From Alphaproteobacteria bacterium (lineage in GTDB: Bacteria > Pseudomonadota > Alphaproteobacteria > Rhizobiales > GCA-2746425), in contig JANSWZ010000001.1 in assembly GCA_024743215.1 (NCBI GenBank), positions 434,001-498,000 of the forward strand: a DNA stretch of 64,000 nucleotides, given 5' to 3'. Positions within the stretch are counted from its first letter, which is position 1; the number at the start of each line of letters is the position of its first letter. Of this stretch, positions 1 to 64,000 are shown piece by piece. The notes below the pieces were generated by a model. That model worked only from the letters and a program-made list of their open reading frames with translations, was not told where the DNA came from and made no database searches. Made by a program: the position numbers and the translations under genes.

Positions 1-483
1 ATTCCTTCGATTACTCTGCGGTCTGCTCAGATCACCGGCATTCTGGCTCCTTTGATCGGGATCTCTGTAGTTATGCAGCAGATATTGTCCAGTCTTGGTG
101 CCGCCGAGACGATCACTGCCTTTGTCACAAGCATGGGCGGCTATCATGCGGTGTTGTTCACAGCTATGGCAATTGTTTTTGTGTTTGGCATGATTTTGGA
201 AAGTCTGCCTGTAACTATCATTCTTGCACCTATCCTGGCGCCGATTGCAGCTTCGATTGGCGTTGATCCAATCCAGTTTGCAGTCATTTTCCTGGTTGGG
301 GCATCAATTGGATTCATTACACCGCCTTATGGATTGAACCTCTATGTGGCCAGTGGTGTGACGGGTGTTCCATATTTCAGACTGCTGCGCTATACGGTTC
401 CCTATCTGGCGGCGCTGATTGCAGTCTGGTTTGTGGTGGCACTGGTGCCGGAACTCTCAACCATGCTGTTGCCGAGCCGTTAG
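1..483 (+). CDS. TRAP transporter large permease (DctM-like), C-terminal part
   Basis: The reading frame is open from the first base of the window, so the 5' end lies outside; about 160 C-terminal residues are visible. They are very hydrophobic, with several membrane helices. A proline/glycine-rich stretch (IGFITPPYGLNLYVASG, about residues 105-121 of the visible part) is characteristic of the large membrane subunit of tripartite ATP-independent periplasmic transporters. In this family the subunit forms the Na+-coupled channel that works with a small membrane subunit and a periplasmic binding protein, usually for carboxylates, sulfonates or compatible solutes. The substrate cannot be read from this fragment. 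An IclR regulator follows directly on the same strand and is the likely local regulator. Confident as to family, not as to substrate. Confidence 0.85.
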   Translation: MPSITLRSAQITGILAPLIGISVVMQQILSSLGAAETITAFVTSMGGYHAVLFTAMAIVFVFGMILESLPVTIILAPILAPIAASIGVDPIQFAVIFLVGASIGFITPPYGLNLYVASGVTGVPYFRLLRYTVPYLAALIAVWFVVALVPELSTMLLPSR

Positions 484-510
484 AGGACTTTCCCACACGG
501 ATTGGCAAGC

Positions 511-1281
511 ATGACAGACCAGAACGACACCAACGACACGATCCCGACAAATCTGCGTTTGCTGTTCGTATTAGAGGAATTGTCAAATGCCGGCGTGCCG
601 ATGACGCCAACGGAAATAAATCAGAAGCTTGGTTTGCCCAAGCCAACGATTCACCGGCTGTTTTCAACGCTCGAAAGTGAAGGCTTTTTGCAGCGTGAAA
701 TCGATGGGCGGTCATACGCTCCGGGTCGACGTCTGCGACATCTGTCTATGGGCGTATTGTCTTCTCTGCGGGTGCGCACAGCGCGCCTGTCAGTGCTGAA
801 CGCCCTGGCAGAGCATATTGGCGAGACCTGCAATATATCGGTTCCTGACCGGGATTCCATGGTTTACATTGATCGTGTGGAGACCAAATGGCCGTTGCGT
901 ATTCAGCTGCCGATTGGCACCAGCGTGCCGTTCTATTGCACAGCCAGCGGCAAACTCTACCTCAGCAAATTGAAAAAAGCGCATCTTGAACGATATCTGG
1001 CTTCGGTGAATCTTGAACGAAGAACACCTAAAACGATCACTGACCAGGCTGAATTATTGGCTGAAATCAAGAAGACGCGCAGCCAAGGCTACTCGGAAGA
1101 TAATGAAGAGTTCATGGAAGGCATGATTGCCATCGCCGTTCCCATTATCGACGTCCATGGACGTTTGGTCTCAACCTTGTCGTTCCATGCCCCGACCCAG
1201 CGTCTCAGTTTGAAAGACGCTGGCGCTCATCTTGATCGTTTGAGAGCAGGCGCTGATGATTTGGCGCAATTGCTGGTGTGA
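511..1281 (+). CDS. IclR-family transcriptional regulator
   Basis: A protein of 256 residues with the two-domain IclR layout: an N-terminal winged helix-turn-helix (about residues 12-75, including GLPKPTIHRLFSTLESEGFL) and a C-terminal effector-binding domain (about 85-250) containing the family signature around SQGYSEDNEEFMEGMIAIAVP. IclR proteins usually repress or activate small catabolic operons in response to an aromatic or organic acid. The gene follows the TRAP transporter with a 27-nt gap on the same strand, so it probably controls that transporter. The ATG at 511 is taken as start; an in-frame TTG at 502, better spaced from a GAGGA at 484, is an alternative that would add three residues. 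Its stop codon lies inside a strong hairpin shared with the convergent oxidoreductase gene. Confidence 0.9.
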   Translation: MTDQNDTNDTIPTNLRLLFVLEELSNAGVPMTPTEINQKLGLPKPTIHRLFSTLESEGFLQREIDGRSYAPGRRLRHLSMGVLSSLRVRTARLSVLNALAEHIGETCNISVPDRDSMVYIDRVETKWPLRIQLPIGTSVPFYCTASGKLYLSKLKKAHLERYLASVNLERRTPKTITDQAELLAEIKKTRSQGYSEDNEEFMEGMIAIAVPIIDVHGRLVSTLSFHAPTQRLSLKDAGAHLDRLRAGADDLAQLLV

Positions 1282-1313
1282 AGCTCTAGGGTGTGGACCC
1301 TAGGCCTTCACAC
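1276..1313. terminator. Bidirectional terminator-like hairpin between convergent genes
   Basis: Outer arms GTGTGAAG (1276-1283) and CTTCACAC (1306-1313) enclose inner arms CTAGGGT (1286-1292) and ACCCTAG (1297-1303) around a GTGG tetraloop. The stem contains the stop codons of both the IclR gene (TGA 1279-1281) and the convergent oxidoreductase gene (TAG at 1302-1300), so it probably ends both transcripts. No strong T-run follows on either side. Confidence 0.65.
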
Positions 1314-3744
1314 GTTCTGACTTTGGATCATAAAGCGGTCGTGTGGATGCCAATGCCGGAAAACGCTCTCCGGCGACTTCGATTTCGTATTTGCTCTCCA
1401 GCATCTCGGCAATGGTTTCTCCTTCGCATGGCACATAGCCAAGGCCTATGGAGGCGCCCAGATGATGGCCGTAATTTCCAGATGTCAGATGGGATACGAT
1501 TTTGCCGTCCCGGAGGATTGTTTCATTGTGGTAGAGCATTGGCTCGCTGTCGGTGAGCTGAAACTGAACAAACCGTCGTAACAATCCGTTTTCCCTCTTG
1601 CGCAACACCGCATCGCGGCCAACAAAATCCGGTTTGGCGGTTTTCACAGCGAAGCCAAGGCCAGCCTCAAGCACATGATCCTCGTCGGTAATATCATGTC
1701 CAAAGTGGCGGTAGGCTTTTTCGATACGGCAGGAATCCAGCGTGTGAAGACCGCACAATTTCAGGCCAACATCCTGGCCGGCAGCTTCAATGCTTTCAAA
1801 TATGTGGGCTGCCATATCGCTTGATGCGTAAATTTCCCATCCCAATTCTCCGACATATGTGACCCTGTGTGCACGTGCCAGACCCATACCGATCTCTATT
1901 TCGTGCATCTGGCCAAATGGGTGGTGTTCGTTTGAAAAATCGTTTGGCGAACAGGCCTGAAGGATGTCTCTGGATTTCGGGCCCATCAAACACAGAACAG
2001 CCTCGCTGGCGGTCATATCTGTAATGACAGCATTCCAATCACCGACATGACGGCGCATCCAGGCGAGGTCCCGCTGGAGTGTCGCTGCCGGGACCACCGC
2101 CAAAAATGCAGTTTCCGAGAGCCGAGTAATGGTGAGGTCGCTTTCAATGCCGCCGCGCTGGTTAAGCATCTGTGTGTAAACAATTTTACCCGATTCAACA
2201 TCCATCTGATTGCCGCAGATGTGGTTGACGAAGGGCAGGGCGTCGCGCCCTTCAATTCTGATTTTTCCGAAGGACGACATATCGAACAGGCCAGCATTCT
2301 CACGCACTGCGAGGTGTTCTTCGCGCTGATTGTCGAACCAGTTCTGCCGTTTCCACGAATATTCATAGCGCCGTGGTTGGTCCTTCCTGGCAAACCAGTT
2401 GGCACGCTCCCAACCGGCCAATTCGCCAAAGACAGCGCCACGTTGCTGCAAATGCTCGTGTAGTGGAGAACGGCGGACACCGCGTGCGGTTGCCATTTGG
2501 CGATAGGGGAAGTGGTCTGCATAAAGCAGCCCCAGCGTCTCTTTTGTCCTGTTGTAGAGATAGCTGCGGTTGGCCTGAAATGGTTGTACACGGCGCACGT
2601 CAACATCCCACAGATCGAATGGAGGCTCACCATCATTCATCCATTGGGCCAGCGCCATGCCGGCACCGCCCGCGGATTGGATGCCGACGGAATTGTAACC
2701 GCAGGCGACCCAGAAATTTTTTAATTGCGGTGTTTCACCCAGATAGTAGCGATCATCGGGCGTGAAGCTTTCCGGACCGTTGAAGAAGGTATGAATTCCG
2801 GTTTCGGCCAAGAGAGGGAAGCGATTTATGGCCTGTTCCAGAATGGGTTCGAAATGGTCAAAATCTTCGGGCAATTGATCGAAACAGAAATCCTCAGGAA
2901 TGCCGTCCATACCCCAAGGCTTTGCGACAGGCTCAAATGCGCCAAGCAGAATTTTGCCAGCGTCTTCCTTGTAGTAGGCGCATTCATCAGGAACGCGCAA
3001 AACCGGCAATTGCGGCAAATCAGGAATGGTTTCCGTGACAATATAAAAATGTTCGCAGGCTTGCAGAGGAATGGGAACGCCTGCCATGGCACCCAGTTCC
3101 CGTGCCCACATGCCAGCGCAATTGACCACGTGATCGCAGGCAATATGTTGCTCGACACCGTCCTTTTCGGCCGTAACACCGGTTATGGTGCCATCGCTGG
3201 AATGAAGGGCTTTGACTTTTGTCTGTTCAAAAATCTGGGCGCCATTCTGGCGTGCGCCCCTGGCTAACGCCTGGGTGATGTTTGAAGGGTCTCCCTGACC
3301 ATCTTTTTCCAGAAAAATACCGTTGACGACATCTTCTGTTTCCAGAAATGGATATCGCTGTTTGATATCATCAGGACCGATTTCTTCGACTTCAACGCCA
3401 AATGCGCGCGCCATTGATGCACCGCGCAGCAATTCTTCACGGCGTGCTTCCGTCAAAGCCACGCTGATTGAACCGCAGCGACGAAACCCTGTAGCAAGGC
3501 CAGTTTCGCCTTCCAGGGTTGCGTAGAGTTCCTGGCTGTATTTCGACAGGCGCGTCATGTTCTGGGTTGCCCGCAATTGAGCGATCAACCCCGCCGCATG
3601 CCAAGTGGTACCGCAGGTCAATTGCTTGCGCTCCAAAAGCACAATGTCTGTCCAGCCGAGTTTGGCCAGATGGTAAGCAACCGAGCAGCCCGATACACCG
3701 CCACCAATAATGACCACACGGGCCTTGTCAGGAAGATCAGCCAA
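1300..3744 (-). CDS. FAD-dependent oxidoreductase / aminomethyltransferase (dimethylglycine or sarcosine dehydrogenase-like)
   Basis: An 814-residue protein in two parts. The N-terminal DAO-type FAD domain (about 1-400) starts with a Rossmann motif (VVIIGGGVSG near residue 10) and carries TTWHAAG near residue 47. The histidine of this motif is the covalent FAD site in mitochondrial dimethylglycine dehydrogenase. The C-terminal half (about 430-800) is a GcvT-like folate-binding aminomethyltransferase region. Enzymes of this build oxidatively remove an N-methyl group and pass it to tetrahydrofolate. The exact substrate (dimethylglycine, sarcosine or another N-methyl amine) cannot be told. It lies 20 nt downstream of the cupin-XRE regulator gene on the same strand. 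A full-length paralogue sits at 11573-14020, on the other side of the aminotransferase/transporter block. Confidence 0.88.
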   Translation of the reverse strand: MADLPDKARVVIIGGGVSGCSVAYHLAKLGWTDIVLLERKQLTCGTTWHAAGLIAQLRATQNMTRLSKYSQELYATLEGETGLATGFRRCGSISVALTEARREELLRGASMARAFGVEVEEIGPDDIKQRYPFLETEDVVNGIFLEKDGQGDPSNITQALARGARQNGAQIFEQTKVKALHSSDGTITGVTAEKDGVEQHIACDHVVNCAGMWARELGAMAGVPIPLQACEHFYIVTETIPDLPQLPVLRVPDECAYYKEDAGKILLGAFEPVAKPWGMDGIPEDFCFDQLPEDFDHFEPILEQAINRFPLLAETGIHTFFNGPESFTPDDRYYLGETPQLKNFWVACGYNSVGIQSAGGAGMALAQWMNDGEPPFDLWDVDVRRVQPFQANRSYLYNRTKETLGLLYADHFPYRQMATARGVRRSPLHEHLQQRGAVFGELAGWERANWFARKDQPRRYEYSWKRQNWFDNQREEHLAVRENAGLFDMSSFGKIRIEGRDALPFVNHICGNQMDVESGKIVYTQMLNQRGGIESDLTITRLSETAFLAVVPAATLQRDLAWMRRHVGDWNAVITDMTASEAVLCLMGPKSRDILQACSPNDFSNEHHPFGQMHEIEIGMGLARAHRVTYVGELGWEIYASSDMAAHIFESIEAAGQDVGLKLCGLHTLDSCRIEKAYRHFGHDITDEDHVLEAGLGFAVKTAKPDFVGRDAVLRKRENGLLRRFVQFQLTDSEPMLYHNETILRDGKIVSHLTSGNYGHHLGASIGLGYVPCEGETIAEMLESKYEIEVAGERFPALASTRPLYDPKSERVKA

Positions 3745-3764
3745 TTTTGTGCCTCCAATTGCGT

Positions 3765-4412
3765 TTAATAGATGGGGGGTGAAATAACCCAGATAACTAC
3801 AGCAGGCTCATCCCCGGGATTATGCCAGCTGCAGGTTTTGTTCTGAAACTGAAAGCTGTCGCCTTCATGCAGCCTGTGGTGGCGTCCGCCAATCCACAAT
3901 TCCAATTGCCCCGATACGATAAAGCCACCTTCCTGAACGGGTCGGGCAGGCTTGTCACCACTCTTCGCTCCGGGGGCAAATATCGATCTCAACATCTCAA
4001 AGTCACCCGCAATGTCAGGCGATAAAAGCTCTTCTACAAGGCCGCTTTCCCGCGAGCCCAGTGCAATTCTGTTCTGTTTGCGGACTATGGTTCCCAGTTC
4101 CTCAGCCGGAGCCTGACTGTTGCGAAAAAAGAAGCTGATCGGGACTTCAAATTTCTTCGCAATTTTCTGAAGGTCCTGAATGGAAGGGTCTGTCTGATTG
4201 CGCTCAATCTGGCTCAGCCAGCCGATTGAACGGCCCAGAGCTTCTGCAAGATCAGTCAATGTCAGATTTTTCTGTTTGCGAAGGGCACGAATGTCATCGC
4301 CAATGAGGCCGGAGGCGGATCGTTCTGCTGCCAGAAATTTGGCACGTCGGTTTTGCTTGGCCCGGTCGTTTGAATCGGGATCAGTTGATCTGTTCGCCAA
4401 ACCGTCTTTCAT
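3765..4412 (-). CDS. XRE-type HTH regulator with C-terminal cupin domain
   Basis: A 215-residue protein. A Cro/CI-type helix-turn-helix lies at about residues 40-95 (LTLTDLAEALGRSIGWLSQI). A single cupin beta-barrel follows at about 140-210 (HRLHEGDSFQFQ, CSWHNPGDEPAVVIWV). This architecture is common for regulators of amine, polyamine and amino-acid catabolism, where the cupin senses a small ligand. The ATG at 4412 is preferred because GGATG precedes it; a TTG 22 codons upstream is in frame but has no obvious ribosome site. It is followed 20 nt later by the oxidoreductase gene and probably regulates it. An upstream hairpin separates it from the aminotransferase gene. Confidence 0.88.
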   Translation of the reverse strand: MKDGLANRSTDPDSNDRAKQNRRAKFLAAERSASGLIGDDIRALRKQKNLTLTDLAEALGRSIGWLSQIERNQTDPSIQDLQKIAKKFEVPISFFFRNSQAPAEELGTIVRKQNRIALGSRESGLVEELLSPDIAGDFEMLRSIFAPGAKSGDKPARPVQEGGFIVSGQLELWIGGRHHRLHEGDSFQFQNKTCSWHNPGDEPAVVIWVISPPIY

Positions 4413-4490
4413 CAATTCACATCCATTGTTAAAAATGAAATTATACAGACATTTTTCATTTTTTTGACAATTATGCAAATTTATTATTAA

Positions 4491-4526
4491 ATTGAAGGCG
4501 GGTTGTCGAGACTTCCCGCCTTCAAT
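4491..4526 (-). terminator. Hairpin downstream of the aminotransferase gene
   Basis: A perfect 12-bp stem, ATTGAAGGCGGG (4491-4502) pairing with CCCGCCTTCAAT (4515-4526), encloses a 12-nt loop. It lies 25 nt after the aminotransferase stop, reading on the minus strand, and is followed by an A/T-rich stretch. It probably ends the aminotransferase transcript before the XRE-cupin gene, whose promoter must then lie in 4413-4490. Confidence 0.65.
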
Positions 4527-4550
4527 TCGTCAGGGACATTGCAGATGAGG

Positions 4551-5888
4551 TCACATATTCTTCAAGGTCTTGCGGAACGCTTCGATGATTTCATCAATGT
4601 GACTTTTCTCGGCGATCAAAGATGGTGCAAGAATGGCCGTGTCCCCGGTCCATTTGGCATGACATCCCTTCCAGAACAGCTCTTTTTGAAGATTATTGCC
4701 ACGTATGCCCGGTTTTCCTTCTTCCGGGAAAACTTCAATGCCGGCCATCATGCCATATCCGCGCAGATCCTTCACGATAGGAAGTCCTTTCAGCGACCAG
4801 ATCCCATCCAGGAAGTAATCCGACATTTCCGCCGCACGCTCAAACAGGCCTTCATCTTCGTAGATTTGAAGGGTCGCCAGACCGGCAGCACAGGCTGCAG
4901 GGTGCGCGGAGTAAGTATAGCCGTGGAAGAATTCAATGGCATTTTCCGGCGCGGCGTTCATGATCGTTTCGTAGATTTCGTCAGTGGCCGATACGGCTCC
5001 CATGGGAATGGCACCATTGGTAAGCGCTTTTGCCATGGTAATGACGTCCGGCATGACATTGAACGCGTCAACAGCGAACGGTGTTCCCAAACGACCAAAT
5101 GCTGTGATCACTTCATCGAAGACCAGCAAAATGCCATGCTGATCACAGATTTCACGCAGGCGCTCAAGATACCCCTTTGGCGGAACCAGCGAGCCGGTGG
5201 AACCAGCAATTGGCTCCACAAACACCGCGGCAATGGTCGAGCCGCCGTAGGTTTCGCAATGGCGTTGCAGATCATTGGCAAGGTGCGCGCCCGTTTTCGG
5301 CTGACCGCGCGTGAAAAGCTGATCCTCTTCCCACGTATGGCGCAGCATGACGATGTTCGGCATGACCACCGGGAAGGTTTCGCGGTTGCGTACCATTCCC
5401 GACAGGGATACACCGCCCATATTGACACCATGATAGGCCCGTTCGCGGGAGACAAAGCGAATGCGCTGGGATTCTCCACGAGCCCGGTGATAGGCCATGA
5501 TCATCTTCAGGGCCGTCTCAATGGATTCCGAACCGGAGTTGGTGAAGAACACGTGGTTGAACGGTTCGGGCATGATTTTGGCAAGTTTGGTAGCAAATGC
5601 AAAAGATGTAGGCTGTCCCAACTGGAACGGCGCTGTGTAATCATTCTGCAGCATTTGCGCATAGACGGCATCCGCAATTTCCTTGCGGCCGTGACCACAG
5701 GCAACGTTAAACAGGCCCGACGAGCCATCAATCAGCCGATCGCCATTCTGGTTCCAAAGATACATGCCTTCGCTTTTTGTGATCAGGCGAGGTGCTTCCT
5801 TGAAATCGCGGTTTGCGGAAAAGGGCATCCAATGCTGTTCAAGCGAGTTTGTGACAAATTTCTCAAGCGGTTTAGCCACTATGTTCAT
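4551..5888 (-). CDS. Class III aminotransferase, omega-amino acid:pyruvate type (beta-alanine, taurine or hypotaurine)
   Basis: A 445-residue PLP enzyme of fold type I. Features seen: QHWMPFSANRDF near residue 18, as in beta-alanine/omega-amino acid:pyruvate transaminases; the phosphate-binding TNSGSES (117-122); the FDEV aspartate (D258) that holds the PLP ring nitrogen; and the expected Schiff-base lysine (K287 in ITMAKALTNG). Such enzymes move the terminal amino group of beta-alanine, taurine, hypotaurine or similar amines to pyruvate, giving an aldehyde and alanine. It is divergent from a MocR regulator, with tauABC-like transport genes just beyond. This arrangement resembles alphaproteobacterial taurine clusters, but no sulfoacetaldehyde acetyltransferase gene is in the window. 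Family is certain; the exact amine is inferred. Confidence 0.88.
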   Translation of the reverse strand: MNIVAKPLEKFVTNSLEQHWMPFSANRDFKEAPRLITKSEGMYLWNQNGDRLIDGSSGLFNVACGHGRKEIADAVYAQMLQNDYTAPFQLGQPTSFAFATKLAKIMPEPFNHVFFTNSGSESIETALKMIMAYHRARGESQRIRFVSRERAYHGVNMGGVSLSGMVRNRETFPVVMPNIVMLRHTWEEDQLFTRGQPKTGAHLANDLQRHCETYGGSTIAAVFVEPIAGSTGSLVPPKGYLERLREICDQHGILLVFDEVITAFGRLGTPFAVDAFNVMPDVITMAKALTNGAIPMGAVSATDEIYETIMNAAPENAIEFFHGYTYSAHPAACAAGLATLQIYEDEGLFERAAEMSDYFLDGIWSLKGLPIVKDLRGYGMMAGIEVFPEEGKPGIRGNNLQKELFWKGCHAKWTGDTAILAPSLIAEKSHIDEIIEAFRKTLKNM

Positions 5889-5994
5889 GCCGTCATCCTC
5901 CTGCGCGCGCGCCAGTTTTCCGATAGGGAAATTTACCTGAAATGCGGGTTTCTAAATTTTCTAGTTGATAGTGCCGAGGAAATTGGCCTCATAA

Positions 5995-6010
5995 TAGGTC
6001 CAGATGGAAC
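5995..6010 (-). promoter_or_regulatory. Possible TauR/MocR half-site in the divergent promoter region
   Basis: Read on the minus strand this stretch contains CTGGACCTA. From memory this resembles the CTGGAC(C/T)TAA direct repeats reported for the MocR-type regulator TauR of Rhodobacter capsulatus. Only one copy is evident between the divergent aminotransferase and MocR genes, so this is a weak candidate operator. Confidence 0.25.
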
Positions 6011-6057
6011 TGAATATGGAGCCACATCCGTATCAGGACAAAAGAAAGAACTGAGTC

Positions 6058-7530
6058 ATGCGGGATAGTCTATTTCACGTTGAACGTATGGAGGCGACGA
6101 CACTCCAGGCGCAAATTCGAGAGATGCTGGTAACGGCAATGCTGGCTGGACAATTACCAGCTTCCTCGCCGATCCCGTCCACCCGAGCGATGGCAAAGCG
6201 CCTCAAGGTTTCCAGAAACACCGTCATGTTAGCGTATCAGGCACTGGCAGCCGATGGTTATCTTGAGGCTCGTGAGCGCTCGGGCTTTTATGTGTCTGCT
6301 GAGTTGCAGGCTGGGTTGGCTGCGACCAACGTGTCCTCATTTCCGAAAAAAGTTGAAACGATCAATCCTGTTGATTGGAATAAAAAGCTCCGGCTTCTTC
6401 CAAGTGAGCAATCAAATATTATCAAGCCGCGCAACTGGCATGACTATCCGTATCCCTTCATTTACGGGCAGTCTGACCCGGCTCTTTTCCCGATTACGGC
6501 GTGGCGAGACTGTACGCGGCAGGCGATGAACCGCAAGTGGCTGGATGCCTGGACTGATGATCGTTTTTCGGAAGATGATCCGCGGTTGGTTGAGCAGATA
6601 CGTCAGCGAATTTTGCCGCGCCGGGGCATTTTGGCCGAGTCCGATGAAATCCTCGTCACTTTAGGTGCTCAAAACGCGCTCTATCTTCTGGCTAACCTGC
6701 TGGTAAAGCCACACACTGCGATTGCAATTGAAGATCCCGGCTATCCGGATATGCGCAACACATTCACGCTGATGTCCGACGATGTGCGACCTGTTGCGGT
6801 TGATGATGAGGGTATTGATGTCAATGGATTGACCGATTCAGAAATTGTGTTTGTGACGCCCAGCCATCAGTTCCCGACAAATGTAACCATGTCTCTGCCG
6901 CGTCGTCGTGCCTTGTTGGAGTGGGCAGACAAGAATGATGGCTTGATTATCGAAGACGATTATGAATTTGAAACCAATTACATTGGCGAGCCAACTCCCG
7001 CTCTCAAGTCGCTGGATGGTATGGGGCGGGTGCTTTACATAGGCAGTCTTTCAAAATCGATCATGCCTGGGCTTCGCATGGGTTATCTTGTTGGGCCGTC
7101 AGATCTGATTGCCGAAGTGCGCGCGCTGCGTCGGCTGATGCTGCGTCATCCGCCAGGTAACAATCAGCGCATTGTTGCGCTCTTTCTGTCTTTGGGTCGG
7201 CATGATGCCCTGATAGCTCGGTTGCACAGAACCTACGGAGAGCGTTGGAAGATTCTTGGCAAGGCTTTGGCAGATCATTTCCCTGGCTGGTTTCAGACAC
7301 CGGGTTTTGGAGGCACATCTTTCTGGGTGAGGGGGCCAGATGGACTGGACGCTGATGAGTTGGCCGTAAAGGCTCTTGAGGAGGGCGTGGTGATTGAACC
7401 CGGGCATGTCCACTTTGCTAGTTCTGATGGTCCGAGAAACTATTTCCGTCTTGGATTTTCATCCATAGCGGACGAGCAGATTGAGCCCGGCATCATCAAA
7501 TTGGCAGCTGTTGCCAAACGGCTGATGTAG
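6058..7530 (+). CDS. MocR/PdxR-type GntR-aminotransferase fusion regulator
   Basis: A 490-residue protein fusing an N-terminal GntR winged helix (about 15-85, with PIPSTRAMAKRLKVSRNTV) to a class I aminotransferase-like domain (about 120-485). The PLP-binding lysine is kept in GSLSKSIMPGLRMG. MocR proteins use bound PLP, often as an external aldimine with the effector amine, to control neighbouring genes. The gene is divergent from an omega-aminotransferase and precedes tauABC-like genes on its own strand. This matches TauR, the MocR-type regulator of taurine use, though hypotaurine, GABA or beta-alanine would also fit. The start is the ATG at 6058, 169 nt from the aminotransferase start. Confidence 0.88.
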   Translation: MRDSLFHVERMEATTLQAQIREMLVTAMLAGQLPASSPIPSTRAMAKRLKVSRNTVMLAYQALAADGYLEARERSGFYVSAELQAGLAATNVSSFPKKVETINPVDWNKKLRLLPSEQSNIIKPRNWHDYPYPFIYGQSDPALFPITAWRDCTRQAMNRKWLDAWTDDRFSEDDPRLVEQIRQRILPRRGILAESDEILVTLGAQNALYLLANLLVKPHTAIAIEDPGYPDMRNTFTLMSDDVRPVAVDDEGIDVNGLTDSEIVFVTPSHQFPTNVTMSLPRRRALLEWADKNDGLIIEDDYEFETNYIGEPTPALKSLDGMGRVLYIGSLSKSIMPGLRMGYLVGPSDLIAEVRALRRLMLRHPPGNNQRIVALFLSLGRHDALIARLHRTYGERWKILGKALADHFPGWFQTPGFGGTSFWVRGPDGLDADELAVKALEEGVVIEPGHVHFASSDGPRNYFRLGFSSIADEQIEPGIIKLAAVAKRLM

Positions 7531-7848
7531 CGCGGTGTGAACGTTGAATACTGTGAAAATGATCCATTTTTACTGCTTTTAGTCTCAAAAATAAGTGGAA
7601 AACACTTCTGTTGCCATCGTGGTGTGCAATTGGTACTCGGCGGGGGCCTTCCGTTGTGTGCTGACGATCCGGCTGTTGCTTGGTTATCAGCGGATTTAAA
7701 TTCCAGTTAACTGCTTGAGTTGTATAAGTTTACGTAACGTCAGGTATCAGTCCAATGACTGTGTCGGCAGGACTGTCATTTTTTTCTTTCAGACGTGCGG
7801 GTTCGAACTGGTTTGCACAACACATTTTGTCCATACATGGGAATACTC
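7531..7848 (+). promoter_or_regulatory. 318-nt intergenic region upstream of tauA-like gene
   Basis: No gene is recognised here. It holds a short inverted repeat, AAGTG-GAAAA-CACTT (7593-7607), and a TATAAG hexamer (7723-7728) that could be a -10 element about 120 nt before the tauA start. This is the only room for the transporter promoter, so any MocR-type operator for tauABC should lie here. Confidence 0.35.
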
Positions 7849-8835
7849 ATGATTACCAAAAATTTGGCTCGCTCGCTTGCCGCCGGTGTCTCGATGGTCG
7901 TTTTACTGGGCATGAACGGCGCACAGGCACTCGATAAAATTACAGTGGCATATTTTCTGGAATGGCCAACGGCCAATCAGGTAGCTCAGCTTGAGAAAAC
8001 CTATGAAGGAGCCATGGGCGTGGACGTGGAATGGCGCGCATTTGGCAATGGCAATGAAATGACACAGGCAATGGTGTCTGGTGACATTCAGATCGCCTAC
8101 AGTCAGGGGTTTGTTCCGTTTGTCGTTGGTACATCCAACGGTGCACCGCTGAAAATGGTCGGCGTGGCAGTGACCTATGCTGAAAATGATCTTTGTATCG
8201 TGCGAGATGATGCGGGCATCACCAAAGAGAATGCGAAAGAGTTGGAAGGTAAGAAAGTTGCAACGCCAATCGGCAATGTGACCCATTACAAACTTCTGAA
8301 AACACTTGAGTATCTTGACGTTGATGTAAACAGGGTGAACCTGGTTCAGATGAACCCTGCTGACGCCGCTGTTGCACTTGTGCGCGGTGACGTGGTCATG
8401 GGCTGTGCATTTGGTGGCTCACTACAGCGTATGAAAACGGTCGGAAAACCTCTCATGACGGGGGCTGAACAACAGGCGATAGGCATCAATACATTTGATA
8501 TTGTGTCCGTAACCGATGACTTTGCAGCAGAACATCCGGATCTTGTTCGCAAGTTTCTGGAAGTGACCGATGCAGCCAATGAGGCTTACAAAGCCAATCC
8601 TGAGGGTGCTTATGCAACGGTTTCTAAAGCTGCGGGCATGGATATGGAAGCAACCGTTTCGACCATGAAAAATTTTGGTTTCCCCAGTGCCGCAGAGCAA
8701 GCGGGTGAAAACTGGCTCGGCGGTGGTGTCCAGGCAATGACCAAGGGTGTTGCGGACATCATGGTGTCTTCCGGTGGCATGGATGACGCGCTCGATGACT
8801 ACTCCAAATTCATTGATGACAGCTTCCTGAAGTAA
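7849..8835 (+). CDS. tauA: Taurine-type ABC transporter periplasmic binding protein
   Basis: A 328-residue protein with a signal peptide (about residues 1-26, cut near AQA-LDK). The mature part is of the NrtA/SsuA/TauA type (KITVAYFLEWPTANQV at the start, AYSQGFVPFVVGTSNGAPLKMVGVAV in the middle), which binds taurine, sulfonates or similar small anions. ATG at 7849 is chosen because GGGA lies six bases upstream; an in-frame ATG at 7837 is possible. ATPase and permease genes follow on the same strand. Given the upstream MocR regulator and omega-aminotransferase, taurine or hypotaurine is the best guess; the sequence alone does not exclude other omega-amino compounds. Confidence 0.85.
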   Translation: MITKNLARSLAAGVSMVVLLGMNGAQALDKITVAYFLEWPTANQVAQLEKTYEGAMGVDVEWRAFGNGNEMTQAMVSGDIQIAYSQGFVPFVVGTSNGAPLKMVGVAVTYAENDLCIVRDDAGITKENAKELEGKKVATPIGNVTHYKLLKTLEYLDVDVNRVNLVQMNPADAAVALVRGDVVMGCAFGGSLQRMKTVGKPLMTGAEQQAIGINTFDIVSVTDDFAAEHPDLVRKFLEVTDAANEAYKANPEGAYATVSKAAGMDMEATVSTMKNFGFPSAAEQAGENWLGGGVQAMTKGVADIMVSSGGMDDALDDYSKFIDDSFLK

Positions 8836-8896
8836 GTCAAAGCAGAGCGGTGGACCAGCACTGCCGCCCTTTCGTTATCCAATCTGGGAAAGATTT

Positions 8897-9718
8897 GTGA
8901 CCGGCATAATCATCGACAAAATATCCATGGTGTTCACACTGCCTGATGGCGGAGATGTGCATGCGCTTAACAAAGTATCGCTTAATATCGAGCCAGGTCA
9001 GATTGTCTCGGTTCTGGGGCCATCGGGCTGTGGGAAGACAACTCTTTTGAATATTTTGGCTGGTTTTCTGTCGCCAACAGATGGTGAAGTTCGGCATAAC
9101 AATCAAACAGTTACGGGACCTGGCGCTGAACGTGGTATGGTGTTTCAGCAAGGCGCTCTGTTTGAGTGGTTGACGGTAAACGACAATATTCAATTTGGCC
9201 CCAAGATGGCCGGAAAGCCGAAAGCGGAATCTGTCGCCAAATGCGAAGAACTCTTGAACATTGTCGGCCTTGCGGGCTTTGGCGAAAAGCCTGTCTATCA
9301 ATTGTCTGGGGGGATGCAGCAGCGTGTCGCGCTTGCGCGGTGCCTGGCAAATGATCCCGATGTTATTCTGATGGACGAGCCTCTCGGTGCTTTGGATGCC
9401 CTGACGCGCGAGAAAATGCAGGGGCTGATTTTAAAGCTCTGGAAAGAAACTGGAAAAACCATAATTCTAATCACCCATTCTGTGGAAGAGGCGTTGTTCC
9501 TGGGCGAACGTCTGATTGTCATGGCCCCAAGGCCAGGACGCATTGTCGAAGATTTCAGTCTGCCATTTCCAAGACAGGCGCTGACGACAAATGCCCGTGA
9601 TGTAAAGGCCTCTCCAGAATTTGTTGCCAAGCGAGAAGAAGTGCTTTCCATGATCTGGGAGATGGAAGAAGAGATTATGGGTGGCGGCATAGAAGTTCGA
9701 GGTCTGAGCGATGCGTGA
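8897..9718 (+). CDS. tauB: Taurine-type ABC transporter ATP-binding protein
   Basis: A 273-residue ABC ATPase with all core motifs: Walker A GPSGCGKTT (about residue 43), signature LSGGMQQRVALAR (about 137), Walker B VILMDEPLGALD (about 157) and the switch histidine in LITHSVEEA. It energises import of the substrate caught by the preceding binding protein. Closest architecture is TauB/SsuB/NrtD. It begins with GTG at 8897 after a GGGAAAG ribosome site, 61 nt after the tauA stop, and overlaps the permease gene by 8 nt, which suggests translational coupling. Confidence 0.88.
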   Translation: MTGIIIDKISMVFTLPDGGDVHALNKVSLNIEPGQIVSVLGPSGCGKTTLLNILAGFLSPTDGEVRHNNQTVTGPGAERGMVFQQGALFEWLTVNDNIQFGPKMAGKPKAESVAKCEELLNIVGLAGFGEKPVYQLSGGMQQRVALARCLANDPDVILMDEPLGALDALTREKMQGLILKLWKETGKTIILITHSVEEALFLGERLIVMAPRPGRIVEDFSLPFPRQALTTNARDVKASPEFVAKREEVLSMIWEMEEEIMGGGIEVRGLSDA

Positions 9719-10577
9719 ACAGAAAACTCCTTCCAGCCTGGCGATTTGGCTGGGTCTTGCCGATAACTCCTTCACACGACAAAAGACGGTCAAGTTTGGC
9801 GACGAAAGTGCGGTGAGTTCAGGCCGGTTTTATTCCATTCTCATCGTAATACTTCTACTATCAGCCTGGATCATCACGTCAGTCTTTGGATTGATTAAGC
9901 CCTTTTATTGGCCAACAATTGGCGGTACTGGCGACCGGATTATCAAATTGCTAAGTGAAGGCTTCCGCAATGTGCCCTTGTGGGAACACGTCGGTATAAG
10001 CGTTTACCGCGTATTTGCCGGTGTTCTTTCGGGCGCTCTGATCGGTATTCCACTCGGCTTTTCCATGGGGCTGTCATCCGTTGCGCGTGGCTTGTTTGAC
10101 CCGATCGTGGAATTCATGCGTCCGATCCCACCGCTTGCACTGATCCCTTTGATCATTCTTTGGTTTGGCATCGATGAAACTGCAAAAATTGCGCTGCTGT
10201 TTCTGGCCTCTCTTTTCATCATGACCATTGCAGCGCGGTCTGGCGTGTCCAGCGTTCGTATCTCAAAGGTTCATGCAGCCTATTCGCTGGGTGCCTCGAA
10301 GCTTCAGATACTCAGACATGTCATTTTGCCAAATGCGCTTCCGGAAATCTTCACCGGACTTCGGACATCCATGGGTGTATGCTGGGGAACCGTTGTCGCT
10401 GCGGAACTGGTTGCCGCTGACAAGGGCGTGGGCTCCATGATCATGATTGCCAAGAATTTCCTGCAAACCGATACTGTTGTTATCGGCATTATCATCATTG
10501 GTGTTATCGGCTATATCATTGAAATGTTTATGCGTTTTCTGGAACGCGTGTTTATTCCCTGGAAAGGGAAAGGCTAG
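9711..10577 (+). CDS. tauC: Taurine-type ABC transporter permease
   Basis: A 288-residue inner-membrane protein with about six predicted helices. The cytoplasmic loop that docks to the ATPase is visible as AAYSLGASKLQILRHVILPNALPEIFTGLR (second half), the EAA motif of the SsuC/TauC family. It overlaps the ATPase gene by 8 nt and is the last gene of the tauABC-like operon. The stop codon sits in a short hairpin-rich stretch before the convergent LysR gene. Confidence 0.88.
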   Translation: MREQKTPSSLAIWLGLADNSFTRQKTVKFGDESAVSSGRFYSILIVILLLSAWIITSVFGLIKPFYWPTIGGTGDRIIKLLSEGFRNVPLWEHVGISVYRVFAGVLSGALIGIPLGFSMGLSSVARGLFDPIVEFMRPIPPLALIPLIILWFGIDETAKIALLFLASLFIMTIAARSGVSSVRISKVHAAYSLGASKLQILRHVILPNALPEIFTGLRTSMGVCWGTVVAAELVAADKGVGSMIMIAKNFLQTDTVVIGIIIIGVIGYIIEMFMRFLERVFIPWKGKG

Positions 10578-10602
10578 GGTCTGCATCCTTGGCTCTAGCC
10601 AA
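10572..10602. terminator. Hairpin-rich stretch between convergent tauC and lysR
   Basis: TTGGC (10589-10593) and GCCAA (10598-10602) flank a four-base loop. GGCTAG (10572-10577), which includes the tauC stop, can alternatively pair with CTAGCC (10595-10600). The stems are short and lack a T-run, so termination is plausible but not strong. Confidence 0.4.
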
Positions 10603-11440
10603 ACATCTGGTGAAAAACATCCATCATCTGCATATGGATATGCACATGCCGATTGCGCACATGGACGGCTGCATAGATCGGCTGTGATATGTCCGGCGCG
10701 TCATTCAACACGTGCAGGCGTGTTTTTGCGGCCGTGGGGTCCATCGTCCCTTGCGGCAGATATGATGTCGCAGACATGGTTTGCAGAAGTGTGGCAATGG
10801 CAGAGGATGGTCCACAGGACACCTGTGTGTCGGTGAGTTGCGGCAGAAGCTGTTTGTGGGTTTGAGCAAACACGGGAGACACGTCCGGGAAGATGTAATG
10901 CTCTGCTGAAACCCGATCCAGATTGAATGCCGCATTGCTGATCATTTGATAATTCAGATCACCCAAAGGCATGATGTGAAGATCAGGGGAGTAGTGCGGC
11001 GTCAAAATCAGGCCGAAATCAAGATTTCCATCCATCAGGTCGGCGACGATCTTGGTTGAAAAATCGACGCCGAGAAAGAATGATGTTTGTGAAAATTGTG
11101 CGCGCAGTTGCTGTATGGTCGTGCCAGCCCGGCCACTTGCAATATCGTGATGCATCCCCAGCCTGATAACACGGTCGAAAGCGCGGGCCGTGGACACATG
11201 ACGTACGGCCTCACGCCATTCCAGATTGAGTGCTCTTGCGTGTTCCAGAAACCTGTTGCCGGCGATGGTGGGATGGGTGCCAGCGCGGCTGCGGTTGAAT
11301 AGACGCTTTCCCAACAATGTTTCCAGCGTGCGAATGCGGTGTGAAACCGTGGATTGGGTGATGCCCAACCGCTCTGCGGTCTGATTGAAGCTTTTGGTCT
11401 CCATCAGATCGGTGAAAGTCTCGAGTAGCTGAGTGTCCAA
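10595..11440 (-). CDS. LysR-family transcriptional regulator
   Basis: A 281-residue LysR protein: winged helix-turn-helix at about residues 1-60 (FNQTAERLGITQSTVSHRIR) and a shortened effector domain (about 85-275). It starts with TTG at 11440 after a GGGA. It is divergent from the second dimethylglycine dehydrogenase-like gene, and a 19-bp palindrome lies between them, so it probably controls that enzyme and itself. The C-terminal end is histidine- and methionine-rich (VRNRHVHIHMQMMDVFHQM), which is unusual and could bind a metal, although that is speculation. Confidence 0.85.
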   Translation of the reverse strand: MDTQLLETFTDLMETKSFNQTAERLGITQSTVSHRIRTLETLLGKRLFNRSRAGTHPTIAGNRFLEHARALNLEWREAVRHVSTARAFDRVIRLGMHHDIASGRAGTTIQQLRAQFSQTSFFLGVDFSTKIVADLMDGNLDFGLILTPHYSPDLHIMPLGDLNYQMISNAAFNLDRVSAEHYIFPDVSPVFAQTHKQLLPQLTDTQVSCGPSSAIATLLQTMSATSYLPQGTMDPTAAKTRLHVLNDAPDISQPIYAAVHVRNRHVHIHMQMMDVFHQMFG

Positions 11441-11477
11441 GCGATTGTTCCCGGCGCAAGAATGGCAGATTTCAGCC

Positions 11478-11496
11478 TAATCGATTTTTTCGATTA
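11478..11496. promoter_or_regulatory. 19-bp palindrome, candidate LysR operator
   Basis: TAATCGA (11478-11484) and TCGATTA (11490-11496) are perfect inverted repeats separated by five T residues. The site is 37 nt from the LysR start and 76 nt from the divergent oxidoreductase start, the usual place for a LysR recognition site. Inferred from symmetry and position only. Confidence 0.5.
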
Positions 11497-11572
11497 ATAA
11501 ACCTGTTTTGTTGGAATTGCATTCTGATCCCATTGAAACAACACTGAATTCCCAGCTTTCCAGGAGGTCGAA

Positions 11573-14020
11573 ATGGCTGAACTGCCTACAAATGCACGTG
11601 TCGTGATCATTGGCGGCGGCGTCGTTGGCGCATCCGCACTCTATCATTTGGCAAAACTTGGCTGGACTGATTGTGTGTTGCTGGAGAAAAACGAGCTGAC
11701 AGCCGGGTCAACATGGCATGCAGCAGGCAATATCCCTACGTTTTCACCCTCATGGGCGATCATGAATATGCAGAGGTATTCCACGGAGTTATATCGACGT
11801 TTGGGCGCCGAAGTGGATTATCCGATGAATTATCATGTCTCCGGTTCTGTGCGTCTCGGTCATTCTGCCGAGCGGATGCAGGAGTTTGAGCGAGTCGCTG
11901 GTATGGGGCGCTATCAAGGCATGGATATCGACATGATGAGTGTCGACGACATCAAGGCGAGATATCCGTTTATCGAAACCCATGATTTGCAGGGTGGTCT
12001 TTATGATCCTTTTGATGGCGATATCGATCCGGCGCAATTGACCCAGGCGCTGGCAAAGGGCGCGCGCGATATGGGCGCCAAAATTGTCCGCTTTTGTCCC
12101 GTTACCGGTGCGCGCCGCGACAAGGATGAGTGGATTGTTGAGACGGATCACGGTGAGATCCGCTGTGATTATGTGGTCAATGCCGCTGGGTACTACGCGC
12201 GCGAAGTTGGCAAATTCTTTGGTCGTGATGTGCCGATGATGGTGATGAGCCATCAATATCTGTTGTTTGACGATGTTCCGGAAATTGAGGCCTGGTCCCG
12301 TGAAGCCGGTGCGAAACTGCCGCTGCTGCGCGATGTAGACAGTTCCTACTATCTGAGACAGGAGAAGTACGGGCTGAACCTTGGTCCGTATGAACGCAAT
12401 TGCAAAGCGCATTGGATCAGTTCAGATGATCCAATGCCCGAAGATTTCTCGTTTCAACTTTTCCCGGATGATCTGGATCGTCTGGAATGGTATCTGGAAG
12501 ATGCTGCCGAACGTGTACCCTTATTGCAGACGGCCGGCCTTTCCAAAGTCATCAATGGACCCATTCCGTATACCCCTGACGGCAATCCCCTGATTGGCCC
12601 GATGCCCGGTGTTCCCAATGCATTTGAGGCTTGTGTGTTTACCTTCGGCATCTGTCAGGCGGGCGGTGCGGGCAAGGTTCTTGCTGAGTGGATCACCGAA
12701 GGGCAAACAGAATGGGATATGTGGGCGGTTGACCCACGCCGTTTCACTGCTTTTGCTGATCAGGACTATTGCATTGCCAAGGGAATGGAAGTCTATGGCC
12801 ATGAATATGCAATGCATTTCCCACACCACCAATGGCCAGCGGGACGGGGCAAGAAACTATCTCCGGTGCATCAGAAAATCGCTGATATGGGTGCCCGGTT
12901 CGGTCCTTATAATGGCTGGGAACGCGCTGACTGGTTTGCTCATGATGGCGATGATGTCTCGGAAGCAGGCACACAGCGCTGGGATCGTAATGGCCCATGG
13001 TTTGCGCGTGTGCGTGAGGAGTGTCTGGCTGTTCGCGACCACGCCGGCATTCTGGACTTGCCGGGTTTTTCCAGATATCGGCTCAGCGGGGCAGGGGCTC
13101 GAGATTGGCTGAACAGCCTCATCACCAGTATTGCGCCGAAGCCGGGGCGAATGGGGTTGGCTTATTTCGCTGACCGGGATGGGCGCATTCTGACAGAAAT
13201 GTCGATCATGGCGCTGGATCAGGATTTCTTCTTCCTGACGACTGCAGCACCTGCCCAACAGCATGATTTTGAGTGGCTTCAGCGTCATCTTCCTGAAGGA
13301 TCGGACATTGAGATACAGGATGTGAGCGACGCGTTTTCCTGTCAGGTGCTGACGGGACCAAATGCGCGGGCCATCTTGAACGAGTTGTGCGATGCGGATC
13401 TGCAGCTTTCCTGGCTGTCTCATCAGACGACACAGATCGCTGGGCGGCACTGCCAGTTGGTGCGTGTCTCATTTGCTGGTGAACTGGGATGGGAAATTCA
13501 CAGCAAGATTGATGATACAGCCGCGATTTTCGACGCACTCATGATCGCAGGGCAATCTCATGGTCTCAAGCCGTTTGGCATGTTTGCGCTCAACTCATTG
13601 CGGCTGGAAAAGGGATACCGGGCCTGGAAGACCGATCTGTCGACCGATTACACTTTGCTGGAAGGCGGCATGGCGCGGTTTATCAAATGGGACAAACCGG
13701 ATTTTGTCGGCAAGGCGGCTTTGGAAACACAAAGGCAAAAGGGCGTTTCCAAGGGTTTCGTGACCTTGATCATTGAAGCCGATGATTGTGATGCGCCCTA
13801 CATGTCAACGCTTTGGCTGGGTGATGAAATTGTCGGAGAGATCACGTCAGGCGGCTGGGGGCATCGGATCGATAAATCCATAGCCCTTGGCATGTTGCGC
13901 GTGGATCTGGCCGTGGCGGGCCGTGAAATTGAGGCGGAGATCTTTGGCAAGCGCTTCAAAGCTGTTGTTCAGGAAGACCAACCCTTATGGGACCCGGAGA
14001 ACAAAAGACTGCGCAGCTAA
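11573..14020 (+). CDS. FAD-dependent oxidoreductase / aminomethyltransferase, second paralogue
   Basis: An 815-residue protein with the same build as the one at 1300-3744. An N-terminal FAD domain has VVIIGGGVVGASALYHLAKLG near residue 10 and GSTWHAAG near 47, where the histidine is the likely covalent FAD site. The C-terminal half is a GcvT-like folate-binding domain (about 430-800, with FAGELGWEIH). It should oxidise an N-methylated amine and hand the methyl group to tetrahydrofolate. A very strong ribosome site (AGGAGG) precedes the ATG. The two paralogues differ clearly outside the cofactor motifs, so they probably have different substrates. The divergent LysR gene is the expected regulator. 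Acting downstream of the adjacent transporter is possible but not shown. Confidence 0.88.
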   Translation: MAELPTNARVVIIGGGVVGASALYHLAKLGWTDCVLLEKNELTAGSTWHAAGNIPTFSPSWAIMNMQRYSTELYRRLGAEVDYPMNYHVSGSVRLGHSAERMQEFERVAGMGRYQGMDIDMMSVDDIKARYPFIETHDLQGGLYDPFDGDIDPAQLTQALAKGARDMGAKIVRFCPVTGARRDKDEWIVETDHGEIRCDYVVNAAGYYAREVGKFFGRDVPMMVMSHQYLLFDDVPEIEAWSREAGAKLPLLRDVDSSYYLRQEKYGLNLGPYERNCKAHWISSDDPMPEDFSFQLFPDDLDRLEWYLEDAAERVPLLQTAGLSKVINGPIPYTPDGNPLIGPMPGVPNAFEACVFTFGICQAGGAGKVLAEWITEGQTEWDMWAVDPRRFTAFADQDYCIAKGMEVYGHEYAMHFPHHQWPAGRGKKLSPVHQKIADMGARFGPYNGWERADWFAHDGDDVSEAGTQRWDRNGPWFARVREECLAVRDHAGILDLPGFSRYRLSGAGARDWLNSLITSIAPKPGRMGLAYFADRDGRILTEMSIMALDQDFFFLTTAAPAQQHDFEWLQRHLPEGSDIEIQDVSDAFSCQVLTGPNARAILNELCDADLQLSWLSHQTTQIAGRHCQLVRVSFAGELGWEIHSKIDDTAAIFDALMIAGQSHGLKPFGMFALNSLRLEKGYRAWKTDLSTDYTLLEGGMARFIKWDKPDFVGKAALETQRQKGVSKGFVTLIIEADDCDAPYMSTLWLGDEIVGEITSGGWGHRIDKSIALGMLRVDLAVAGREIEAEIFGKRFKAVVQEDQPLWDPENKRLRS

Positions 14021-14056
14021 CGCAGTTTTCGGTGGCTCAGATACTGGCAGCCCGTC

Positions 14057-14827
14057 CTATTTATGTTTGAAATCGGGCTTCCGCTTTTCGGCAAAGGCGG
14101 CCATGCCTTCTTTCTGATCTTCTGTTGCGAACAGGGCATAAAAGACGCGCTGTTCGTAGTGCAAACCTTCGGTCAGCGTGGTTTCGAAGGCCCGGTTGAC
14201 CGCTTCTTTGGCAGTGACGATGGATGGCCTGGAATAGCTGGCGATGGTCTTGGCAGCTTTAATGGTTTCGCTCATCAGATCTGCTGCCGGAATGACCCGC
14301 GCCACCAGGCCGCAACGCTCTGCTTCCTCGGCGTCCATCATACGCCCGGTGAGAATCATATCCATCGCCTTGGCCTTGCCGACCGCATACGCCATGCGCT
14401 GTGTTCCGCCCATGCCGGGCATGATGCCAAGCTTGATTTCCGGCTGACCGAATTTCGCCGTATCTGCGGCAAATATCATGTCGCACATCATTGCCAGTTC
14501 GCAACCACCGCCCAGCGCAAACCCATTGACCGCAGCAATGACAGGCAGGCGCGCTCCTGACAGGGAATTGTAGCGCCCGAAAAAGTCGCTCATCAGCATA
14601 TCGATTTGTGATTTATCAGCCATTTCCTTGACGTCTGCACCGGCGGCAAAGGCTTTTTCCGACCCTGTGACAATCAGGCAGCCGATGTCCGGATTGTGTG
14701 ACAATTCTTCGGCATGCGTGTTTAGTTGAGCCAATAGATCAGTGTTGAGGGCGTTCAGAGCCTCAGGCCGATTGAGAGTCAGGATTGCAATTCGGTCCTG
14801 TATGTCCACTAAAACAAGATCGCTCAT
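14057..14827 (-). CDS. Enoyl-CoA hydratase/isomerase family protein
   Basis: A 256-residue crotonase-fold protein. The oxyanion-hole segments are present ([11 protein letters not shown] near 60-70, and [16 protein letters not shown] near 100-115), with both catalytic glutamates of hydratases in place (within GGGCELA and around FGQPEIKLG). It hydrates 2-enoyl-CoA thioesters. It overlaps the upstream 3-hydroxyisobutyrate dehydrogenase gene by 4 nt (ATGA), so the two are translationally coupled. This pairing is typical of valine or short-chain fatty acid degradation. Sequence alone cannot separate a general short-chain hydratase from a branched-chain one. Confidence 0.9.
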
Positions 14828-15717
14828 ATTTTGCCGTCCTTCGCATCTGTCAGAAACTCAATCATGCCGGAAAAATCGGTCTCGCCAAATCCAGCGTCCA
14901 CCATCTGCTGATAGAGGTTTTTTGCATGGCTTCCAAGTGGTGTTACTGCATCTGTGTCATTGGCGGACTGTTGCGCAAGGCCGAGGTCCTTCAGCATCAG
15001 GGCGGCGGCAAATCCGGGCTTGTACTCATTGTCGGCGGGGCTTTTCGGACCGATGCCTGGCACCGGGCAATAGGTGTTGACGGACCAGCAAGAACCGGAT
15101 GACGTGGATACAACGTCAAACAGGGCCGATTGCGAAAGGCCCAGCTTTTCTGCCAGCGCGAAAGCTTCACAAGTGCCAATCATGGAAATGCCAAGCAACA
15201 TATTGTTGCAGATCTTCGCGGCCTGTCCTGTGCCGCCATCGCCACAATGAACGGCTTTTTGGCCCATGACGCCAAACAAGGGTTCACCATTCGAAAAGGC
15301 TTCGTTCGTGCCACCAACCATGAAGATCAGACTTCCAGCTGCCGCACCACCCACACCGCCGGAGACGGGCGCGTCCAGACACAGGATGCCAGCCTCTGTC
15401 GCCAGCTTGTGTACTTCATGCGCCGAAGCGACATCAATTGTCGAGCAGTCGATCAACAAGCTGCCAGGTGTCATTTTGGACAGGATTTCTTTTGCAACAG
15501 TGATGGCAATTGCCCCGTTGGGCAGCATCATAATTACGGCGTCAGCGCTCAATGCTGCATCTGCGTTGCTGGTTGCCAATGCAAGGCCGCTTGATCTTGC
15601 CGCCTCTTGAGCTGTGTCAACGACGTCATAACCGGAGACCCTGTATCCTGCCTTTTGAAGATTCAACGCCATGGGCAATCCCATATTGCCAAGACCAATA
15701 AAGCCGATCGATGCCAT
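14824..15717 (-). CDS. mmsB: 3-hydroxyisobutyrate dehydrogenase
   Basis: A 297-residue beta-hydroxyacid dehydrogenase. It has the NAD-binding [16 protein letters not shown] at the N terminus, the substrate-binding [16 protein letters not shown] near 120, and the helix [14 protein letters not shown] near 168 that carries the conserved catalytic lysine. It oxidises 3-hydroxyisobutyrate to methylmalonate semialdehyde in valine breakdown. The downstream enoyl-CoA hydratase overlaps it by 4 nt. Tartronate semialdehyde reductase is a related alternative, but the length and motifs fit the MmsB branch better. Confidence 0.9.
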
Positions 15718-15828
15718 TTGGTGTTCTTTCTATGTTGGTTTCTGCCCGAGAAGTTGATCTTCAGTCCAGGTTGGCAGCAGGTCAATACATTCTGGCTTTA
15801 CAGAGCCCTTGATTCTGCCGTGTCATTG

Positions 15829-15843
15829 TCAGAGCGTTTCTGA
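15829..15843. promoter_or_regulatory. Short inverted repeat upstream of mbfA
   Basis: TCAGA (15829-15833) and TCTGA (15839-15843) are separated by GCGTT. The site is 74 nt before the mbfA start. Homologues of mbfA are controlled by the iron regulator Irr in rhizobia, but this repeat was not matched to an Irr box; it is only a symmetric candidate. Confidence 0.25.
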
Positions 15844-15916
15844 AATGCATATTGTGTTTTCAATTGGAAAGCGCTGCTTTCTGCGGGCTTTGGCTTAACA
15901 GCAAAAGGTGATCGTG

Positions 15917-16894
15917 ATGCTCAGTCGTTTTTCAAATGCGCGGCGATTTGTGGATTTGTCGGAACAGGAAATACTGGCGCTTGCCATTTCGGCGGAAGAG
16001 GATGATGCGCGGATTTATCAGACTTATGCGCAATCGGTTCGTGCGACCTTTCCTGCCAGTGCCGCGCTTTTGGACGGTATGGCGGAAGAAGAAAATTTGC
16101 ACCGGCAACGGCTGATCGATTTGCACAAGGAGCGATTTGGCAATCAGATTCCCCTGATTCGACGGGAACATGTTGCTGGCTATTACGCACGCAAACCCAT
16201 CTGGCTGATTGAAAACCTTGGCATTGGCCGGATTCGCAACGAAGTTGCCAATATGGAAGACACAGCGCGGGATTTTTATCTCCGTGCCGCCCAGCGGGTA
16301 ACCGATGCAAATACCAGAAAGCTGCTGGGCGATCTGGCGCAGGCTGAGGCGGGTCATTTGGTGAAAGCCGGTGAGCTTCAGGAAAAGCATCTGGATGTGG
16401 ATGCTTTGGAGCAGGAAGACAAGGAATCCTATCGCAAATTTGTGCTGACATGGGTGCAGCCGGGCCTTGCCGGACTGATGGATGGCTCGGTCTCGACATT
16501 GGCGCCGATCTTCGCGACCGCCTTTGCGACGCAGGATACCTGGACCACATTTCTCGTGGGGCTTGCGGCCTCCATTGGCGCCGGGATTTCCATGGGGTTC
16601 ACGGAGGCCGCTTCCGATGATGGCCAGATTTCGGGCAGAGGATCGCCAATCAAACGCGGGTTTGCGTCGGGAATCATGACCACGCTTGGCGGTTTGGGAC
16701 ATGCTTTGCCCTACCTCATTCCAGATTTCTGGATAGCCACCAACATTGCATTTGCAATTGTGTTCATCGAGTTGTGGGCGATTGCATGGATTCAGAAAAA
16801 ATACATGGATACGCCCTTTTTTCGGGCGGCTTTTCAGGTTGTTCTGGGTGGGGCGTTGGTGTTTGCAACAGGTATCCTGATAGGCAACGCCTAA
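15917..16894 (+). CDS. mbfA: Membrane-bound ferritin MbfA (rubrerythrin-VIT1 fusion)
   Basis: A 325-residue protein in two parts. The N-terminal half (about 1-150) is a ferritin-like four-helix domain with carboxylate/histidine iron ligands (EEDDARIY, EEENLHRQRL, AQAEAGHLV). The C-terminal half (about 170-325) is a CCC1/VIT1-type membrane domain with about five helices (VQPGLAGLMDGSVSTLAPIF). MbfA of Agrobacterium and Bradyrhizobium exports iron and protects against iron and peroxide stress. The ATG at 15917 follows AGGTG at a good distance; an upstream GTG at 15908 is in frame but less well placed. It stands alone between two divergent or unrelated genes. Confidence 0.9.
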   Translation: MLSRFSNARRFVDLSEQEILALAISAEEDDARIYQTYAQSVRATFPASAALLDGMAEEENLHRQRLIDLHKERFGNQIPLIRREHVAGYYARKPIWLIENLGIGRIRNEVANMEDTARDFYLRAAQRVTDANTRKLLGDLAQAEAGHLVKAGELQEKHLDVDALEQEDKESYRKFVLTWVQPGLAGLMDGSVSTLAPIFATAFATQDTWTTFLVGLAASIGAGISMGFTEAASDDGQISGRGSPIKRGFASGIMTTLGGLGHALPYLIPDFWIATNIAFAIVFIELWAIAWIQKKYMDTPFFRAAFQVVLGGALVFATGILIGNA

Positions 16895-16971
16895 AGTATC
16901 ACTTTTTGAATGCGTCAATTCCTGTCAATTTGGCGCAAAATTACAAATTACTTCGGGGAATGGAGACGCAG

Positions 16972-17976
16972 ATGAGTTTTACAGCTTTGGTTGTTGATAA
17001 GGACGAGGCGGGAATCGTCACGCAAACCATCCAAACCCTGGATGACAGCCGACTGCCCGATGCAGACGTGATCGTCGATGTCGCTTACTCCACCCTCAAT
17101 TACAAGGATGGCCTTTGTATTACTGGCAAAGGCGGTCTGGTGAGGACGTTTCCTCATGTACCGGGCATCGATTTCGCCGGTGTTGTGTCACAGTCCTCAG
17201 ACAGCCGCTACAAGGCTGGCGATCCGGTCATCCTGACTGGATGGCGTGTTGGAGAAGCCTGGTGGGGTGGCTACGCGACGAAGGCCTGCGTCAAGGCGGA
17301 TTGGCTAGTCCCAATGCCAGATGGCATGACGCCTCAGCATGCCATGGCCATTGGCACTGCTGGTTTGACGTCCATGATCGCGATTATGGCGCTGGAAGAT
17401 CATGGTTTAACGCCAGAAAACGGAGAGGTTCTGGTCACCGGTGCCGCTGGTGGCGTTGGGTCCGTTGCCGTCTCGATTTTGTCTCATCTCGGTTATGAGG
17501 TCGCAGCTGTGACCGGTCGCCCGGAAACGGCAGATTATCTGAAAGGTCTTGGTGCAAGCACCATTATTCCCCGTGATGAGCTGACAGAGGAAAGCAAACG
17601 CCCTTTGGAGTCTGAACGGTGGGCTGGCACTGTGGATGCAGTGGGTGGCGAAATGCTATCCCGCGTTCTGAAACAAACCAAATCAGGCGGATCTGTTGCA
17701 GCAATCGGGCTTGCGGGTGGCGCTGCCGTGCCTTCCTTTACGGTCGTGCCATTTTTGTTGCGTGGTGTAAATTTGCTTGGGATTGATTCAGTGAATTGCC
17801 CTTATGAGCGCCGGGTTGTGGCTTGGAGCCGTCTTGTTTCCGAAATGCCGTTTGACCGTCTGGAGCCCATGATTGAAGAGCATGACCTGCCTGATTTGCC
17901 TGCGCTGGGGCCTGCCATCCTCAAAGGGCAGGTCAAGGGGCGTGCGCTGATCAACATAAAATCGGCTGCCAGCTAG
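16972..17976 (+). CDS. acuI: Acrylyl-CoA reductase-like MDR oxidoreductase (YhdH/AcuI)
   Basis: A 334-residue medium-chain dehydrogenase/reductase of the YhdH/AcuI branch. It shows the N-terminal LNYKDGLCITGKGGLVRTFPHVPGID, WRVGEAWWGGYA near 85, and the nucleotide-binding VLVTGAAGGVGSVAVSIL near 150. AcuI reduces acrylyl-CoA to propionyl-CoA with NADPH, both in dimethylsulfoniopropionate breakdown and as a general guard against toxic acrylyl-CoA. No DMSP lyase or acuN/acuK is in the window, so a detoxifying or propionate role is equally likely. The start at 16972 has GGAG seven bases upstream. It is not clearly co-transcribed with mbfA (77-nt gap). Confidence 0.85.
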   Translation: MSFTALVVDKDEAGIVTQTIQTLDDSRLPDADVIVDVAYSTLNYKDGLCITGKGGLVRTFPHVPGIDFAGVVSQSSDSRYKAGDPVILTGWRVGEAWWGGYATKACVKADWLVPMPDGMTPQHAMAIGTAGLTSMIAIMALEDHGLTPENGEVLVTGAAGGVGSVAVSILSHLGYEVAAVTGRPETADYLKGLGASTIIPRDELTEESKRPLESERWAGTVDAVGGEMLSRVLKQTKSGGSVAAIGLAGGAAVPSFTVVPFLLRGVNLLGIDSVNCPYERRVVAWSRLVSEMPFDRLEPMIEEHDLPDLPALGPAILKGQVKGRALINIKSAAS

Positions 17977-17994
17977 GGTTCGCACCCACAGCTG
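17970..17994 (+). terminator. Hairpin overlapping the acuI stop
   Basis: GGGT (17976-17979) pairs with ACCC (17984-17987) around TCGC, extended by CAGCT (17970-17974) with AGCTG (17990-17994). It begins at the acuI TAG stop and is followed by AATTT, so it is a plausible weak terminator. Confidence 0.45.
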
Positions 17995-18074
17995 CAATTT
18001 GCCTAAAGGTATCATTAATTACGCGCATGCTTGCGAACTGTGCATTCCGTGCCTAAACTGTTGGCAACGTAAAA

Positions 18075-18105
18075 GCGCCACTGGCAATCCGCCAGCGTAA
18101 GGCGC
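18075..18105 (+). promoter_or_regulatory. Leader hairpin just before the ppx ribosome site
   Basis: CTGGC (18081-18085) and GCCAG (18091-18095) form an inner stem; GCGCC (18075-18079) and GGCGC (18101-18105) form an outer one. The structure ends immediately before the GAGGA that serves the GTG start at 18118, so it could influence translation of ppx. Confidence 0.35.
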
Positions 18106-18117
18106 GAGGAAAGTATA

Positions 18118-19650
18118 GTGACGAACAAGGATGGGGTTCCCGGCAATCTGGGCTCATCCTCGCAGGACGCAGAACTTGCGCGCAGGGATATGTCAGACGA
18201 CGCTACAGGTGTCGAACCCATATCTGTTTTGCAGCAGCATAGCGCCCCAGCGAAACCGTTTGACGACCGTGAATCCGCCGAGTCAGGCTCGGGGTTTGCT
18301 GTCATCGGGGTTGCATCGAAGCAGGTTGACTCTGTTTCTGTGTTGGATGAACCGGCACAAAATGCCGGAAAAGCTGAGCGTGATGCGAGGCATCTGAAGG
18401 GTGATGGCGTTAGCGACGCAGCATCCGCTCAGGGAATGGCGAGCATCGACGGTGCCGCCAAAAACAATCCTGATGCAAAGATAGCTTTTGAGAGTGCTGG
18501 GCCGAAACGGCATGGCAGCGCCAGGCACCATAAAAATTACGGCATCGCGAAATCGTCTGAGGGCAAAGTTTCCAAATATGCTGCTTTGGATCTTGGAACG
18601 AATAATTGTCGATTGCTGATTGCCGAACCGCGTGATCAAGGGTTTCGTATCATCGATTCCTTTTCACGTATTGTGCGGTTGGGTGAGGGCATATCAATGA
18701 ACAATCGCCTGAGCGACGATGCATCAGACCGCGCTATTTCAGCGCTTCGTGTCTGCTGGAACAAACTGAAGTACCACAAGGTCGAGAAGGTGCGTCTGAT
18801 CGCAACCGAGGCCTGTCGATCTGCTGAAAACGGTGCTGAATTTCTGCAGCGGGTCTTTCAGGAAATCGGCCTTGAGCTTGAAATCATTGATCGCGAGACG
18901 GAGGCACGTCTGGCGGTAACCGGGTGCTCCTCGCTTGTGGAACCACGTTCTGATGGTGTGGTGCTGTTTGATATTGGCGGTGGTTCATCAGAAATCGTGT
19001 GGTTGGATCGACGTGGGCGCAGAAAGCGCAATCGTCTTGGCGGCACCTTGCGGGCATGGGATTCTCTGCCGGTCGGCGTTGTGACATTGTCCGAGCGTCA
19101 TGATGGAAAGAACGTAACGCGCGACAGCTTTGAGACCATGGTCAATGAAGTGCGGGACATGTTGGTTGCATTTCCAAAACGCCGTGAATTGCAGCAAGCC
19201 CTGTCCCGCGGACGTCACCATCTGCTGGGAACATCAGGCACTGTTACGACGCTTGCCGGTGTGCATCTGGGTTTGCGCCGCTATGACAGGCGCCGAGTTG
19301 ATGGTATGTGGATGAGCAACAATGATGCGGCAACCATGATCGATAAATTGTTGACTTTAAGCTATGAACAGCGGATCGGGCATCCGTGTATCGGGCTTGA
19401 TCGGGCTGATCTGGTGTTGCCGGGCTGCGCCATTTTTGAAGCCATCAGGCGGGAATTTTCCTGCGACCAGTTGCGCGTGGCGGATCGTGGTTTGCGGGAA
19501 GGCATACTGGTTGAACTCATGAGTAAGGATGGCCATGGTCTGTCCCGACGGGGCAATCGCAGCACGCCTTGGCGCCGCAAACGCCCGAGATCAAAAGCCA
19601 AACAACCTGCACATGTAAACGCAAATACGGATGGCACATCTGATGAATAG
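18118..19650 (+). CDS. ppx: Ppx/GppA-family exopolyphosphatase with long N-terminal extension
   Basis: A 510-residue protein. The Ppx/GppA catalytic region (ASKHA fold) starts near residue 153 with [18 protein letters not shown] and continues with the second phosphate loop [12 protein letters not shown] near 284. It hydrolyses polyphosphate or guanosine pentaphosphate. The first roughly 150 residues are of low complexity, rich in Ser, Ala, Asp and Gly, and match no family I know. The C-terminal tail is strongly basic ([11 protein letters not shown]). Family members of this type are usually about 350-500 residues. GTG at 18118 follows GAGGA. The stop overlaps the start of the downstream rRNA methyltransferase gene, so the two are coupled, an arrangement common in alphaproteobacteria. 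Confidence 0.88.
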
Positions 19651-20383
19651 TAATTCCAGAGGGTCTGGCGGAAAACGTGGCACGGGTGGCTATCGTGGCC
19701 TTTCAGTGCGTGTGAAGTCAGCACGCGGGCGCAAAATCTCGTCGACCAAATGGCTGCAGCGCCATCTCAATGATCCTTATGTGCAGCGCTCAAAGATTGA
19801 TGGACTGCGCTCCAGGGCTGCCTACAAGATTCTGGAAATTGACGAAAAATATAATTTGTTGCGCAAGGGTCATCGCATTGTTGATCTGGGGGCAGCCCCA
19901 GGTGGCTGGTCACAGGTGGCTGCGGAGAAGGTCGGCAGTCACATTGATGACATTCGCGTGGTTGGGATTGATTATCTATCCATGGAACCTTTGCCGGGCG
20001 TGACGCTTTTGGAAAAAGACTTTCTGGATGATGATGCACCTGATCAGTTGCGTGAAGCGCTGGGCGGACATATGGCCGATCTGGTTCTGTCTGATATGGC
20101 TGCACCAACCACCGGGCATAAGCAGACAGACCACATGCGCATCATTCAATTGTGTGAAGTCGCCGTTGAATTTGCGCGTGAAGTGCTCAAACCAGGCGGT
20201 GCCTTTGTCGCAAAGGTATTTCAGGGGGGCACGGAACATACCTTGCTGAATGAATTGAAGCGTGATTTCAAAAAGGTGGGGCACTACAAGCCACCAGCCA
20301 GCCGAAAAGACTCAGCTGAAACCTATCTGATTGCCAGAGAATACCGGGGCCGTGACTTGAAAGTTGACACGGAAGCGGAATAA
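19643..20383 (+). CDS. rlmE: 23S rRNA (uridine-2'-O-)-methyltransferase RlmE
   Basis: A 246-residue FtsJ-type methyltransferase. Seen are the SAM-binding [14 protein letters not shown] (near 80) and the K-D-K-E catalytic elements of Fts[31 protein letters not shown] and [10 protein letters not shown]. It methylates U2552 in the ribosomal A loop. The N terminus has a glycine/arginine-rich stretch (about residues 1-35), as in other alphaproteobacterial members. It overlaps the ppx stop; ATG at 19643 is preferred because GGATGG lies 8 bases upstream, and ATG at 19631 is an alternative. Confidence 0.92.
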
Positions 20384-20409
20384 AGGCGCTTTTCGCATTT
20401 GCAACATAG

Positions 20410-21975
<1,566 letters not shown>

Positions 21976-22039
21976 GGCGCCTGACGATAGTTAAAGCTGG
22001 TGGCGTTTGTCATCAGCAAATTAGTGGATAGTATTTTCA

Positions 22040-23332
22040 ATGAGACTTGGCGGACGCATACAGGCAGCGATCGAGGTAATGGAAGATGTCCAGAACCGGC
22101 GGCGGCCTATTTCGGAGGCTTTGAAGGATTGGGGATTGGCCCATCGGTTTGCCGGCTCTGGTGACCGGGCTTTTATCGGCAATCTGGCCTATGATGCTCT
22201 GCGTTGGCGCGCATCGACACGCTGGATCATGGACAGCGATAAAGCATCCTCTTTGATCTTTGGGACGGTGGTCTACCGGTGGAACCAAAGCTGGCAGGAG
22301 TTGGAAACGACTTTTGAGGGCGACAAGTTTGCGCCACCACTTCCTGGAAAATCAAAACGGGAGGCGGCAGATGCCAGACGCCTGTCCGATGCGCCAGAGT
22401 GGATACAGGCCGACTTGCCCAAATGGCTTGTGCCGCATTTTCAATCCAACTTTTCTGATGAATGGATTGCCGAAGCTCAGGCCCTTTCTGGCAGGCCGCC
22501 GCTGGATTTGCGGGTCAACACACTGAAATCGGATCGCGGGACAGAATTGACCGCTTTGCAGTCATTGGGTGCCGAATTAACGGACATATCCTCCACGGGA
22601 TTGCGTATTCCACCTTCGGATGGCGCGCGCCGGCATCCCAATGTGCAGGTCGAGGAATCCTATCAATTGGGCCGGATCGAGATTCAGGATGAGGCCAGTC
22701 AGATTGCTTCTGAACTGATCTATGCCCAGCCAGACGAAACCATTTTGGACTTTTGTGCCGGAGCTGGTGGCAAAACCCTGGCGCTGGCTGCTGCCATGAA
22801 GAACACGGGCAAGCTTTATGCCTATGACAATGACCGAAACCGGCAAGCGGGTATCTTTGAGCGTCTGGAACGGGCAGGGGCAAGCCAGACCATTGTTCTG
22901 AAACCGGATGATGGCCGATTGGCAGGGCTGCTTGGCGCTTGTGATCGTGTCGTGGTGGACGCTCCTTGCACCGGGTCAGGTACATGGCGGCGCAAACCTG
23001 ATGCCAAGTGGCGGTTGACCGACAAGCAATTGCTGGCACGGCAGGAAGAGCAACAGGTTGTGCTGGAAGAGGCTGCGCCTTTTGTGCGCAATGAAGGCTT
23101 TCTTGTTTACATGACCTGCAGCGTATTGGCTGCTGAAAACGAAGATAGTGTTGCTGGTTTTCTGAATGAAAACCCGGCTTTTGAGCTGGTTTCAGCTGGT
23201 GAAGTCTGGCAAGACGTTTTCGGTTTTGACAAGCCGCAGCCATGGTCTGCCGACATGATGTCAATTACTCTTACACCTGCGTCTACGGCCACTGACGGGT
23301 TCTATTTTGCGGTGATGCAAAAAGTATCTTGA
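22040..23332 (+). CDS. rsmB: 16S rRNA (cytosine-967-C5)-methyltransferase-like (RsmB family)
   Basis: A 430-residue RNA m5C methyltransferase. The N-terminal region (about 1-140) resembles the NusB-like part of RsmB. The catalytic half has the SAM loop LDFCAGAGGKTLALAA (near 235) and the two conserved cysteines in VVDAPCTGSGTWRRKP and VYMTCSVLAAENE. It modifies 16S rRNA. Annotation as RsmB rather than another NOL1/NOP2/Sun member is by length and context. It ends at a strong hairpin facing the convergent RlmD-like gene. Confidence 0.85.
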   Translation: MRLGGRIQAAIEVMEDVQNRRRPISEALKDWGLAHRFAGSGDRAFIGNLAYDALRWRASTRWIMDSDKASSLIFGTVVYRWNQSWQELETTFEGDKFAPPLPGKSKREAADARRLSDAPEWIQADLPKWLVPHFQSNFSDEWIAEAQALSGRPPLDLRVNTLKSDRGTELTALQSLGAELTDISSTGLRIPPSDGARRHPNVQVEESYQLGRIEIQDEASQIASELIYAQPDETILDFCAGAGGKTLALAAAMKNTGKLYAYDNDRNRQAGIFERLERAGASQTIVLKPDDGRLAGLLGACDRVVVDAPCTGSGTWRRKPDAKWRLTDKQLLARQEEQQVVLEEAAPFVRNEGFLVYMTCSVLAAENEDSVAGFLNENPAFELVSAGEVWQDVFGFDKPQPWSADMMSITLTPASTATDGFYFAVMQKVS

Positions 23333-23345
23333 AGGTGTGTGCTGA

Positions 23346-23374
23346 TGGATACTCGGACTTGTTCCGAGTATCCA
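23346..23374. terminator. Bidirectional terminator between rsmB and the RlmD-like gene
   Basis: TGGATACTCGGA (23346-23357) and TCCGAGTATCCA (23363-23374) form a perfect 12-bp stem with a 5-nt loop in the 68-nt gap between convergent genes. No clear T-run, but the stability and position make a two-way terminator likely. Confidence 0.7.
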
Positions 23375-23400
23375 CCGATGCCATTGGTTCTTCTGTATCT

Positions 23401-24657
23401 TTAACGCTCGAAAGTCGCTGCCAATTCGATGTGCGGGGACCAGAGGAATTGGTCGACTGGCTGCAGTGACTTCATTTCAAAGCCGCCATCAATCAGAATT
23501 CGGGCATCCCGTGCAAAGCTGACAGGGTTGCACGATATGGCTGCAATGCGGCCCACACCTGATTTCACCAATTGCTCACACTGCGCGCTTGCACCTGCAC
23601 GTGGTGGATCAAACAATACGCCGTCGATTTTTTTCAATTCCATATGAGACATCGGGTGTTTGAACAGATCACGCCGCAAGGTTTTGATTTTTTTTATTTT
23701 TCTGGTTCGCGAAGCGGTTTTATTCAATGCATCAAGAGCGCTCTGTTCGGTCTCTACAGCCAAAACTGTGGCGAATTTGGCCATTGGCAAAGTAAAGGTT
23801 CCAATACCACAGAACAAATCTGCACAGGATCTACAGCCCTTCAAAAACGCAACTGCGTGATTGATGAGAGCTGCTTCAGCCTCGGATGTTGCCTGCAGGA
23901 AGGCACCTGGTGGAACTGACAACTCAAAGCCATCACTTTCGATGACATCATCACCCTGATCCATGCTGGCCAATTCATCATTCAGTATGACTTTCCAAAA
24001 TGGTGAGGTGGCGTTCCACATTTCTTCAAGCTGATGCCGATTTTTGCCGGGCGAACGGCCTGTCGACTCGATCGTAACCCCGTTCTGGCCGAGCGTCGCA
24101 ATCATCCGGTCTTCGTGTTTGGCACGTATTGCCAGCGCGGCCAGACGTCCAAGATTGCCCGTACTCTTCTTGCTGCCGGGCTTTGGAACCAGTTGTTGTT
24201 CCAGAAGCGGATGCAGGATGGGACATTCCTGAGGCGACACGATTTCGTTTGATTTTCTGGCATGGAAACCAAGATGTACACCGTCTTTTGCAGCTTTGAA
24301 TGAAAAGGCCGCGCGACGCCTTGTCCCTGGAGCTACGGGTATCGGGTCCGGCACCGGGAACGTGATCCCGTTCTTACGCAGCACGTTTTCAACCTGCTGG
24401 CGTTTCCACTCCAGATAACTCGCTGGCTTCATGTGTTGCAACGAGCAGCCACCGCAGGTCCCAAAATGGCGACAGGCTGGCTCAACCCTGTCTGCACTTG
24501 GCTCCAGAATATCTATGACTTCGCCGCGGCCCTTGTCGACATAGGCGCGCACAGTTTCGCCCGGCAGGGTGTAGGGGATAAAAATCGGTCCGTCTTCTGT
24601 ACGCGCAACGCCGTCGCCTTCGCGCCCCAGATGGTCGATTGTAAGGGTCTTGATCAT
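23401..24657 (-). CDS. 23S rRNA (uracil-5-)-methyltransferase, RlmD/RumA family
   Basis: A 418-residue protein. It has an N-terminal TRAM-like RNA-binding domain (about 1-55), cysteines for a 4Fe-4S cluster (CRHFGTCGGCSLQH near 62-75, plus CP near 158), the SAM motif CADLFCGIGTFTLP (near 290), and the catalytic region FDPPRAGAS with AISCNPVSFARD near the C terminus. RlmD and RlmC use SAM to form 5-methyluridine in 23S rRNA. Which uridine is modified cannot be stated. It overlaps the upstream TlyA-like gene by 4 nt (ATGA) and is the last gene of a long minus-strand run. Confidence 0.87.
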   Translation of the reverse strand: MIKTLTIDHLGREGDGVARTEDGPIFIPYTLPGETVRAYVDKGRGEVIDILEPSADRVEPACRHFGTCGGCSLQHMKPASYLEWKRQQVENVLRKNGITFPVPDPIPVAPGTRRRAAFSFKAAKDGVHLGFHARKSNEIVSPQECPILHPLLEQQLVPKPGSKKSTGNLGRLAALAIRAKHEDRMIATLGQNGVTIESTGRSPGKNRHQLEEMWNATSPFWKVILNDELASMDQGDDVIESDGFELSVPPGAFLQATSEAEAALINHAVAFLKGCRSCADLFCGIGTFTLPMAKFATVLAVETEQSALDALNKTASRTRKIKKIKTLRRDLFKHPMSHMELKKIDGVLFDPPRAGASAQCEQLVKSGVGRIAAISCNPVSFARDARILIDGGFEMKSLQPVDQFLWSPHIELAATFER

Positions 24658-25406
24658 GTGTCGTTGTATCCGGGTGTCCTGATCGCAATCAGGAACTCCT
24701 GATTTCCGTCACCGCCTGAAATTGGAGATTTGGTGAGGCCGATAATTTGGCATTGTTGGTCTGCTTCCAGCCAATGGGCGATTTTTTGCGCGCTGGCAAG
24801 AGCAAGAGCCGGATCTGATACAATTCCACCTTTTCCCAATTGACCTTTGCCGACTTCAAATTGGGGTTTGATCAAGAAGAGACCGACAGAGCCTGGATCA
24901 GCCAGAGACAGGATTGGTGGCAGGGCAAGGGTCAGGGAAATGAAGCTGACATCACTGACCACAAACGACACAGGGAATGGCAGGTCTTCTGACTTCAGAT
25001 TGCGTGCGTTCAAACCCTCGACACTGGTGACGCGATGATCCGCCTCGATTGCGGGATGGAGTTGTCCATGGCCAACGTCAAAGGCAAAGACTGCGTTTGC
25101 GCCTTCTTCCAACAAGATCTGGGTAAACCCGCCAGTGCTGGCACCAACGTCGATACAGTTTCTGCCAACTGGTGACAGTTCAAAGGTTTTCAGTCCGTGT
25201 TTCAGTTTCAGTGCTGCACGGGACACGTATTGGCTAGCCGGATCACTGAGTTCGATTACGTCCGAAGCGGTCACATTTTGCGACGCTTTTTTGCTTATTG
25301 CTCCATTGAGAGTGACCGCGCCACGCAGAATTGCATCCCGCGCTCTGGCTCGGCTGGGCAGCAGACCACGATTCACAAGTTCAAGATCAAGGCGTGCTTT
25401 GCTCAA
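24654..25406 (-). CDS. tlyA: TlyA-family rRNA 2'-O-methyltransferase / hemolysin-like
   Basis: A 250-residue protein. An S4 RNA-binding domain (about 1-65: RLDLELVNRGLLPSRARARDAI) is followed by an FtsJ-like methyltransferase domain (about 75-245: NCIDVGASTGGFTQILLEEGA). TlyA methylates the 2'-OH of cytidines in 16S/23S rRNA; the name hemolysin is historical. The start appears to be TTG at 25406, overlapping the SCO1 stop in a TTGA junction; the stop overlaps the RlmD-like start in ATGA. The three genes are therefore probably translated as a coupled set. Confidence 0.88.
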   Translation of the reverse strand: MSKARLDLELVNRGLLPSRARARDAILRGAVTLNGAISKKASQNVTASDVIELSDPASQYVSRAALKLKHGLKTFELSPVGRNCIDVGASTGGFTQILLEEGANAVFAFDVGHGQLHPAIEADHRVTSVEGLNARNLKSEDLPFPVSFVVSDVSFISLTLALPPILSLADPGSVGLFLIKPQFEVGKGQLGKGGIVSDPALALASAQKIAHWLEADQQCQIIGLTKSPISGGDGNQEFLIAIRTPGYNDT

Positions 25407-25999
25407 GAACCAACTGCGATGAGGTTTGAGAGTTTCTCCCGGGCAACCTCAGCGTCTTCACCATAGGCAATGGTGCCTTGGAAGGTGCCATCCGCATTCA
25501 TCAAGAAGACGCTTGCGGTGTGATTCATGGTGTAATCGTCGTCTTCAAGCGCAACACGTTCGGCAACAACGCCGTAGGATTTTACGGTTGCCTGAACCTG
25601 CTCTTCCGAACCGGTCAGGCCTGTGATCTTGTCGGAAAACACCGTGACATAATCCTTGAGCATTTCGGGCGTGTCACGCTCTGGATCAACTGTTACAAAT
25701 GCAAATCCCATTTTGTCGGCTTCCGCGCCCAACCCTTCAATCCAACCTGCCATTTCATAGAGGCTGGTTGGACAGATTTCAGGGCAATGGGTGAAGCCAA
25801 AAAACAGGGCGTAGGGCTTGTTATCAAACATGGTCTGATCAACCGACTGACCATTGTGATCAACAAGGGTAAAGGGTCCGCCAATCTGGGCAAATGTTAT
25901 GGAATTGGAACCTGGTTTTTGTTCTTGCCAGGTCATGTAACCGACGCCGACGAGAACAATGGCTACCAACGCCCATGTGACAATTCTGAAAGACTTCAT
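25403..25999 (-). CDS. SCO1/SenC family copper chaperone
   Basis: A 198-residue protein with one N-terminal membrane anchor (about 5-25) and a periplasmic thioredoxin-like domain. The copper-binding CPEIC (in GFTHCPEICPTSLYEM) and the distal histidine (NHTASVFLM) are both present. SCO proteins deliver copper to the CuA site of cytochrome c oxidase. No oxidase gene is nearby. The ATG at 25999 is preferred, placing the membrane anchor at the very N terminus. It heads the coupled SCO1-TlyA-RlmD group. Confidence 0.92.
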   Translation of the reverse strand: MKSFRIVTWALVAIVLVGVGYMTWQEQKPGSNSITFAQIGGPFTLVDHNGQSVDQTMFDNKPYALFFGFTHCPEICPTSLYEMAGWIEGLGAEADKMGFAFVTVDPERDTPEMLKDYVTVFSDKITGLTGSEEQVQATVKSYGVVAERVALEDDDYTMNHTASVFLMNADGTFQGTIAYGEDAEVAREKLSNLIAVGS

Positions 26000-26088
26000 T
26001 ACACATCCAATTGGTCTATGGAACAATTAATGGCGCGTCTCAAATCGACCGCCTGTGAAGAGCAGATATCAAGCTGAAGCTGTTGCCT

Positions 26089-27465
26089 CTATATACGGGC
26101 TTCCGGTTGAAATTCAACGCTTTGATCTGCCTCAACGGTTTCGTCCATGGAATATCCGAAATCACTCAACTGAACTGCTGTCTGTGCCTCCTCCAACTCG
26201 TTTGCTTCTGCGATTGTTTCCGGGATGAGAAGATCGGCATCGAGGTCAATGGCCTCATCATAAGTCATTGCAATAACCGGCGCCGTAGATGCCAGATCAA
26301 AGTCTTCTCTGTTTTTCTGTGTCGCGGCCTTGTTTTCCGATACGCGCCATATCAGGTAACCAACCATCACGATCTGCACCATCGCGATTGACAGGAACAA
26401 GGCGCCAGGGCCGGTTTGTGCCATCAGAAATGAGGCAACCAGTGGGCCGATGGTGGATCCAATTCCAAATGCCAACAGCAAGCCTGATGAGGTTTCAACA
26501 TAGGTATCCGGCTCGCAATGATCGAAGGCATGGGCAACTGCAATTGCGTAGGTTGAGTGGGTGAATACACCAACCATGAAAACAAGGGACAGAAAGCTCC
26601 AGCGGGAATCGCCTTCAATCAGCCCCAAAAGGGTGCAGAAAATGGCAGATCCGATGCCAAGGAAGACAATTACCAAACGTCGATCAAATTTGTCTGAAGC
26701 GCGCCCTAGGGGCCATTGAGCCACTGCGCCACCGCCAATCATGACAGCGGAGAAAATGGCCGCAAAGCTGGTGTCGAAGCCGCGTCCAGTGGCAAAGACC
26801 GGCGCCAGCATCCAGCTGGTGCCAGCCGACACCCCAATCAACAGAGCAGAAACAAAGGCTGCGGGGGAGGTGTCATAAAGTTGTTTGGGTCGAAATCGAA
26901 CCAGTGTGATGGGTGCGGGCTGTGTTGCAGTTGTCATGGTGACCGGAATGACTGCAACTGACACCACGATTGAAGCCACGACGAACAAGGTAAATCCTTC
27001 CACCGATGCAAAAGCCGTGGCGAGCTGGCCAGCCATGGTGGCGCCAAGCGCAACCACGATATAGGTGGACATGATGAGCCCGCGGTTTTCGTTCGTGGCG
27101 CGTTCATTCAGCCAGCTTTCAATCACAACGTAGAAAGCGGCGATGCAAAAGCCAGTGATGAAACGGAAAACAGACCAGGCAACTTCGTCGATCAACAAAG
27201 GGTGCAGGAGTGCTACCGCTGAGGCCAGAGAAACCATGGCGGCATAGGCGCGTATGTGTCCGCCCCGCAATATGAGAAAGGGGCCAACCAGGCAGCCGAC
27301 AACGAACCCGCCAAAATAGAAAGAGATGCTGATGCCGATTGCAAGCGTGCCGAAGCCTTCAATCTGGGCGCGCAGAGGCACCAAGGCGCTCTGTAGCCCG
27401 TGACCGAAAAGGATCATGGCTACTGCGAGTAAAATTATGCCGATAGAGCTAATAGATTTGAACAT
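26089..27465 (-). CDS. Major facilitator superfamily transporter (YcaD-like) with acidic tail
   Basis: A 458-residue protein with about 12 membrane helices over residues 1-385. The helix 2-3 loop is GPFLILRGGHIRAYAAM, and WLNERATNENRGLIMSTYI lies in the region between helices 4 and 6, as in the YcaD group of MFS proteins. After the last helix comes a roughly 70-residue tail rich in Asp and Glu (for example DEAIDLDADLL and EANELEEAQ), probably cytoplasmic. The substrate is unknown. ATG at 27465 is chosen over one 13 codons earlier because it begins just before the first helix. It lies between dxs and SCO1 on the same strand. Confidence 0.85.
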   Translation of the reverse strand: MFKSISSIGIILLAVAMILFGHGLQSALVPLRAQIEGFGTLAIGISISFYFGGFVVGCLVGPFLILRGGHIRAYAAMVSLASAVALLHPLLIDEVAWSVFRFITGFCIAAFYVVIESWLNERATNENRGLIMSTYIVVALGATMAGQLATAFASVEGFTLFVVASIVVSVAVIPVTMTTATQPAPITLVRFRPKQLYDTSPAAFVSALLIGVSAGTSWMLAPVFATGRGFDTSFAAIFSAVMIGGGAVAQWPLGRASDKFDRRLVIVFLGIGSAIFCTLLGLIEGDSRWSFLSLVFMVGVFTHSTYAIAVAHAFDHCEPDTYVETSSGLLLAFGIGSTIGPLVASFLMAQTGPGALFLSIAMVQIVMVGYLIWRVSENKAATQKNREDFDLASTAPVIAMTYDEAIDLDADLLIPETIAEANELEEAQTAVQLSDFGYSMDETVEADQSVEFQPEARI

Positions 27466-27561
27466 TTTTAAACGCCCAGCACTTGAAAAAAACAAGCCAA
27501 TCACAAAACGAATATGGCTGTTGAAATTTCTACTTAGTGAAGGTTTTAGCCAGACACTGTA

Positions 27562-29487
27562 TCAGGCGCGACGTATCAGTTCGCTTTTTTGCAATCCAAG
27601 CGCTTTTGTTGCGGTGTCGACAATCGCGCCCGCATCCAGCTGAGCGGCTGCATACATGACGTCGGGCTTATCCTGATCGATGTATGTATCAGGTAAGGTC
27701 ATGGGTCGGAATTTCACCGCACCGTCCAAAAATCCGTTCAGGGTCAGGAAGTTTGCCACATGGCTGCCAAATCCGCCAACAGAGCCCTCTTCAACGGTAA
27801 TCAGCACTTCATGATTGCGGGCCAGATCAGCGATCATGTCTGTATCAAGAGGTTTGGCGAAACGCGCATCGGCAACCGTGGTTGAAAGCCCCAGGGCATT
27901 CAGCCTCTCGGCGGCCTGGAGGCTTTCCCCCAATCGTCCACCAAAGGACAGAAGCGCAATCTTGGTGCCTTCCTGTAAAACCCGACCTTTTCCGATTTCC
28001 AGAATCTGGCCACGGTCCGGTAATTCAACTCCCAAACCTTCTCCACGCGGGTAACGGAAGGAAATCGGGCCTTCATCATAGGCTGCTGCGGTGGCTACCA
28101 TGTGGCGTAATTCAGCTTCATCGCCAGCGGCCATGACCACAAATTTAGGCAGACAGGCAAGATATGCAATGTCGAACGAACCAGCATGTGTTGGGCCGTC
28201 GGCGCCTACAAGCCCGGCGCGGTCGATCGGAAAGCGCACTGGGAGCTGCTGAATGGACACATCATGCACCACCTGATCATAGGCGCGTTGCAGGAATGTT
28301 GAATAGATTGCCACAAATGGTTTGTAGCCATCTGATGCCAGTCCCGCTGCAAAGGTAACGGCATGTTGCTCTGCAATGCCTACGTCGAAGGTTCGCGTGG
28401 GGAATGATTCTTCAAACAGGTCTATTCCGGTGCCCGATGGCATGGCTGCGGTGATGCCAACAATCTTGTCGTCGCGTTGTGCCTCATCGACCAGACTGCT
28501 GCCAAAAACTCTGGTGTAGGATGGCGCATTCGGAATGGATTTTGCCTGTTCACCGGTGATGACGTTGAACTTGGAAACGCCATGATATTTGTCGGTTGAG
28601 GCTTCGGCAGGTGCGTAGCCCTTGCCCTTTTTTGTGACAATGTGCAGCAAAATGGGGCCTTTGTCGGCCTCTTTGATGTTCTTGAGAACCGGCAGCAGAT
28701 GGTCAAAATTGTGGCCATCCACCGGGCCCACATAGAAGAATCCGAGTTCCTCGAACAGGGTTCCGCCTGTAAAGAAGCTTCGGGTAAATTCTTCTGTTTT
28801 GCGGGCGTTGCGCTGAATAAATTTCGGCAGATGACTGGTCAGGGCCTTTGCCGCTTCGCGGATGCCGATATAGGTGCGTCCTGATACAAGGCGCGCCAAA
28901 TAGGCGCTCATGGCACCCACTGGGGGGGCAATGGACATGTCATTGTCGTTCAGAATGACGATCTGTCGGGCATCTACAGCACCGGCATTGTTCATCGCTT
29001 CATAGGCCATGCCGGCAGACATCGATCCATCGCCAATGACGGATATAACTTTATGGGACTTGCCATCCAGATCACGGGCAGCTGCCATTCCCAGTCCAGC
29101 TGAAATTGATGTAGAGGAGTGCGCGGCCCCAAACGGATCGTAGACGCTTTCGTTGCGTTTGGTGAACCCGGAGAGGCCACCGCCCTGACGAACAGTGCGA
29201 ATGCGGTCGCGCCTGCCGGTAAGAATTTTGTGAGGATAGCATTGGTGGCCGACATCCCAGATAATTCGGTCGTCAGGGGTGTCAAACAGATAGTGTAGGG
29301 CTATTGTCAGCTCTACCACACCAAGGCCGGCGCCCAGATGACCGCCGGTTACCGAAACGGCATCCAGCATTTCGATCCGCAGTTCTTCGGCCAGTTGTGG
29401 AAGGTCAGCCTCCGCGATTTTTTTCAATTCGTCAGGAGTATTCACCTGATCCAGCAGCGGGGTTTCCGGTCTTGTGCTCACGGACAT
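27562..29487 (-). CDS. dxs: 1-deoxy-D-xylulose-5-phosphate synthase
   Basis: A 641-residue thiamine diphosphate enzyme of full family length. It has the ThDP-binding [18 protein letters not shown] (near 155), the catalytic histidine region [21 protein letters not shown] near 50, and the transketolase-like pyrimidine domain ([14 protein letters not shown] near 375). It joins pyruvate and glyceraldehyde-3-phosphate as the first step of the MEP isoprenoid pathway. It lies downstream of xseB and a pirin gene; xseB-dxs proximity is common in Hyphomicrobiales. Confidence 0.96.
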
Positions 29488-29582
29488 GCTTTCTCAATTT
29501 TCGCGTTTCCGCTCGCGGACTATCTGGTCGCTGCGCTGTGCGATTTATGCATTGATCGTGACACATATATGTCCCTTGTTGT

Positions 29583-30500
29583 CTATCCGGGCAAGGGAAT
29601 AAACTCTTCTTCATCACCGGGCACGGTATCAAAGCGCGCTTGGCGCCAGTCCTCTTTGGCCTGATCAATCCGTTCTTTGCTCGATGATACGAAATTCCAC
29701 CAGATGTGACGCGGTCCATCCATCGGTTCACCGCCCAGCAACATGAGCCGCGATGGTTTGTTTGCGCGGATTGTGATCCGGTCGCCAGGGCGGAACACCA
29801 GAAGCCGTCCGCTTTCAAAGCGGTCTCCGGCAATTTCAATCTCGCCAGATACAATATAGACGCCACGTTCTTCGTAATCTGCATCCAGCGGTATGACGCC
29901 GCCCGCCTGCAATTCGGCAGAGGCATAGAACATGTCAGAATAGGTTTTCACCGGTGATTTTTGACCATACATGTCACCTATGATGATCCGCGTTGTTGCT
30001 CCGCCATCCCTTAGGACGGGCAGCGATTCTGCCGTTTGATGCTCAAAGTCAGGATCGATTTCCTCAAACTGCTTGGGCATGGCCACCCAGGTTTGAATGC
30101 CAAAAAGATTTTGACCCTTCTTGCGCGTTTCGTCTGATGTACGTTCGGAGTGGACAATGCCTTTGCCCGCGGTCATCCAGTTAACGGCACCTGGCGCAAT
30201 TGGCAGTTCAGTGCCCAGGCTGTCGCGATGGTAGATTTCACCGGAAAACAGATAGGTCACTGTCGACAGGCCAATATGCGGATGCGGCCGCACATCAATT
30301 CCCTGATCTGTGAGAAATTCTGCAGGCCCCATCTGGTCAAAGAATATGAAGGGCCCAATCATCTGTTTTCTGGCAGATGGCAGAGCACGGCGAACTTCAA
30401 ATCCGCCAAGATCACGGGCACGGGGCACAATGATTGTCTCAATTGCGTCGCAGGCTTTTTTATCGCCCGGGGCAGGATCTTCGGCAGGGTGCCACGTCAT
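29583..30500 (-). CDS. Pirin family protein
   Basis: A 305-residue bicupin. The N-terminal cupin carries the pirin metal-site signature (RPHPHIGLSTVTYLFSGEIYHRDS, about residues 55-80), with GKGIVHSERT further on. A C-terminal pirin domain follows (about 170-280). Pirins bind iron; some act as quercetinases or redox-linked regulators, but the role here is open. An AGGAG precedes the ATG at 30500. It lies between xseB and dxs on the same strand, where many relatives have no gene, so it may be an insertion into that group. Confidence 0.9.
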   Translation of the reverse strand: MTWHPAEDPAPGDKKACDAIETIIVPRARDLGGFEVRRALPSARKQMIGPFIFFDQMGPAEFLTDQGIDVRPHPHIGLSTVTYLFSGEIYHRDSLGTELPIAPGAVNWMTAGKGIVHSERTSDETRKKGQNLFGIQTWVAMPKQFEEIDPDFEHQTAESLPVLRDGGATTRIIIGDMYGQKSPVKTYSDMFYASAELQAGGVIPLDADYEERGVYIVSGEIEIAGDRFESGRLLVFRPGDRITIRANKPSRLMLLGGEPMDGPRHIWWNFVSSSKERIDQAKEDWRQARFDTVPGDEEEFIPLPG

Positions 30501-30602
30501 GTCTGATCTCCTCATCTGTTGCTACAGATTTAGATCACAGGCGAGGGGGTATACCAATGGTTGACGTTGTTGAATGACCGTCAATACTGGTGAAACAATC
30601 GG

Positions 30603-30848
30603 TCAGTCGAGTGGTTCTGTAGAAGCTGCTTGTCCATCAGCATTGGTTCTGATTTTTTCGACTTTTTCTTCTGCTGATTTCAACAGGGTATCGCATCTGG
30701 CTTTCAGCGCTTCTCCACGCTCATAGATCGAGATGGATTCTTCCAAAGGCACATCGCCTTTTTCCAGGCGGGCAACAATTGTTTCCAATTCTGCGAGCGC
30801 AGTTTCAAAACTCATGGATTTCAGATCTGCTTTGTCTTCGCTCATCAT
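30603..30848 (-). CDS. xseB: Exodeoxyribonuclease VII small subunit
   Basis: An 81-residue protein with the XseB core: [36 protein letters not shown], two helices that bind the large subunit. The complex degrades single-stranded DNA. Two adjacent ATGs (30848 and 30845) could both start it. It begins 6 nt after the HDAC-like gene, so the two are co-transcribed. The large subunit gene xseA is not in the window. Confidence 0.94.
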
Positions 30849-30854
30849 TGTTCC

Positions 30855-31790
30855 TCAGGTGCTCGCATTCATCAGTTCATCTATATGACGGGCTGCCGAT
30901 TCGGCCAGTCCCATCAGATCATAGCCACCTTCCAGCAGCGAAACCACCCGGCCCGATGCATGAGTATCGGCCAGTTCAAGCAGTTTCCCTGTTACCCATT
31001 TGAAATCCTCACCTTGCAGATTGATTTGCGCAAGCGGGTCGCGATGATGGGCATCAAACCCTGCTGAAATCATTATAAGATCAGGTTGAAATTCTGTGAT
31101 TGCCGGAAATATCCGCGTTTCCATGGCTTCACGGAACTGGGTGCCGCCATCACCGGCGGTCAACGGCGCGTTGACGATGTTGTCATGGTCACCGGTTTCA
31201 CTCAGCGATCCGGTGCCGGGATACAGTGGCATTTGATGGGTTGAGCAATAAAGTGTTGTTGGATCATTCCAAAGGATATCCTGACACCCATTGCCGTGGT
31301 GAACATCAAAATCCACAATTGCGACGCGCTCTGCGCCATGGGCCTTTTGGGCGTGACGGGTTGCAATAACCACATTGTTGAACAGGCAAAAGCCCATGGC
31401 TGTGGTTCGCTCTGCATGATGGCCCGGCGGACGAATGGCACAAAAGGCATTGTTTGCCTTGCCGGTCATCACAGCATCGACGGCTGCATTGGCCGCACCA
31501 AAGCCGCGTAACGACGCTTCCCATGAACCAGGAGACGCCACCGTGTCATTGTCGATCTGAGAAATACCAGCATCAGGAATGGCATCCCGTATCATGTTCA
31601 GATAGCTTTCCGGGTGTGCCAACAGAACTGTCTCTATATCGCCCATCGGCGCTTCTACCTTGACCAGCGCATCGAAATGCGGATCGGCGAGGACATCTTT
31701 CAATGCACGTATCCGGTCAGGTCGCTCCGGATGCCCTGCCGGGGTCTCGTGATTGAGGAAGCTGTCATGCTGATAAAGCTCGGTCGCCAA
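30855..31790 (-). CDS. Histone deacetylase-family (acetoin utilisation/acetylpolyamine amidohydrolase-like) hydrolase
   Basis: A 311-residue protein with arginase/deacetylase fold. The Zn-binding and catalytic motifs are intact: RPPGHHAERTTAMGFC (near 117), DFDVHHGNGCQDI (near 155) and SAGFDAHHRDPL (near 245). Bacterial members remove acetyl groups from proteins or polyamines. It appears to start with TTG at 31790. Its position directly upstream of xseB is conserved in Hyphomicrobiales. The natural substrate is unknown. Confidence 0.88.
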   Translation of the reverse strand: MATELYQHDSFLNHETPAGHPERPDRIRALKDVLADPHFDALVKVEAPMGDIETVLLAHPESYLNMIRDAIPDAGISQIDNDTVASPGSWEASLRGFGAANAAVDAVMTGKANNAFCAIRPPGHHAERTTAMGFCLFNNVVIATRHAQKAHGAERVAIVDFDVHHGNGCQDILWNDPTTLYCSTHQMPLYPGTGSLSETGDHDNIVNAPLTAGDGGTQFREAMETRIFPAITEFQPDLIMISAGFDAHHRDPLAQINLQGEDFKWVTGKLLELADTHASGRVVSLLEGGYDLMGLAESAARHIDELMNAST

Positions 31791-31826
31791 ATTCCGTGTC
31801 CCTGAATCACAAATGAATCACAAAAA

Positions 31827-32870
31827 TCACAAATCGTGTTTGTCATTGTTACGCGGCGCAGATGCACGCTGCAAGCGGTCGTATATCGCAGCGCCAAGAC
31901 CATTTCTTGGGGGCGCTACTACGTGAATGATTTCTGGATGGAGCGCATCCAATTTGCGCAGCATGGAAAACAGATTTGCGGCCGCTTCCACGCAATCTCC
32001 GGACCTGCTGAGATCCAGACATGTGTTTGCACCTGTTTGGCCCGGAAGGCTCTTTCCTGCAAATGTCAGGACAGCGTCATTGATCCCTATGGGAGACGCA
32101 CCCCCTGAACTCAGGCGAACCTTTGCCCCTGGCGCATAGTGGGATGTCAGCATGCCGGGCGCTGACGGTGAGAGCTGATCATCAGCCGTTGCCTGATGAT
32201 CTTCAAGGGCCTCTCCATGCAACACGGCCTCTAACTGCTCACGGGTGACAGCTCCCGGTCGCAGAAGGGTTAAGGGGACACCGGGACAGCAAGCAACAAT
32301 TGTGGATTCCAGACCTACCGGACAAGGGCCGCCGTCAACCACCAGCGGAACTGTATCAATCGGGAACGCTGACCGGACATCATTGGCCCGTGTGGGGCTC
32401 AGGAGCCCTGAGGGATTGGCGCTTGGAGCGGCGAGGGGCCGTTGCAGCTGGTTGATGATTGATCTGGTAAAGGTGCTGTCCGGGCAGCGCAGGGCGACAG
32501 TATCCAGGCCAGCTGTTGCCAGCTCGCTGACAGATGCCTGGGCTTTGCGAGGCAAAACCAGCGTAAGGCCACCGGGCCAGAAACTGTTGATCAGTTGATG
32601 CGCTCGTTCATCGATATGAGCAAAGGATTGAGCCATTTCGACCCCATCCACATGGCAAATCAGTGGATTGAAGCTGGGGCGGCCTTTAGCTGCATATATT
32701 TGTGCAACGGTTTGGTCGTCCGTGGCATCGGCCGCCAATCCATAAACTGTTTCTGTCGGCAGGCCGACCAGTTGCCCATCCGCAAGAAGAGCTAAAGCCG
32801 CAACTGCAGCATCAGGACCTTGCGGCATCAGGCCTGGCTGTTCGTGACTATTGGTTTGAGACTTCGTCAC
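31827..32870 (-). CDS. Threonylcarbamoyl-AMP synthase (Sua5/YwlC)
   Basis: A 347-residue protein. The N-terminal YrdC domain (about 15-205) has GLPTETVYGLAADA and KGRPSFNPLICHV, which bind ATP, threonine and bicarbonate. A Sua5 C-terminal domain follows (about 230-345). It makes threonylcarbamoyl-AMP for the t6A modification of tRNAs reading ANN codons. GTG at 32870 overlaps the DnaJ-like gene stop (GTGA), so the two are translationally coupled. This is the long Sua5 form rather than the short TsaC form. Confidence 0.92.
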   Translation of the reverse strand: MTKSQTNSHEQPGLMPQGPDAAVAALALLADGQLVGLPTETVYGLAADATDDQTVAQIYAAKGRPSFNPLICHVDGVEMAQSFAHIDERAHQLINSFWPGGLTLVLPRKAQASVSELATAGLDTVALRCPDSTFTRSIINQLQRPLAAPSANPSGLLSPTRANDVRSAFPIDTVPLVVDGGPCPVGLESTIVACCPGVPLTLLRPGAVTREQLEAVLHGEALEDHQATADDQLSPSAPGMLTSHYAPGAKVRLSSGGASPIGINDAVLTFAGKSLPGQTGANTCLDLSRSGDCVEAAANLFSMLRKLDALHPEIIHVVAPPRNGLGAAIYDRLQRASAPRNNDKHDL

Positions 32871-33847
32871 TTTTGATTCAGCGGAGGACGGCCTTCTTGC
32901 GCCCAGCGTTCCATAAGAGCTTCCAGTTCAGGTTCCGGCTGATCTGGAAACTGTATTTGCAGACTCACCAAGAGGTCACCGGACTTTGATTTTCCCGGCA
33001 GGCCTTTTCCGGGAATCCGCATTGTGCTGCCGGAGTTGCTTTTGGGTGGCACTGTCAGGTTTAGCCGACCTGCCAGGGTTGGTACCTGAATTTTGCCACC
33101 AAGATAGGCTTCATGCAGATGGATCGGCGCATCGTAACGTAAATTCGTTCCATCCACCTTGAAGAGCGGGTGCGGAACAAACCTTACTGTAATCTTCGCA
33201 TCTCCTGACGCGCCGCCCATGGGGCTGGGTGCGCCTTGGCCCTTCAGGCGTATGGTCTGGCCATCCTTTGTGCCTCTTGGCACAGCTACAGCAACAGTCC
33301 TGCCATCGGCAAGCGTTACAGACGCTTTTTTGCCTGCCGCGAAATCTTCCAGCGTGATGGCTAGCTTGCCTTCAACGTCAGCACCTTTTTGCGCTCTGCG
33401 GGCGCCACCAAATCCTTGTTGTCCAGCGCCTGCCTGGCCAAACCCACCTTGACCTGATCCGGGCCGCCCGAAGCCGCCGCGACCGCCAAATATTTCGCTG
33501 AGGATTTCTTCTGCGCCACCGCCGCCAAACCCTTGGCCCGCTGCGCCGCCTGAACGTGGACCGCCGCCTTGGCCAAAACCGCCGAAACCGCCACCACCGC
33601 TGCCACCAAAACCAGGATGAACGGGATTGCCGTCGCCGTCGATCTCACCGCGATCGAACTGCGCACGTTTTTCGCTGTCGCCTATAACGTCATAGGCATT
33701 GTTGAGTCTCGAAAAGCGTTCTTTTGCTTTCGGATCGTCCGGGTTCTGGTCCGGGTGGTTCTTTTTGGCGAGATTGCGGAATGCAGACTTTATATCAGCA
33801 GCACTCGCGCCCTTCGTCACCCCCAGAATCTTGTAGGGATCTGACAT
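32867..33847 (-). CDS. DnaJ-family co-chaperone (CbpA-like, no zinc finger)
   Basis: A 326-residue protein. It has a J domain (about 3-67, with the HPD motif in KKNHPDQNP), then a very glycine-rich linker of about 80 residues, then the DnaJ C-terminal substrate-binding domain (about 125-310: FVPHPLFKVDGTNL, HEAYLGGKIQVPTL). The four CxxCxGxG repeats of DnaJ are absent, making it a class II, CbpA-like J protein. It should stimulate DnaK. It is the first gene of the long minus-strand run and overlaps the Sua5 gene by 4 nt. Confidence 0.93.
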   Translation of the reverse strand: MSDPYKILGVTKGASAADIKSAFRNLAKKNHPDQNPDDPKAKERFSRLNNAYDVIGDSEKRAQFDRGEIDGDGNPVHPGFGGSGGGGFGGFGQGGGPRSGGAAGQGFGGGGAEEILSEIFGGRGGFGRPGSGQGGFGQAGAGQQGFGGARRAQKGADVEGKLAITLEDFAAGKKASVTLADGRTVAVAVPRGTKDGQTIRLKGQGAPSPMGGASGDAKITVRFVPHPLFKVDGTNLRYDAPIHLHEAYLGGKIQVPTLAGRLNLTVPPKSNSGSTMRIPGKGLPGKSKSGDLLVSLQIQFPDQPEPELEALMERWAQEGRPPLNQK

Positions 33848-33899
33848 TGGGATTTTCCAGATTTGTGTTTGTTTCTCTTAACAGGCGGAATTTTTGAGC

Positions 33900-34679
33900 C
33901 TAAACGTCGATTAAACCAAGAAAGATGCTTCTGGCAACAGCATGTGTCTTATTACCAGCCTGAAGCTTCTCCATAGCATTCTTTATATGGGTATCAATTG
34001 TCTCTGTTGAAATAGATAAAATGCTTGCTGTTTCAGCGGCCGTTTTGCCTCGGCTTGCCCATGACAGCACTTCGCGTTCACGATCAGTCAGGCGCGTGGT
34101 TTCGAATGCCTGTTCCCGTCGGCTGAAGGGTATTACTTCGCCGCTGCTTTTGCCGATCTCCCGAATCCGCATGAGCTCCTGCATCCAATAGATCAGAATG
34201 ACATGGAGGATGTGGCGCATATCTTCGATGTGTTGGTACAGGCGCGTTGGCTTTTCATGCCAGAACAAGGTGCAGACACAGGAGCGCATCCGACCAATGT
34301 CATCGACAAAATGGAACGGTATGACGAGCCCTTCCTGAAAGCCATAATCCATGGCGGCTTCCATGAGCTTGTGGGCACCAGGTTTTCTTTTCCCTGTTCT
34401 TTGCGGAAGCGGCACGCTTGCCCACAGGAAGGGCACATTCGTTCTGCGAGCGGTCTTGAGACATTCATCAATCAAGATAAAATCGTTTGAGGCATAGTCG
34501 ACCTCCCATCCGCTGCCCGTCGTTCCGACGTAGAAGGGGTCGATCTTGCCGGGCATTCCACCATCCAGAAAGCAGAATGCGGCAAATCCGAAATCATTCA
34601 CAATGGTGTTGAGGACAGCAACCAACTGGTCCTGAGAAGAACATCTTTCGATGTCAGATATTGCCTTCTCAAGTTTCAT
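33900..34679 (-). CDS. LuxR-type autoinducer-binding transcriptional regulator
   Basis: A 259-residue protein (264 if the in-frame ATG at 34694 is used; 34679 is preferred because GGTGAG lies seven bases upstream). The N-terminal autoinducer-binding domain (about 10-165) keeps the ligand-site pattern: in the longer numbering W63 and Y67 (GWEVDY), D76 and W91 (PFLW). The residue after the aspartate is Glu rather than the usual Pro. The C-terminal LuxR helix-turn-helix spans about 190-255 (LTDREREVLSWASRGKTAAETASILSIS). It is divergent from an acyl-homoserine-lactone synthase gene and should be its cognate receptor. Confidence 0.9.
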   Translation of the reverse strand: MKLEKAISDIERCSSQDQLVAVLNTIVNDFGFAAFCFLDGGMPGKIDPFYVGTTGSGWEVDYASNDFILIDECLKTARRTNVPFLWASVPLPQRTGKRKPGAHKLMEAAMDYGFQEGLVIPFHFVDDIGRMRSCVCTLFWHEKPTRLYQHIEDMRHILHVILIYWMQELMRIREIGKSSGEVIPFSRREQAFETTRLTDREREVLSWASRGKTAAETASILSISTETIDTHIKNAMEKLQAGNKTHAVARSIFLGLIDV

Positions 34680-34689
34680 TTCAAAACTC

Positions 34690-34707
34690 ACCATTTATCG
34701 GGATGGT
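34690..34707. promoter_or_regulatory. lux-box-like inverted repeat between luxR and luxI genes
   Basis: ACCAT (34690-34694) and ATGGT (34703-34707) are separated by 8 nt, an 18-bp palindrome of the size of tra or lux boxes. It lies just upstream of the preferred luxR start and 55 nt before the preferred luxI start. The arms are short and no match to a specific consensus is claimed. Confidence 0.35.
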
Positions 34708-34761
34708 TATTAGCTAGCATAAATCGTTATGTCTCACCATAGCTGCTGGCGGGAGGCGACC

Positions 34762-35436
34762 TTGCTTTTAACAGGTACTTCAAATTCAGATTCAGACATA
34801 CGCATTGTCATCGGAACTGCAGAAAACGCCAGTCAGGATGTCATTGATGTGATGGCGTTTCGCAAACGTATTCTGGTTGATTCACTTGGTTGGGACCTCA
34901 CGGTCACCGATGGTTTGGAGCAAGATGAATTTGACCGGGCTGACACCGTGCATTGTGCGGTTTGGAACAAGGAAACATTGGTTGGATCGTTTCGAGCTAT
35001 CAGAGCTGACAGGACTTATCTCGCTGCAGAAAAATTTCATCATCTCGCCACACTCAAATCTTATCCGGATGACGAAAACAGTTGGGAGATCAGCCGTTTT
35101 GTTGTCGCCATGGGCAAGCGACGATTCTCATATGCCCTGACGACCTATGCCTCTATGTTTCGCTTTGCCTTTGCCATGAATGCCGATCGTCTTGTTGCGT
35201 TTTCAGACCTGTCCCATGAGCGCTTGCTATCGCGTATCGGGATTGTAACCGAACGCTATGGTCCCCCTTTTGAAATCGGAATTGATGCCGTGGGTAGACC
35301 GGTCAAGGTGGTGTCTGGAGAAATTTCCATCGCTGCACAATCGGGTTCCCGATTTCTTCAGCTTTTGTCTCACGTCAATCCTTTGGAGGAGTCTGATGTA
35401 TATTCCTTACCGCGACGTCGCAGCCTTTCGGCGTGA
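34762..35436 (+). CDS. luxI: Acyl-homoserine-lactone synthase (LuxI family)
   Basis: A 224-residue protein if it starts at TTG 34762, which has GGGAGG five bases upstream. An ATG at 34729 with no ribosome site would add 11 residues. In the longer numbering the LuxI catalytic residues are R45, W55 (DSLGWDL), D66 and D69 (QDEFDR), R89 (VGSFRAIR), E120 and R123 (WEISRFVV). It makes an N-acyl-homoserine lactone from SAM and an acyl-ACP or acyl-CoA; the acyl chain cannot be read from sequence. It is divergent from a luxR gene and its 3' end overlaps a cytochrome P450 gene by 41 nt, so the P450 is very probably co-expressed. Confidence 0.9.
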   Translation: MLLTGTSNSDSDIRIVIGTAENASQDVIDVMAFRKRILVDSLGWDLTVTDGLEQDEFDRADTVHCAVWNKETLVGSFRAIRADRTYLAAEKFHHLATLKSYPDDENSWEISRFVVAMGKRRFSYALTTYASMFRFAFAMNADRLVAFSDLSHERLLSRIGIVTERYGPPFEIGIDAVGRPVKVVSGEISIAAQSGSRFLQLLSHVNPLEESDVYSLPRRRSLSA

Positions 35437-36691
35437 CCCTCTGACATTGCTAAGCAGCAAGGCTCAGGCGGGGGACCAGGGTTTTGTGCCTCTGGCTCTT
35501 GGGGTGCGCCCGATCCATTTGTGCAATGGAGCAACCACAGCCCGGTCAATCTTGAAATGGCCGACCACGGAACTGGATAAGGGGTCCTTGGTTCAGCGTT
35601 TGCGCCCCATTATGGGAGAAAGCTTGCTGACCAATAATGGAGAGGCTCACAAGGCTTCGAAAGCAGCTATTCACAGACACCTTCAACGCAATGCCATTTC
35701 TGGCAACATCGACAAAATGATTGCGGTCGTAAATGGTTACATTGCAGCGTTGTCATCAGAAAGCAGCTTCCGCCCGGTCTCGATCTCTGCACCTCTTGCG
35801 CTGCAGATGGGCGCGACTGCTTTGTTTGGGCACGACGTCCTGGGCGCTGCTGATCGCATGGCGCTGATTGAGGCTGTTCAGACGGTGGAAGCCGAGCTTG
35901 CAGATGATATGTTTCGCGTGTTGCCAAACGGCCCCAGAAAAGCGGCGGAAAGAACCAAACGTATTGATACTGCTCGGGAAATTGTTGGCGCTGTCATCAA
36001 CAGGGCACGTGCCAATGACAACAAATCGCCATTGTTGATTGCGTTGGAAGAGGCTGGTTTGGATGACGAGCAGGTCAATGCGGAACTGCTTGGGTTGTTG
36101 ATTGCCGGGCATCACACAACTGGCGCATCAATTGCCTGGATGCTTTACCAAATGGCGCTTGATCCTGCGCTTGCGGATGTACTGGCCTATGAGGCGGATG
36201 GTGTCATGGACGCCTTGGAAAAAGGCGAGTCCAGTGCTCTGCGCCGAGCACCATTGAGCGAAGCTTTTGTCAAGGAAACCTTGCGGGTTTACCCTGCCGG
36301 ATGGTGGACTTCACGAGAGTTTTTGCTGCCAGTTGAAGTCGAGGGCATGCGTTTTCGTCGGGGGGATATGGTGATGATCAGTCCGTGGACCCTGCATAAG
36401 GATCCGCGCAATTGGGAGCAGCCGGAAGAATTCAGGCTTGATCGTGATTATTCACACCCATCCTATATGCCATTTGGTGTGGGTGGCAGATCGTGCATTG
36501 GCATGGCCATCGCATTATTTGAACTGCAACTGGTGGCGCTGCAATTTGCATCTGCCTTCAACATGTCCGGCACATTTTCTGCAGAAGAGATGGTGCCGAT
36601 TCCATCTATTACGCTGTTGGCACCAGATCATGAACTTGGCCTGGCAGTCCGGGACGAACGCAGGTTCAAAAACCGTATGGCGGTGGCCTGA
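35396..36691 (+). CDS. Cytochrome P450
   Basis: A 431-residue P450 with all defining motifs: the I-helix oxygen-activation segment AGHHTTGASIAW (near residue 240), the K-helix ExxR in ETLRVYP, the meander PEEFRLDRD, and the haem loop FGVGGRSCIG with the ligand cysteine. No fused reductase or ferredoxin domain and no membrane anchor are seen, so it needs separate electron donors, none of which is adjacent. ATG at 35396 follows GGAGGA inside the end of luxI, giving a 41-nt overlap in a different frame. A 66-residue gene follows after 1 nt. The P450 may act on the homoserine-lactone signal or on a quorum-controlled product; this is inference from linkage. Confidence 0.92.
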   Translation: MYIPYRDVAAFRRDPLTLLSSKAQAGDQGFVPLALGVRPIHLCNGATTARSILKWPTTELDKGSLVQRLRPIMGESLLTNNGEAHKASKAAIHRHLQRNAISGNIDKMIAVVNGYIAALSSESSFRPVSISAPLALQMGATALFGHDVLGAADRMALIEAVQTVEAELADDMFRVLPNGPRKAAERTKRIDTAREIVGAVINRARANDNKSPLLIALEEAGLDDEQVNAELLGLLIAGHHTTGASIAWMLYQMALDPALADVLAYEADGVMDALEKGESSALRRAPLSEAFVKETLRVYPAGWWTSREFLLPVEVEGMRFRRGDMVMISPWTLHKDPRNWEQPEEFRLDRDYSHPSYMPFGVGGRSCIGMAIALFELQLVALQFASAFNMSGTFSAEEMVPIPSITLLAPDHELGLAVRDERRFKNRMAVA

Positions 36692-36692
36692 T

Positions 36693-36893
36693 ATGCGGGA
36701 ATCCAACCTTGATCTGCGCGATTTCATCGATCGTTACAGCGATGAATACAAACAACGGAAAGCCCTGTTGGCCATTCTGGAGTACGCGATTTCAGAAACA
36801 ACGGATCTGGATCCAGATGCTGCGCGTCACCTGGAAACCGCGAAGTTGATGATTGCCTCAAAAATTACGTCAGAATTGGTGATGAAGCACTAG
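36693..36893 (+). CDS. Small protein of unknown function downstream of the P450
   Basis: A 66-residue soluble protein, mostly predicted helical and charged (DFIDRYSDEYKQRKALLAIL, then TDLDPDAARHLETAKLMIAS). It resembles no family I recognise. The ATG lies one base after the P450 stop. It appears to be the last gene of a luxI-P450-orphan operon. A role as a partner or regulator of the P450 is possible but not shown; it could also be a chance open frame, although the tight spacing argues for a gene. Confidence 0.6.
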   Translation: MRESNLDLRDFIDRYSDEYKQRKALLAILEYAISETTDLDPDAARHLETAKLMIASKITSELVMKH

Positions 36894-36920
36894 AATGTGC
36901 ACTTAAGCTGCAAGATTGGT

Positions 36921-37340
36921 TTAGCTGCGATCTACCAATTCGAAGCGATTGATCTGCCAGTTCTCCTGTCCGGCAATGCAGGCTTCGCCTTTATAGCGAT
37001 GGATGCCATCGATGTTTTGCAATGTGGCGGCAAAATTCCGGCAGCGACCAATACCATCACTGGGCGCAGTGAAAGCCATGAGACTGCCGCTGGAACCGGT
37101 ACGGTCGTTTTCCCAGGGAACAAGCGATCCTGCCGCTTTTTGATTGGCTGCTTCATTCAGTGCTGTTCGCATTTTCAGCCAATCAGAGGTTTCAACATTG
37201 TTTGGCTTTGGAGAGGTTGCGATTGAGCCGGTTATGATGTCGTCTGCACCATCGTCCAACAGACCTGGCGATATGGAGCATCCCGCTATGGGAACCAGAA
37301 ATAGCGCGGCAAAAATGCATTTTCGCAATTGGCGGCTCAT
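36921..37340 (-). CDS. Surface antigen-like lipoprotein (RT0821/Lpp0805 type)
   Basis: A 139-residue protein with a lipoprotein signal peptide: basic start (MSRQLRK), hydrophobic core and lipobox IAGC with the acylated Cys near residue 20. The mature part has the short conserved region seen in RT0821/Lpp0805-like surface antigens ([20 protein letters not shown], then W.N..TGSSG). It probably sits in the outer membrane facing the periplasm. It is divergent from and nearly abuts pdxH, an arrangement common in Hyphomicrobiales. The function is unknown. An upstream in-frame start 13 codons earlier is less likely. Confidence 0.75.
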
Positions 37341-37402
37341 GCTTACATGCCTATATCTGGGTGGAAGTATCTTCATCATTCATACAGCGGGTCATCAATT
37401 CC

Positions 37403-38056
37403 ATGACTAGTGACGATAAAACTACACAATCTAGGTTAATGAGCCGTGACTTCACGGAAATTGAGCCCACAGCTTCTGCGCCATTTGAACTATTTGCGTC
37501 GTGGATGGGGGATGCAGAGCAAAGTGAATTGAACGACCCGAATGCCATGTCGGTCGCAACTGTTGACGGGCAGGGGGTGCCAAATGTGCGCATTCTGCTT
37601 CTGAAAGGGTTTGATGAACGCGGCTTTGTTTTCTACACGAATTTTGAAAGCAACAAGGGTCGGGAATTGTTGGCTCATCCGCACGCTGCGCTTTGCTTTC
37701 ACTGGAAAACCCTCAGGCGGCAGGTGCGCATCCGCGGACCGATTGAGCAGGTTTCGAATGAAGAGGCTGATATTTACTATAACAGCCGGTCAGAAGGCAG
37801 CCGTATCGGGGCATGGGCTAGCCAGCAGTCGCGCCCCTTGAATTCTCGCGACGATCTTGAGAGGGCTGTCGAGGAATATACCGAACGCTATGCGGGAAAG
37901 GATGTTCCGCGACCGGAGCATTGGTCCGGCTTTCGGGTAAAACCGGTTGAGATTGAGTTCTGGCATGATCGGCCATTCCGGTTACATGACCGGATTGTGT
38001 TTTCCCGCGAGACCGGTGAAGAACAGTCTTGGACCAAGCAGCGACTGAATCCCTGA
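37403..38056 (+). CDS. pdxH: Pyridoxamine/pyridoxine 5'-phosphate oxidase
   Basis: A 217-residue FMN enzyme. It has the split-barrel FMN-binding core ([21 protein letters not shown], then [16 protein letters not shown]) and the C-terminal PLP-site signature [19 protein letters not shown], ending in RLNP as is typical for PdxH. It makes pyridoxal 5'-phosphate. The start is uncertain: ATG 37403 is used; GTG 37361 (longer) and ATG 37439 (preceded by AGG) are alternatives. PLP made here serves the nearby PLP-dependent aminotransferase and MocR among many others. Confidence 0.93.
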
Positions 38057-38076
38057 TTGAATGGAAGCAATGCTTG

Positions 38077-38805
38077 TCAGAATAGTTTGACAAGCAGGGG
38101 GACCAGCAAAGCCGTCAAGGCACCATTCAGTGCCATGGCGATGCCTGCAAAGGTTCCGGCCAACGGGTTTATCTGAAAAGCTCTGGCAGTTCCGATGCCG
38201 TGAGAGGCAATGCCAACTGCGAATCCTCTGGCTGCATAATCCTGAATTTTCAGCACATTCATCAATGGCGTTACCATGACGGCCCCGGTAATCCCGGTGG
38301 CTATGACAAGCACCGCTGTCAGTGTTGGAATTCCGCCCAATTGCTCTGAAATACCCATCGCAATTGGCGTCGTGACCGATTTTGGAGCCAATGAAAGCAA
38401 TATGTCGGAAGGCAGGTTCAATGCCCAGCCGATGGCAAGCGCACTCAGGATTGCTGTTACGGACCCACCAATGAGCGCAGCGAGCACCGGAAGAATCCGG
38501 GATGTAACCTTTGGCAAGTTCCTGAAAAGAGGCACAGCGAGCGCGACGGTGGCCGGACCCAACAGGAAGTGTATGAATTGAGCCCCTTCGAAGTAAGTCT
38601 GAAAGGTGGTTTCGCTAATTTTGAGGATGATGATCAGAACGCCAGCGGCAATAATCACCGGATTGGCGAGGGGATGACGGTTCAGTTTTTTGGATATGCT
38701 ATCTGCAAAAATGTAGGCTATGAGCGTTGTTGTGAGCCATAGCAAAGGCGTTTGCGATAGATAGACCCAGACCTCAAACAGGCTGCTGTTGTCGATCTCG
38801 TTCAT
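38077..38805 (-). CDS. lrgB: LrgB/YohK family membrane protein
   Basis: A 242-residue membrane protein with about seven helices and the LrgB signature (LPSDILLSLAPKSVTTPIAM near 130, then ASHGIGTARAF near 200). In Gram-positive bacteria LrgAB modulates murein hydrolase activity and pyruvate uptake; in plants a fused homologue exports glycolate. The role in proteobacteria is open. It starts 2 nt after the stop of lrgA, so the two form one operon. Confidence 0.92.
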   Translation of the reverse strand: MNEIDNSSLFEVWVYLSQTPLLWLTTTLIAYIFADSISKKLNRHPLANPVIIAAGVLIIILKISETTFQTYFEGAQFIHFLLGPATVALAVPLFRNLPKVTSRILPVLAALIGGSVTAILSALAIGWALNLPSDILLSLAPKSVTTPIAMGISEQLGGIPTLTAVLVIATGITGAVMVTPLMNVLKIQDYAARGFAVGIASHGIGTARAFQINPLAGTFAGIAMALNGALTALLVPLLVKLF

Positions 38806-38806
38806 A

Positions 38807-39193
38807 TCAGGACTCTTGTCGATCCGTGCTCAGCAAGCGGAAAATGCCGACTGAAACAAGCAGGGTCAGAAGTGTTGACCCTAAAATTGTCAGGGTCAGA
38901 GAGATTGTGTGATCTGCAATCAAAGGGAGATGCTGGATGATGCCGACGGCTGCCGGCACAAAAAGTAGCGACAGATTTCCCAATATTGCATCTGCAGCGC
39001 GATCAACAGCTGTACCATCCATCGCCTTGGTTTGTGGCGTTGCAGATGTGCTTTTCCGTTTACTCCAGACGAACAGAACCAGCAGGAGCAGGATCATCCC
39101 GATCAGTGGTCCGGGCAATTGTATAAAAGTGACACGAACCAAAAATTCACCAAACAATTGACAAATCAGGAACAAAGTAAGGGCATGAAGCAT
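38807..39193 (-). CDS. lrgA: LrgA/CidA family holin-like protein
   Basis: A 128-residue protein with four predicted membrane helices and the LrgA signature (LFGEFLVRVTFIQLPGPLIGMILLLL at the N terminus, LLFVPAAVGIIQHL near 85). It is the small partner of LrgB. The ATG at 39193 is preferred over a start 21 codons upstream because the family begins at this point and AAGG precedes it. Confidence 0.88.
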   Translation of the reverse strand: MLHALTLFLICQLFGEFLVRVTFIQLPGPLIGMILLLLVLFVWSKRKSTSATPQTKAMDGTAVDRAADAILGNLSLLFVPAAVGIIQHLPLIADHTISLTLTILGSTLLTLLVSVGIFRLLSTDRQES

Positions 39194-39298
39194 TGTATAA
39201 CCTTGGCAACGGTTGTTTTTATGTTCATATTTCACAACCAGTGCAAATTCTGGCAAGGGTTACGACATGTGATGTGTCGAACAAGGAAGGAAATTTTC

Positions 39299-39577
39299 AT
39301 GACCATACGCAGAAGAAAACACTCTGTCGCCCGTCATTTCGGCATGGCGATGATGATCGGCAGCACGCTGGCTTTGGCAGCCTGTGGCTCGACACCCGGT
39401 GAACGTGCCTTGACTGGCGGCGGCGCAGGCGCTGCAGCTGGCGCTGGCCTGGCGGCAGCAACCGGCGGTTCGATTGCGGGTGGTGCGGCAATTGGTGCTG
39501 CTGCCGGTGCCGTAACCGGCGCTGTTACGAACGAGTGTCAGTTCAATCTGTTCCAACGTCGTCCAGCTTACTGCTGA
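39299..39577 (+). CDS. Glycine-zipper lipoprotein
   Basis: A 92-residue protein. The signal peptide ends in a lipobox (LALAAC, Cys near residue 29). Then comes a glycine/alanine-rich glycine-zipper segment (GGGAGAAAGAGLAAATGG and GGAAIGAAAGAVTGAVT) that can insert in or pack on a membrane, and a short C terminus with two cysteines (NECQF, PAYC). Similar small lipoproteins occur widely in alphaproteobacteria. GGAAGG precedes the ATG at 39299. It is divergent from lrgA and convergent with the betaine permease gene. The function is unknown. Confidence 0.82.
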   Translation: MTIRRRKHSVARHFGMAMMIGSTLALAACGSTPGERALTGGGAGAAAGAGLAAATGGSIAGGAAIGAAAGAVTGAVTNECQFNLFQRRPAYC

Positions 39578-39592
39578 GATTGATTTCTATCT

Positions 39593-39624
39593 CAAACCAG
39601 GCCGCTATGATGTGGCTTGGTTTG
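39593..39624. terminator. Bidirectional terminator-like hairpin
   Basis: CAAACCAGGCC (39593-39603) pairs with GGCTTGGTTTG (39614-39624), with one G-U pair and a 10-nt loop, between the convergent glycine-zipper and proW genes. It probably ends both transcripts. Confidence 0.6.
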
Positions 39625-39692
39625 CGAGGGCCGCAGCGTCAAGCTGACGGTCCTTCTGCTGTGTTTGATTGCGCAGATCGCCAGCGAGTTTG

Positions 39693-41234
39693 CTAATCGC
39701 GTTTCCCCTGGACAATTTGATTGAGGATCATGGCGCAGAACAAAATGGCGAAGCCCGCCAGAATGCCTTGGCCAACTGAGGAATATTGCAACGCCTCCAG
39801 AACATCCTCGCCAAGTCCTTTTGCACCAATCAACGACGCCACAACGACCATGGCCAGACTCAGCATGATTGTCTGATTTACGCCCGCCAGTATTGATGGC
39901 GCAGCCAACGGCAAATCAACCTTTGTGAGCAGATACCACTTGGATGCACCATAAGCGATAGCCGCTTCACGGATGGTTTCCGGTACACCGCGCATGCCCA
40001 GAACGGTGAGCCGCACGACCGGTGTGCCACCAAAGATCATGGTTGTAATGACCGCGGCGGGCTTGCCGACGCTGAAAAAGGCGATGACGGGGATCATGAA
40101 GACGAATGAAGGCATTGTCTGCATGAAGTCCATGATTGGCCGAATGACCGAATAAACCCTTGGCCTCCGTGCGCAGAACAACCCAAGCGGTATCCCAAGG
40201 AGAATTGAGATACACGCAGCTGTTCCAAGCAGCGCCAGCGTGGTCATTGCTTTTTCCCAAAATCCGAAAAATCCCATATAGGCCAGGAAACAGGCGGCAG
40301 CAAAAGCTGCACCTTTGCCTGCGGTGAGAAAGGTGAGCAATATGATGAAGCTGGCAATTACAGGCCATGGCGTGGACACAAATATGACTTCCAGCCCATC
40401 AAGCACCACTCGAATACCATAGCTGATGAAATCAAAGACGCCTTGTCCTGCTGAGCGGATAAACTCGAACAATGCTTCAACCCAACCAATGGCAGTCAGG
40501 CGAATTGAACCGTCAGTGGGGAATTCCGCAAGGCCTTGCACAGCGCCGGGAAAGGTGAAGTGCATGATGCTGACGGCGAATATGATAAGTACAAAAACGA
40601 CACTTATGCATGTTCGTTGCAATGTCAGGCCGGAGTTTATTGACCGGTCAGAAAGCCACTCTGAAAAGCGGCTTTCAAGCGCCGAGTTGGCTATCACGCC
40701 TTCAGCCAGTTTTATGATCAGAAGCGCGGCGAAGCCAAACAGTGCAATCCAAACAGCACCTTCTTGCGCGGCGATTGCCTCTGCGTTGAAATCATCCACA
40801 GCTTGTTCAAGAGATGCAATGGCCCGCTTGAACACATCTACATTGTCTGCATTTTTGCTGATCGCGGCTTCAAGCTGCTCGCGTCGGAACGACAAGGTTC
40901 CCTCGATCTGAGAAATGCGTTCACGAACACCTGCACCAAGATCGCCAAAAAGCCCGCGCGCAATTTGTATGAGCGCAAATGTCTCCAGAATGACAAAGGG
41001 AAGACCCCACTTCCAGATACTGCGCATTCCATACCAAATGGGACCGAGCAGCGCTGCCATTAGATTGAAGGTCCATGTGAACTGCGATGTTGAGCCAATA
41101 TTGGCGAATTGTCGCTGATAATAGCCCGGATTTGTTTCGACAAACTCCGCTGTCAATTCAGCGCGGCTTTCAGCGCGTGTATCGGCCAAATCGCTCATGC
41201 TTTCCGTATTCAGAACTGTATCTGTCTGGCTCAT
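39693..41234 (-). CDS. proW: Glycine betaine/proline ABC transporter permease with long N-terminal extension
   Basis: A 513-residue membrane protein. The C-terminal half (about 300-505) is a normal ProW permease, with the ATPase-docking loop AIAYGASKWYLLTKVDLPLAAPSIL. The N-terminal roughly 230 residues are extra relative to ordinary ProW (about 280-350 residues): a membrane segment (about 50-95), a coiled-coil-like stretch (ISQIEGTLSFRREQLEAAIS, to about 150), then more helices. Its stop is near a shared hairpin, and its start overlaps the proV stop by 4 nt. It works with ProV and ProX to import betaine or proline betaine. Confidence 0.88.
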   Translation of the reverse strand: MSQTDTVLNTESMSDLADTRAESRAELTAEFVETNPGYYQRQFANIGSTSQFTWTFNLMAALLGPIWYGMRSIWKWGLPFVILETFALIQIARGLFGDLGAGVRERISQIEGTLSFRREQLEAAISKNADNVDVFKRAIASLEQAVDDFNAEAIAAQEGAVWIALFGFAALLIIKLAEGVIANSALESRFSEWLSDRSINSGLTLQRTCISVVFVLIIFAVSIMHFTFPGAVQGLAEFPTDGSIRLTAIGWVEALFEFIRSAGQGVFDFISYGIRVVLDGLEVIFVSTPWPVIASFIILLTFLTAGKGAAFAAACFLAYMGFFGFWEKAMTTLALLGTAACISILLGIPLGLFCARRPRVYSVIRPIMDFMQTMPSFVFMIPVIAFFSVGKPAAVITTMIFGGTPVVRLTVLGMRGVPETIREAAIAYGASKWYLLTKVDLPLAAPSILAGVNQTIMLSLAMVVVASLIGAKGLGEDVLEALQYSSVGQGILAGFAILFCAMILNQIVQGKRD

Positions 41235-42304
41235 GACGTTTCTGTTCCTTCGATGACAGTTCGCAAAAGATCCGCTCTTGTGATCACACCAACACGCTGA
41301 CCTGTTGCATCAGCAACAGCAATAGGCGCCTCGTGTTCGATGGCATGTTCGATAAGGCTGGACAGATCCGTATCTTCATTGACGGTGTTGCTGAAATCGG
41401 AAAGCCCGCCATGCTTTTCTTCAAACTGTGAAATTGATGTCATCACCGCATGAGCCCGCACCACCTTCAACCGTGAAATGCCGGCAACAAAGTCGGCGAC
41501 ATAGTCGTCAGCGGGCTTCATTACGATATCTTCTGGCGTGCCGATTTGCACCACCCGCCCGTCACGCATGATGGCGATGCGATCGCCAATTCGTACAGCT
41601 TCATCCAGATCATGTGTGATGAACACCGTTGTCTTGTTCATCTGCGAGGCCAGCTTCATGAACTCGTTTTGCAGTTGTCTGCGTATCAATGGGTCCAATG
41701 CGCTGAACGGCTCGTCCATAAGCAAAATTTCAGGATCAGCCGCCAGCGCTCGCGCCAGGCCGACACGCTGCTGCATGCCTCCGGAAAGCTCATGGGCATA
41801 TTTATGACCCCATCCGGTCAGCTCCACCATGTCGATTGTGCGTTCCGCGGTCTCAATGCGCTCATTCTTGCTGACGCCGCGAATTTCAAGCGGCATGGCC
41901 ACATTATCAACAACAGAGCGGTGAGGCATGAGGGCAAAGTTTTGAAACACCATCGCGATATGTTCGTTGCGGTATCGGCGCAGCACGTCGGACGGCATCG
42001 CCATAATGTCTTCGCCGTTTACGATAATTTTTCCGGCTGTGGGTTCCAGCAGCCGATTGATGTGGCGCACCAGTGTTGATTTTCCGCTGCCCGAAAGGCC
42101 CATTATGCAAAATATCTCGCCGGGCCGGATTTTCATGGAGGCATCTGCGACCCCAACAACACATCCATATTTTTCAAGGACGGCCTTTTTGCCCAATCCG
42201 GTTGATTTGATGTCAGCCAATGCTTCGGATGCATTGCCGCCAAATATCTTCCACACGTCAGAGATCTCTACCGCATACTCACGTTCTGGATTTGAATCAG
42301 CCAT
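41231..42304 (-). CDS. proV: Glycine betaine/proline ABC transporter ATP-binding protein with CBS region
   Basis: A 357-residue ATPase with Walker A MGLSGSGKSTL (near 68), signature LSGGMQQRVGLAR, Walker B ILLMDEPFSALD, and a C-terminal CBS-type region (about 285-355) as in OpuAA/ProV, where it senses ionic strength. The N-terminal EISDVWKIFGGNASEALADI is typical of ProV. A hairpin separates it from the upstream proX gene, and it overlaps proW by 4 nt. Confidence 0.92.
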   Translation of the reverse strand: MADSNPEREYAVEISDVWKIFGGNASEALADIKSTGLGKKAVLEKYGCVVGVADASMKIRPGEIFCIMGLSGSGKSTLVRHINRLLEPTAGKIIVNGEDIMAMPSDVLRRYRNEHIAMVFQNFALMPHRSVVDNVAMPLEIRGVSKNERIETAERTIDMVELTGWGHKYAHELSGGMQQRVGLARALAADPEILLMDEPFSALDPLIRRQLQNEFMKLASQMNKTTVFITHDLDEAVRIGDRIAIMRDGRVVQIGTPEDIVMKPADDYVADFVAGISRLKVVRAHAVMTSISQFEEKHGGLSDFSNTVNEDTDLSSLIEHAIEHEAPIAVADATGQRVGVITRADLLRTVIEGTETS

Positions 42305-42325
42305 TCGGGTTCTCCAAGGTGATCA

Positions 42326-42356
42326 GTGTGGTGCCCCGAAAGGTTGGGCACCACAC
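42326..42356. terminator. Hairpin between proX and proV
   Basis: GTGTGGTGCCC (42326-42336) and GGGCACCACAC (42346-42356) form a perfect 11-bp stem with a 9-nt loop. Reading in the gene direction (minus) it follows proX and precedes proV. It may be an attenuator or mRNA-stabilising element giving more binding protein than ATPase. Confidence 0.6.
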
Positions 42357-42373
42357 TTTTCGGTTCAGTCCAA

Positions 42374-43333
42374 TCAGAGGCCGAGCCATCCATCAACGCG
42401 GTCTGAGTTTTCAGCAACCCACTCTTTTGCAACCTGATCAGCCGGTTTTCCACCTTCGATCTGGAAGGCAAAATTTGAAACATCTTCGCCCGTAAGCTGC
42501 ATGTTTTTCAAGAATTCAGTAATTGCGGGGGAGCGCTCGCCAAGTGACTTGGAGTAGGCGACCTGAACATTTTTCAGAGCGTCTTCTGTCATGACCTTGG
42601 AGTTTTCATACCAGTTGGGATCCTGATCAGGCTGAAGGGCCTTATATTTTGCAGGATCGAACTCAGGCTCTTCCAGGCGCACGATATCATGCTGGAACCA
42701 GATGGCGTGCGGCGAGTAGCAGTAGAATGCGTAGCCGATTTCCTTCTTGATGGAGTCCCCGACGGTTGCCGTCATAACGGATTGATCTGCCCGGATCGGC
42801 TCCATGAATGGCAGCAAGCCATAGTCACGGACTTTCACCTGATTGACGTTCGCTGATGCCCAGCCAGGTGCTCCAACCCAGATTTCGCCTTTGCCATTGC
42901 CATCGCCATCCATTAGCGCTGCAATTTCCGGACGGGCCAGATCGAAGATCGAAGTGACGCCATTGGCTTCTGAAAACTGCTTCGTTACACAAAAGCTCTG
43001 CTTGCCTTCGTATGGCTTGTCAGAAAGAGCCACATTGCCTGTGCCATCTACGTATTTTTTTGTAAAACTCTGCTGGTTTGGTAGCCACACATCAGGATGG
43101 ACATCAATGTCGCCCTTGCCGGCATCCATGGCCGCAAAAATCGCTGCATTGTCACCTGGAACCAATTCCGCTGTGCCGCCAATACGCGACACAACCACTT
43201 CCTGAATAAGATGCGCAATGGCTTGTGCACCGGTCCACGCCGGAGCACCAATTTTGACTTCTTCTGCTCTAAGTGCTGACGTTGAAACGCCTAGCGCTAG
43301 CGCGAATAGTGCTGTCGTTGTGATCTTTTTCAT
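42374..43333 (-). CDS. proX: Glycine betaine/proline ABC transporter substrate-binding protein
   Basis: A 319-residue periplasmic protein with a signal peptide (about 1-23, cut near LRA-EEV) and an OpuAC-type binding domain (VKIGAPAWTGAQAIAHLIQEVV, then MDAGKGDIDVHPDVWLPNQ). The aromatic residues expected to cage the trimethylammonium group are plausible but were not assigned one by one. AGGAG precedes the ATG at 43333. It heads proXVW on the minus strand. With the sarcosine oxidase operon it suggests betaine as carbon, nitrogen and osmolyte source. Confidence 0.92.
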   Translation of the reverse strand: MKKITTTALFALALGVSTSALRAEEVKIGAPAWTGAQAIAHLIQEVVVSRIGGTAELVPGDNAAIFAAMDAGKGDIDVHPDVWLPNQQSFTKKYVDGTGNVALSDKPYEGKQSFCVTKQFSEANGVTSIFDLARPEIAALMDGDGNGKGEIWVGAPGWASANVNQVKVRDYGLLPFMEPIRADQSVMTATVGDSIKKEIGYAFYCYSPHAIWFQHDIVRLEEPEFDPAKYKALQPDQDPNWYENSKVMTEDALKNVQVAYSKSLGERSPAITEFLKNMQLTGEDVSNFAFQIEGGKPADQVAKEWVAENSDRVDGWLGL

Positions 43334-43382
43334 TTCACTTCTCCTTGTGTGCTCACACCAAAATGATGTGATCAATTCCAAT

Positions 43383-44177
43383 TCATGCTTTTTCTTTCAG
43401 TCGGATGGTCTGCTGAGCGGTTTTTGCACTGAGAAAATCAGCGAGTACCGCATTGAATATGTCGGGCTTTTCAAGATGAGCATTATGCGCGCATCCGGGT
43501 AAAACCGATAATTGGCTGTTCTCAATCGATCTCCAGAGTGCTTCCGGCTGTGACCAATCGTAAGACTGATCCCTGTCACCCCAAATGATCAAAGTGTCAC
43601 AGGCAATGTCGCTGAGAGTGCTGCGGCCATCCCAACCTTCCCACGCCTGCAGACTGTTGAGTGCCGTGTCCATGGAGACACGTCGGATGAGATCCTTGCA
43701 CAGTTCAAACCGTGGATGCCGTTCTCCATCGACAAACCACGTTGCCGCAATCTGACACCCGGTTTTTTCCACACCATCTGTCAGCATTCGAATGCGTGAT
43801 TGCTCGATTGTCTCAAATCTGCCCGGGAGAATGCCGACAGGGCCGGTGCCATAACAGATGAGTTTGGTGATGCGTGACGGGGCCAATGCCACCATCTGCT
43901 GAACGACCATTCCCCCCATGGAGTGACCAAGCAGCGCAAATTGCTCAACTCCCAATGTGGTCAAAAGACGAAGGACGTCTGATGCTATGTCGTTTATGGA
44001 TTTGTGTGCCTGAATGGTGTTGCTGTCGCCAAACCCAGGCAGGTCGATGGCAATCACTTCATACTGAGACTGGAAGTATTCTATTTGATCCAACCACATA
44101 TCCGAGCCGCCAAGGTACCCGTGTATCAATACGAGTTTAGCACCTTTGCCTTCTTGCTTGTAGCCTAGTGCGGTCAC
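43383..44177 (-). CDS. Alpha/beta hydrolase
   Basis: A 264-residue alpha/beta-hydrolase. It has the oxyanion region LVLIHGYLGGSDMW (near 17), the nucleophile elbow GHSMGG with the catalytic Ser near 95, the acid in IIWGDRDQSYDW, and the histidine in CAHNAHLEKPD. The substrate is unknown. GTG at 44177 overlaps the stop of the 49-codon cysteate lyase remnant (GTGA), so it was once translated with that gene; proX follows 49 nt downstream on the same strand. Confidence 0.87.
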   Translation of the reverse strand: MTALGYKQEGKGAKLVLIHGYLGGSDMWLDQIEYFQSQYEVIAIDLPGFGDSNTIQAHKSINDIASDVLRLLTTLGVEQFALLGHSMGGMVVQQMVALAPSRITKLICYGTGPVGILPGRFETIEQSRIRMLTDGVEKTGCQIAATWFVDGERHPRFELCKDLIRRVSMDTALNSLQAWEGWDGRSTLSDIACDTLIIWGDRDQSYDWSQPEALWRSIENSQLSVLPGCAHNAHLEKPDIFNAVLADFLSAKTAQQTIRLKEKA

Positions 44178-44323
44178 TCTACGCTGCCTGGTCGTTTGGA
44201 AAACAGGTGTTGATACGCAAACAGGGGCACCGAGCCAGTCAAGGCTTTCGTCAAGTTCTCATGTTTTTCCAGCGGCGTTGGAAAGTGGCCAAATCTGAGA
44301 CTTGGATATCGCGCTAGAAACAT
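44174..44323 (-). pseudogene. Internally deleted D-cysteine desulfhydrase / L-cysteate sulfo-lyase (cuyA-like) remnant
   Basis: A 49-codon open frame with a strong ribosome site (AGGAGAG nine bases before the ATG). Residues 1-28 (MFLARYPSLRFGHFPTPLEK, then HENLTKAL) match the N terminus of D-cysteine desulfhydrase/CuyA-type PLP enzymes. Residues 29-41 (TGSVPLFAYQHLF) match the very C terminus of the same family, which ends in HTGG..-LFAY. About 280-300 central codons, including the PLP lysine, are therefore missing, apparently by an in-frame deletion. The product cannot be an active enzyme. It is divergent from a LysR gene and overlaps the hydrolase gene by 4 nt. The family match is from memory, not a search. 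Confidence 0.65.
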
Positions 44324-44398
44324 TTCGGAACTCTCCTGAATGACTAGACTCAAAGCGTAATGTTCAAAAATCAGGTTGCCCAACGCAAACATTGCATT

Positions 44399-44423
44399 AA
44401 ACTATTCCGTTTACGCATAGTTT
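44399..44423. promoter_or_regulatory. LysR box (T-N11-A) upstream of lysR and the cuyA-like remnant
   Basis: AAACTAT (44399-44405) and ATAGTTT (44417-44423) are perfect 7-bp inverted arms with an 11-nt spacer, giving the classical T-N11-A LysR motif. The site lies 12 nt before the LysR start and 76 nt from the divergent remnant start. Confidence 0.65.
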
Positions 44424-44435
44424 TGAGGGCGGAAA

Positions 44436-45320
44436 ATGGATCTGAACTGGCTACGCGACTTTATTTGTCTCGGCAGAACGCTGAATTTCACCAAGGCGGC
44501 GCAAGAGCGCAACATTACGCAGTCAGCTTTCAGCCGGAGAATAAAGTCTTTGGAAAACTGGCTGGGTGTTCCGCTTATCGACCGGGCAACTTATCCGGTC
44601 AGGCTTTCAGAAGCGGGTGAGCAATTTCTGGTGGCAGCGAAGGAGAATGTGGCTCAACTGACTGAAATGCGACAATATATCCGGCAGCAGGAGAGCAGCC
44701 GTACATCCTTTCAACGCTTTGCCGTTTTGCACACGATCTCGGTCAATTACCTGGTTCACAGGATTGCCGAGTTTGAGAAAACAATGACGAACCTGCGTGC
44801 GCGGACAATTTCCGACAGTCTGGCATCGTGTTGCCAATTGCTGTCCGAAGGTGCGTGCGAGTTCCTGCTGGTTTACCGGCATAAGGATATTGAGCCACAA
44901 ATCGATGAGAAGCTTTTCGCGCGAAAGGACATTGCAAAGGAACGCTTGATCCCAGTTGCCGAACGGGATGCGGCTGCCAGGAACGGGTGGGCTTTGACTG
45001 CTTTTCATGACCAACCCGTGCCTTATCTGTCGTATGATCCAAGCACATTTTTGGGCACGGTCGTCGATCACACCATCAATTACACCAAGCTTCCACTCGA
45101 TATTCGTTACATTGATGGTTTGGTGGAAGCATTGAAACGCCGGGCATTGGCGGGCGGTGGCGTTGCTTGGCTGCCCGAGTTTTCAATCGAAAGCGAAATG
45201 CGTTCGGGCCAGCTTATTCAAATTGGCCCGCCCAAATTCGAGGCAGTTCTGACGCTTTCGCTCTATTGTTCACCATCAAAGCTCGATGAAACCGGGCTGG
45301 AAGTCTGGGAGCGCTTTTAG
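44436..45320 (+). CDS. LysR-family regulator, possibly CuyR
   Basis: A 294-residue LysR protein. The winged helix lies at about residues 1-62 (FTKAAQERNITQSAFSRRIKSLENWLG) and the effector domain at about 90-290. The N-terminal pattern (MDLNWLRDF, then NFTKAA..RNITQSAFSRRI) is of the subgroup that includes HypT and many regulators next to cuyA-type genes. It is divergent from the cuyA-like remnant with a T-N11-A operator between. The name CuyR is inferred from that context only. The target enzyme is deleted, yet the regulator is intact. Confidence 0.87.
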   Translation: MDLNWLRDFICLGRTLNFTKAAQERNITQSAFSRRIKSLENWLGVPLIDRATYPVRLSEAGEQFLVAAKENVAQLTEMRQYIRQQESSRTSFQRFAVLHTISVNYLVHRIAEFEKTMTNLRARTISDSLASCCQLLSEGACEFLLVYRHKDIEPQIDEKLFARKDIAKERLIPVAERDAAARNGWALTAFHDQPVPYLSYDPSTFLGTVVDHTINYTKLPLDIRYIDGLVEALKRRALAGGGVAWLPEFSIESEMRSGQLIQIGPPKFEAVLTLSLYCSPSKLDETGLEVWERF

Positions 45321-45777
45321 AGCGGGCATTCCCGCAATTGAATCAGAACGGTATTGAATCAGACCGGTGCAGCGCGCATTTTGCCGGATCTGTTTGCGAC
45401 CGAGGGACCCACTGGTGAGGGGCGTCTGGTATCCCTATGAAGTTCATCTAGACGCGTATCAAAAAGCGCTGCCATCGCAGCCGCATTTGTCTGGTCTGCA
45501 CCAGAACCCTTGTATCGGTTCGATAATTTTCTGGGGATCGGTGTTTCTCTCCATCTTTCCTTATCTATTGCTTATTTCTATAAGGCTATATCATTATGCC
45601 AATTGGTGTTGAGCGGTTTATCCACTCGACAGCGCTGGTGGGAATGAGGGGCGACCTTTGCGGGTTTCGCAAGGTGTCTTGTCGAGGAAATTATCAATGG
45701 CTATTTGCTCGCACTTTGCGTGATTAATGTTATATGGGACACATTGGTCCCTGCGGGGTAGTTTGAAATGAGGCGTT
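45321..45777. other. 457-nt intergenic region between lysR and accB
   Basis: No convincing gene. It contains a small terminator-like hairpin after lysR (GCGGG 45322-45326, CCCGC 45331-45335, loop CATT), a 16-bp tandem duplication with one mismatch (45337-45352 and 45353-45368), and an inverted repeat GGGAC-ACATTG-GTCCC (45736-45751) in the accB leader. The accB promoter should lie in the last 200 nt. An open frame of 81 codons at 45367 has no ribosome site or recognisable product. Confidence 0.5.
45337..45368. repeat. 16-bp tandem duplication
   Basis: Two adjacent copies, ATTGAATCAGAACGGT and ATTGAATCAGACCGGT, differ at one base. They lie just after the LysR terminator hairpin. Probably a local duplication; whether it serves as a binding site is unknown. 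Confidence 0.8.
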
Positions 45778-46242
45778 ATGTCTAAAGACAACAAAATCGA
45801 TCAGGAACTCGTGCGTCAGTTGGCAGTCATCCTGAATGAAACGGATTTGACTGAAATTGAGGTAGAGCAGGGCGATTTGCATATCAGGGTAGCCCGCAAC
45901 ATCACCATGTCAGTGGCAGCGCCTGCAGCTCAACCGGCCATGGCTGCGCCGGCAATGCAGGCAGCGCCAGTAGTTGCCGCAGAGGCCCCTCAAGTTTCAG
46001 AATCAACGGGCCATGTGGTGAAATCACCGATGGTTGGTACGGCCTATCTGGCTCCAGAGCCCGGGGCGGACGAATTTGTCAAGGTTGGCGATACTGTGAC
46101 TGCTGGCCAAACGATCCTGATCGTTGAGGCCATGAAACATATGAATCAGATTTCAGCGGACAGGGCTGGCAAGGTAACCGAAATTTTCGTCGAAAGCGGT
46201 CAACCTGTCGAATATGGCGAACCTCTCCTGACCCTCGAATAG
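45778..46242 (+). CDS. accB: Acetyl-CoA carboxylase biotin carboxyl carrier protein
   Basis: A 154-residue protein. An N-terminal segment (about 1-45) precedes an Ala/Pro-rich linker (about 45-75) and the biotinyl domain (about 80-154), with the biotinylated lysine K120 in [10 protein letters not shown]. It carries CO2 between biotin carboxylase and carboxyltransferase in fatty acid synthesis. accC follows after 7 nt on the same strand, the usual accBC operon. Confidence 0.96.
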
Positions 46243-46249
46243 GCAAGAC

Positions 46250-47587
46250 ATGTTCAATAAGATTCTGATCGCCAATCGCGGCGAGATTGCATTGCGTATA
46301 TTGCGCGCCGCCCGCGAATTGGGCATCCAGACCGTGGCTGTTCATTCAACAGCAGATCAGGATGCCATGCATGTGCGTCTTGCGGATGAGAGTGTTTGTA
46401 TTGGTCCGCCACCAGCGGCACAAAGCTATCTCAATATTCCTGAAATTCTGGCTGCCTGTGAAATCACTGGCGCTGAAGCGGTTCATCCCGGCTACGGATT
46501 CTTGTCCGAGAATGCTCGGTTTGCCGAGATTCTGGAAGCGCACAATCTAACCTTTATCGGACCAAAATCCGAGCATATCAGGGTTATGGGCGATAAAATC
46601 GCGGCAAAGGAAACAGTCAAGAGACTTGGAATTCCAGTGGTTCCCGGCTCTGATGGCGGCGTTACAGATTTCGCTGAAGCGGCAAAGATTGCGGAAGATA
46701 TTGGGTATCCCGTTATCGTAAAAGCCTCTGCCGGTGGTGGTGGCCGCGGCATGAAGCTGGCGAAGACCGCAAGCGATCTGCAAAGTGCACTTCAGGGCGC
46801 GCGCTCAGAAGCCAAATCGGCTTTTGGTGACGACACTGTCTATCTTGAAAAATATCTGGAGAAACCGCGCCACATCGAAATTCAGGTTTTGGGAGACGGA
46901 CAGGGCAAAGCCATCCATTTGGGCGAGCGTGATTGCTCACTTCAGCGCTGGCACCAGAAGGTTTGGGAAGAAGCCCCTTCACCAGCACTGAATGACGAGC
47001 AGCGTAATCGAATTGGCGGTGTTGTTGCCAAGGCAATGGCTGATCTTGGATATTCCGGTGTTGGAACGATTGAATTTCTGTATGAAGACGGCGAGTTTTA
47101 CTTCATTGAAATGAACACACGTCTGCAGGTTGAGCATCCGGTTACGGAAGCAATTACCGGAATTGATCTTGTGCATGAACAGATTCGCATTGCTGCTGGC
47201 GGAAAATTGACGATGACCCAGGAAGATGTGGAATTTTCCGGTCATGCCATTGAATGCCGCATCAATGCGGAAGACCCAGCCACGTTTGCACCGTCACCGG
47301 GACGCATTACGCATTATCACCCGCCAGGTGGGCTTGGAACGCGCGTCGATTCCGCTGTCTATCAGGGCTATCTGGTGCCTCCGCATTATGACAGTCTGAT
47401 TGGCAAGCTGATTGTGCATGGCAGAAGCCGCGTTGAATGCATGATGCGTTTGCGCCGCGCTCTTGGTGAGTATGTCGTGGATGGGATCAAAACAACCATT
47501 CCACTGTTTGAAGAGCTGGTCGATAATCCGGATATTGCCAATGGCATGTATGATATTCATTGGCTGGAGAAGCATCTGGATCTCTAG
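46250..47587 (+). CDS. accC: Acetyl-CoA carboxylase biotin carboxylase subunit
   Basis: A 445-residue ATP-grasp enzyme of normal length. Seen are the N-terminal [20 protein letters not shown], the glycine-rich ATP lid [15 protein letters not shown] (near 160), the catalytic [18 protein letters not shown] (near 288), and the [13 protein letters not shown] signature. It carboxylates the biotin of AccB using ATP and bicarbonate. It forms an operon with accB, and aat follows 21 nt later. Confidence 0.97.
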
Positions 47588-47608
47588 AAACGGGATTCCG
47601 CATATCAC

Positions 47609-48247
47609 ATGAGTGAGTATGACGCTGACCAAATGAAGATTACGCCGCAGGTGTTGCTGAAAGCCTATGCCTGCGGTCTGTTTCCGATGGCGGAGTCTGC
47701 GGATGATCCTACGCTTTACTGGATCGAGCCGGATCAGCGCGGCGTTATTCCCCTCGATACATTTCATGTGCCGCGCAGTCTTTCAAAAATCATTCGAAAG
47801 GATGTTTTTGACGTTCGTGTCGATACGGATTTTGACGGTGTCATTTCAGGCTGTGCGGAACTGACGTCCGAGCGGCGTGAAACCTGGATAAACCAACCCA
47901 TTCGCGACTTGTATGGCGAATTGTTCCATATGGGGTTCTGTCACACAGTGGAATGCTGGAAAGATGGGGCGTTGATGGGAGGACTTTATGGCATTCACAT
48001 TGGCGGCGCCTTTTTTGGCGAGAGCATGTTTTCACGTATGCCGGATGCTTCAAAAGTGGCGCTGGTTCATTTGCGAGACCGTCTCAAGGCTGGCGGCTTT
48101 ACGCTGCTCGATACGCAGTTTGTGACCGATCATCTGAGGAAGTTCGGCGCTCATGAAGTGCCGCGCGCCGACTATAATGAGCTGTTGCAAGGCGCCTTGC
48201 AGATCGATAGCGATTTCTATCGGTATGATAGGGAGAGTGTGGGTTAA
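47609..48247 (+). CDS. aat: Leucyl/phenylalanyl-tRNA--protein transferase
   Basis: A 212-residue protein with family motifs [27 protein letters not shown] near the N terminus and [18 protein letters not shown] near 130. It adds Leu or Phe to N-terminal Lys or Arg of proteins, marking them for ClpS/ClpAP under the N-degron rule. It follows accBC with a short gap. Its 3' end overlaps the convergent DUF2155 gene by 4 nt. Confidence 0.95.
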
Positions 48248-48693
48248 CCGGAGTTCGCGGGTGGCGCGACCTCGGTTTCCTGTTTGCAGCCGGTCAGCCA
48301 TACGTCATAAACGGCGTGCTCCACACCTTTCAGACCGGGACTTGATGCAAACATCCAGCCACCAAACAGACGGCGAATCTCGTTGTGAAGTGTGACCTCA
48401 TCAACTTCCACAAAGGACGTGGTGTTGGGTGGCTCTGTGGGGGGGCGTGAGTAGCAAACGCGCGGTGTTACCTGCAGCGCACCGAATTGAACGGTTTCGT
48501 CAATATATACGTCGAATGCGATGATGCGGCCGGTAATCTTGTCGAGACCGGCAAACACCGCAACCGGATTGTTCAGGCGTTCTGCAACTGCGTTGTGTGT
48601 CGACGCAAAAAAAGCGCCAACGCCAATCAGGCCGCACAATGCGATCCCGATCAATCGACAGAATTTAAGTTTATCTAGCATTCCGGTTTTCAT
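48244..48693 (-). CDS. DUF2155-domain periplasmic protein
   Basis: A 149-residue protein with a signal peptide (about 5-32, cut near AVA-ERL) and a DUF2155 domain (about 45-135: [35 protein letters not shown], then [24 protein letters not shown]). The function is unknown. The gene sits between aat and the NDUFA12-like gene, a conserved alphaproteobacterial order. The start is uncertain among several ATGs at 48681, 48693 and 48696. Confidence 0.85.
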
Positions 48694-48765
48694 CATCAAT
48701 TCTTGGAATCACCTTTTACAGGGCCAGGTGTCCATTGCGTGTAAATGCGGCGAAAGTCTGGAAGC

Positions 48766-49146
48766 TCAGGGTGTCCAGGGCTCGTAATCGCCTGTGACCT
48801 GCGGGCGGGTTTCTTTTGTCATGATGGAGCCTGGCGGACGATATGCCAGCGCGCTGCCTGTCATATTGGCCTGATGCGGCAATTGCCAGTCTTTGGCAAC
48901 ATAGGTCTGATCTGCAGGAGCCGTGTCTGAACGATGATGCATCCAGGCATGCCAGCCAGCAGGAATTTTTGAGGCATCCGCTTCGCCATTATACATGACC
49001 ATGCGGCGCTTGTCGTTTTCGGCTCGGTAGTAGACATTGCCCAACTCGTCTTCGCCGACCCGCTCACCTTTGCGCCAAAGATAAAAATTGGTTCCAACCG
49101 TATGGCCATTCCACCAAGTGAAGAAGCGGAGGAAGAAGTTTTTCAT
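48766..49146 (-). CDS. NADH:ubiquinone oxidoreductase accessory subunit, NDUFA12 family
   Basis: A 126-residue protein matching the B17.2/NDUFA12 family (MKNFFLRFFTWWNGHTVGT, GNVYYRAENDKRRMVMYNGEADASKIPAGWHAWMHH). It is one of the few supernumerary complex I subunits shared by alphaproteobacteria and mitochondria. It lies upstream of DUF2155 on the same strand (72-nt gap). The nuo operon itself is not in the window. Confidence 0.94.
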   Translation of the reverse strand: MKNFFLRFFTWWNGHTVGTNFYLWRKGERVGEDELGNVYYRAENDKRRMVMYNGEADASKIPAGWHAWMHHRSDTAPADQTYVAKDWQLPHQANMTGSALAYRPPGSIMTKETRPQVTGDYEPWTP

Positions 49147-49223
49147 GCGTCAATTATCCTGTGACCGGCGAACCTGTTGATATGCGCCGGACTATGCCAA
49201 TTTGCCGGTTGCCTGTCCAGCTT

Positions 49224-50258
49224 TCAGAGCGGCGCAACCAGACTTTCTTCACTGTGGAGTTCCGAGGCCAAATCTACAGTCGCTGCGCGTTGCGCCCGTT
49301 CCCTTTCGCGGCGTTCTACTTGCGGAGACCGGCCAAACTGATCGCGGTAACACTTGGAAAAATGAGATGCGGATACGAAACCACTGGCGATTGCCACATC
49401 GACAATTGGCAAATTGGACTGCAACAAGAGATGTCGCGCCCGATCAAGGCGCAGTTCAGAATAATATCGGGCAGGTGAGCGTCCAAGGTTTTGCCGGAAC
49501 AAGCGTTCGATCTGACGGCGCGACAGATCGGAAATTTTTGCAATTTCGGTTAGGGCCAATGGTTCTGATATGTTGGCTTCCATCATTTCGATAATGCTCA
49601 GAAGGCGCGCGTTCTGGACGCCGAGCCTTGCCCGAAGCGGCAGACGCTGCCTGTCAGACGAACTGCGGACACGATCTGTCAGACACTGTTCACATATCCG
49701 GTTGATGATTGGTTCGTCGTGGTCCTGGGCTATGATGTAAAGCATCATATCAAGTGCTGCAGTGCCACCGGCGCAGGTGTAAAGCCGACCATCGACTTCA
49801 AACAAATCAGCATGAATATGGGCATTGGGGAACTTTTCCATAAAGCCGGGCATGTTTTCCCAGTGAATGGCACACTGCTTGTCTTCCAGGAGGCCGGCAT
49901 CAGCCAATATCCATGATGCTGTGCACAGGCCACCAATGGCGATGCCTGTTCTGTAAAGGCGCCTGATCATGGCCTTGGTGTGTTTGGTTTCAAGCTGATC
50001 GACATCTATGCCGGAACAGACCACGACCATATCGGGCCGTTCATCCATATTGGATTGGGCCGTAATGTCATCCAACGAGCCATCAACCGATATCTGCAGC
50101 CCGTTGCTGGCACGCACTGGCTGGCCGTCCGTGGAAATGATTTGCCAGGAATATGTGTCTTTCAGCAGAAAGCGATTGGCAAGACGAAGTGGCTCAATTG
50201 CCGTCGTGAAGGCAATCATGGAAAAATTCGGCAGGGCTAAAAACACAAACCGTCTCAA
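49224..50258 (-). CDS. GlxA-type AraC-family regulator (GbdR-like)
   Basis: A 344-residue protein. An N-terminal DJ-1/PfpI-like class I amidotransferase domain (about 5-190) is followed by an AraC double helix-turn-helix (about 225-325: LTEIAKISDLSRRQIERLFRQ, then VAIASGFVSASHFSKCYRDQFG). Regulators of this build, such as GbdR, control betaine, dimethylglycine and carnitine catabolism. It is divergent from the fhs-soxBDAG genes across a 222-nt gap, so it is the obvious candidate regulator for sarcosine use. The effector is inferred. Confidence 0.88.
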   Translation of the reverse strand: MRRFVFLALPNFSMIAFTTAIEPLRLANRFLLKDTYSWQIISTDGQPVRASNGLQISVDGSLDDITAQSNMDERPDMVVVCSGIDVDQLETKHTKAMIRRLYRTGIAIGGLCTASWILADAGLLEDKQCAIHWENMPGFMEKFPNAHIHADLFEVDGRLYTCAGGTAALDMMLYIIAQDHDEPIINRICEQCLTDRVRSSSDRQRLPLRARLGVQNARLLSIIEMMEANISEPLALTEIAKISDLSRRQIERLFRQNLGRSPARYYSELRLDRARHLLLQSNLPIVDVAIASGFVSASHFSKCYRDQFGRSPQVERRERERAQRAATVDLASELHSEESLVAPL

Positions 50259-50480
50259 CGACTACTTGCTCCCAATTGTGGCCTGACTTTCGAACTGGCA
50301 CCATAGATTTTGGCTGATTTCTGACCAGGCAATGTCGCAATTGCTGCATTATCGAGTTAAGTCGAAAGCTAAGGTTAGTCAATCGAATTGCGATAGGCAG
50401 GCAAACCGCAAGGTCTAATTGAGTTTGGACTCAGGTCCGAAACGTCTTTCTCACATCAATCTGGCAGAATGGAATCCAGC

Positions 50481-52160
50481 ATGAGTGCTCATAAATCCGA
50501 TATCGAAATCGCACGGGCTGCGTCAAAACAGCCAATCCAGAAAATCGGTGCCAAATTGGGTATCCCGACCGAACATCTGCTTCCCTATGGTCACGACAAG
50601 GCAAAGGTGTCTGCTGACTTCATTCAATCGGTGAAGGGCAATGCAGACGGTAAGTTGATTCTTGTGACAGCTATCAACCCGACGCCAGCAGGTGAGGGGA
50701 AGACCACCACAACTGTGGGACTTGGAGATGGCCTTAATCGCATTGGCAAAAAGGCTGCAATTTGTATTCGGGAAGCATCGCTGGGGCCGTGCTTTGGCAT
50801 CAAAGGCGGCGCGGCTGGTGGTGGATATGCCCAAGTCGTGCCCATGGAGGATATGAACCTTCACTTTACGGGTGACTTTCACGCCATCACATCAGCCCAT
50901 AATCTGCTATCGGCGATGATCGACAACCATATTTACTGGGGCAATGCACTGGAAATCGATCAACGCCGTGTCGCATGGCGCCGTGTGATGGATATGAATG
51001 ACCGGGCGCTGCGGGAAATCGTCTGCTCTCTGGGCGGTGTTGCCAATGGTTTTCCGCGTGAAGCCGGGTTTGACATAACAGTGGCGTCTGAAGTGATGGC
51101 AATCTTGTGCCTGTCGACAGATTTGAAAGATTTGGAAAAGCGCCTTGGGGCCATCATTGTCGGATATCGGCGCGACAAAAGCGCAGTGTATGCCCGTGAC
51201 CTGAAGGCTGATGGGGCCATGGCTGTGCTTTTGAAGGATGCAATGCAGCCTAACATCGTGCAGACACTTGAGAACAATCCTGCCTTTGTTCACGGAGGCC
51301 CGTTTGCAAATATTGCGCATGGTTGCAATTCGGTTGTGGCCACCACAACTGCGCTGAAGATTGCTGATTACGTTGTTACCGAAGCGGGTTTCGGGGCAGA
51401 TCTGGGCGCAGAGAAGTTTTTCAACATCAAGTGCCGGAAAGCAGGTCTGAAACCATCTGCAGCCGTTATTGTGGCCACGGTGCGTGCGTTGAAGATGAAC
51501 GGCGGTGTGGGCAAGGATGATCTGGGCACTGAAGATGTTCAGTCTGTCAAAAAAGGCTGCGCCAATCTGGGGCGGCATATTGAGAATGTGAAGCAGTTCG
51601 GTGTGCCAGCCGTGGTTGCCATCAACCATTTTGTGTCGGACACAGACGCTGAAGTTGCAGCTATTCAGGATTATGTGACGTCGCTGGGTGCCAAGGCAAT
51701 CCTTTGCAAACACTGGGCGCATGGGTCCAAAGGTATTGAAGAACTGGCTCATGAAGTTGTCGAGTTGGCCGAATCCGGCGCATCGCAATTTGCACCTCTT
51801 TATGCCGACGACATGCCGCTCTTTGACAAGATCGAAACCATTGCCAAGCGGATATACCGTGCCGAAGAAGTCATCGCCGACAAATCGGTTCGTGGTCAAT
51901 TGCGGGACTGGGAAGCAAAGGGGTATGGCAATCTTCCGGTCTGTATGGCCAAGACGCAATATTCGTTTTCGACAGATCCGAATTTGCGCGGCGCGCCAAC
52001 AGGACATGTGGTGCCAATTCGAGAGGTTCGGCTTTCCGCGGGTGCCGGTTTCGTCGTTGTCGTTACCGGGGCCGTCATGACAATGCCTGGTTTGCCCCGG
52101 GTTCCGTCATCTGAAAAGATTTTTCTGAATGATAGTGGCGAGATTGAAGGGCTCTTCTAA
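50481..52160 (+). CDS. fhs: Formate--tetrahydrofolate ligase
   Basis: A 559-residue enzyme of full family length. The P-loop [18 protein letters not shown] lies near residue 70, and [32 protein letters not shown] follows. It makes 10-formyl-THF from formate and ATP, or the reverse, harvesting ATP from C1 units. It lies upstream of soxBDAG, whose sarcosine oxidation yields 5,10-methylene-THF, so it fits as the C1-folate outlet. ATG at 50481 is used; ATG at 50469 is in frame and possible. A 132-nt gap separates it from soxB. Confidence 0.96.
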
Positions 52161-52292
52161 GAGGGGCCGCCGGATTTCGAATGTCGCATTGAGATAAATT
52201 CGCCTGCGTATTGACGATAGGCATGAGACGTGAATACCAGTAGGCTTGGCCAAATTTCTGTGGTTCGGCTCTAACTGGAGGATGTCTGCGCG

Positions 52293-53546
52293 ATGTCTTC
52301 GAAATACAATGTATTCAACCTGATCCGCCAAGGCCTGCAAGGGCATACGGGCTGGCAAGCGCAGTGGCGCGAACCAGAGCTGAAATCCACCTATGATGCT
52401 GTCATCATTGGCGGTGGCGCTCACGGGCTTGCAACGGCTTATTATCTTGCCAAGAACCACGGTATGACGAACATTGCCGTGTTGGAAAAAGGGTGGATTG
52501 GCGGCGGCAATTCGGGCCGGAATACCACGATTATTCGGTCGAACTACCTTTATGATGCAAGTGCTGCGATTTACAATCACGCCTTGAAACTATGGACTAC
52601 GCTTGGACGGGATCTCAATTACAACATCATGATGAGCCATCGTGGTGTGTTGAATCTGGCTCATGATGAAGGTGAGGCCCGCACCCTGAAGCGCAGGGTT
52701 GAAGCCAATCGCCTGAACGGCGTGGATTCCGAATGGCTGGATGCAAAGCAAGTCAAGGAATTCTGTCCACCGATCAGCATTGATGAGGATATGCGCTATC
52801 CGGTGATTGGTGGCACATTGCAACGCTCAGGTGGTGTGAACCGTCATGATGCGGTGGTTTGGGGGCTGGCGCGCGCTGCAGATGCTCTGGGCGTTGATAT
52901 TATTCAGCAATGCGAAGTCACAAGTATTCGCACCGACGCGGGTGAAGTTACCGGGCTTGAGACCACCAAAGGCAGCGTCAAAACGCCCAAAATAGGCTCG
53001 GTTGCTGCCGGGCATTCGACAATCATCGCTGATATGGTCGATGTCCCGCTTCCCATCGAAAGCCATCCGCTTCAGGCGCTTGTGTCTGAACCACTGAAGC
53101 CGCTTATTCCATGCGTGGTGATGTCAAATGCCGTGCACGTCTACGTCAGTCAATCTGACAAGGGGGAGTTGGTTATCGGGGCAGGGATCGACCCTTACGT
53201 TTCTTATACGCAGCGTGGCAGCTTTGACATTATTGAGCATCAGATGGCTTCGCTCATGGAATTGTTTCCGATCTTTTCCAGATTGCGCATGATGCGGCAA
53301 TGGGGCGGCATTGTTGATGTGAGCCCGGATGCAAGCCCCATTATTTCCAAGACCAAGGTCAAAGGGTTTTACATCAATGCGGGCTGGGGCACGGGCGGCT
53401 GGAAAGCGACACCGGGGTCGGGACACGTCTTTGCCGATCTGGTGGCAAATGACACACCGAATGCGATTGCGGCTCCCTTTAGTCTGGAGCGGTTTGTCAC
53501 GGGTGATCTTGTGGCCGAGCATGGCGCAGCAGCTGTCGCGCATTAG
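52293..53546 (+). CDS. soxB: Sarcosine oxidase beta subunit
   Basis: A 417-residue flavoprotein. The FAD-binding [22 protein letters not shown] is near residue 36, and [15 protein letters not shown] near 70 is typical of heterotetrameric sarcosine oxidase beta. The C-terminal [14 protein letters not shown] closes the FAD site. Beta carries both FAD and covalent FMN and oxidises sarcosine to glycine. It is the first gene of a soxBDAG operon. Confidence 0.95.
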
Positions 53547-53555
53547 GAGAGCCAA

Positions 53556-53921
53556 ATGTTTGTAATTGATTGTCCCTGGTGCGGTGAACGGGATATGTCC
53601 GAATTCAGCTGTGGTGGTGAAGCACATATTGCTCGTCCCGAGGGATCGGAACAGATGAATGATGAAGAATGGGCACAGTTTGTGTTTATTCGGAAAAACT
53701 CCAAGGGGCGGTATGCGGAACGCTGGAACCACGCGGCTGGCTGCCGACGCTGGTTTAATTTGCTACGCAATACAGCCACGGATCAAATTTTGGCTGTCTA
53801 TAAAATGGGTGATGCTGAGCCCAATGTTTCAACAGAAGAACCGGTTACACCAAGTGGTGAAGCACCGATTGGCTCCGGGAATGACGCCGTTAAGCTCATG
53901 AAGCCGGGCGAGGCATTATAA
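53556..53921 (+). CDS. soxD: Sarcosine oxidase delta subunit
   Basis: A 121-residue protein with the zinc-binding pattern of SoxD: CPWCGERDMSEFSCGGEAHI at the start and WNHAAGCRRWFNLLRNTATD in the middle. It stabilises the heterotetramer. The C-terminal roughly 35 residues are longer than in many homologues. Its TAA stop overlaps the soxA ATG by one base (TAATG), so the two are coupled. Confidence 0.93.
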   Translation: MFVIDCPWCGERDMSEFSCGGEAHIARPEGSEQMNDEEWAQFVFIRKNSKGRYAERWNHAAGCRRWFNLLRNTATDQILAVYKMGDAEPNVSTEEPVTPSGEAPIGSGNDAVKLMKPGEAL

Positions 53922-56900
53922 TGGCGACATCTCGACAAAAATCCGGTTTGCGCACCGAGCAGGGTGGCCACATCAATCGGGGAAAACCGATCCACTTTAC
54001 CTTTGATGGCAAGGCTTATCAGGGGTTTGAAGGCGATACGCTGGCCTCTGCGCTTCTGGCAAATGGCGTGCATATGGTGGCGCGGAGTTTCAAATATCAT
54101 CGCCCAAGAGGGATTGTCGCTGCAGGCTCTGAAGATCCGGCTGCCATTGTTCAAATTGGACCTGACGCTGTAGAGACTGATCCAAATACGCGGGTTACCG
54201 AGCAGGAAATTTATGAAGGTCTCATGGCCTCAGCCCAGAATTGCTGGCCGAGCCTGAGTTTTGATATTGGCATTGCCAATGATGTCTTGTCTGACTTCAT
54301 TCCGGCGGGCTTCTACTACAAAACCTTCATGGGGCCACCATTGTCCTGGATGCGATTTGAACCGATCATTCGAAAGGCTGCTGGTCTTGGTGTTGCGCCG
54401 ACTAATCGTGATCCGGACCAATATGACAGCACCAATCGGCATGTGGATGTGCTGGTTGTCGGGGCAGGGCCATCTGGGTTGGCCGCTGCAAAAGCTGCGG
54501 CGGATGCTGGAGCACGGGTTATTCTGGCGGAAGAAACCAATTCTCTTGGCGGTGCTCTTCTTTCTGAACCGGAAGACAGTGTATCGCTGGGTGGTAAGCC
54601 GAGCGATGCCGCGATTGAAAAAATGGCGGCTGATCTGGAAGCCAATCCTGATGTGACGGTGCTGACCAGAACAACGGCATTTGGGTATTATGGCGATAAT
54701 TTCGTTGGTCTTTGGGAACGTGTAACGGATCATCAGGCGCCATTGGACCGGGGCAAACATGTCCCAAGGCAGAAGATTTGGCGCGTTCGAGCAAAACAGG
54801 TCATTTTGGCAACTGGCAGCCTTGAGCGGCCAATGGTGTTTGATGGCAATGATCGGCCCGGCATCATGTTGGCCGGGGCTGTGCGAACCTTTTTGAACAG
54901 ATATGGGGTCCTGTGCGGCCACAAGGCGGTGATATTCGCCAATAATGATTCTGCCTGGGCGACAGCCTTTGATCTGCAAAAAGCCGGTTCACAGATTGCA
55001 GCCATTGTTGATGTTCGCCGAAAAATCTCAGGCGAGTTGCTGCAAATGGCGGCAGAGCGGGGTATCCCGATTTTTGCCGGTTCAGCAATTGTTGGCACAA
55101 AGGGGCGCAGCCGTGTCACAGCGGCTGATATACGCCTAGTCGACGAAACTGGAGCCATCTCGCCAAAATCCAACTGGATTAATTGTGATCTGATAGCAAC
55201 CTCTTGTGGCTGGGCGCCGAATGTGGCGCTGTTTTCCCAATCACGCGGCAAGCTGTATTACGATGATGATTTGCAGGCCTTTCGTCCAGGAGCTTCCTGG
55301 CAACAGGAACGCTCTGTTGGGGCGGCCAATGGATCGTATGACTTGCAGGACTGTCTTGATGAGGGACGAAAGGCCGGAGCTGCGGCTGCGTCGGATACAG
55401 GTTTCAAGAAACGTATTCCCAAGGTGCTGAAAGCCTCTCACAGCATGCTGTTGCAGACTGATCTGCAGATTATACCGCAAGTTCCTTCCCCAAAAGTGGC
55501 CAAAAAAGTACGTGCTTTCATTGACTTGCAGGATGATGTCACGACGAAGGACATCAAGGTTGCCATTCAGGAGGGGTTGCATTCGGTAGAGCATATCAAG
55601 CGCTACACAACGACTGGCATGGGAACAGATCAGGGCAAGATTGCCAATCTGAATGCGTTTGCTTTCATTGCGGACCATCTGGGAAAGTCTGTTCCGGACG
55701 TTGGGGTGACCACATTTCGGCAACCTTACAAACCAGTGACTATGGGCGCATTGGCCGGGCAGCATGTGGGCGCGCATTTCATGCCGCGTCGAACCACAGC
55801 GATGCATCCCTGGCACAGGGCGCAAAGGGACGTGATTTTCGAACCGGTTGGCGACTGGTTGCGGCCACGCGCATTCCTGCGGGACGGTGAGGACTTTCAA
55901 CAAGCGGTACAGCGTGAAACAAAGGCGGCGCGAACCGGCATTGGCGTGCTGGATGCCTCTACACTTGGCAAAATTGACGTTCGCGGGCCTGATGCACGGG
56001 AGTTTCTCAACCGCATCTACACCAATGCCTGGAGCAAGCTGTCACCGGGCAAGTGCCGCTATGGATTGATGCTGAAAGAAGACGGCATGGTGATGGATGA
56101 TGGTGTGACAGCCTGTTTGGCTGATGACCATTTCCATATGACCACAACCACCGGAGGTGCTGCCAATGTCTTGGGGCATCTGGAAGACTATCTGCAGACA
56201 GAATGGCCTGATCTGAAAGTCTATCTGACCACGACAACGGAACAGACAGCAGTTGCGTCAATTTGCGGACCGGGTTGTGACAGGCTGATTGCCGACTTGC
56301 TGGATGATCTGGACCCCGATCCTGAGACATTCAAGTTCATGGATTGGCGGGATGCACATATTCAGGGCATTCCCGTCCGTGTCTTTCGCATATCGTTTAC
56401 CGGTGAGTTGTCTTACGAAATTAACATCGATGCTTCTTACGGTTTGTGGCTTTGGAAAAAGATTTTCGCGCAGGCCAAATGTGAAGGTGGCGGATACGAC
56501 ATTACGCCTTACGGCACCGAAGCCATGCATGTTTTGCGTGCGGAAAAAGGGTTCATCATTGTCGGGCAGGAAACGGATGGCACGGCGACACCAATTGATC
56601 TGGGAATGAACTGGATCGTGAAAAAATCCGGAGATTTTGTCGGACGGCGTTCACTCACCCGATCGGATACCTCCAGAGATGACCGCAAACAACTGGTTGG
56701 TCTTGTGACCGAACAGCCGGATTATGTGCTTATGGAAGGCACGCAGATTATCGCGACGCAGGAGGAAGGGACCGCTCCAGTTCCCATGCTTGGGCATGTT
56801 ACCTCCAGTTATCTAAGCCCGAATTTGGAACGCTCAATCGCAATGGCGATGTTGGAGAGCGGGCGCAGCCGTGTTGGCCAAACACTTTATGCCTCGCGTA

Positions 56901-56974
56901 AGGGCGATAGCGCCATGGCTGTCCGTGTGGTTGGAACGGATTTTCTGAAGGAGCGCGAAGATGGCAACATCTGA
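53921..56974 (+). CDS. soxA: Sarcosine oxidase alpha subunit
   Basis: A 1017-residue protein of the usual size. An N-terminal 2Fe-2S-like fold without the cluster (about 20-100) is followed by an NAD-binding Rossmann domain (VLVVGAGPSGLAAAKAAADAG near 178) and a C-terminal GcvT-like folate-binding domain (about 620-1010: FTGELSYEINIDASYG). The folate domain receives the methylene group from sarcosine, giving 5,10-methylene-THF. It overlaps soxD by 1 nt and soxG by 14 nt. Confidence 0.95.
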   Translation: MATSRQKSGLRTEQGGHINRGKPIHFTFDGKAYQGFEGDTLASALLANGVHMVARSFKYHRPRGIVAAGSEDPAAIVQIGPDAVETDPNTRVTEQEIYEGLMASAQNCWPSLSFDIGIANDVLSDFIPAGFYYKTFMGPPLSWMRFEPIIRKAAGLGVAPTNRDPDQYDSTNRHVDVLVVGAGPSGLAAAKAAADAGARVILAEETNSLGGALLSEPEDSVSLGGKPSDAAIEKMAADLEANPDVTVLTRTTAFGYYGDNFVGLWERVTDHQAPLDRGKHVPRQKIWRVRAKQVILATGSLERPMVFDGNDRPGIMLAGAVRTFLNRYGVLCGHKAVIFANNDSAWATAFDLQKAGSQIAAIVDVRRKISGELLQMAAERGIPIFAGSAIVGTKGRSRVTAADIRLVDETGAISPKSNWINCDLIATSCGWAPNVALFSQSRGKLYYDDDLQAFRPGASWQQERSVGAANGSYDLQDCLDEGRKAGAAAASDTGFKKRIPKVLKASHSMLLQTDLQIIPQVPSPKVAKKVRAFIDLQDDVTTKDIKVAIQEGLHSVEHIKRYTTTGMGTDQGKIANLNAFAFIADHLGKSVPDVGVTTFRQPYKPVTMGALAGQHVGAHFMPRRTTAMHPWHRAQRDVIFEPVGDWLRPRAFLRDGEDFQQAVQRETKAARTGIGVLDASTLGKIDVRGPDAREFLNRIYTNAWSKLSPGKCRYGLMLKEDGMVMDDGVTACLADDHFHMTTTTGGAANVLGHLEDYLQTEWPDLKVYLTTTTEQTAVASICGPGCDRLIADLLDDLDPDPETFKFMDWRDAHIQGIPVRVFRISFTGELSYEINIDASYGLWLWKKIFAQAKCEGGGYDITPYGTEAMHVLRAEKGFIIVGQETDGTATPIDLGMNWIVKKSGDFVGRRSLTRSDTSRDDRKQLVGLVTEQPDYVLMEGTQIIATQEEGTAPVPMLGHVTSSYLSPNLERSIAMAMLESGRSRVGQTLYASRKGDSAMAVRVVGTDFLKEREDGNI

Positions 56975-57623
56975 TAAATTGTCGGAAACACTTGCTGATC
57001 GACCAGACCGACTGAGCGCACTTTCTCATCGATCACCACTGACCGGTGATGACGGACTGCTCATGCGGGAAGCAACCCATCTGGGGAAGCTGGTTCTGCG
57101 TCTTGCCGAGACCGAGGCAGAAACTCTGAAAATTAAGGCACTGGAGGGTGCTGGCCTGCCAACGCAGCCTTGCCGTTCCAGTGTATCTCATACTGGTACA
57201 GTTTCTGTGTTGTGGCTTGGTCCCGATGAGTGGATGGTCGTGAGCCAGGCAGGAACAGAAGAGGCTTTACAGACCAGACTGCACTCAGAATTGAGTGGTC
57301 GGCATTTTCAGCTTTCCAATGTTACGGACTATTACACCTGCATCGATATTGCAGGTCATCAGAACCGCGAGATTCTGATGAATCTGAGCACGCTCGACAT
57401 GCACAATCGGACCTTTTCTGCAGGGCAGATAAAGGGTTCCATATTTGGTCATGCCAATGCTTATGTCTGGCAATTGCACACTGAGCCTGGAGCGAGTGAG
57501 ATTTTTCGGCTGATCATACGCTCATCAATGGCTGACTATTTATGGTGTTTGGTCAGCCGTTCAGCGCGCTTGTTTGGTATGCCGGAGGATACTCCCATCT
57601 CTGGCGAAAAGCTGGTTATTTAG
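56961..57623 (+). CDS. soxG: Sarcosine oxidase gamma subunit
   Basis: A 220-residue protein matching SoxG (VLWLGPDEWMVVS near 80, LSNVTDYYTCIDIAGHQNREILM near 115). Gamma completes the tetramer and has a GcvT-like fold but no catalytic role. It starts 14 nt inside soxA and ends the operon. Confidence 0.92.
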   Translation: MATSDKLSETLADRPDRLSALSHRSPLTGDDGLLMREATHLGKLVLRLAETEAETLKIKALEGAGLPTQPCRSSVSHTGTVSVLWLGPDEWMVVSQAGTEEALQTRLHSELSGRHFQLSNVTDYYTCIDIAGHQNREILMNLSTLDMHNRTFSAGQIKGSIFGHANAYVWQLHTEPGASEIFRLIIRSSMADYLWCLVSRSARLFGMPEDTPISGEKLVI

Positions 57624-57814
57624 AAAACTTTCTGTCTTGCCCGTTACTGCCTCAGAGGTGTCTGTTTTGCTGCTATGTGAGTTTACATCGCAGGATAAGC
57701 CGTACTTGATAATTCTCGTAAGGGTTGCGTTTACCATTTGCGCAACATATTTCGTGCGTTAATTTCACGCCAGTGTCGTCATGTTAAAAATCCTGAACTC
57801 AGAGGGTTTCTCAC

Positions 57815-60229
57815 ATGCGTATTCGCACGGTTCTGTTGATTGCATTTTTGACTGTAACCATTTGTCCCACAGCCGTTTTTGGCTGGTGGTCCTACAGCCA
57901 CGCAGTGAAGCGGGAATTTGCAGAGGTTGAGGATCGTCATTTGCTGCTTGCTCAGAATTTGGGCGCAGCGCTGACACGCTACCATACTGACTTGGTGGGA
58001 ACTTTGAAGACAATTTCCTACGCATTGCTATCCGACCAGACGACACCGAATTTGAAGCCTTTGATGTCGGAACTCGATATCATCAACGTGTTTCTGGTTG
58101 ACCAGGCCTCAGCCACTGTAACCGCGCAAATGGAAGCTGGAAACGGGTCTGATATCGAACCGTTTACTGACGAGTTTTTGGTATTGGCGGAGAGTATTGC
58201 CCAACCCGGGGAGATGACTTTCTCGCAGGTTGTTGGCACTAAAACACATGGCAATGCACTGCTGGGGGTCCGGCCTTATGGGGACAATCTGGTCATTGCG
58301 CTGGTGTCCACACGATATTTTGTCGAGCTTGGCGAACAGATCGCATTTGGAAAAAATGGCCATGCAGCCATCGTCGATAAAGCTGGCAATGTCTTGTTCC
58401 ATCCTGTTGCAGACTGGATTGAGTCTCGCCGAAATCTGGCTCAGGTTTCAGCTGTGACCAGAATGATGAATGGAGAGACAGGAATCGATCAATTCTATTC
58501 TCCCGCCTTTGAGGGAGATATGATTGCTGGCCTTACGTCGGTTGTGGGCCCGGGATGGGGGGTGATGATTCCACAACCCGTCGAAGAGATATACGAGAAG
58601 GTGCGTGAAAACAGCATCTCAATTGTTCTGGCATTGGCAATTGGCTGGAGCATGGCTGCCGTTTTCGTATTGCTGTTCGTGAATTCTCTGATCAGGCCGC
58701 TGGAACAGCTTCTGCAATCTATCAAGAAAAACGCAAGAGAGAAAAAGCTCAATCCGGTGCGTGTTCGCCTTGGGCTGGTTCCATTGCGTGAGGTCTGGCA
58801 GTTGAAGTTGGGCTACAATGCCATGGTTGGGCGGGTTGCTCAGGCCAATGAAAAAGTATCAGCTATGGCCTTTTCTGATGATGTTACCGGATTGGCTAAT
58901 CGGAAACGATTTGAGGAGGTCACCAACGGATTGCTTGCTGGCTGCGAAACGGAGGCCGCGCGGGGCATCGTTGCTTTTATCGATCTTGATGATTTCAAAC
59001 AGATAAATGACGTTCATGGTCATAGCTATGGTGATCGCTTTTTGCGAGAGTGCGCGGCCAAATTGACAGATTTGGTTCAAGAGGCCGAACAGACCTTTTT
59101 TGGAGATGAGATTGTTGAACATCCGCCCATTGCAGCACGTGTTGGTGGTGATGAATTTGTCATAGTATTTCCCGGGCTGACCAGGGATGCTGAAATCAGA
59201 CAGTTTCTGGCGCAGGTTCGCAAAGTGCTTTCAACGCCATCGACTGTTTTGTCTGAGGTTGCGTTTTGTGCGGCCAGTATTGGCTGTGCACGTTACCCCG
59301 AAGACAGCACAAACCTTGATGGGCTGCTTAAATGCGCTGACATCGCGATGTATCATGCCAAGAAGGCTGGCAAGAACCGCTTTGAAATGTATTCCTCCCA
59401 GATGGGTATGATGACTGCTGCAGAACTTTGTGTGGCTGTTGATCAGGCAATTGACGACAATCAGCTTGTGCTTGAGTATCAACCGAAAGTCTGTGCCAGA
59501 ACCAAAGAACCTCGGGGCGTTGAGGCATTGGTGCGATGGAATCATCCGGTTCTGGGACGTCTGCTGCCTGACAATTGGATACCGGTTATCGCCCATTCTC
59601 CCATCATGGAGAAGCTGGGTGAATGGCTGATTGCACGGGCCATTGATGATCACGCAGAGTGGACGCGGGCAGGGCTGGATCTGACAGTTGCGGTAAACAT
59701 AAGTGCCGGGCACTTTTCCAGCCCGGGCTTTACGAGTTCCATTACGCAATTGGCGCGTGAGAAAAACTTTGATTGCAACAATATGGAAATTGAAATCACG
59801 GAGGACACTTTGTTTTCTTCCGTTGTCAGCGCCAACCACGTGCTTGAAAGCCTCCGGGCACAAGGCTTTCGTGTTTCCATTGACGACTTCGGCACCGGCT
59901 ATTCAAATATTGCCAGGTTGAGCCAAATGCGGGTCGACTTTCTGAAGATTGATCGATCGGTTATCTCACAGGCTCATGCAGATGAACGTGCTGCCTCTGT
60001 GATGGATTGTATTGTTCTAATGGCCAAAACGCTGGGCTGCAAAACTGTTGCCGAGGGGGTTGAAACCCAGAGCGAGGTTGATTTTCTCGCCCGTCACAAG
60101 ATTGATATCCTGCAAGGCTTCTATTTCTCGAAGGGATTGTCGGTTTCACAGCTTCTGGTGTGGTCACGTGAACATAATCAGGCTGTTGATGCAGGTGCGT
60201 TTAATCGTCAAACCAGCCACGCAGCATAG
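57815..60229 (+). CDS. Sensor GGDEF-EAL protein (c-di-GMP cyclase/phosphodiesterase)
   Basis: An 804-residue protein. An N-terminal membrane helix (about 5-25), a periplasmic Cache-like sensor (about 30-270) and a second helix (about 268-292) are followed by a HAMP-like linker. The GGDEF domain (about 350-510) has an intact GGDEF in ARVGGDEFVIVF. The EAL domain (about 530-795) keeps EAL, NIS, EITED, DDFGTGYS, KIDR, AEGVE and LQGF. Both activities could exist, and no RxxD inhibitory site precedes GGDEF. AGAGGG lies eight bases before the ATG. It follows the sox operon after 191 nt and is not evidently linked to it. The ligand is unknown. Confidence 0.93.
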   Translation: MRIRTVLLIAFLTVTICPTAVFGWWSYSHAVKREFAEVEDRHLLLAQNLGAALTRYHTDLVGTLKTISYALLSDQTTPNLKPLMSELDIINVFLVDQASATVTAQMEAGNGSDIEPFTDEFLVLAESIAQPGEMTFSQVVGTKTHGNALLGVRPYGDNLVIALVSTRYFVELGEQIAFGKNGHAAIVDKAGNVLFHPVADWIESRRNLAQVSAVTRMMNGETGIDQFYSPAFEGDMIAGLTSVVGPGWGVMIPQPVEEIYEKVRENSISIVLALAIGWSMAAVFVLLFVNSLIRPLEQLLQSIKKNAREKKLNPVRVRLGLVPLREVWQLKLGYNAMVGRVAQANEKVSAMAFSDDVTGLANRKRFEEVTNGLLAGCETEAARGIVAFIDLDDFKQINDVHGHSYGDRFLRECAAKLTDLVQEAEQTFFGDEIVEHPPIAARVGGDEFVIVFPGLTRDAEIRQFLAQVRKVLSTPSTVLSEVAFCAASIGCARYPEDSTNLDGLLKCADIAMYHAKKAGKNRFEMYSSQMGMMTAAELCVAVDQAIDDNQLVLEYQPKVCARTKEPRGVEALVRWNHPVLGRLLPDNWIPVIAHSPIMEKLGEWLIARAIDDHAEWTRAGLDLTVAVNISAGHFSSPGFTSSITQLAREKNFDCNNMEIEITEDTLFSSVVSANHVLESLRAQGFRVSIDDFGTGYSNIARLSQMRVDFLKIDRSVISQAHADERAASVMDCIVLMAKTLGCKTVAEGVETQSEVDFLARHKIDILQGFYFSKGLSVSQLLVWSREHNQAVDAGAFNRQTSHAA

Positions 60230-60236
60230 ATTCCGG

Positions 60237-61010
60237 TTAGATTTCCACCCATACCGGTACGTGATCTGAGGGTTTTTCCCAGGCCCGGACATGCTTGTCC
60301 ACCTGGCATTGGCGCAATCTGTCGGCAACGCCGGGCGATAACATCAAGTGGTCAATGCGAATACCGTTGTTCTTCTGCCAGGCACCAGCCTGATAATCCC
60401 AGAATGTGTAAGCCTGGTCTTGATTGGTCTGGCGCAAAGCATCTGTCATGCCCAAATTCTGCAACCTGAAAAACGCTGAGCGGGTTTCCGGGCGAAACAA
60501 CGCGTCACCTTCCCATGATTTAGGATCATGACAATCGATCGGCTGAGGGATGACATTGTAGTCTCCGGCGAGAATGAAGTCTTCTTCGCTCTTCAGGTGC
60601 TCTTCGGTCCATGCATGCAACCGATCCATCCAGCCCAGCTTGTAGGGAAACTTCTCAGTGTCTACAGGATTGCCATTTGGCAGGTAGAGCGACGCAACCC
60701 GGACCATCTTTCCATCGACAGATGTCAGCGCCGAAATAAACCGGGCCTGCACATCCTCGTCATCACCTGGCAATCCACGTTGGACATCTTCCAATGGTGT
60801 TTTGGAAAACAGGGCAACACCGTTGAAACCCTTTTGGCCATGCGTGTGAACTTCGTAGCCAAGGTCTTCGAAGACTGTGCGTGGGAAATTTTCATCAATG
60901 GATTTAACTTCCTGCAAGGCCACCAGATCAGGCTCAGCTTCTTTCAGCCAAGCCTGTAGGGTTTCAAGACGGGCCTTGATGCCATTTATGTTCCAGGTCG
61001 CAATTTTCAT
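60237..61010 (-). CDS. xth: Exodeoxyribonuclease III
   Basis: A 257-residue protein starting MKIATWNINGIKAR, with the endonuclease/exonuclease/phosphatase catalytic residues in LVALQEVKS, LAGDYNVIP (near 150) and the C-terminal SDHVPVWVEI. It is an apurinic/apyrimidinic endonuclease and 3' exonuclease of base-excision repair. ATG at 61010 fits the conserved N terminus; a longer in-frame start is not needed. It lies 4 nt from the stop of erpA on the same strand. Confidence 0.95.
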   Translation of the reverse strand: MKIATWNINGIKARLETLQAWLKEAEPDLVALQEVKSIDENFPRTVFEDLGYEVHTHGQKGFNGVALFSKTPLEDVQRGLPGDDEDVQARFISALTSVDGKMVRVASLYLPNGNPVDTEKFPYKLGWMDRLHAWTEEHLKSEEDFILAGDYNVIPQPIDCHDPKSWEGDALFRPETRSAFFRLQNLGMTDALRQTNQDQAYTFWDYQAGAWQKNNGIRIDHLMLSPGVADRLRQCQVDKHVRAWEKPSDHVPVWVEI

Positions 61011-61014
61011 GAAA

Positions 61015-61395
61015 TCAGATCGAAAAGGAGGTGCCACATCCGCAGGATGCTGTGGCATTGGGATTGTTGATCTGGAAGGACTGTCCCATCAAATCATCAA
61101 CGAAATCGATTTCCGATCCTTCCAGGAAGGGCAAAGATACCTGATCAATCAATATGGTTGCGCCATCTCGCTTGAGCACCAGATCATCTTCTGTCATGTC
61201 GTCGACCAGATCGTATTTGTAAGAAAAGCCGGAGCATCCGCCGCCATCGACACTGATGCGGAGTGATTTTCCATCCGCTTCACCGGCTAGAATTTTCGCG
61301 ACTCGCAACGCAGCCCGCTCTGTAACAGTGACAGAGATTTGTGCCGTTGGAGGCGTTGCGTCTGACGAAGTTGCTTGTTGTGTTGCACTGGCCAT
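61015..61395 (-). CDS. erpA: Iron-sulfur cluster insertion protein ErpA
   Basis: A 126-residue A-type carrier. The three cluster-ligand cysteines are present: [16 protein letters not shown] and the C-terminal SCGCGTSF. A poorly conserved N-terminal extension of about 20 residues precedes the HesB fold. It passes Fe-S clusters to target enzymes. GGTGGA lies before the ATG at 61395. It is divergent from dgt and upstream of xth, the usual order in this group. Confidence 0.93.
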
Positions 61396-61500
61396 CTTGA
61401 TCCACCCTTTTGCGGAACATCTGCTATAGAACCAAGAGGTAGGCGCGTGACCTGCGCAAGTCAAACGCCATCGTCCCTTTTTTGTAGCAGTTTTGAGCCA

Positions 61501-62751
61501 ATGGCAGAAATTATGAACCCAGTTGATTTGCCCGACACTTTGCCTGAGGCTTTAGATGTCTCCGATATTGGATTTGGATTCACCAATAGAGCATCCTATG
61601 CGGTAGACCCGAAAATGACGCGCGGTCGGGTCTTCGTTGAACGTGAAAGTCCAACCCGGACGGCTTTTCAACGGGATCGGGACAGAATCATTCATTCAAA
61701 TGCTTTCAGGCGCCTTAAACACAAGACACAGGTGTTTATCTCCGATGAAGGGGATCATTATCGCACACGTCTGACCCATTCTATTGAAGTTGCGCAGATT
61801 GCCCGTTCCATAGCCCGCGCATTTCGTCTTGATGAGGATCTCACGGAAGCCCTGGCTCTGGCACATGATTTTGGGCATACGCCGTTTGGTCATGCTGGTG
61901 AACGCGCACTTGATTCAGCAATGTCAGAATTTGGCGGGTTTGATCACAATTTGCAGAGCCTTCGGATTGTCAGCAAAATGGAGCGTCGATATCCGCGGTT
62001 TGATGGTCTTAATCTGAGTTGGGAAACGCTGGAGGGACTGGCAAAACACAATGGCCCTGTCTCAGAGCCATTGGCTGGGCACATTCGTCAGCTGTTGCCG
62101 ACACTTCAGTTACGTCTCGATGGCTATGCAAGTCTCGAAGCGCAGGCTGCTGCACTGGCCGATGATATTGCATATGACACACATGATATTGATGACGGCT
62201 TGCGTTCCGGATTGCTGAAGCTGGCCCAATTAAGACACGTGCCGCTGTTGTCCGGATTGTTGGATGACATTGCCGATGAGTTCCCCGGTCTTGATGAAGA
62301 GCGGACGCGCCATGAGTTATCACGCCGGCTGATCACCATTATGGTGGAAGATGTCATAGGTGAAACACAGCGCAGGTTATCAAAGCTGAAGCCCGGCTCA
62401 GCAGATGATGTTCGCAATGCCGGGTATTCTGTTTTGAGTTTTTCTGAACCGTTCAGCCGTCAGGAAGGCGAGCTCAAAGCTTTTTTGTTCACATATCTTT
62501 ATCGTCATCCCTCGTTGATGGAGAGGATGACCAGCGCTGAAGCGGTTGTGAAGGACTTGTTTGCGACCTACTTGCACGATATCGAGGAAATCCCTGTGCG
62601 TTGGCGGGAACAAGCCACCGAGGGAGTAGCGATGCTCAACAAAGCGAAGACCGCCAGATTGGTCGCTGACTACATTGCCGGAATGACAGATCTGTTCGCA
62701 GATCAGGAGCATGAACGCCTTTTTGGTGGCCATGCAATGAGCGATGTTTGA
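61501..62751 (+). CDS. dgt: Deoxyguanosinetriphosphate triphosphohydrolase (dGTPase-like)
   Basis: A 416-residue HD-domain protein. The metal-binding HD motif is [16 protein letters not shown] (near 120), with [16 protein letters not shown] upstream, [13 protein letters not shown] near 220 and the N-terminal [20 protein letters not shown]. It hydrolyses dNTPs to deoxynucleosides and triphosphate. ATG at 61501 is chosen; 61513 is an alternative. argS follows after 96 nt on the same strand, and dgt-argS is a common alphaproteobacterial pair. Confidence 0.93.
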
Positions 62752-62847
62752 CCACCAAGCCAAAAACCGTTAGGTGCTGCGCACATTTCCGACCGTTTTG
62801 CCGATGAAAATCCGGCTTGTAACTGCATTCATTCAAAACAGATAGCT

Positions 62848-64000
62848 ATGAACATTTACGCAGACTTCGCCGAAAAAATGCTTCCTTTGATCAAGGGCTC
62901 TGATTTGCTTTCAGACCTTGATGCTGACGCACAAGCAGCACTTCCACTGGACCGTATCGTTGCGGAGCCGCCAAGGGATGCCACCCATGGTGACTTGGCG
63001 ACCAACGCTGCGTTGCTTCTTGCCAAAGGACTGCGCCGCAAACCACGCGATATAGCGGAAGCCATTGCCAAATTGCTGACCGAACATGCGGACGCCCTGC
63101 AAGTGCAATCGGTGAGCATTGCCGGACCGGGGTTCATTAACATCACGTTGCAGCCGGCGGTGTGGCAATCCATCGTTCAGGATGTCCTGACGAACGGCAT
63201 GGACTTCGGTCGGACTGATTTGGGGCAGGGCGAGAAGATCAATGTCGAATACGTTTCGGCTAATCCGACTGGCCCAATGCATGTAGGACATTGCCGGGGT
63301 GCAGTGTTCGGAGATGCATTGGCAACGTTGCTGTCCTATGTGGGCTATGATGTGACGCGGGAGTACTACATCAATGACGCTGGCGCTCAGGTGGATGTGT
63401 TGGCGCAATCCGCATATCTGAGATATCGCGAGGCGCTGGGTGAGGCTATCGGTGCAATTCCACAGGGGCTTTACCCGGGCGAATACCTGAAAGCACTGGG
63501 CGCACAACTTGCTGATCAATATGGATCAGCTCTGCTTGAGATGGATGAAGTTGAATGGCTTCCCCTGGTCAAGGAAGCTGCTATTTCAGCCATGCTTGAA
63601 CTGATCCGGTCAGATTTGGACAAGCTTGGCGTCGTGCATGATGTCTTCTTTTCAGAGCGGTCCCTGACAGCAGATGGTGACGACCGGGTTGCTGAAATGA
63701 TTGCAGATCTGAGCAAACGGGACTTGATCTATGTGGGAACATTGCCTCCGCCAAAGGGCAAGCTGCCCGATGATTGGGAAGACCGCGAACAGACCCTTTT
63801 CAGATCAACGCGCTATGGTGATGATGTGGACAGGGCACTGTTGAAATCGGACGGTAGCTACACCTATTTCGCGTCTGATATCGCCTATCATTTTGACAAG
63901 TATAAGCGCGGATTTAACCGCATGGTCGACGTTCTTGGAGCTGATCATCAGGGATATCTGAAGCGAATGACGGCTGCTGTGACCGCAATTTCATCGGAAA
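62848..64000 (+). CDS. argS: Arginyl-tRNA synthetase, N-terminal part
   Basis: The frame runs off the window end after about 384 codons. It begins [17 protein letters not shown] and has the additional N-terminal domain (about 1-95), then the class I HIGH-like motif in [20 protein letters not shown] (near 140), and GADHQGYL near the end. It charges tRNA-Arg. No strong ribosome site is seen before the ATG at 62848. Confidence 0.95.

Follow-up and report, generated by a model that had tools for sequence, protein, structure and literature searches.

A stretch of 64,000 nucleotides from an alphaproteobacterium of the order Rhizobiales (contig JANSWZ010000001.1), here called the window, carries a luxI-type gene whose 3' end runs into a cytochrome P450 gene. 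This raises the question of whether the P450 is a working part of a signalling circuit or only its neighbour. The arrangement proposed in the initial annotation, a luxR-type gene divergent from luxI and followed on the other side by the P450 gene and a 66-residue ORF, was confirmed by domain searches and coordinates:

33900..34694, minus strand: luxR-type receptor, 264 aa, divergent from luxI (Pfam Autoind_bind 2.6e-12, GerE 3.7e-16)
34690..34707, no strand assigned: ACCAT-N8-ATGGT at the start of luxR, a candidate dyad resembling a lux box (sequence, three congeners)
34762..35436, plus strand: predicted luxI-type acyl-homoserine lactone (AHL) synthase, 224 aa from a conserved TTG (Pfam Autoind_synth 1e-17)
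35385..35390, plus strand: GGAGGA inside luxI, likely ribosome-binding site of the P450 gene (sequence)
35396..36691, plus strand: cytochrome P450, 431 aa, GHHT I-helix subfamily (Pfam p450 3.9e-43)
35396..35436, plus strand: luxI/P450 overlap, 41 nt
36693..36893, plus strand: small protein, 66 aa, predicted helical hairpin (leave-one-out HMM, model, dN/dS)

The overlap of 41 nt and the internal GGAGGA ahead of the P450 ATG, both noted at the outset, are present in the sequence, and the small ORF starts 1 nt past the P450 stop codon. The P450 is the sole enzyme gene of the operon besides luxI, with which it is presumably co-expressed, and the cassette is without a ferredoxin gene. Values of dN/dS were 0.04-0.13 across all four genes wherever dS was computable (several dS values exceed 1, making the corresponding ratios rough), and the cassette of the window is under purifying selection. 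These values, together with conservation across genomes, place the cassette beyond chance. Six intergenic regions were scanned for dyads, and no defensible common lux-box motif emerged; good palindromes occur in some of these regions (G287, the B. japonicum plasmid), and the window dyad, which is the same in three congeners, is a weak palindrome that other sites outscored.

The luxI product scores 64.7 bits against Autoind_synth (curated cut-off 24) and is predicted to be a LuxI-type synthase that uses SAM and an acyl donor to make AHL. Its start is most likely the TTG at 34762 (224 aa) and not the ATG at 34729 (235 aa), since GGAGG-N5-TTG is kept at this site in three species, one of which has no upstream ATG and a 1-nt indel between the TTG and ATG sites. 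The catalytic residues had been described as all intact; nine of the ten key residues are kept, and the Phe28 position is occupied by Leu. The two cassette-bearing congeners also have Leu here, while Phe is found in eight of eleven cassette LuxIs. Arg24, Phe28 and Trp34 are named among conserved LuxI residues in passages of PMC3704786. The LuxR-type protein possesses autoinducer-binding and GerE domains as well as the pocket residues of an AHL-binding receptor. Assuming that the pocket positions are the Trp, Tyr, Asp and Trp of TraR, the Tyr, Asp and second Trp are invariant in all eight aligned LuxRs, including that of the window, and the first Trp is present in seven, being replaced by Phe in one that is not the window's.

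The P450 assignment is supported by a Pfam p450 score of 148 bits and by a model (pLDDT 83.3) whose PDB fold matches agree with a P450. The view that all P450 motifs are intact stands for the ExxR and Cys-heme motifs, which are present in the alignment, and not for the I-helix, which reads AGHHT and departs from the canonical AG-x-[D/E]-T. GHHT is invariant among the cassette P450s of two alignments (9/9 and 10/10), and luxI-linked P450s outside the cassette group have ET in the I-helix. Among the nearest folds of the model are P450 BM3 and CYP184A1 with oleate; given 1655 PDB matches at E<=0.001, this likeness to fatty-acid P450s is generic.

Co-occurrence searches, which had been proposed as a check, found the linkage of luxI and this P450 to recur across the order, across the class and as a fused protein, in keeping with a co-selected unit. 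Absence of the P450 beside luxI in all close relatives would have spoken against the proposal; two of four congeners carry the cassette and the other two have neither luxI nor this P450, so that the two genes are present or absent together in 5/5 genomes of the genus. In one cassette-free congener the vacant site still contains part of a luxR gene, and the cassette has apparently been lost there. Of 397 genomes from the order, 11 had a match to a P450 profile at E<=1e-60; luxI overlaps the P450 gene in all ten with upstream DNA, by exactly 41 nt in eight, and the eleventh is cut by a contig end. An overlap of 41 nt was found in 9 of 11 cassettes measured. The profile matched five of 384 non-own genomes drawn from the class, with luxI within 1.5 kb in four of the five; a P450 of G741 (E 1e-62) has no luxI within this distance. 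The P450 frame of G665 is 333 aa, is without the heme motif and ends ~40 nt before the contig end. The nearest named bearers found were Bradyrhizobium japonicum and, with a decayed copy, Methylosinus, where the P450 lies on a plasmid without luxI. A phylum-wide draw of 398 genomes yielded two matches at E<=1e-60, the window and G439, and none outside Alphaproteobacteria; no P450 was detected by the window-family HMM at six non-alphaproteobacterial luxI loci.

In a class-wide census, 59 of 385 genomes had PF00765 matches, 77 in total. At 10 of the 76 non-own loci and in the window (11/77), a P450 gene is fused to luxI or lies no more than 300 nt past it in the same orientation, three of the ten belonging to one genus; none was found upstream of luxI or on the opposite strand in the available flanking stretches. 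At the remaining 66 of 76 loci the window-family HMM found no P450, so that most luxI genes in this draw manage without one; four of these loci (L043, L057, L076 and L094) were scored as negative with less than 400 nt past luxI. The downstream ORF of each locus was taken as the longest one starting between -120 and +250 nt (for G579 and G599 this is not the P450). Among those of at least 100 aa (44 of 74, the 30 shorter ones being omitted from the Pfam scan), p450 was the commonest family with seven, followed by PhyH, Autoind_bind and two AAA families with three each.

The linkage also has phylogenetic depth. In the LuxI tree (86 rows, L115 omitted), the 21 P450-linked rows require six label changes, compared with 19.1 when labels are shuffled, and none of 500 shuffles was as low. 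In the P450 tree (34 rows), whose small background of ten rows was chosen by similarity (nine from the fusion search and G741), the linked label requires three changes, at least two of them forced by well-supported branches. The luxI-P450 association thus seems to have arisen from at least two P450 lineages. A single 699-aa P450-LuxI ORF is present in G543 and G785 (95% identity), that is, in two of the 17 genomes of its family, representing two species of one genus. The fusion P450 is not a close relative of that of the window in the P450 tree, and its function may therefore differ. A linkage due to shared ancestry or accidental proximity, with no functional partnership, would fit the fact that several cassettes share one ancestor, which makes their counts not independent; it is very hard to reconcile with a luxI junction that persists beyond the genus, where P450 identity is 34-41%, with the involvement of at least two P450 lineages, with the gene fusion and with the joint presence or absence in the genus, and we consider it highly improbable.

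The 66-aa protein had been called an orphan. This was rejected with moderate confidence, as other families have likely relatives encoded behind the P450, and both a leave-one-out profile and the position after the P450 speak for such relatives. The left-out member ranked first among approximately 3,525 six-frame segments for G021, G134 and the tail of the G087 P450, the small proteins of the window genus (own, G003 and G004) took ranks 1-3, and those of G310 and G232 ranked second to third; the small ORF of G287 came only ninth and its membership is unsupported. Several E-values are non-significant alone (window 0.0065, G004 1.2, G310/G232 ~0.7, G087 tail 0.028), and the family claim consequently leans also on position. 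The protein probably belongs to a family of small proteins following this P450, and the G087 tail is a probable P450-small protein fusion. Five loci (G043, G367, the B. japonicum plasmid, G439 and G612) showed no small protein behind the P450, so the scheme can do without it; the contigs of G665 and G700 stop too soon to show one. The gene has dN/dS values of 0.09 and 0.13 in two computable pairs. Its product, which has no cysteine, is modelled as a helical hairpin (pLDDT 83.1) with no PDB match at E<=0.001, so that no function can be drawn from the fold; Pfam gave a match below threshold only and NCBIfam none.

An inspection by eye of the 500 nt past the P450 in 11 loci showed a small ORF in part of them and no recurrent enzyme gene. 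This bears on the idea that the P450 product is a separate quorum-controlled compound, such as an oxidised fatty acid or another metabolite, with the operon shared only for output at high density. Quorum-controlled enzymes are common, and a single P450 would be able to modify a pool metabolite. One Bradyrhizobium locus, moreover, sits among secondary-metabolism and redox genes in the published passages (PMC13136126). This idea is nevertheless unlikely: besides the lack of a recurring partner enzyme, every cassette P450 found in the order is accompanied by luxI wherever upstream DNA exists, and the P450-LuxI fusion and the 41-nt overlap suit a common pathway better than common regulation.

A demonstrated precedent for a luxI-linked enzyme exists in the R1-I1-crotonase circuit of Mesorhizobium japonicum, where a single enzyme gene is likewise in tight linkage with luxR and luxI; normal production of the signal depends on this crotonase gene, little signal being left after its deletion (PMC10470506). 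The proposed P450 circuit resembles this one. The partner there is of the crotonase superfamily and lies 8 bp past luxI, whereas that of the window is a P450 overlapping luxI, and "P450" is absent from the main text of that paper. Sphingomonad luxR-luxI-phyH loci also have an oxygenase gene adjoining luxI in several genomes (passages of PMC3704786 and PMC4288048). PhyH belongs to an iron(II)-dependent oxygenase family, whereas the window enzyme matches Pfam p450 and has no PhyH domain; no role of PhyH in the signal is demonstrated in those luxI-phyH passages.

The chemistry also has precedents. CYP102A1 (P450 BM3), a fatty-acid enzyme of Bacillus that carries a fused reductase, shares the common P450 fold (18% identity to the window P450 in the fold match) and, unlike the window P450, is not luxI-linked. 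It has been described to oxidise AHLs at w-1 to w-3 (PMC3355433). The same activity would suit a P450 acting as a brake, coupled to synthesis, that turns the self-made AHL into a form unbound by LuxR, and 40 of 48 single genes between luxR and luxI encode the negative regulators RsaL or RsaM according to a passage of a topology survey of 1,403 genomes (PMC3386692), in whose text "P450" does not occur. Coupled or fused proteins of this kind would, however, make and destroy the signal at once, wasting substrate, and the demonstrated luxI-linked precedent is biosynthetic; a brake is accordingly quite improbable. Polyhydroxylated AHLs of Maribius sp. MOLA 401, whose chains were hypothesised in 2017 to be oxidised by the P450 WP_036181863.1, are a candidate product type for the cassette; no luxI linkage of that P450 is reported in the passages concerned (PMC5479921).

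The locus had also been put forward as an undescribed system, and this holds in part. A conserved luxI-P450 cassette or fusion was not found described among the literature matches listed, a weak absence as these are mostly without subscription papers. On the other side, the idea of a P450 acting on AHLs is in print, as is a probable Bradyrhizobium member: the first locus of Bradyrhizobium prioriisuperbiae BL16A, with divergent luxR and luxI 77 bp apart, probably belongs to the cassette by its published description. It appeared in 2026 under a terpene-enzyme name in a secondary-metabolism context; "P450" is absent from the text, and no conservation, overlap or signal role is stated for the locus in the passages that describe it (PMC13136126).

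The best explanation of these observations, with a probability of roughly two in three, is a three-component AHL circuit in which the P450 oxidises the acyl chain. LuxI would couple an acyl chain to homoserine lactone, and the co-translated P450 would oxidise the chain of the finished AHL, or that of the acyl-carrier or CoA donor just before LuxI, by hydroxylation or by an oxidation on the way to desaturation or cleavage. The divergent LuxR would detect the oxidised product and activate luxI-P450, and the 66-aa hairpin probably binds or stabilises the P450. The substrate and product of the enzyme, the recognition of that product by LuxR and the role of the small protein are all proposed here from sequence. 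A broader proposition has about even odds: in widespread alphaproteobacterial circuits, LuxI would be paired, by co-translation or fusion, with a dedicated P450 that sometimes carries a small helical partner and makes the true signal by oxidising the acyl chain, giving a new family of oxidised AHLs with matching LuxRs.

AHL diversity is usually put down to the substrate choice of LuxI. In related bacteria, the tie between luxI and this P450 suggests oxidised versions of the signal, and if the conserved pair does oxidise, some signals would be made by oxidation too, which may provide private channels in crowded communities. The pair is also a possible genetic basis for the polyhydroxylated AHLs of a marine alphaproteobacterium, and it allows a direct single-gene test of a change in AHL.

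The luxR, luxI, cytochrome P450 and 66-aa genes singled out in the initial annotation form a real and conserved cassette: the 41-nt overlap and the neighbouring genes were confirmed, and luxI was also found beside the P450 gene in the order and the class. The features in the window are:

33900-34694, minus strand: luxR, divergent
through 36893, plus strand: luxI, the P450 gene and the 66-aa ORF, in that order
34762, plus strand: probable TTG start of luxI (alternative first-listed ATG at 34729)
35396, plus strand: ATG of the P450 gene, 41 nt ahead of the luxI end and preceded by GGAGGA
36693, plus strand: start of the small ORF, one base past the P450 stop

The TTG is probably the start of luxI because GGAGG-N5-TTG is kept across three congeneric species, one of which lacks the upstream ATG, and a 1-nt indel falls between the two sites. 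Comparisons of the four cassette genes between congeners gave dN/dS of 0.04-0.13 in the 10 of 12 gene pairs with finite dS (saturated in the other two), ratios that are rough since several dS values exceed 1; as judged from these substitutions, each of the four evolves under purifying selection. The window genome encodes one luxI and two P450s. The other P450, the only other one found (L145:3837-5039; G000:C12:967836-969038), is an open frame of 401 codons far from luxI and, by eye, near TRAP-type transporter genes.

Within the genus, luxI and the window-type P450 are present in three of five genomes and both are absent from two. For congeners G001 and G002, luxR and the small gene were sought at the cassette site, which in the window is the dnaJ-lipoprotein spacer. 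This spacer in G002 retains a decayed luxR 3' end (L142:3160-3372; 47.7% identity over 44 codons), with stops breaking its reading frames, and is likely to be the scar of a lost cassette; the sole P450 of this genome is of a different kind, at a different location and with no luxI nearby. The site in G001 is a 171-nt spacer with no visible luxR remnant.

Searches of the order at E ≤ 1e-60 matched 9 of 297 genomes using the window P450 and 11 of 397 using A1, a nine-row profile of cassette P450s; those outside the genus share 34-41% identity with the window P450. Co-occurrence across alphaproteobacteria was borne out, luxI overlapping the P450 gene in all ten order genomes with DNA upstream of it (the P450 of the eleventh, G134, is cut by a contig end) and lying within 1.5 kb of it in four of five class matches. 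A divergent luxR was found in 9/9 of the ten order cassettes whose DNA extends far enough (that of G043 stops inside luxI) and in a Bradyrhizobium japonicum plasmid copy, whose annotation names an acyl-homoserine-lactone synthase and a cytochrome P450. Nine of the 11 cassettes measured share a 41-nt overlap (eight of ten from the order draw, plus this plasmid); it is 44 nt in G043 and 140 nt in G367. Three plasmid records matched at E ≤ 1e-30: besides B. japonicum, a decayed cassette in Methylosinus (L026:5337-7232), where IS66 genes abut an early-closed P450 frame without luxI, and a distant match in Niallia (25% identity).

The five class matches came from 384 genomes other than the window's own (P450 profile, E ≤ 1e-60); the P450 of G741 has no luxI within 1.5 kb. 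With start codons chosen by us, the genes overlap by 1 nt in G665 and 4 nt in G612 and are separated by 16 nt in G439. The G665 P450 frame (L069:1500-2534) is 333 aa long, has no heme motif and ends roughly 40 nt short of the contig end, beside a luxI that looks whole; it may reflect a broken gene or an assembly fault. The P450 subfamily looks alphaproteobacterial, because a draw of 398 genomes from the phylum returned only the window and G439.

A census with PF00765 gave 77 luxI matches in 59 of 385 class genomes. Using the window-family HMM, a P450 was identified in 10 of 76 non-own luxI loci (11/77 counting the window), three of them (G530, G630, G711) from one genus. Each of these P450s either lay downstream of luxI on its strand, with the frame no more than 300 nt away, or was fused to it, and none was detected upstream or on the opposite strand within the examined stretches of the 76 loci. 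G530, G579 and G599 (L152, L150, L151) carry a looser version of the pairing, with a tandem instead of a divergent luxR and with a stretch of over 100 nt ahead of the P450 frame. Of 74 luxI-downstream ORFs, the 44 with at least 100 aa were scanned with Pfam; p450 was the top family (seven), followed by PhyH, Autoind_bind and two AAA families (three each). Two adjoining luxI-like frames on opposite strands were also seen on a Ramlibacter contig (L013:5110-6684).

The P450-linked rows cluster strongly in a maximum-likelihood LuxI tree (86 rows), the label needing 6 changes versus 19.1 when shuffled (0/500 shuffles as low), and one 18-row clade of moderate support (86/91) contains 17 of the 21 linked rows. 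Its only unlinked row is G641, where DNA is cut 199 nt past luxI. The luxI and P450 of this genome may be one pair split by assembly (L154/L155, contigs C190 and C218), because luxI lies close to the end of one contig, and a different contig has a P450 frame, open from base 82, that falls among luxI-linked P450s; this frame opens after a stop, not at the contig edge. P450 and LuxI form a single protein of 699 aa in two species of one genus (L091:1367-3466 (-) and L149:2575-4671 (+); 2/17 genomes of that family). The open frame of G543 has P450 at 57-468 and LuxI at 494-644; that of G785 is intact at 95% identity and preceded by a divergent luxR. The fusion P450 falls on a different branch from the window P450 in a tree with only 10 background P450s, which suggests that the partnership has arisen, or been re-formed, on more than one occasion.

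The small protein, also placed in the unit by the initial annotation, co-occurs in part. Leave-one-out profiles supported it at rank 1 of ~3,525 segments in the window genus, G021, G134 and the G087 tail, placed G310/G232 at ranks 2-3 (E ~0.7) and failed for G287. Searches for it came up empty in G043, G367, the B. japonicum plasmid, G439 and G612; the contigs of G665 and G700 end too early to show it. The 497-aa P450 frame of G087 (L021:8946-10439 (+)) is a probable P450-small protein fusion, its C-terminal stretch being found within its locus at E 0.003 by A3, the small-protein profile, built without it. The predicted structure of the small protein is a two-helix hairpin (pLDDT 83.1).

The best structural matches of the modelled window P450 (pLDDT 83.3) were CYP184A1 with oleate, CYP51, CYP97A3 and P450 BM3, pointing weakly to a fatty-acyl substrate. 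An I-helix histidine, shared by CYP51, is invariant across the aligned cassette P450s; most P450s have an acid there. The nearest solved structures to the window LuxI are LasI (1ro5) and the AHL synthase 3p2f, which we take to be TofI; LasI and TofI use fatty acyl donors. Since the unit contains no further enzyme gene, the simplest pathway requiring both enzymes together would be one that oxidises the signal's acyl portion.

No description of a conserved luxI-P450 cassette was found in the literature among the matches listed. Passages of PMC5479921 report polyhydroxylated AHLs and hypothesise a P450, with no mention there of luxI linkage; an excerpt of PMC13136126 lists a probable Bradyrhizobium cassette member under a terpene-enzyme name. 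The luxI-phyH arrangement is already described in parts of PMC3704786 and PMC4288048, and a luxI-linked crotonase is established as needed for the signal in Mesorhizobium, according to passages of PMC10470506. The window cassette would work like such a three-component AHL circuit, where signal production depends on the linked enzyme, the need for the P450 being putative here, and it is more interesting than the initial annotation, from sequence alone, could know.
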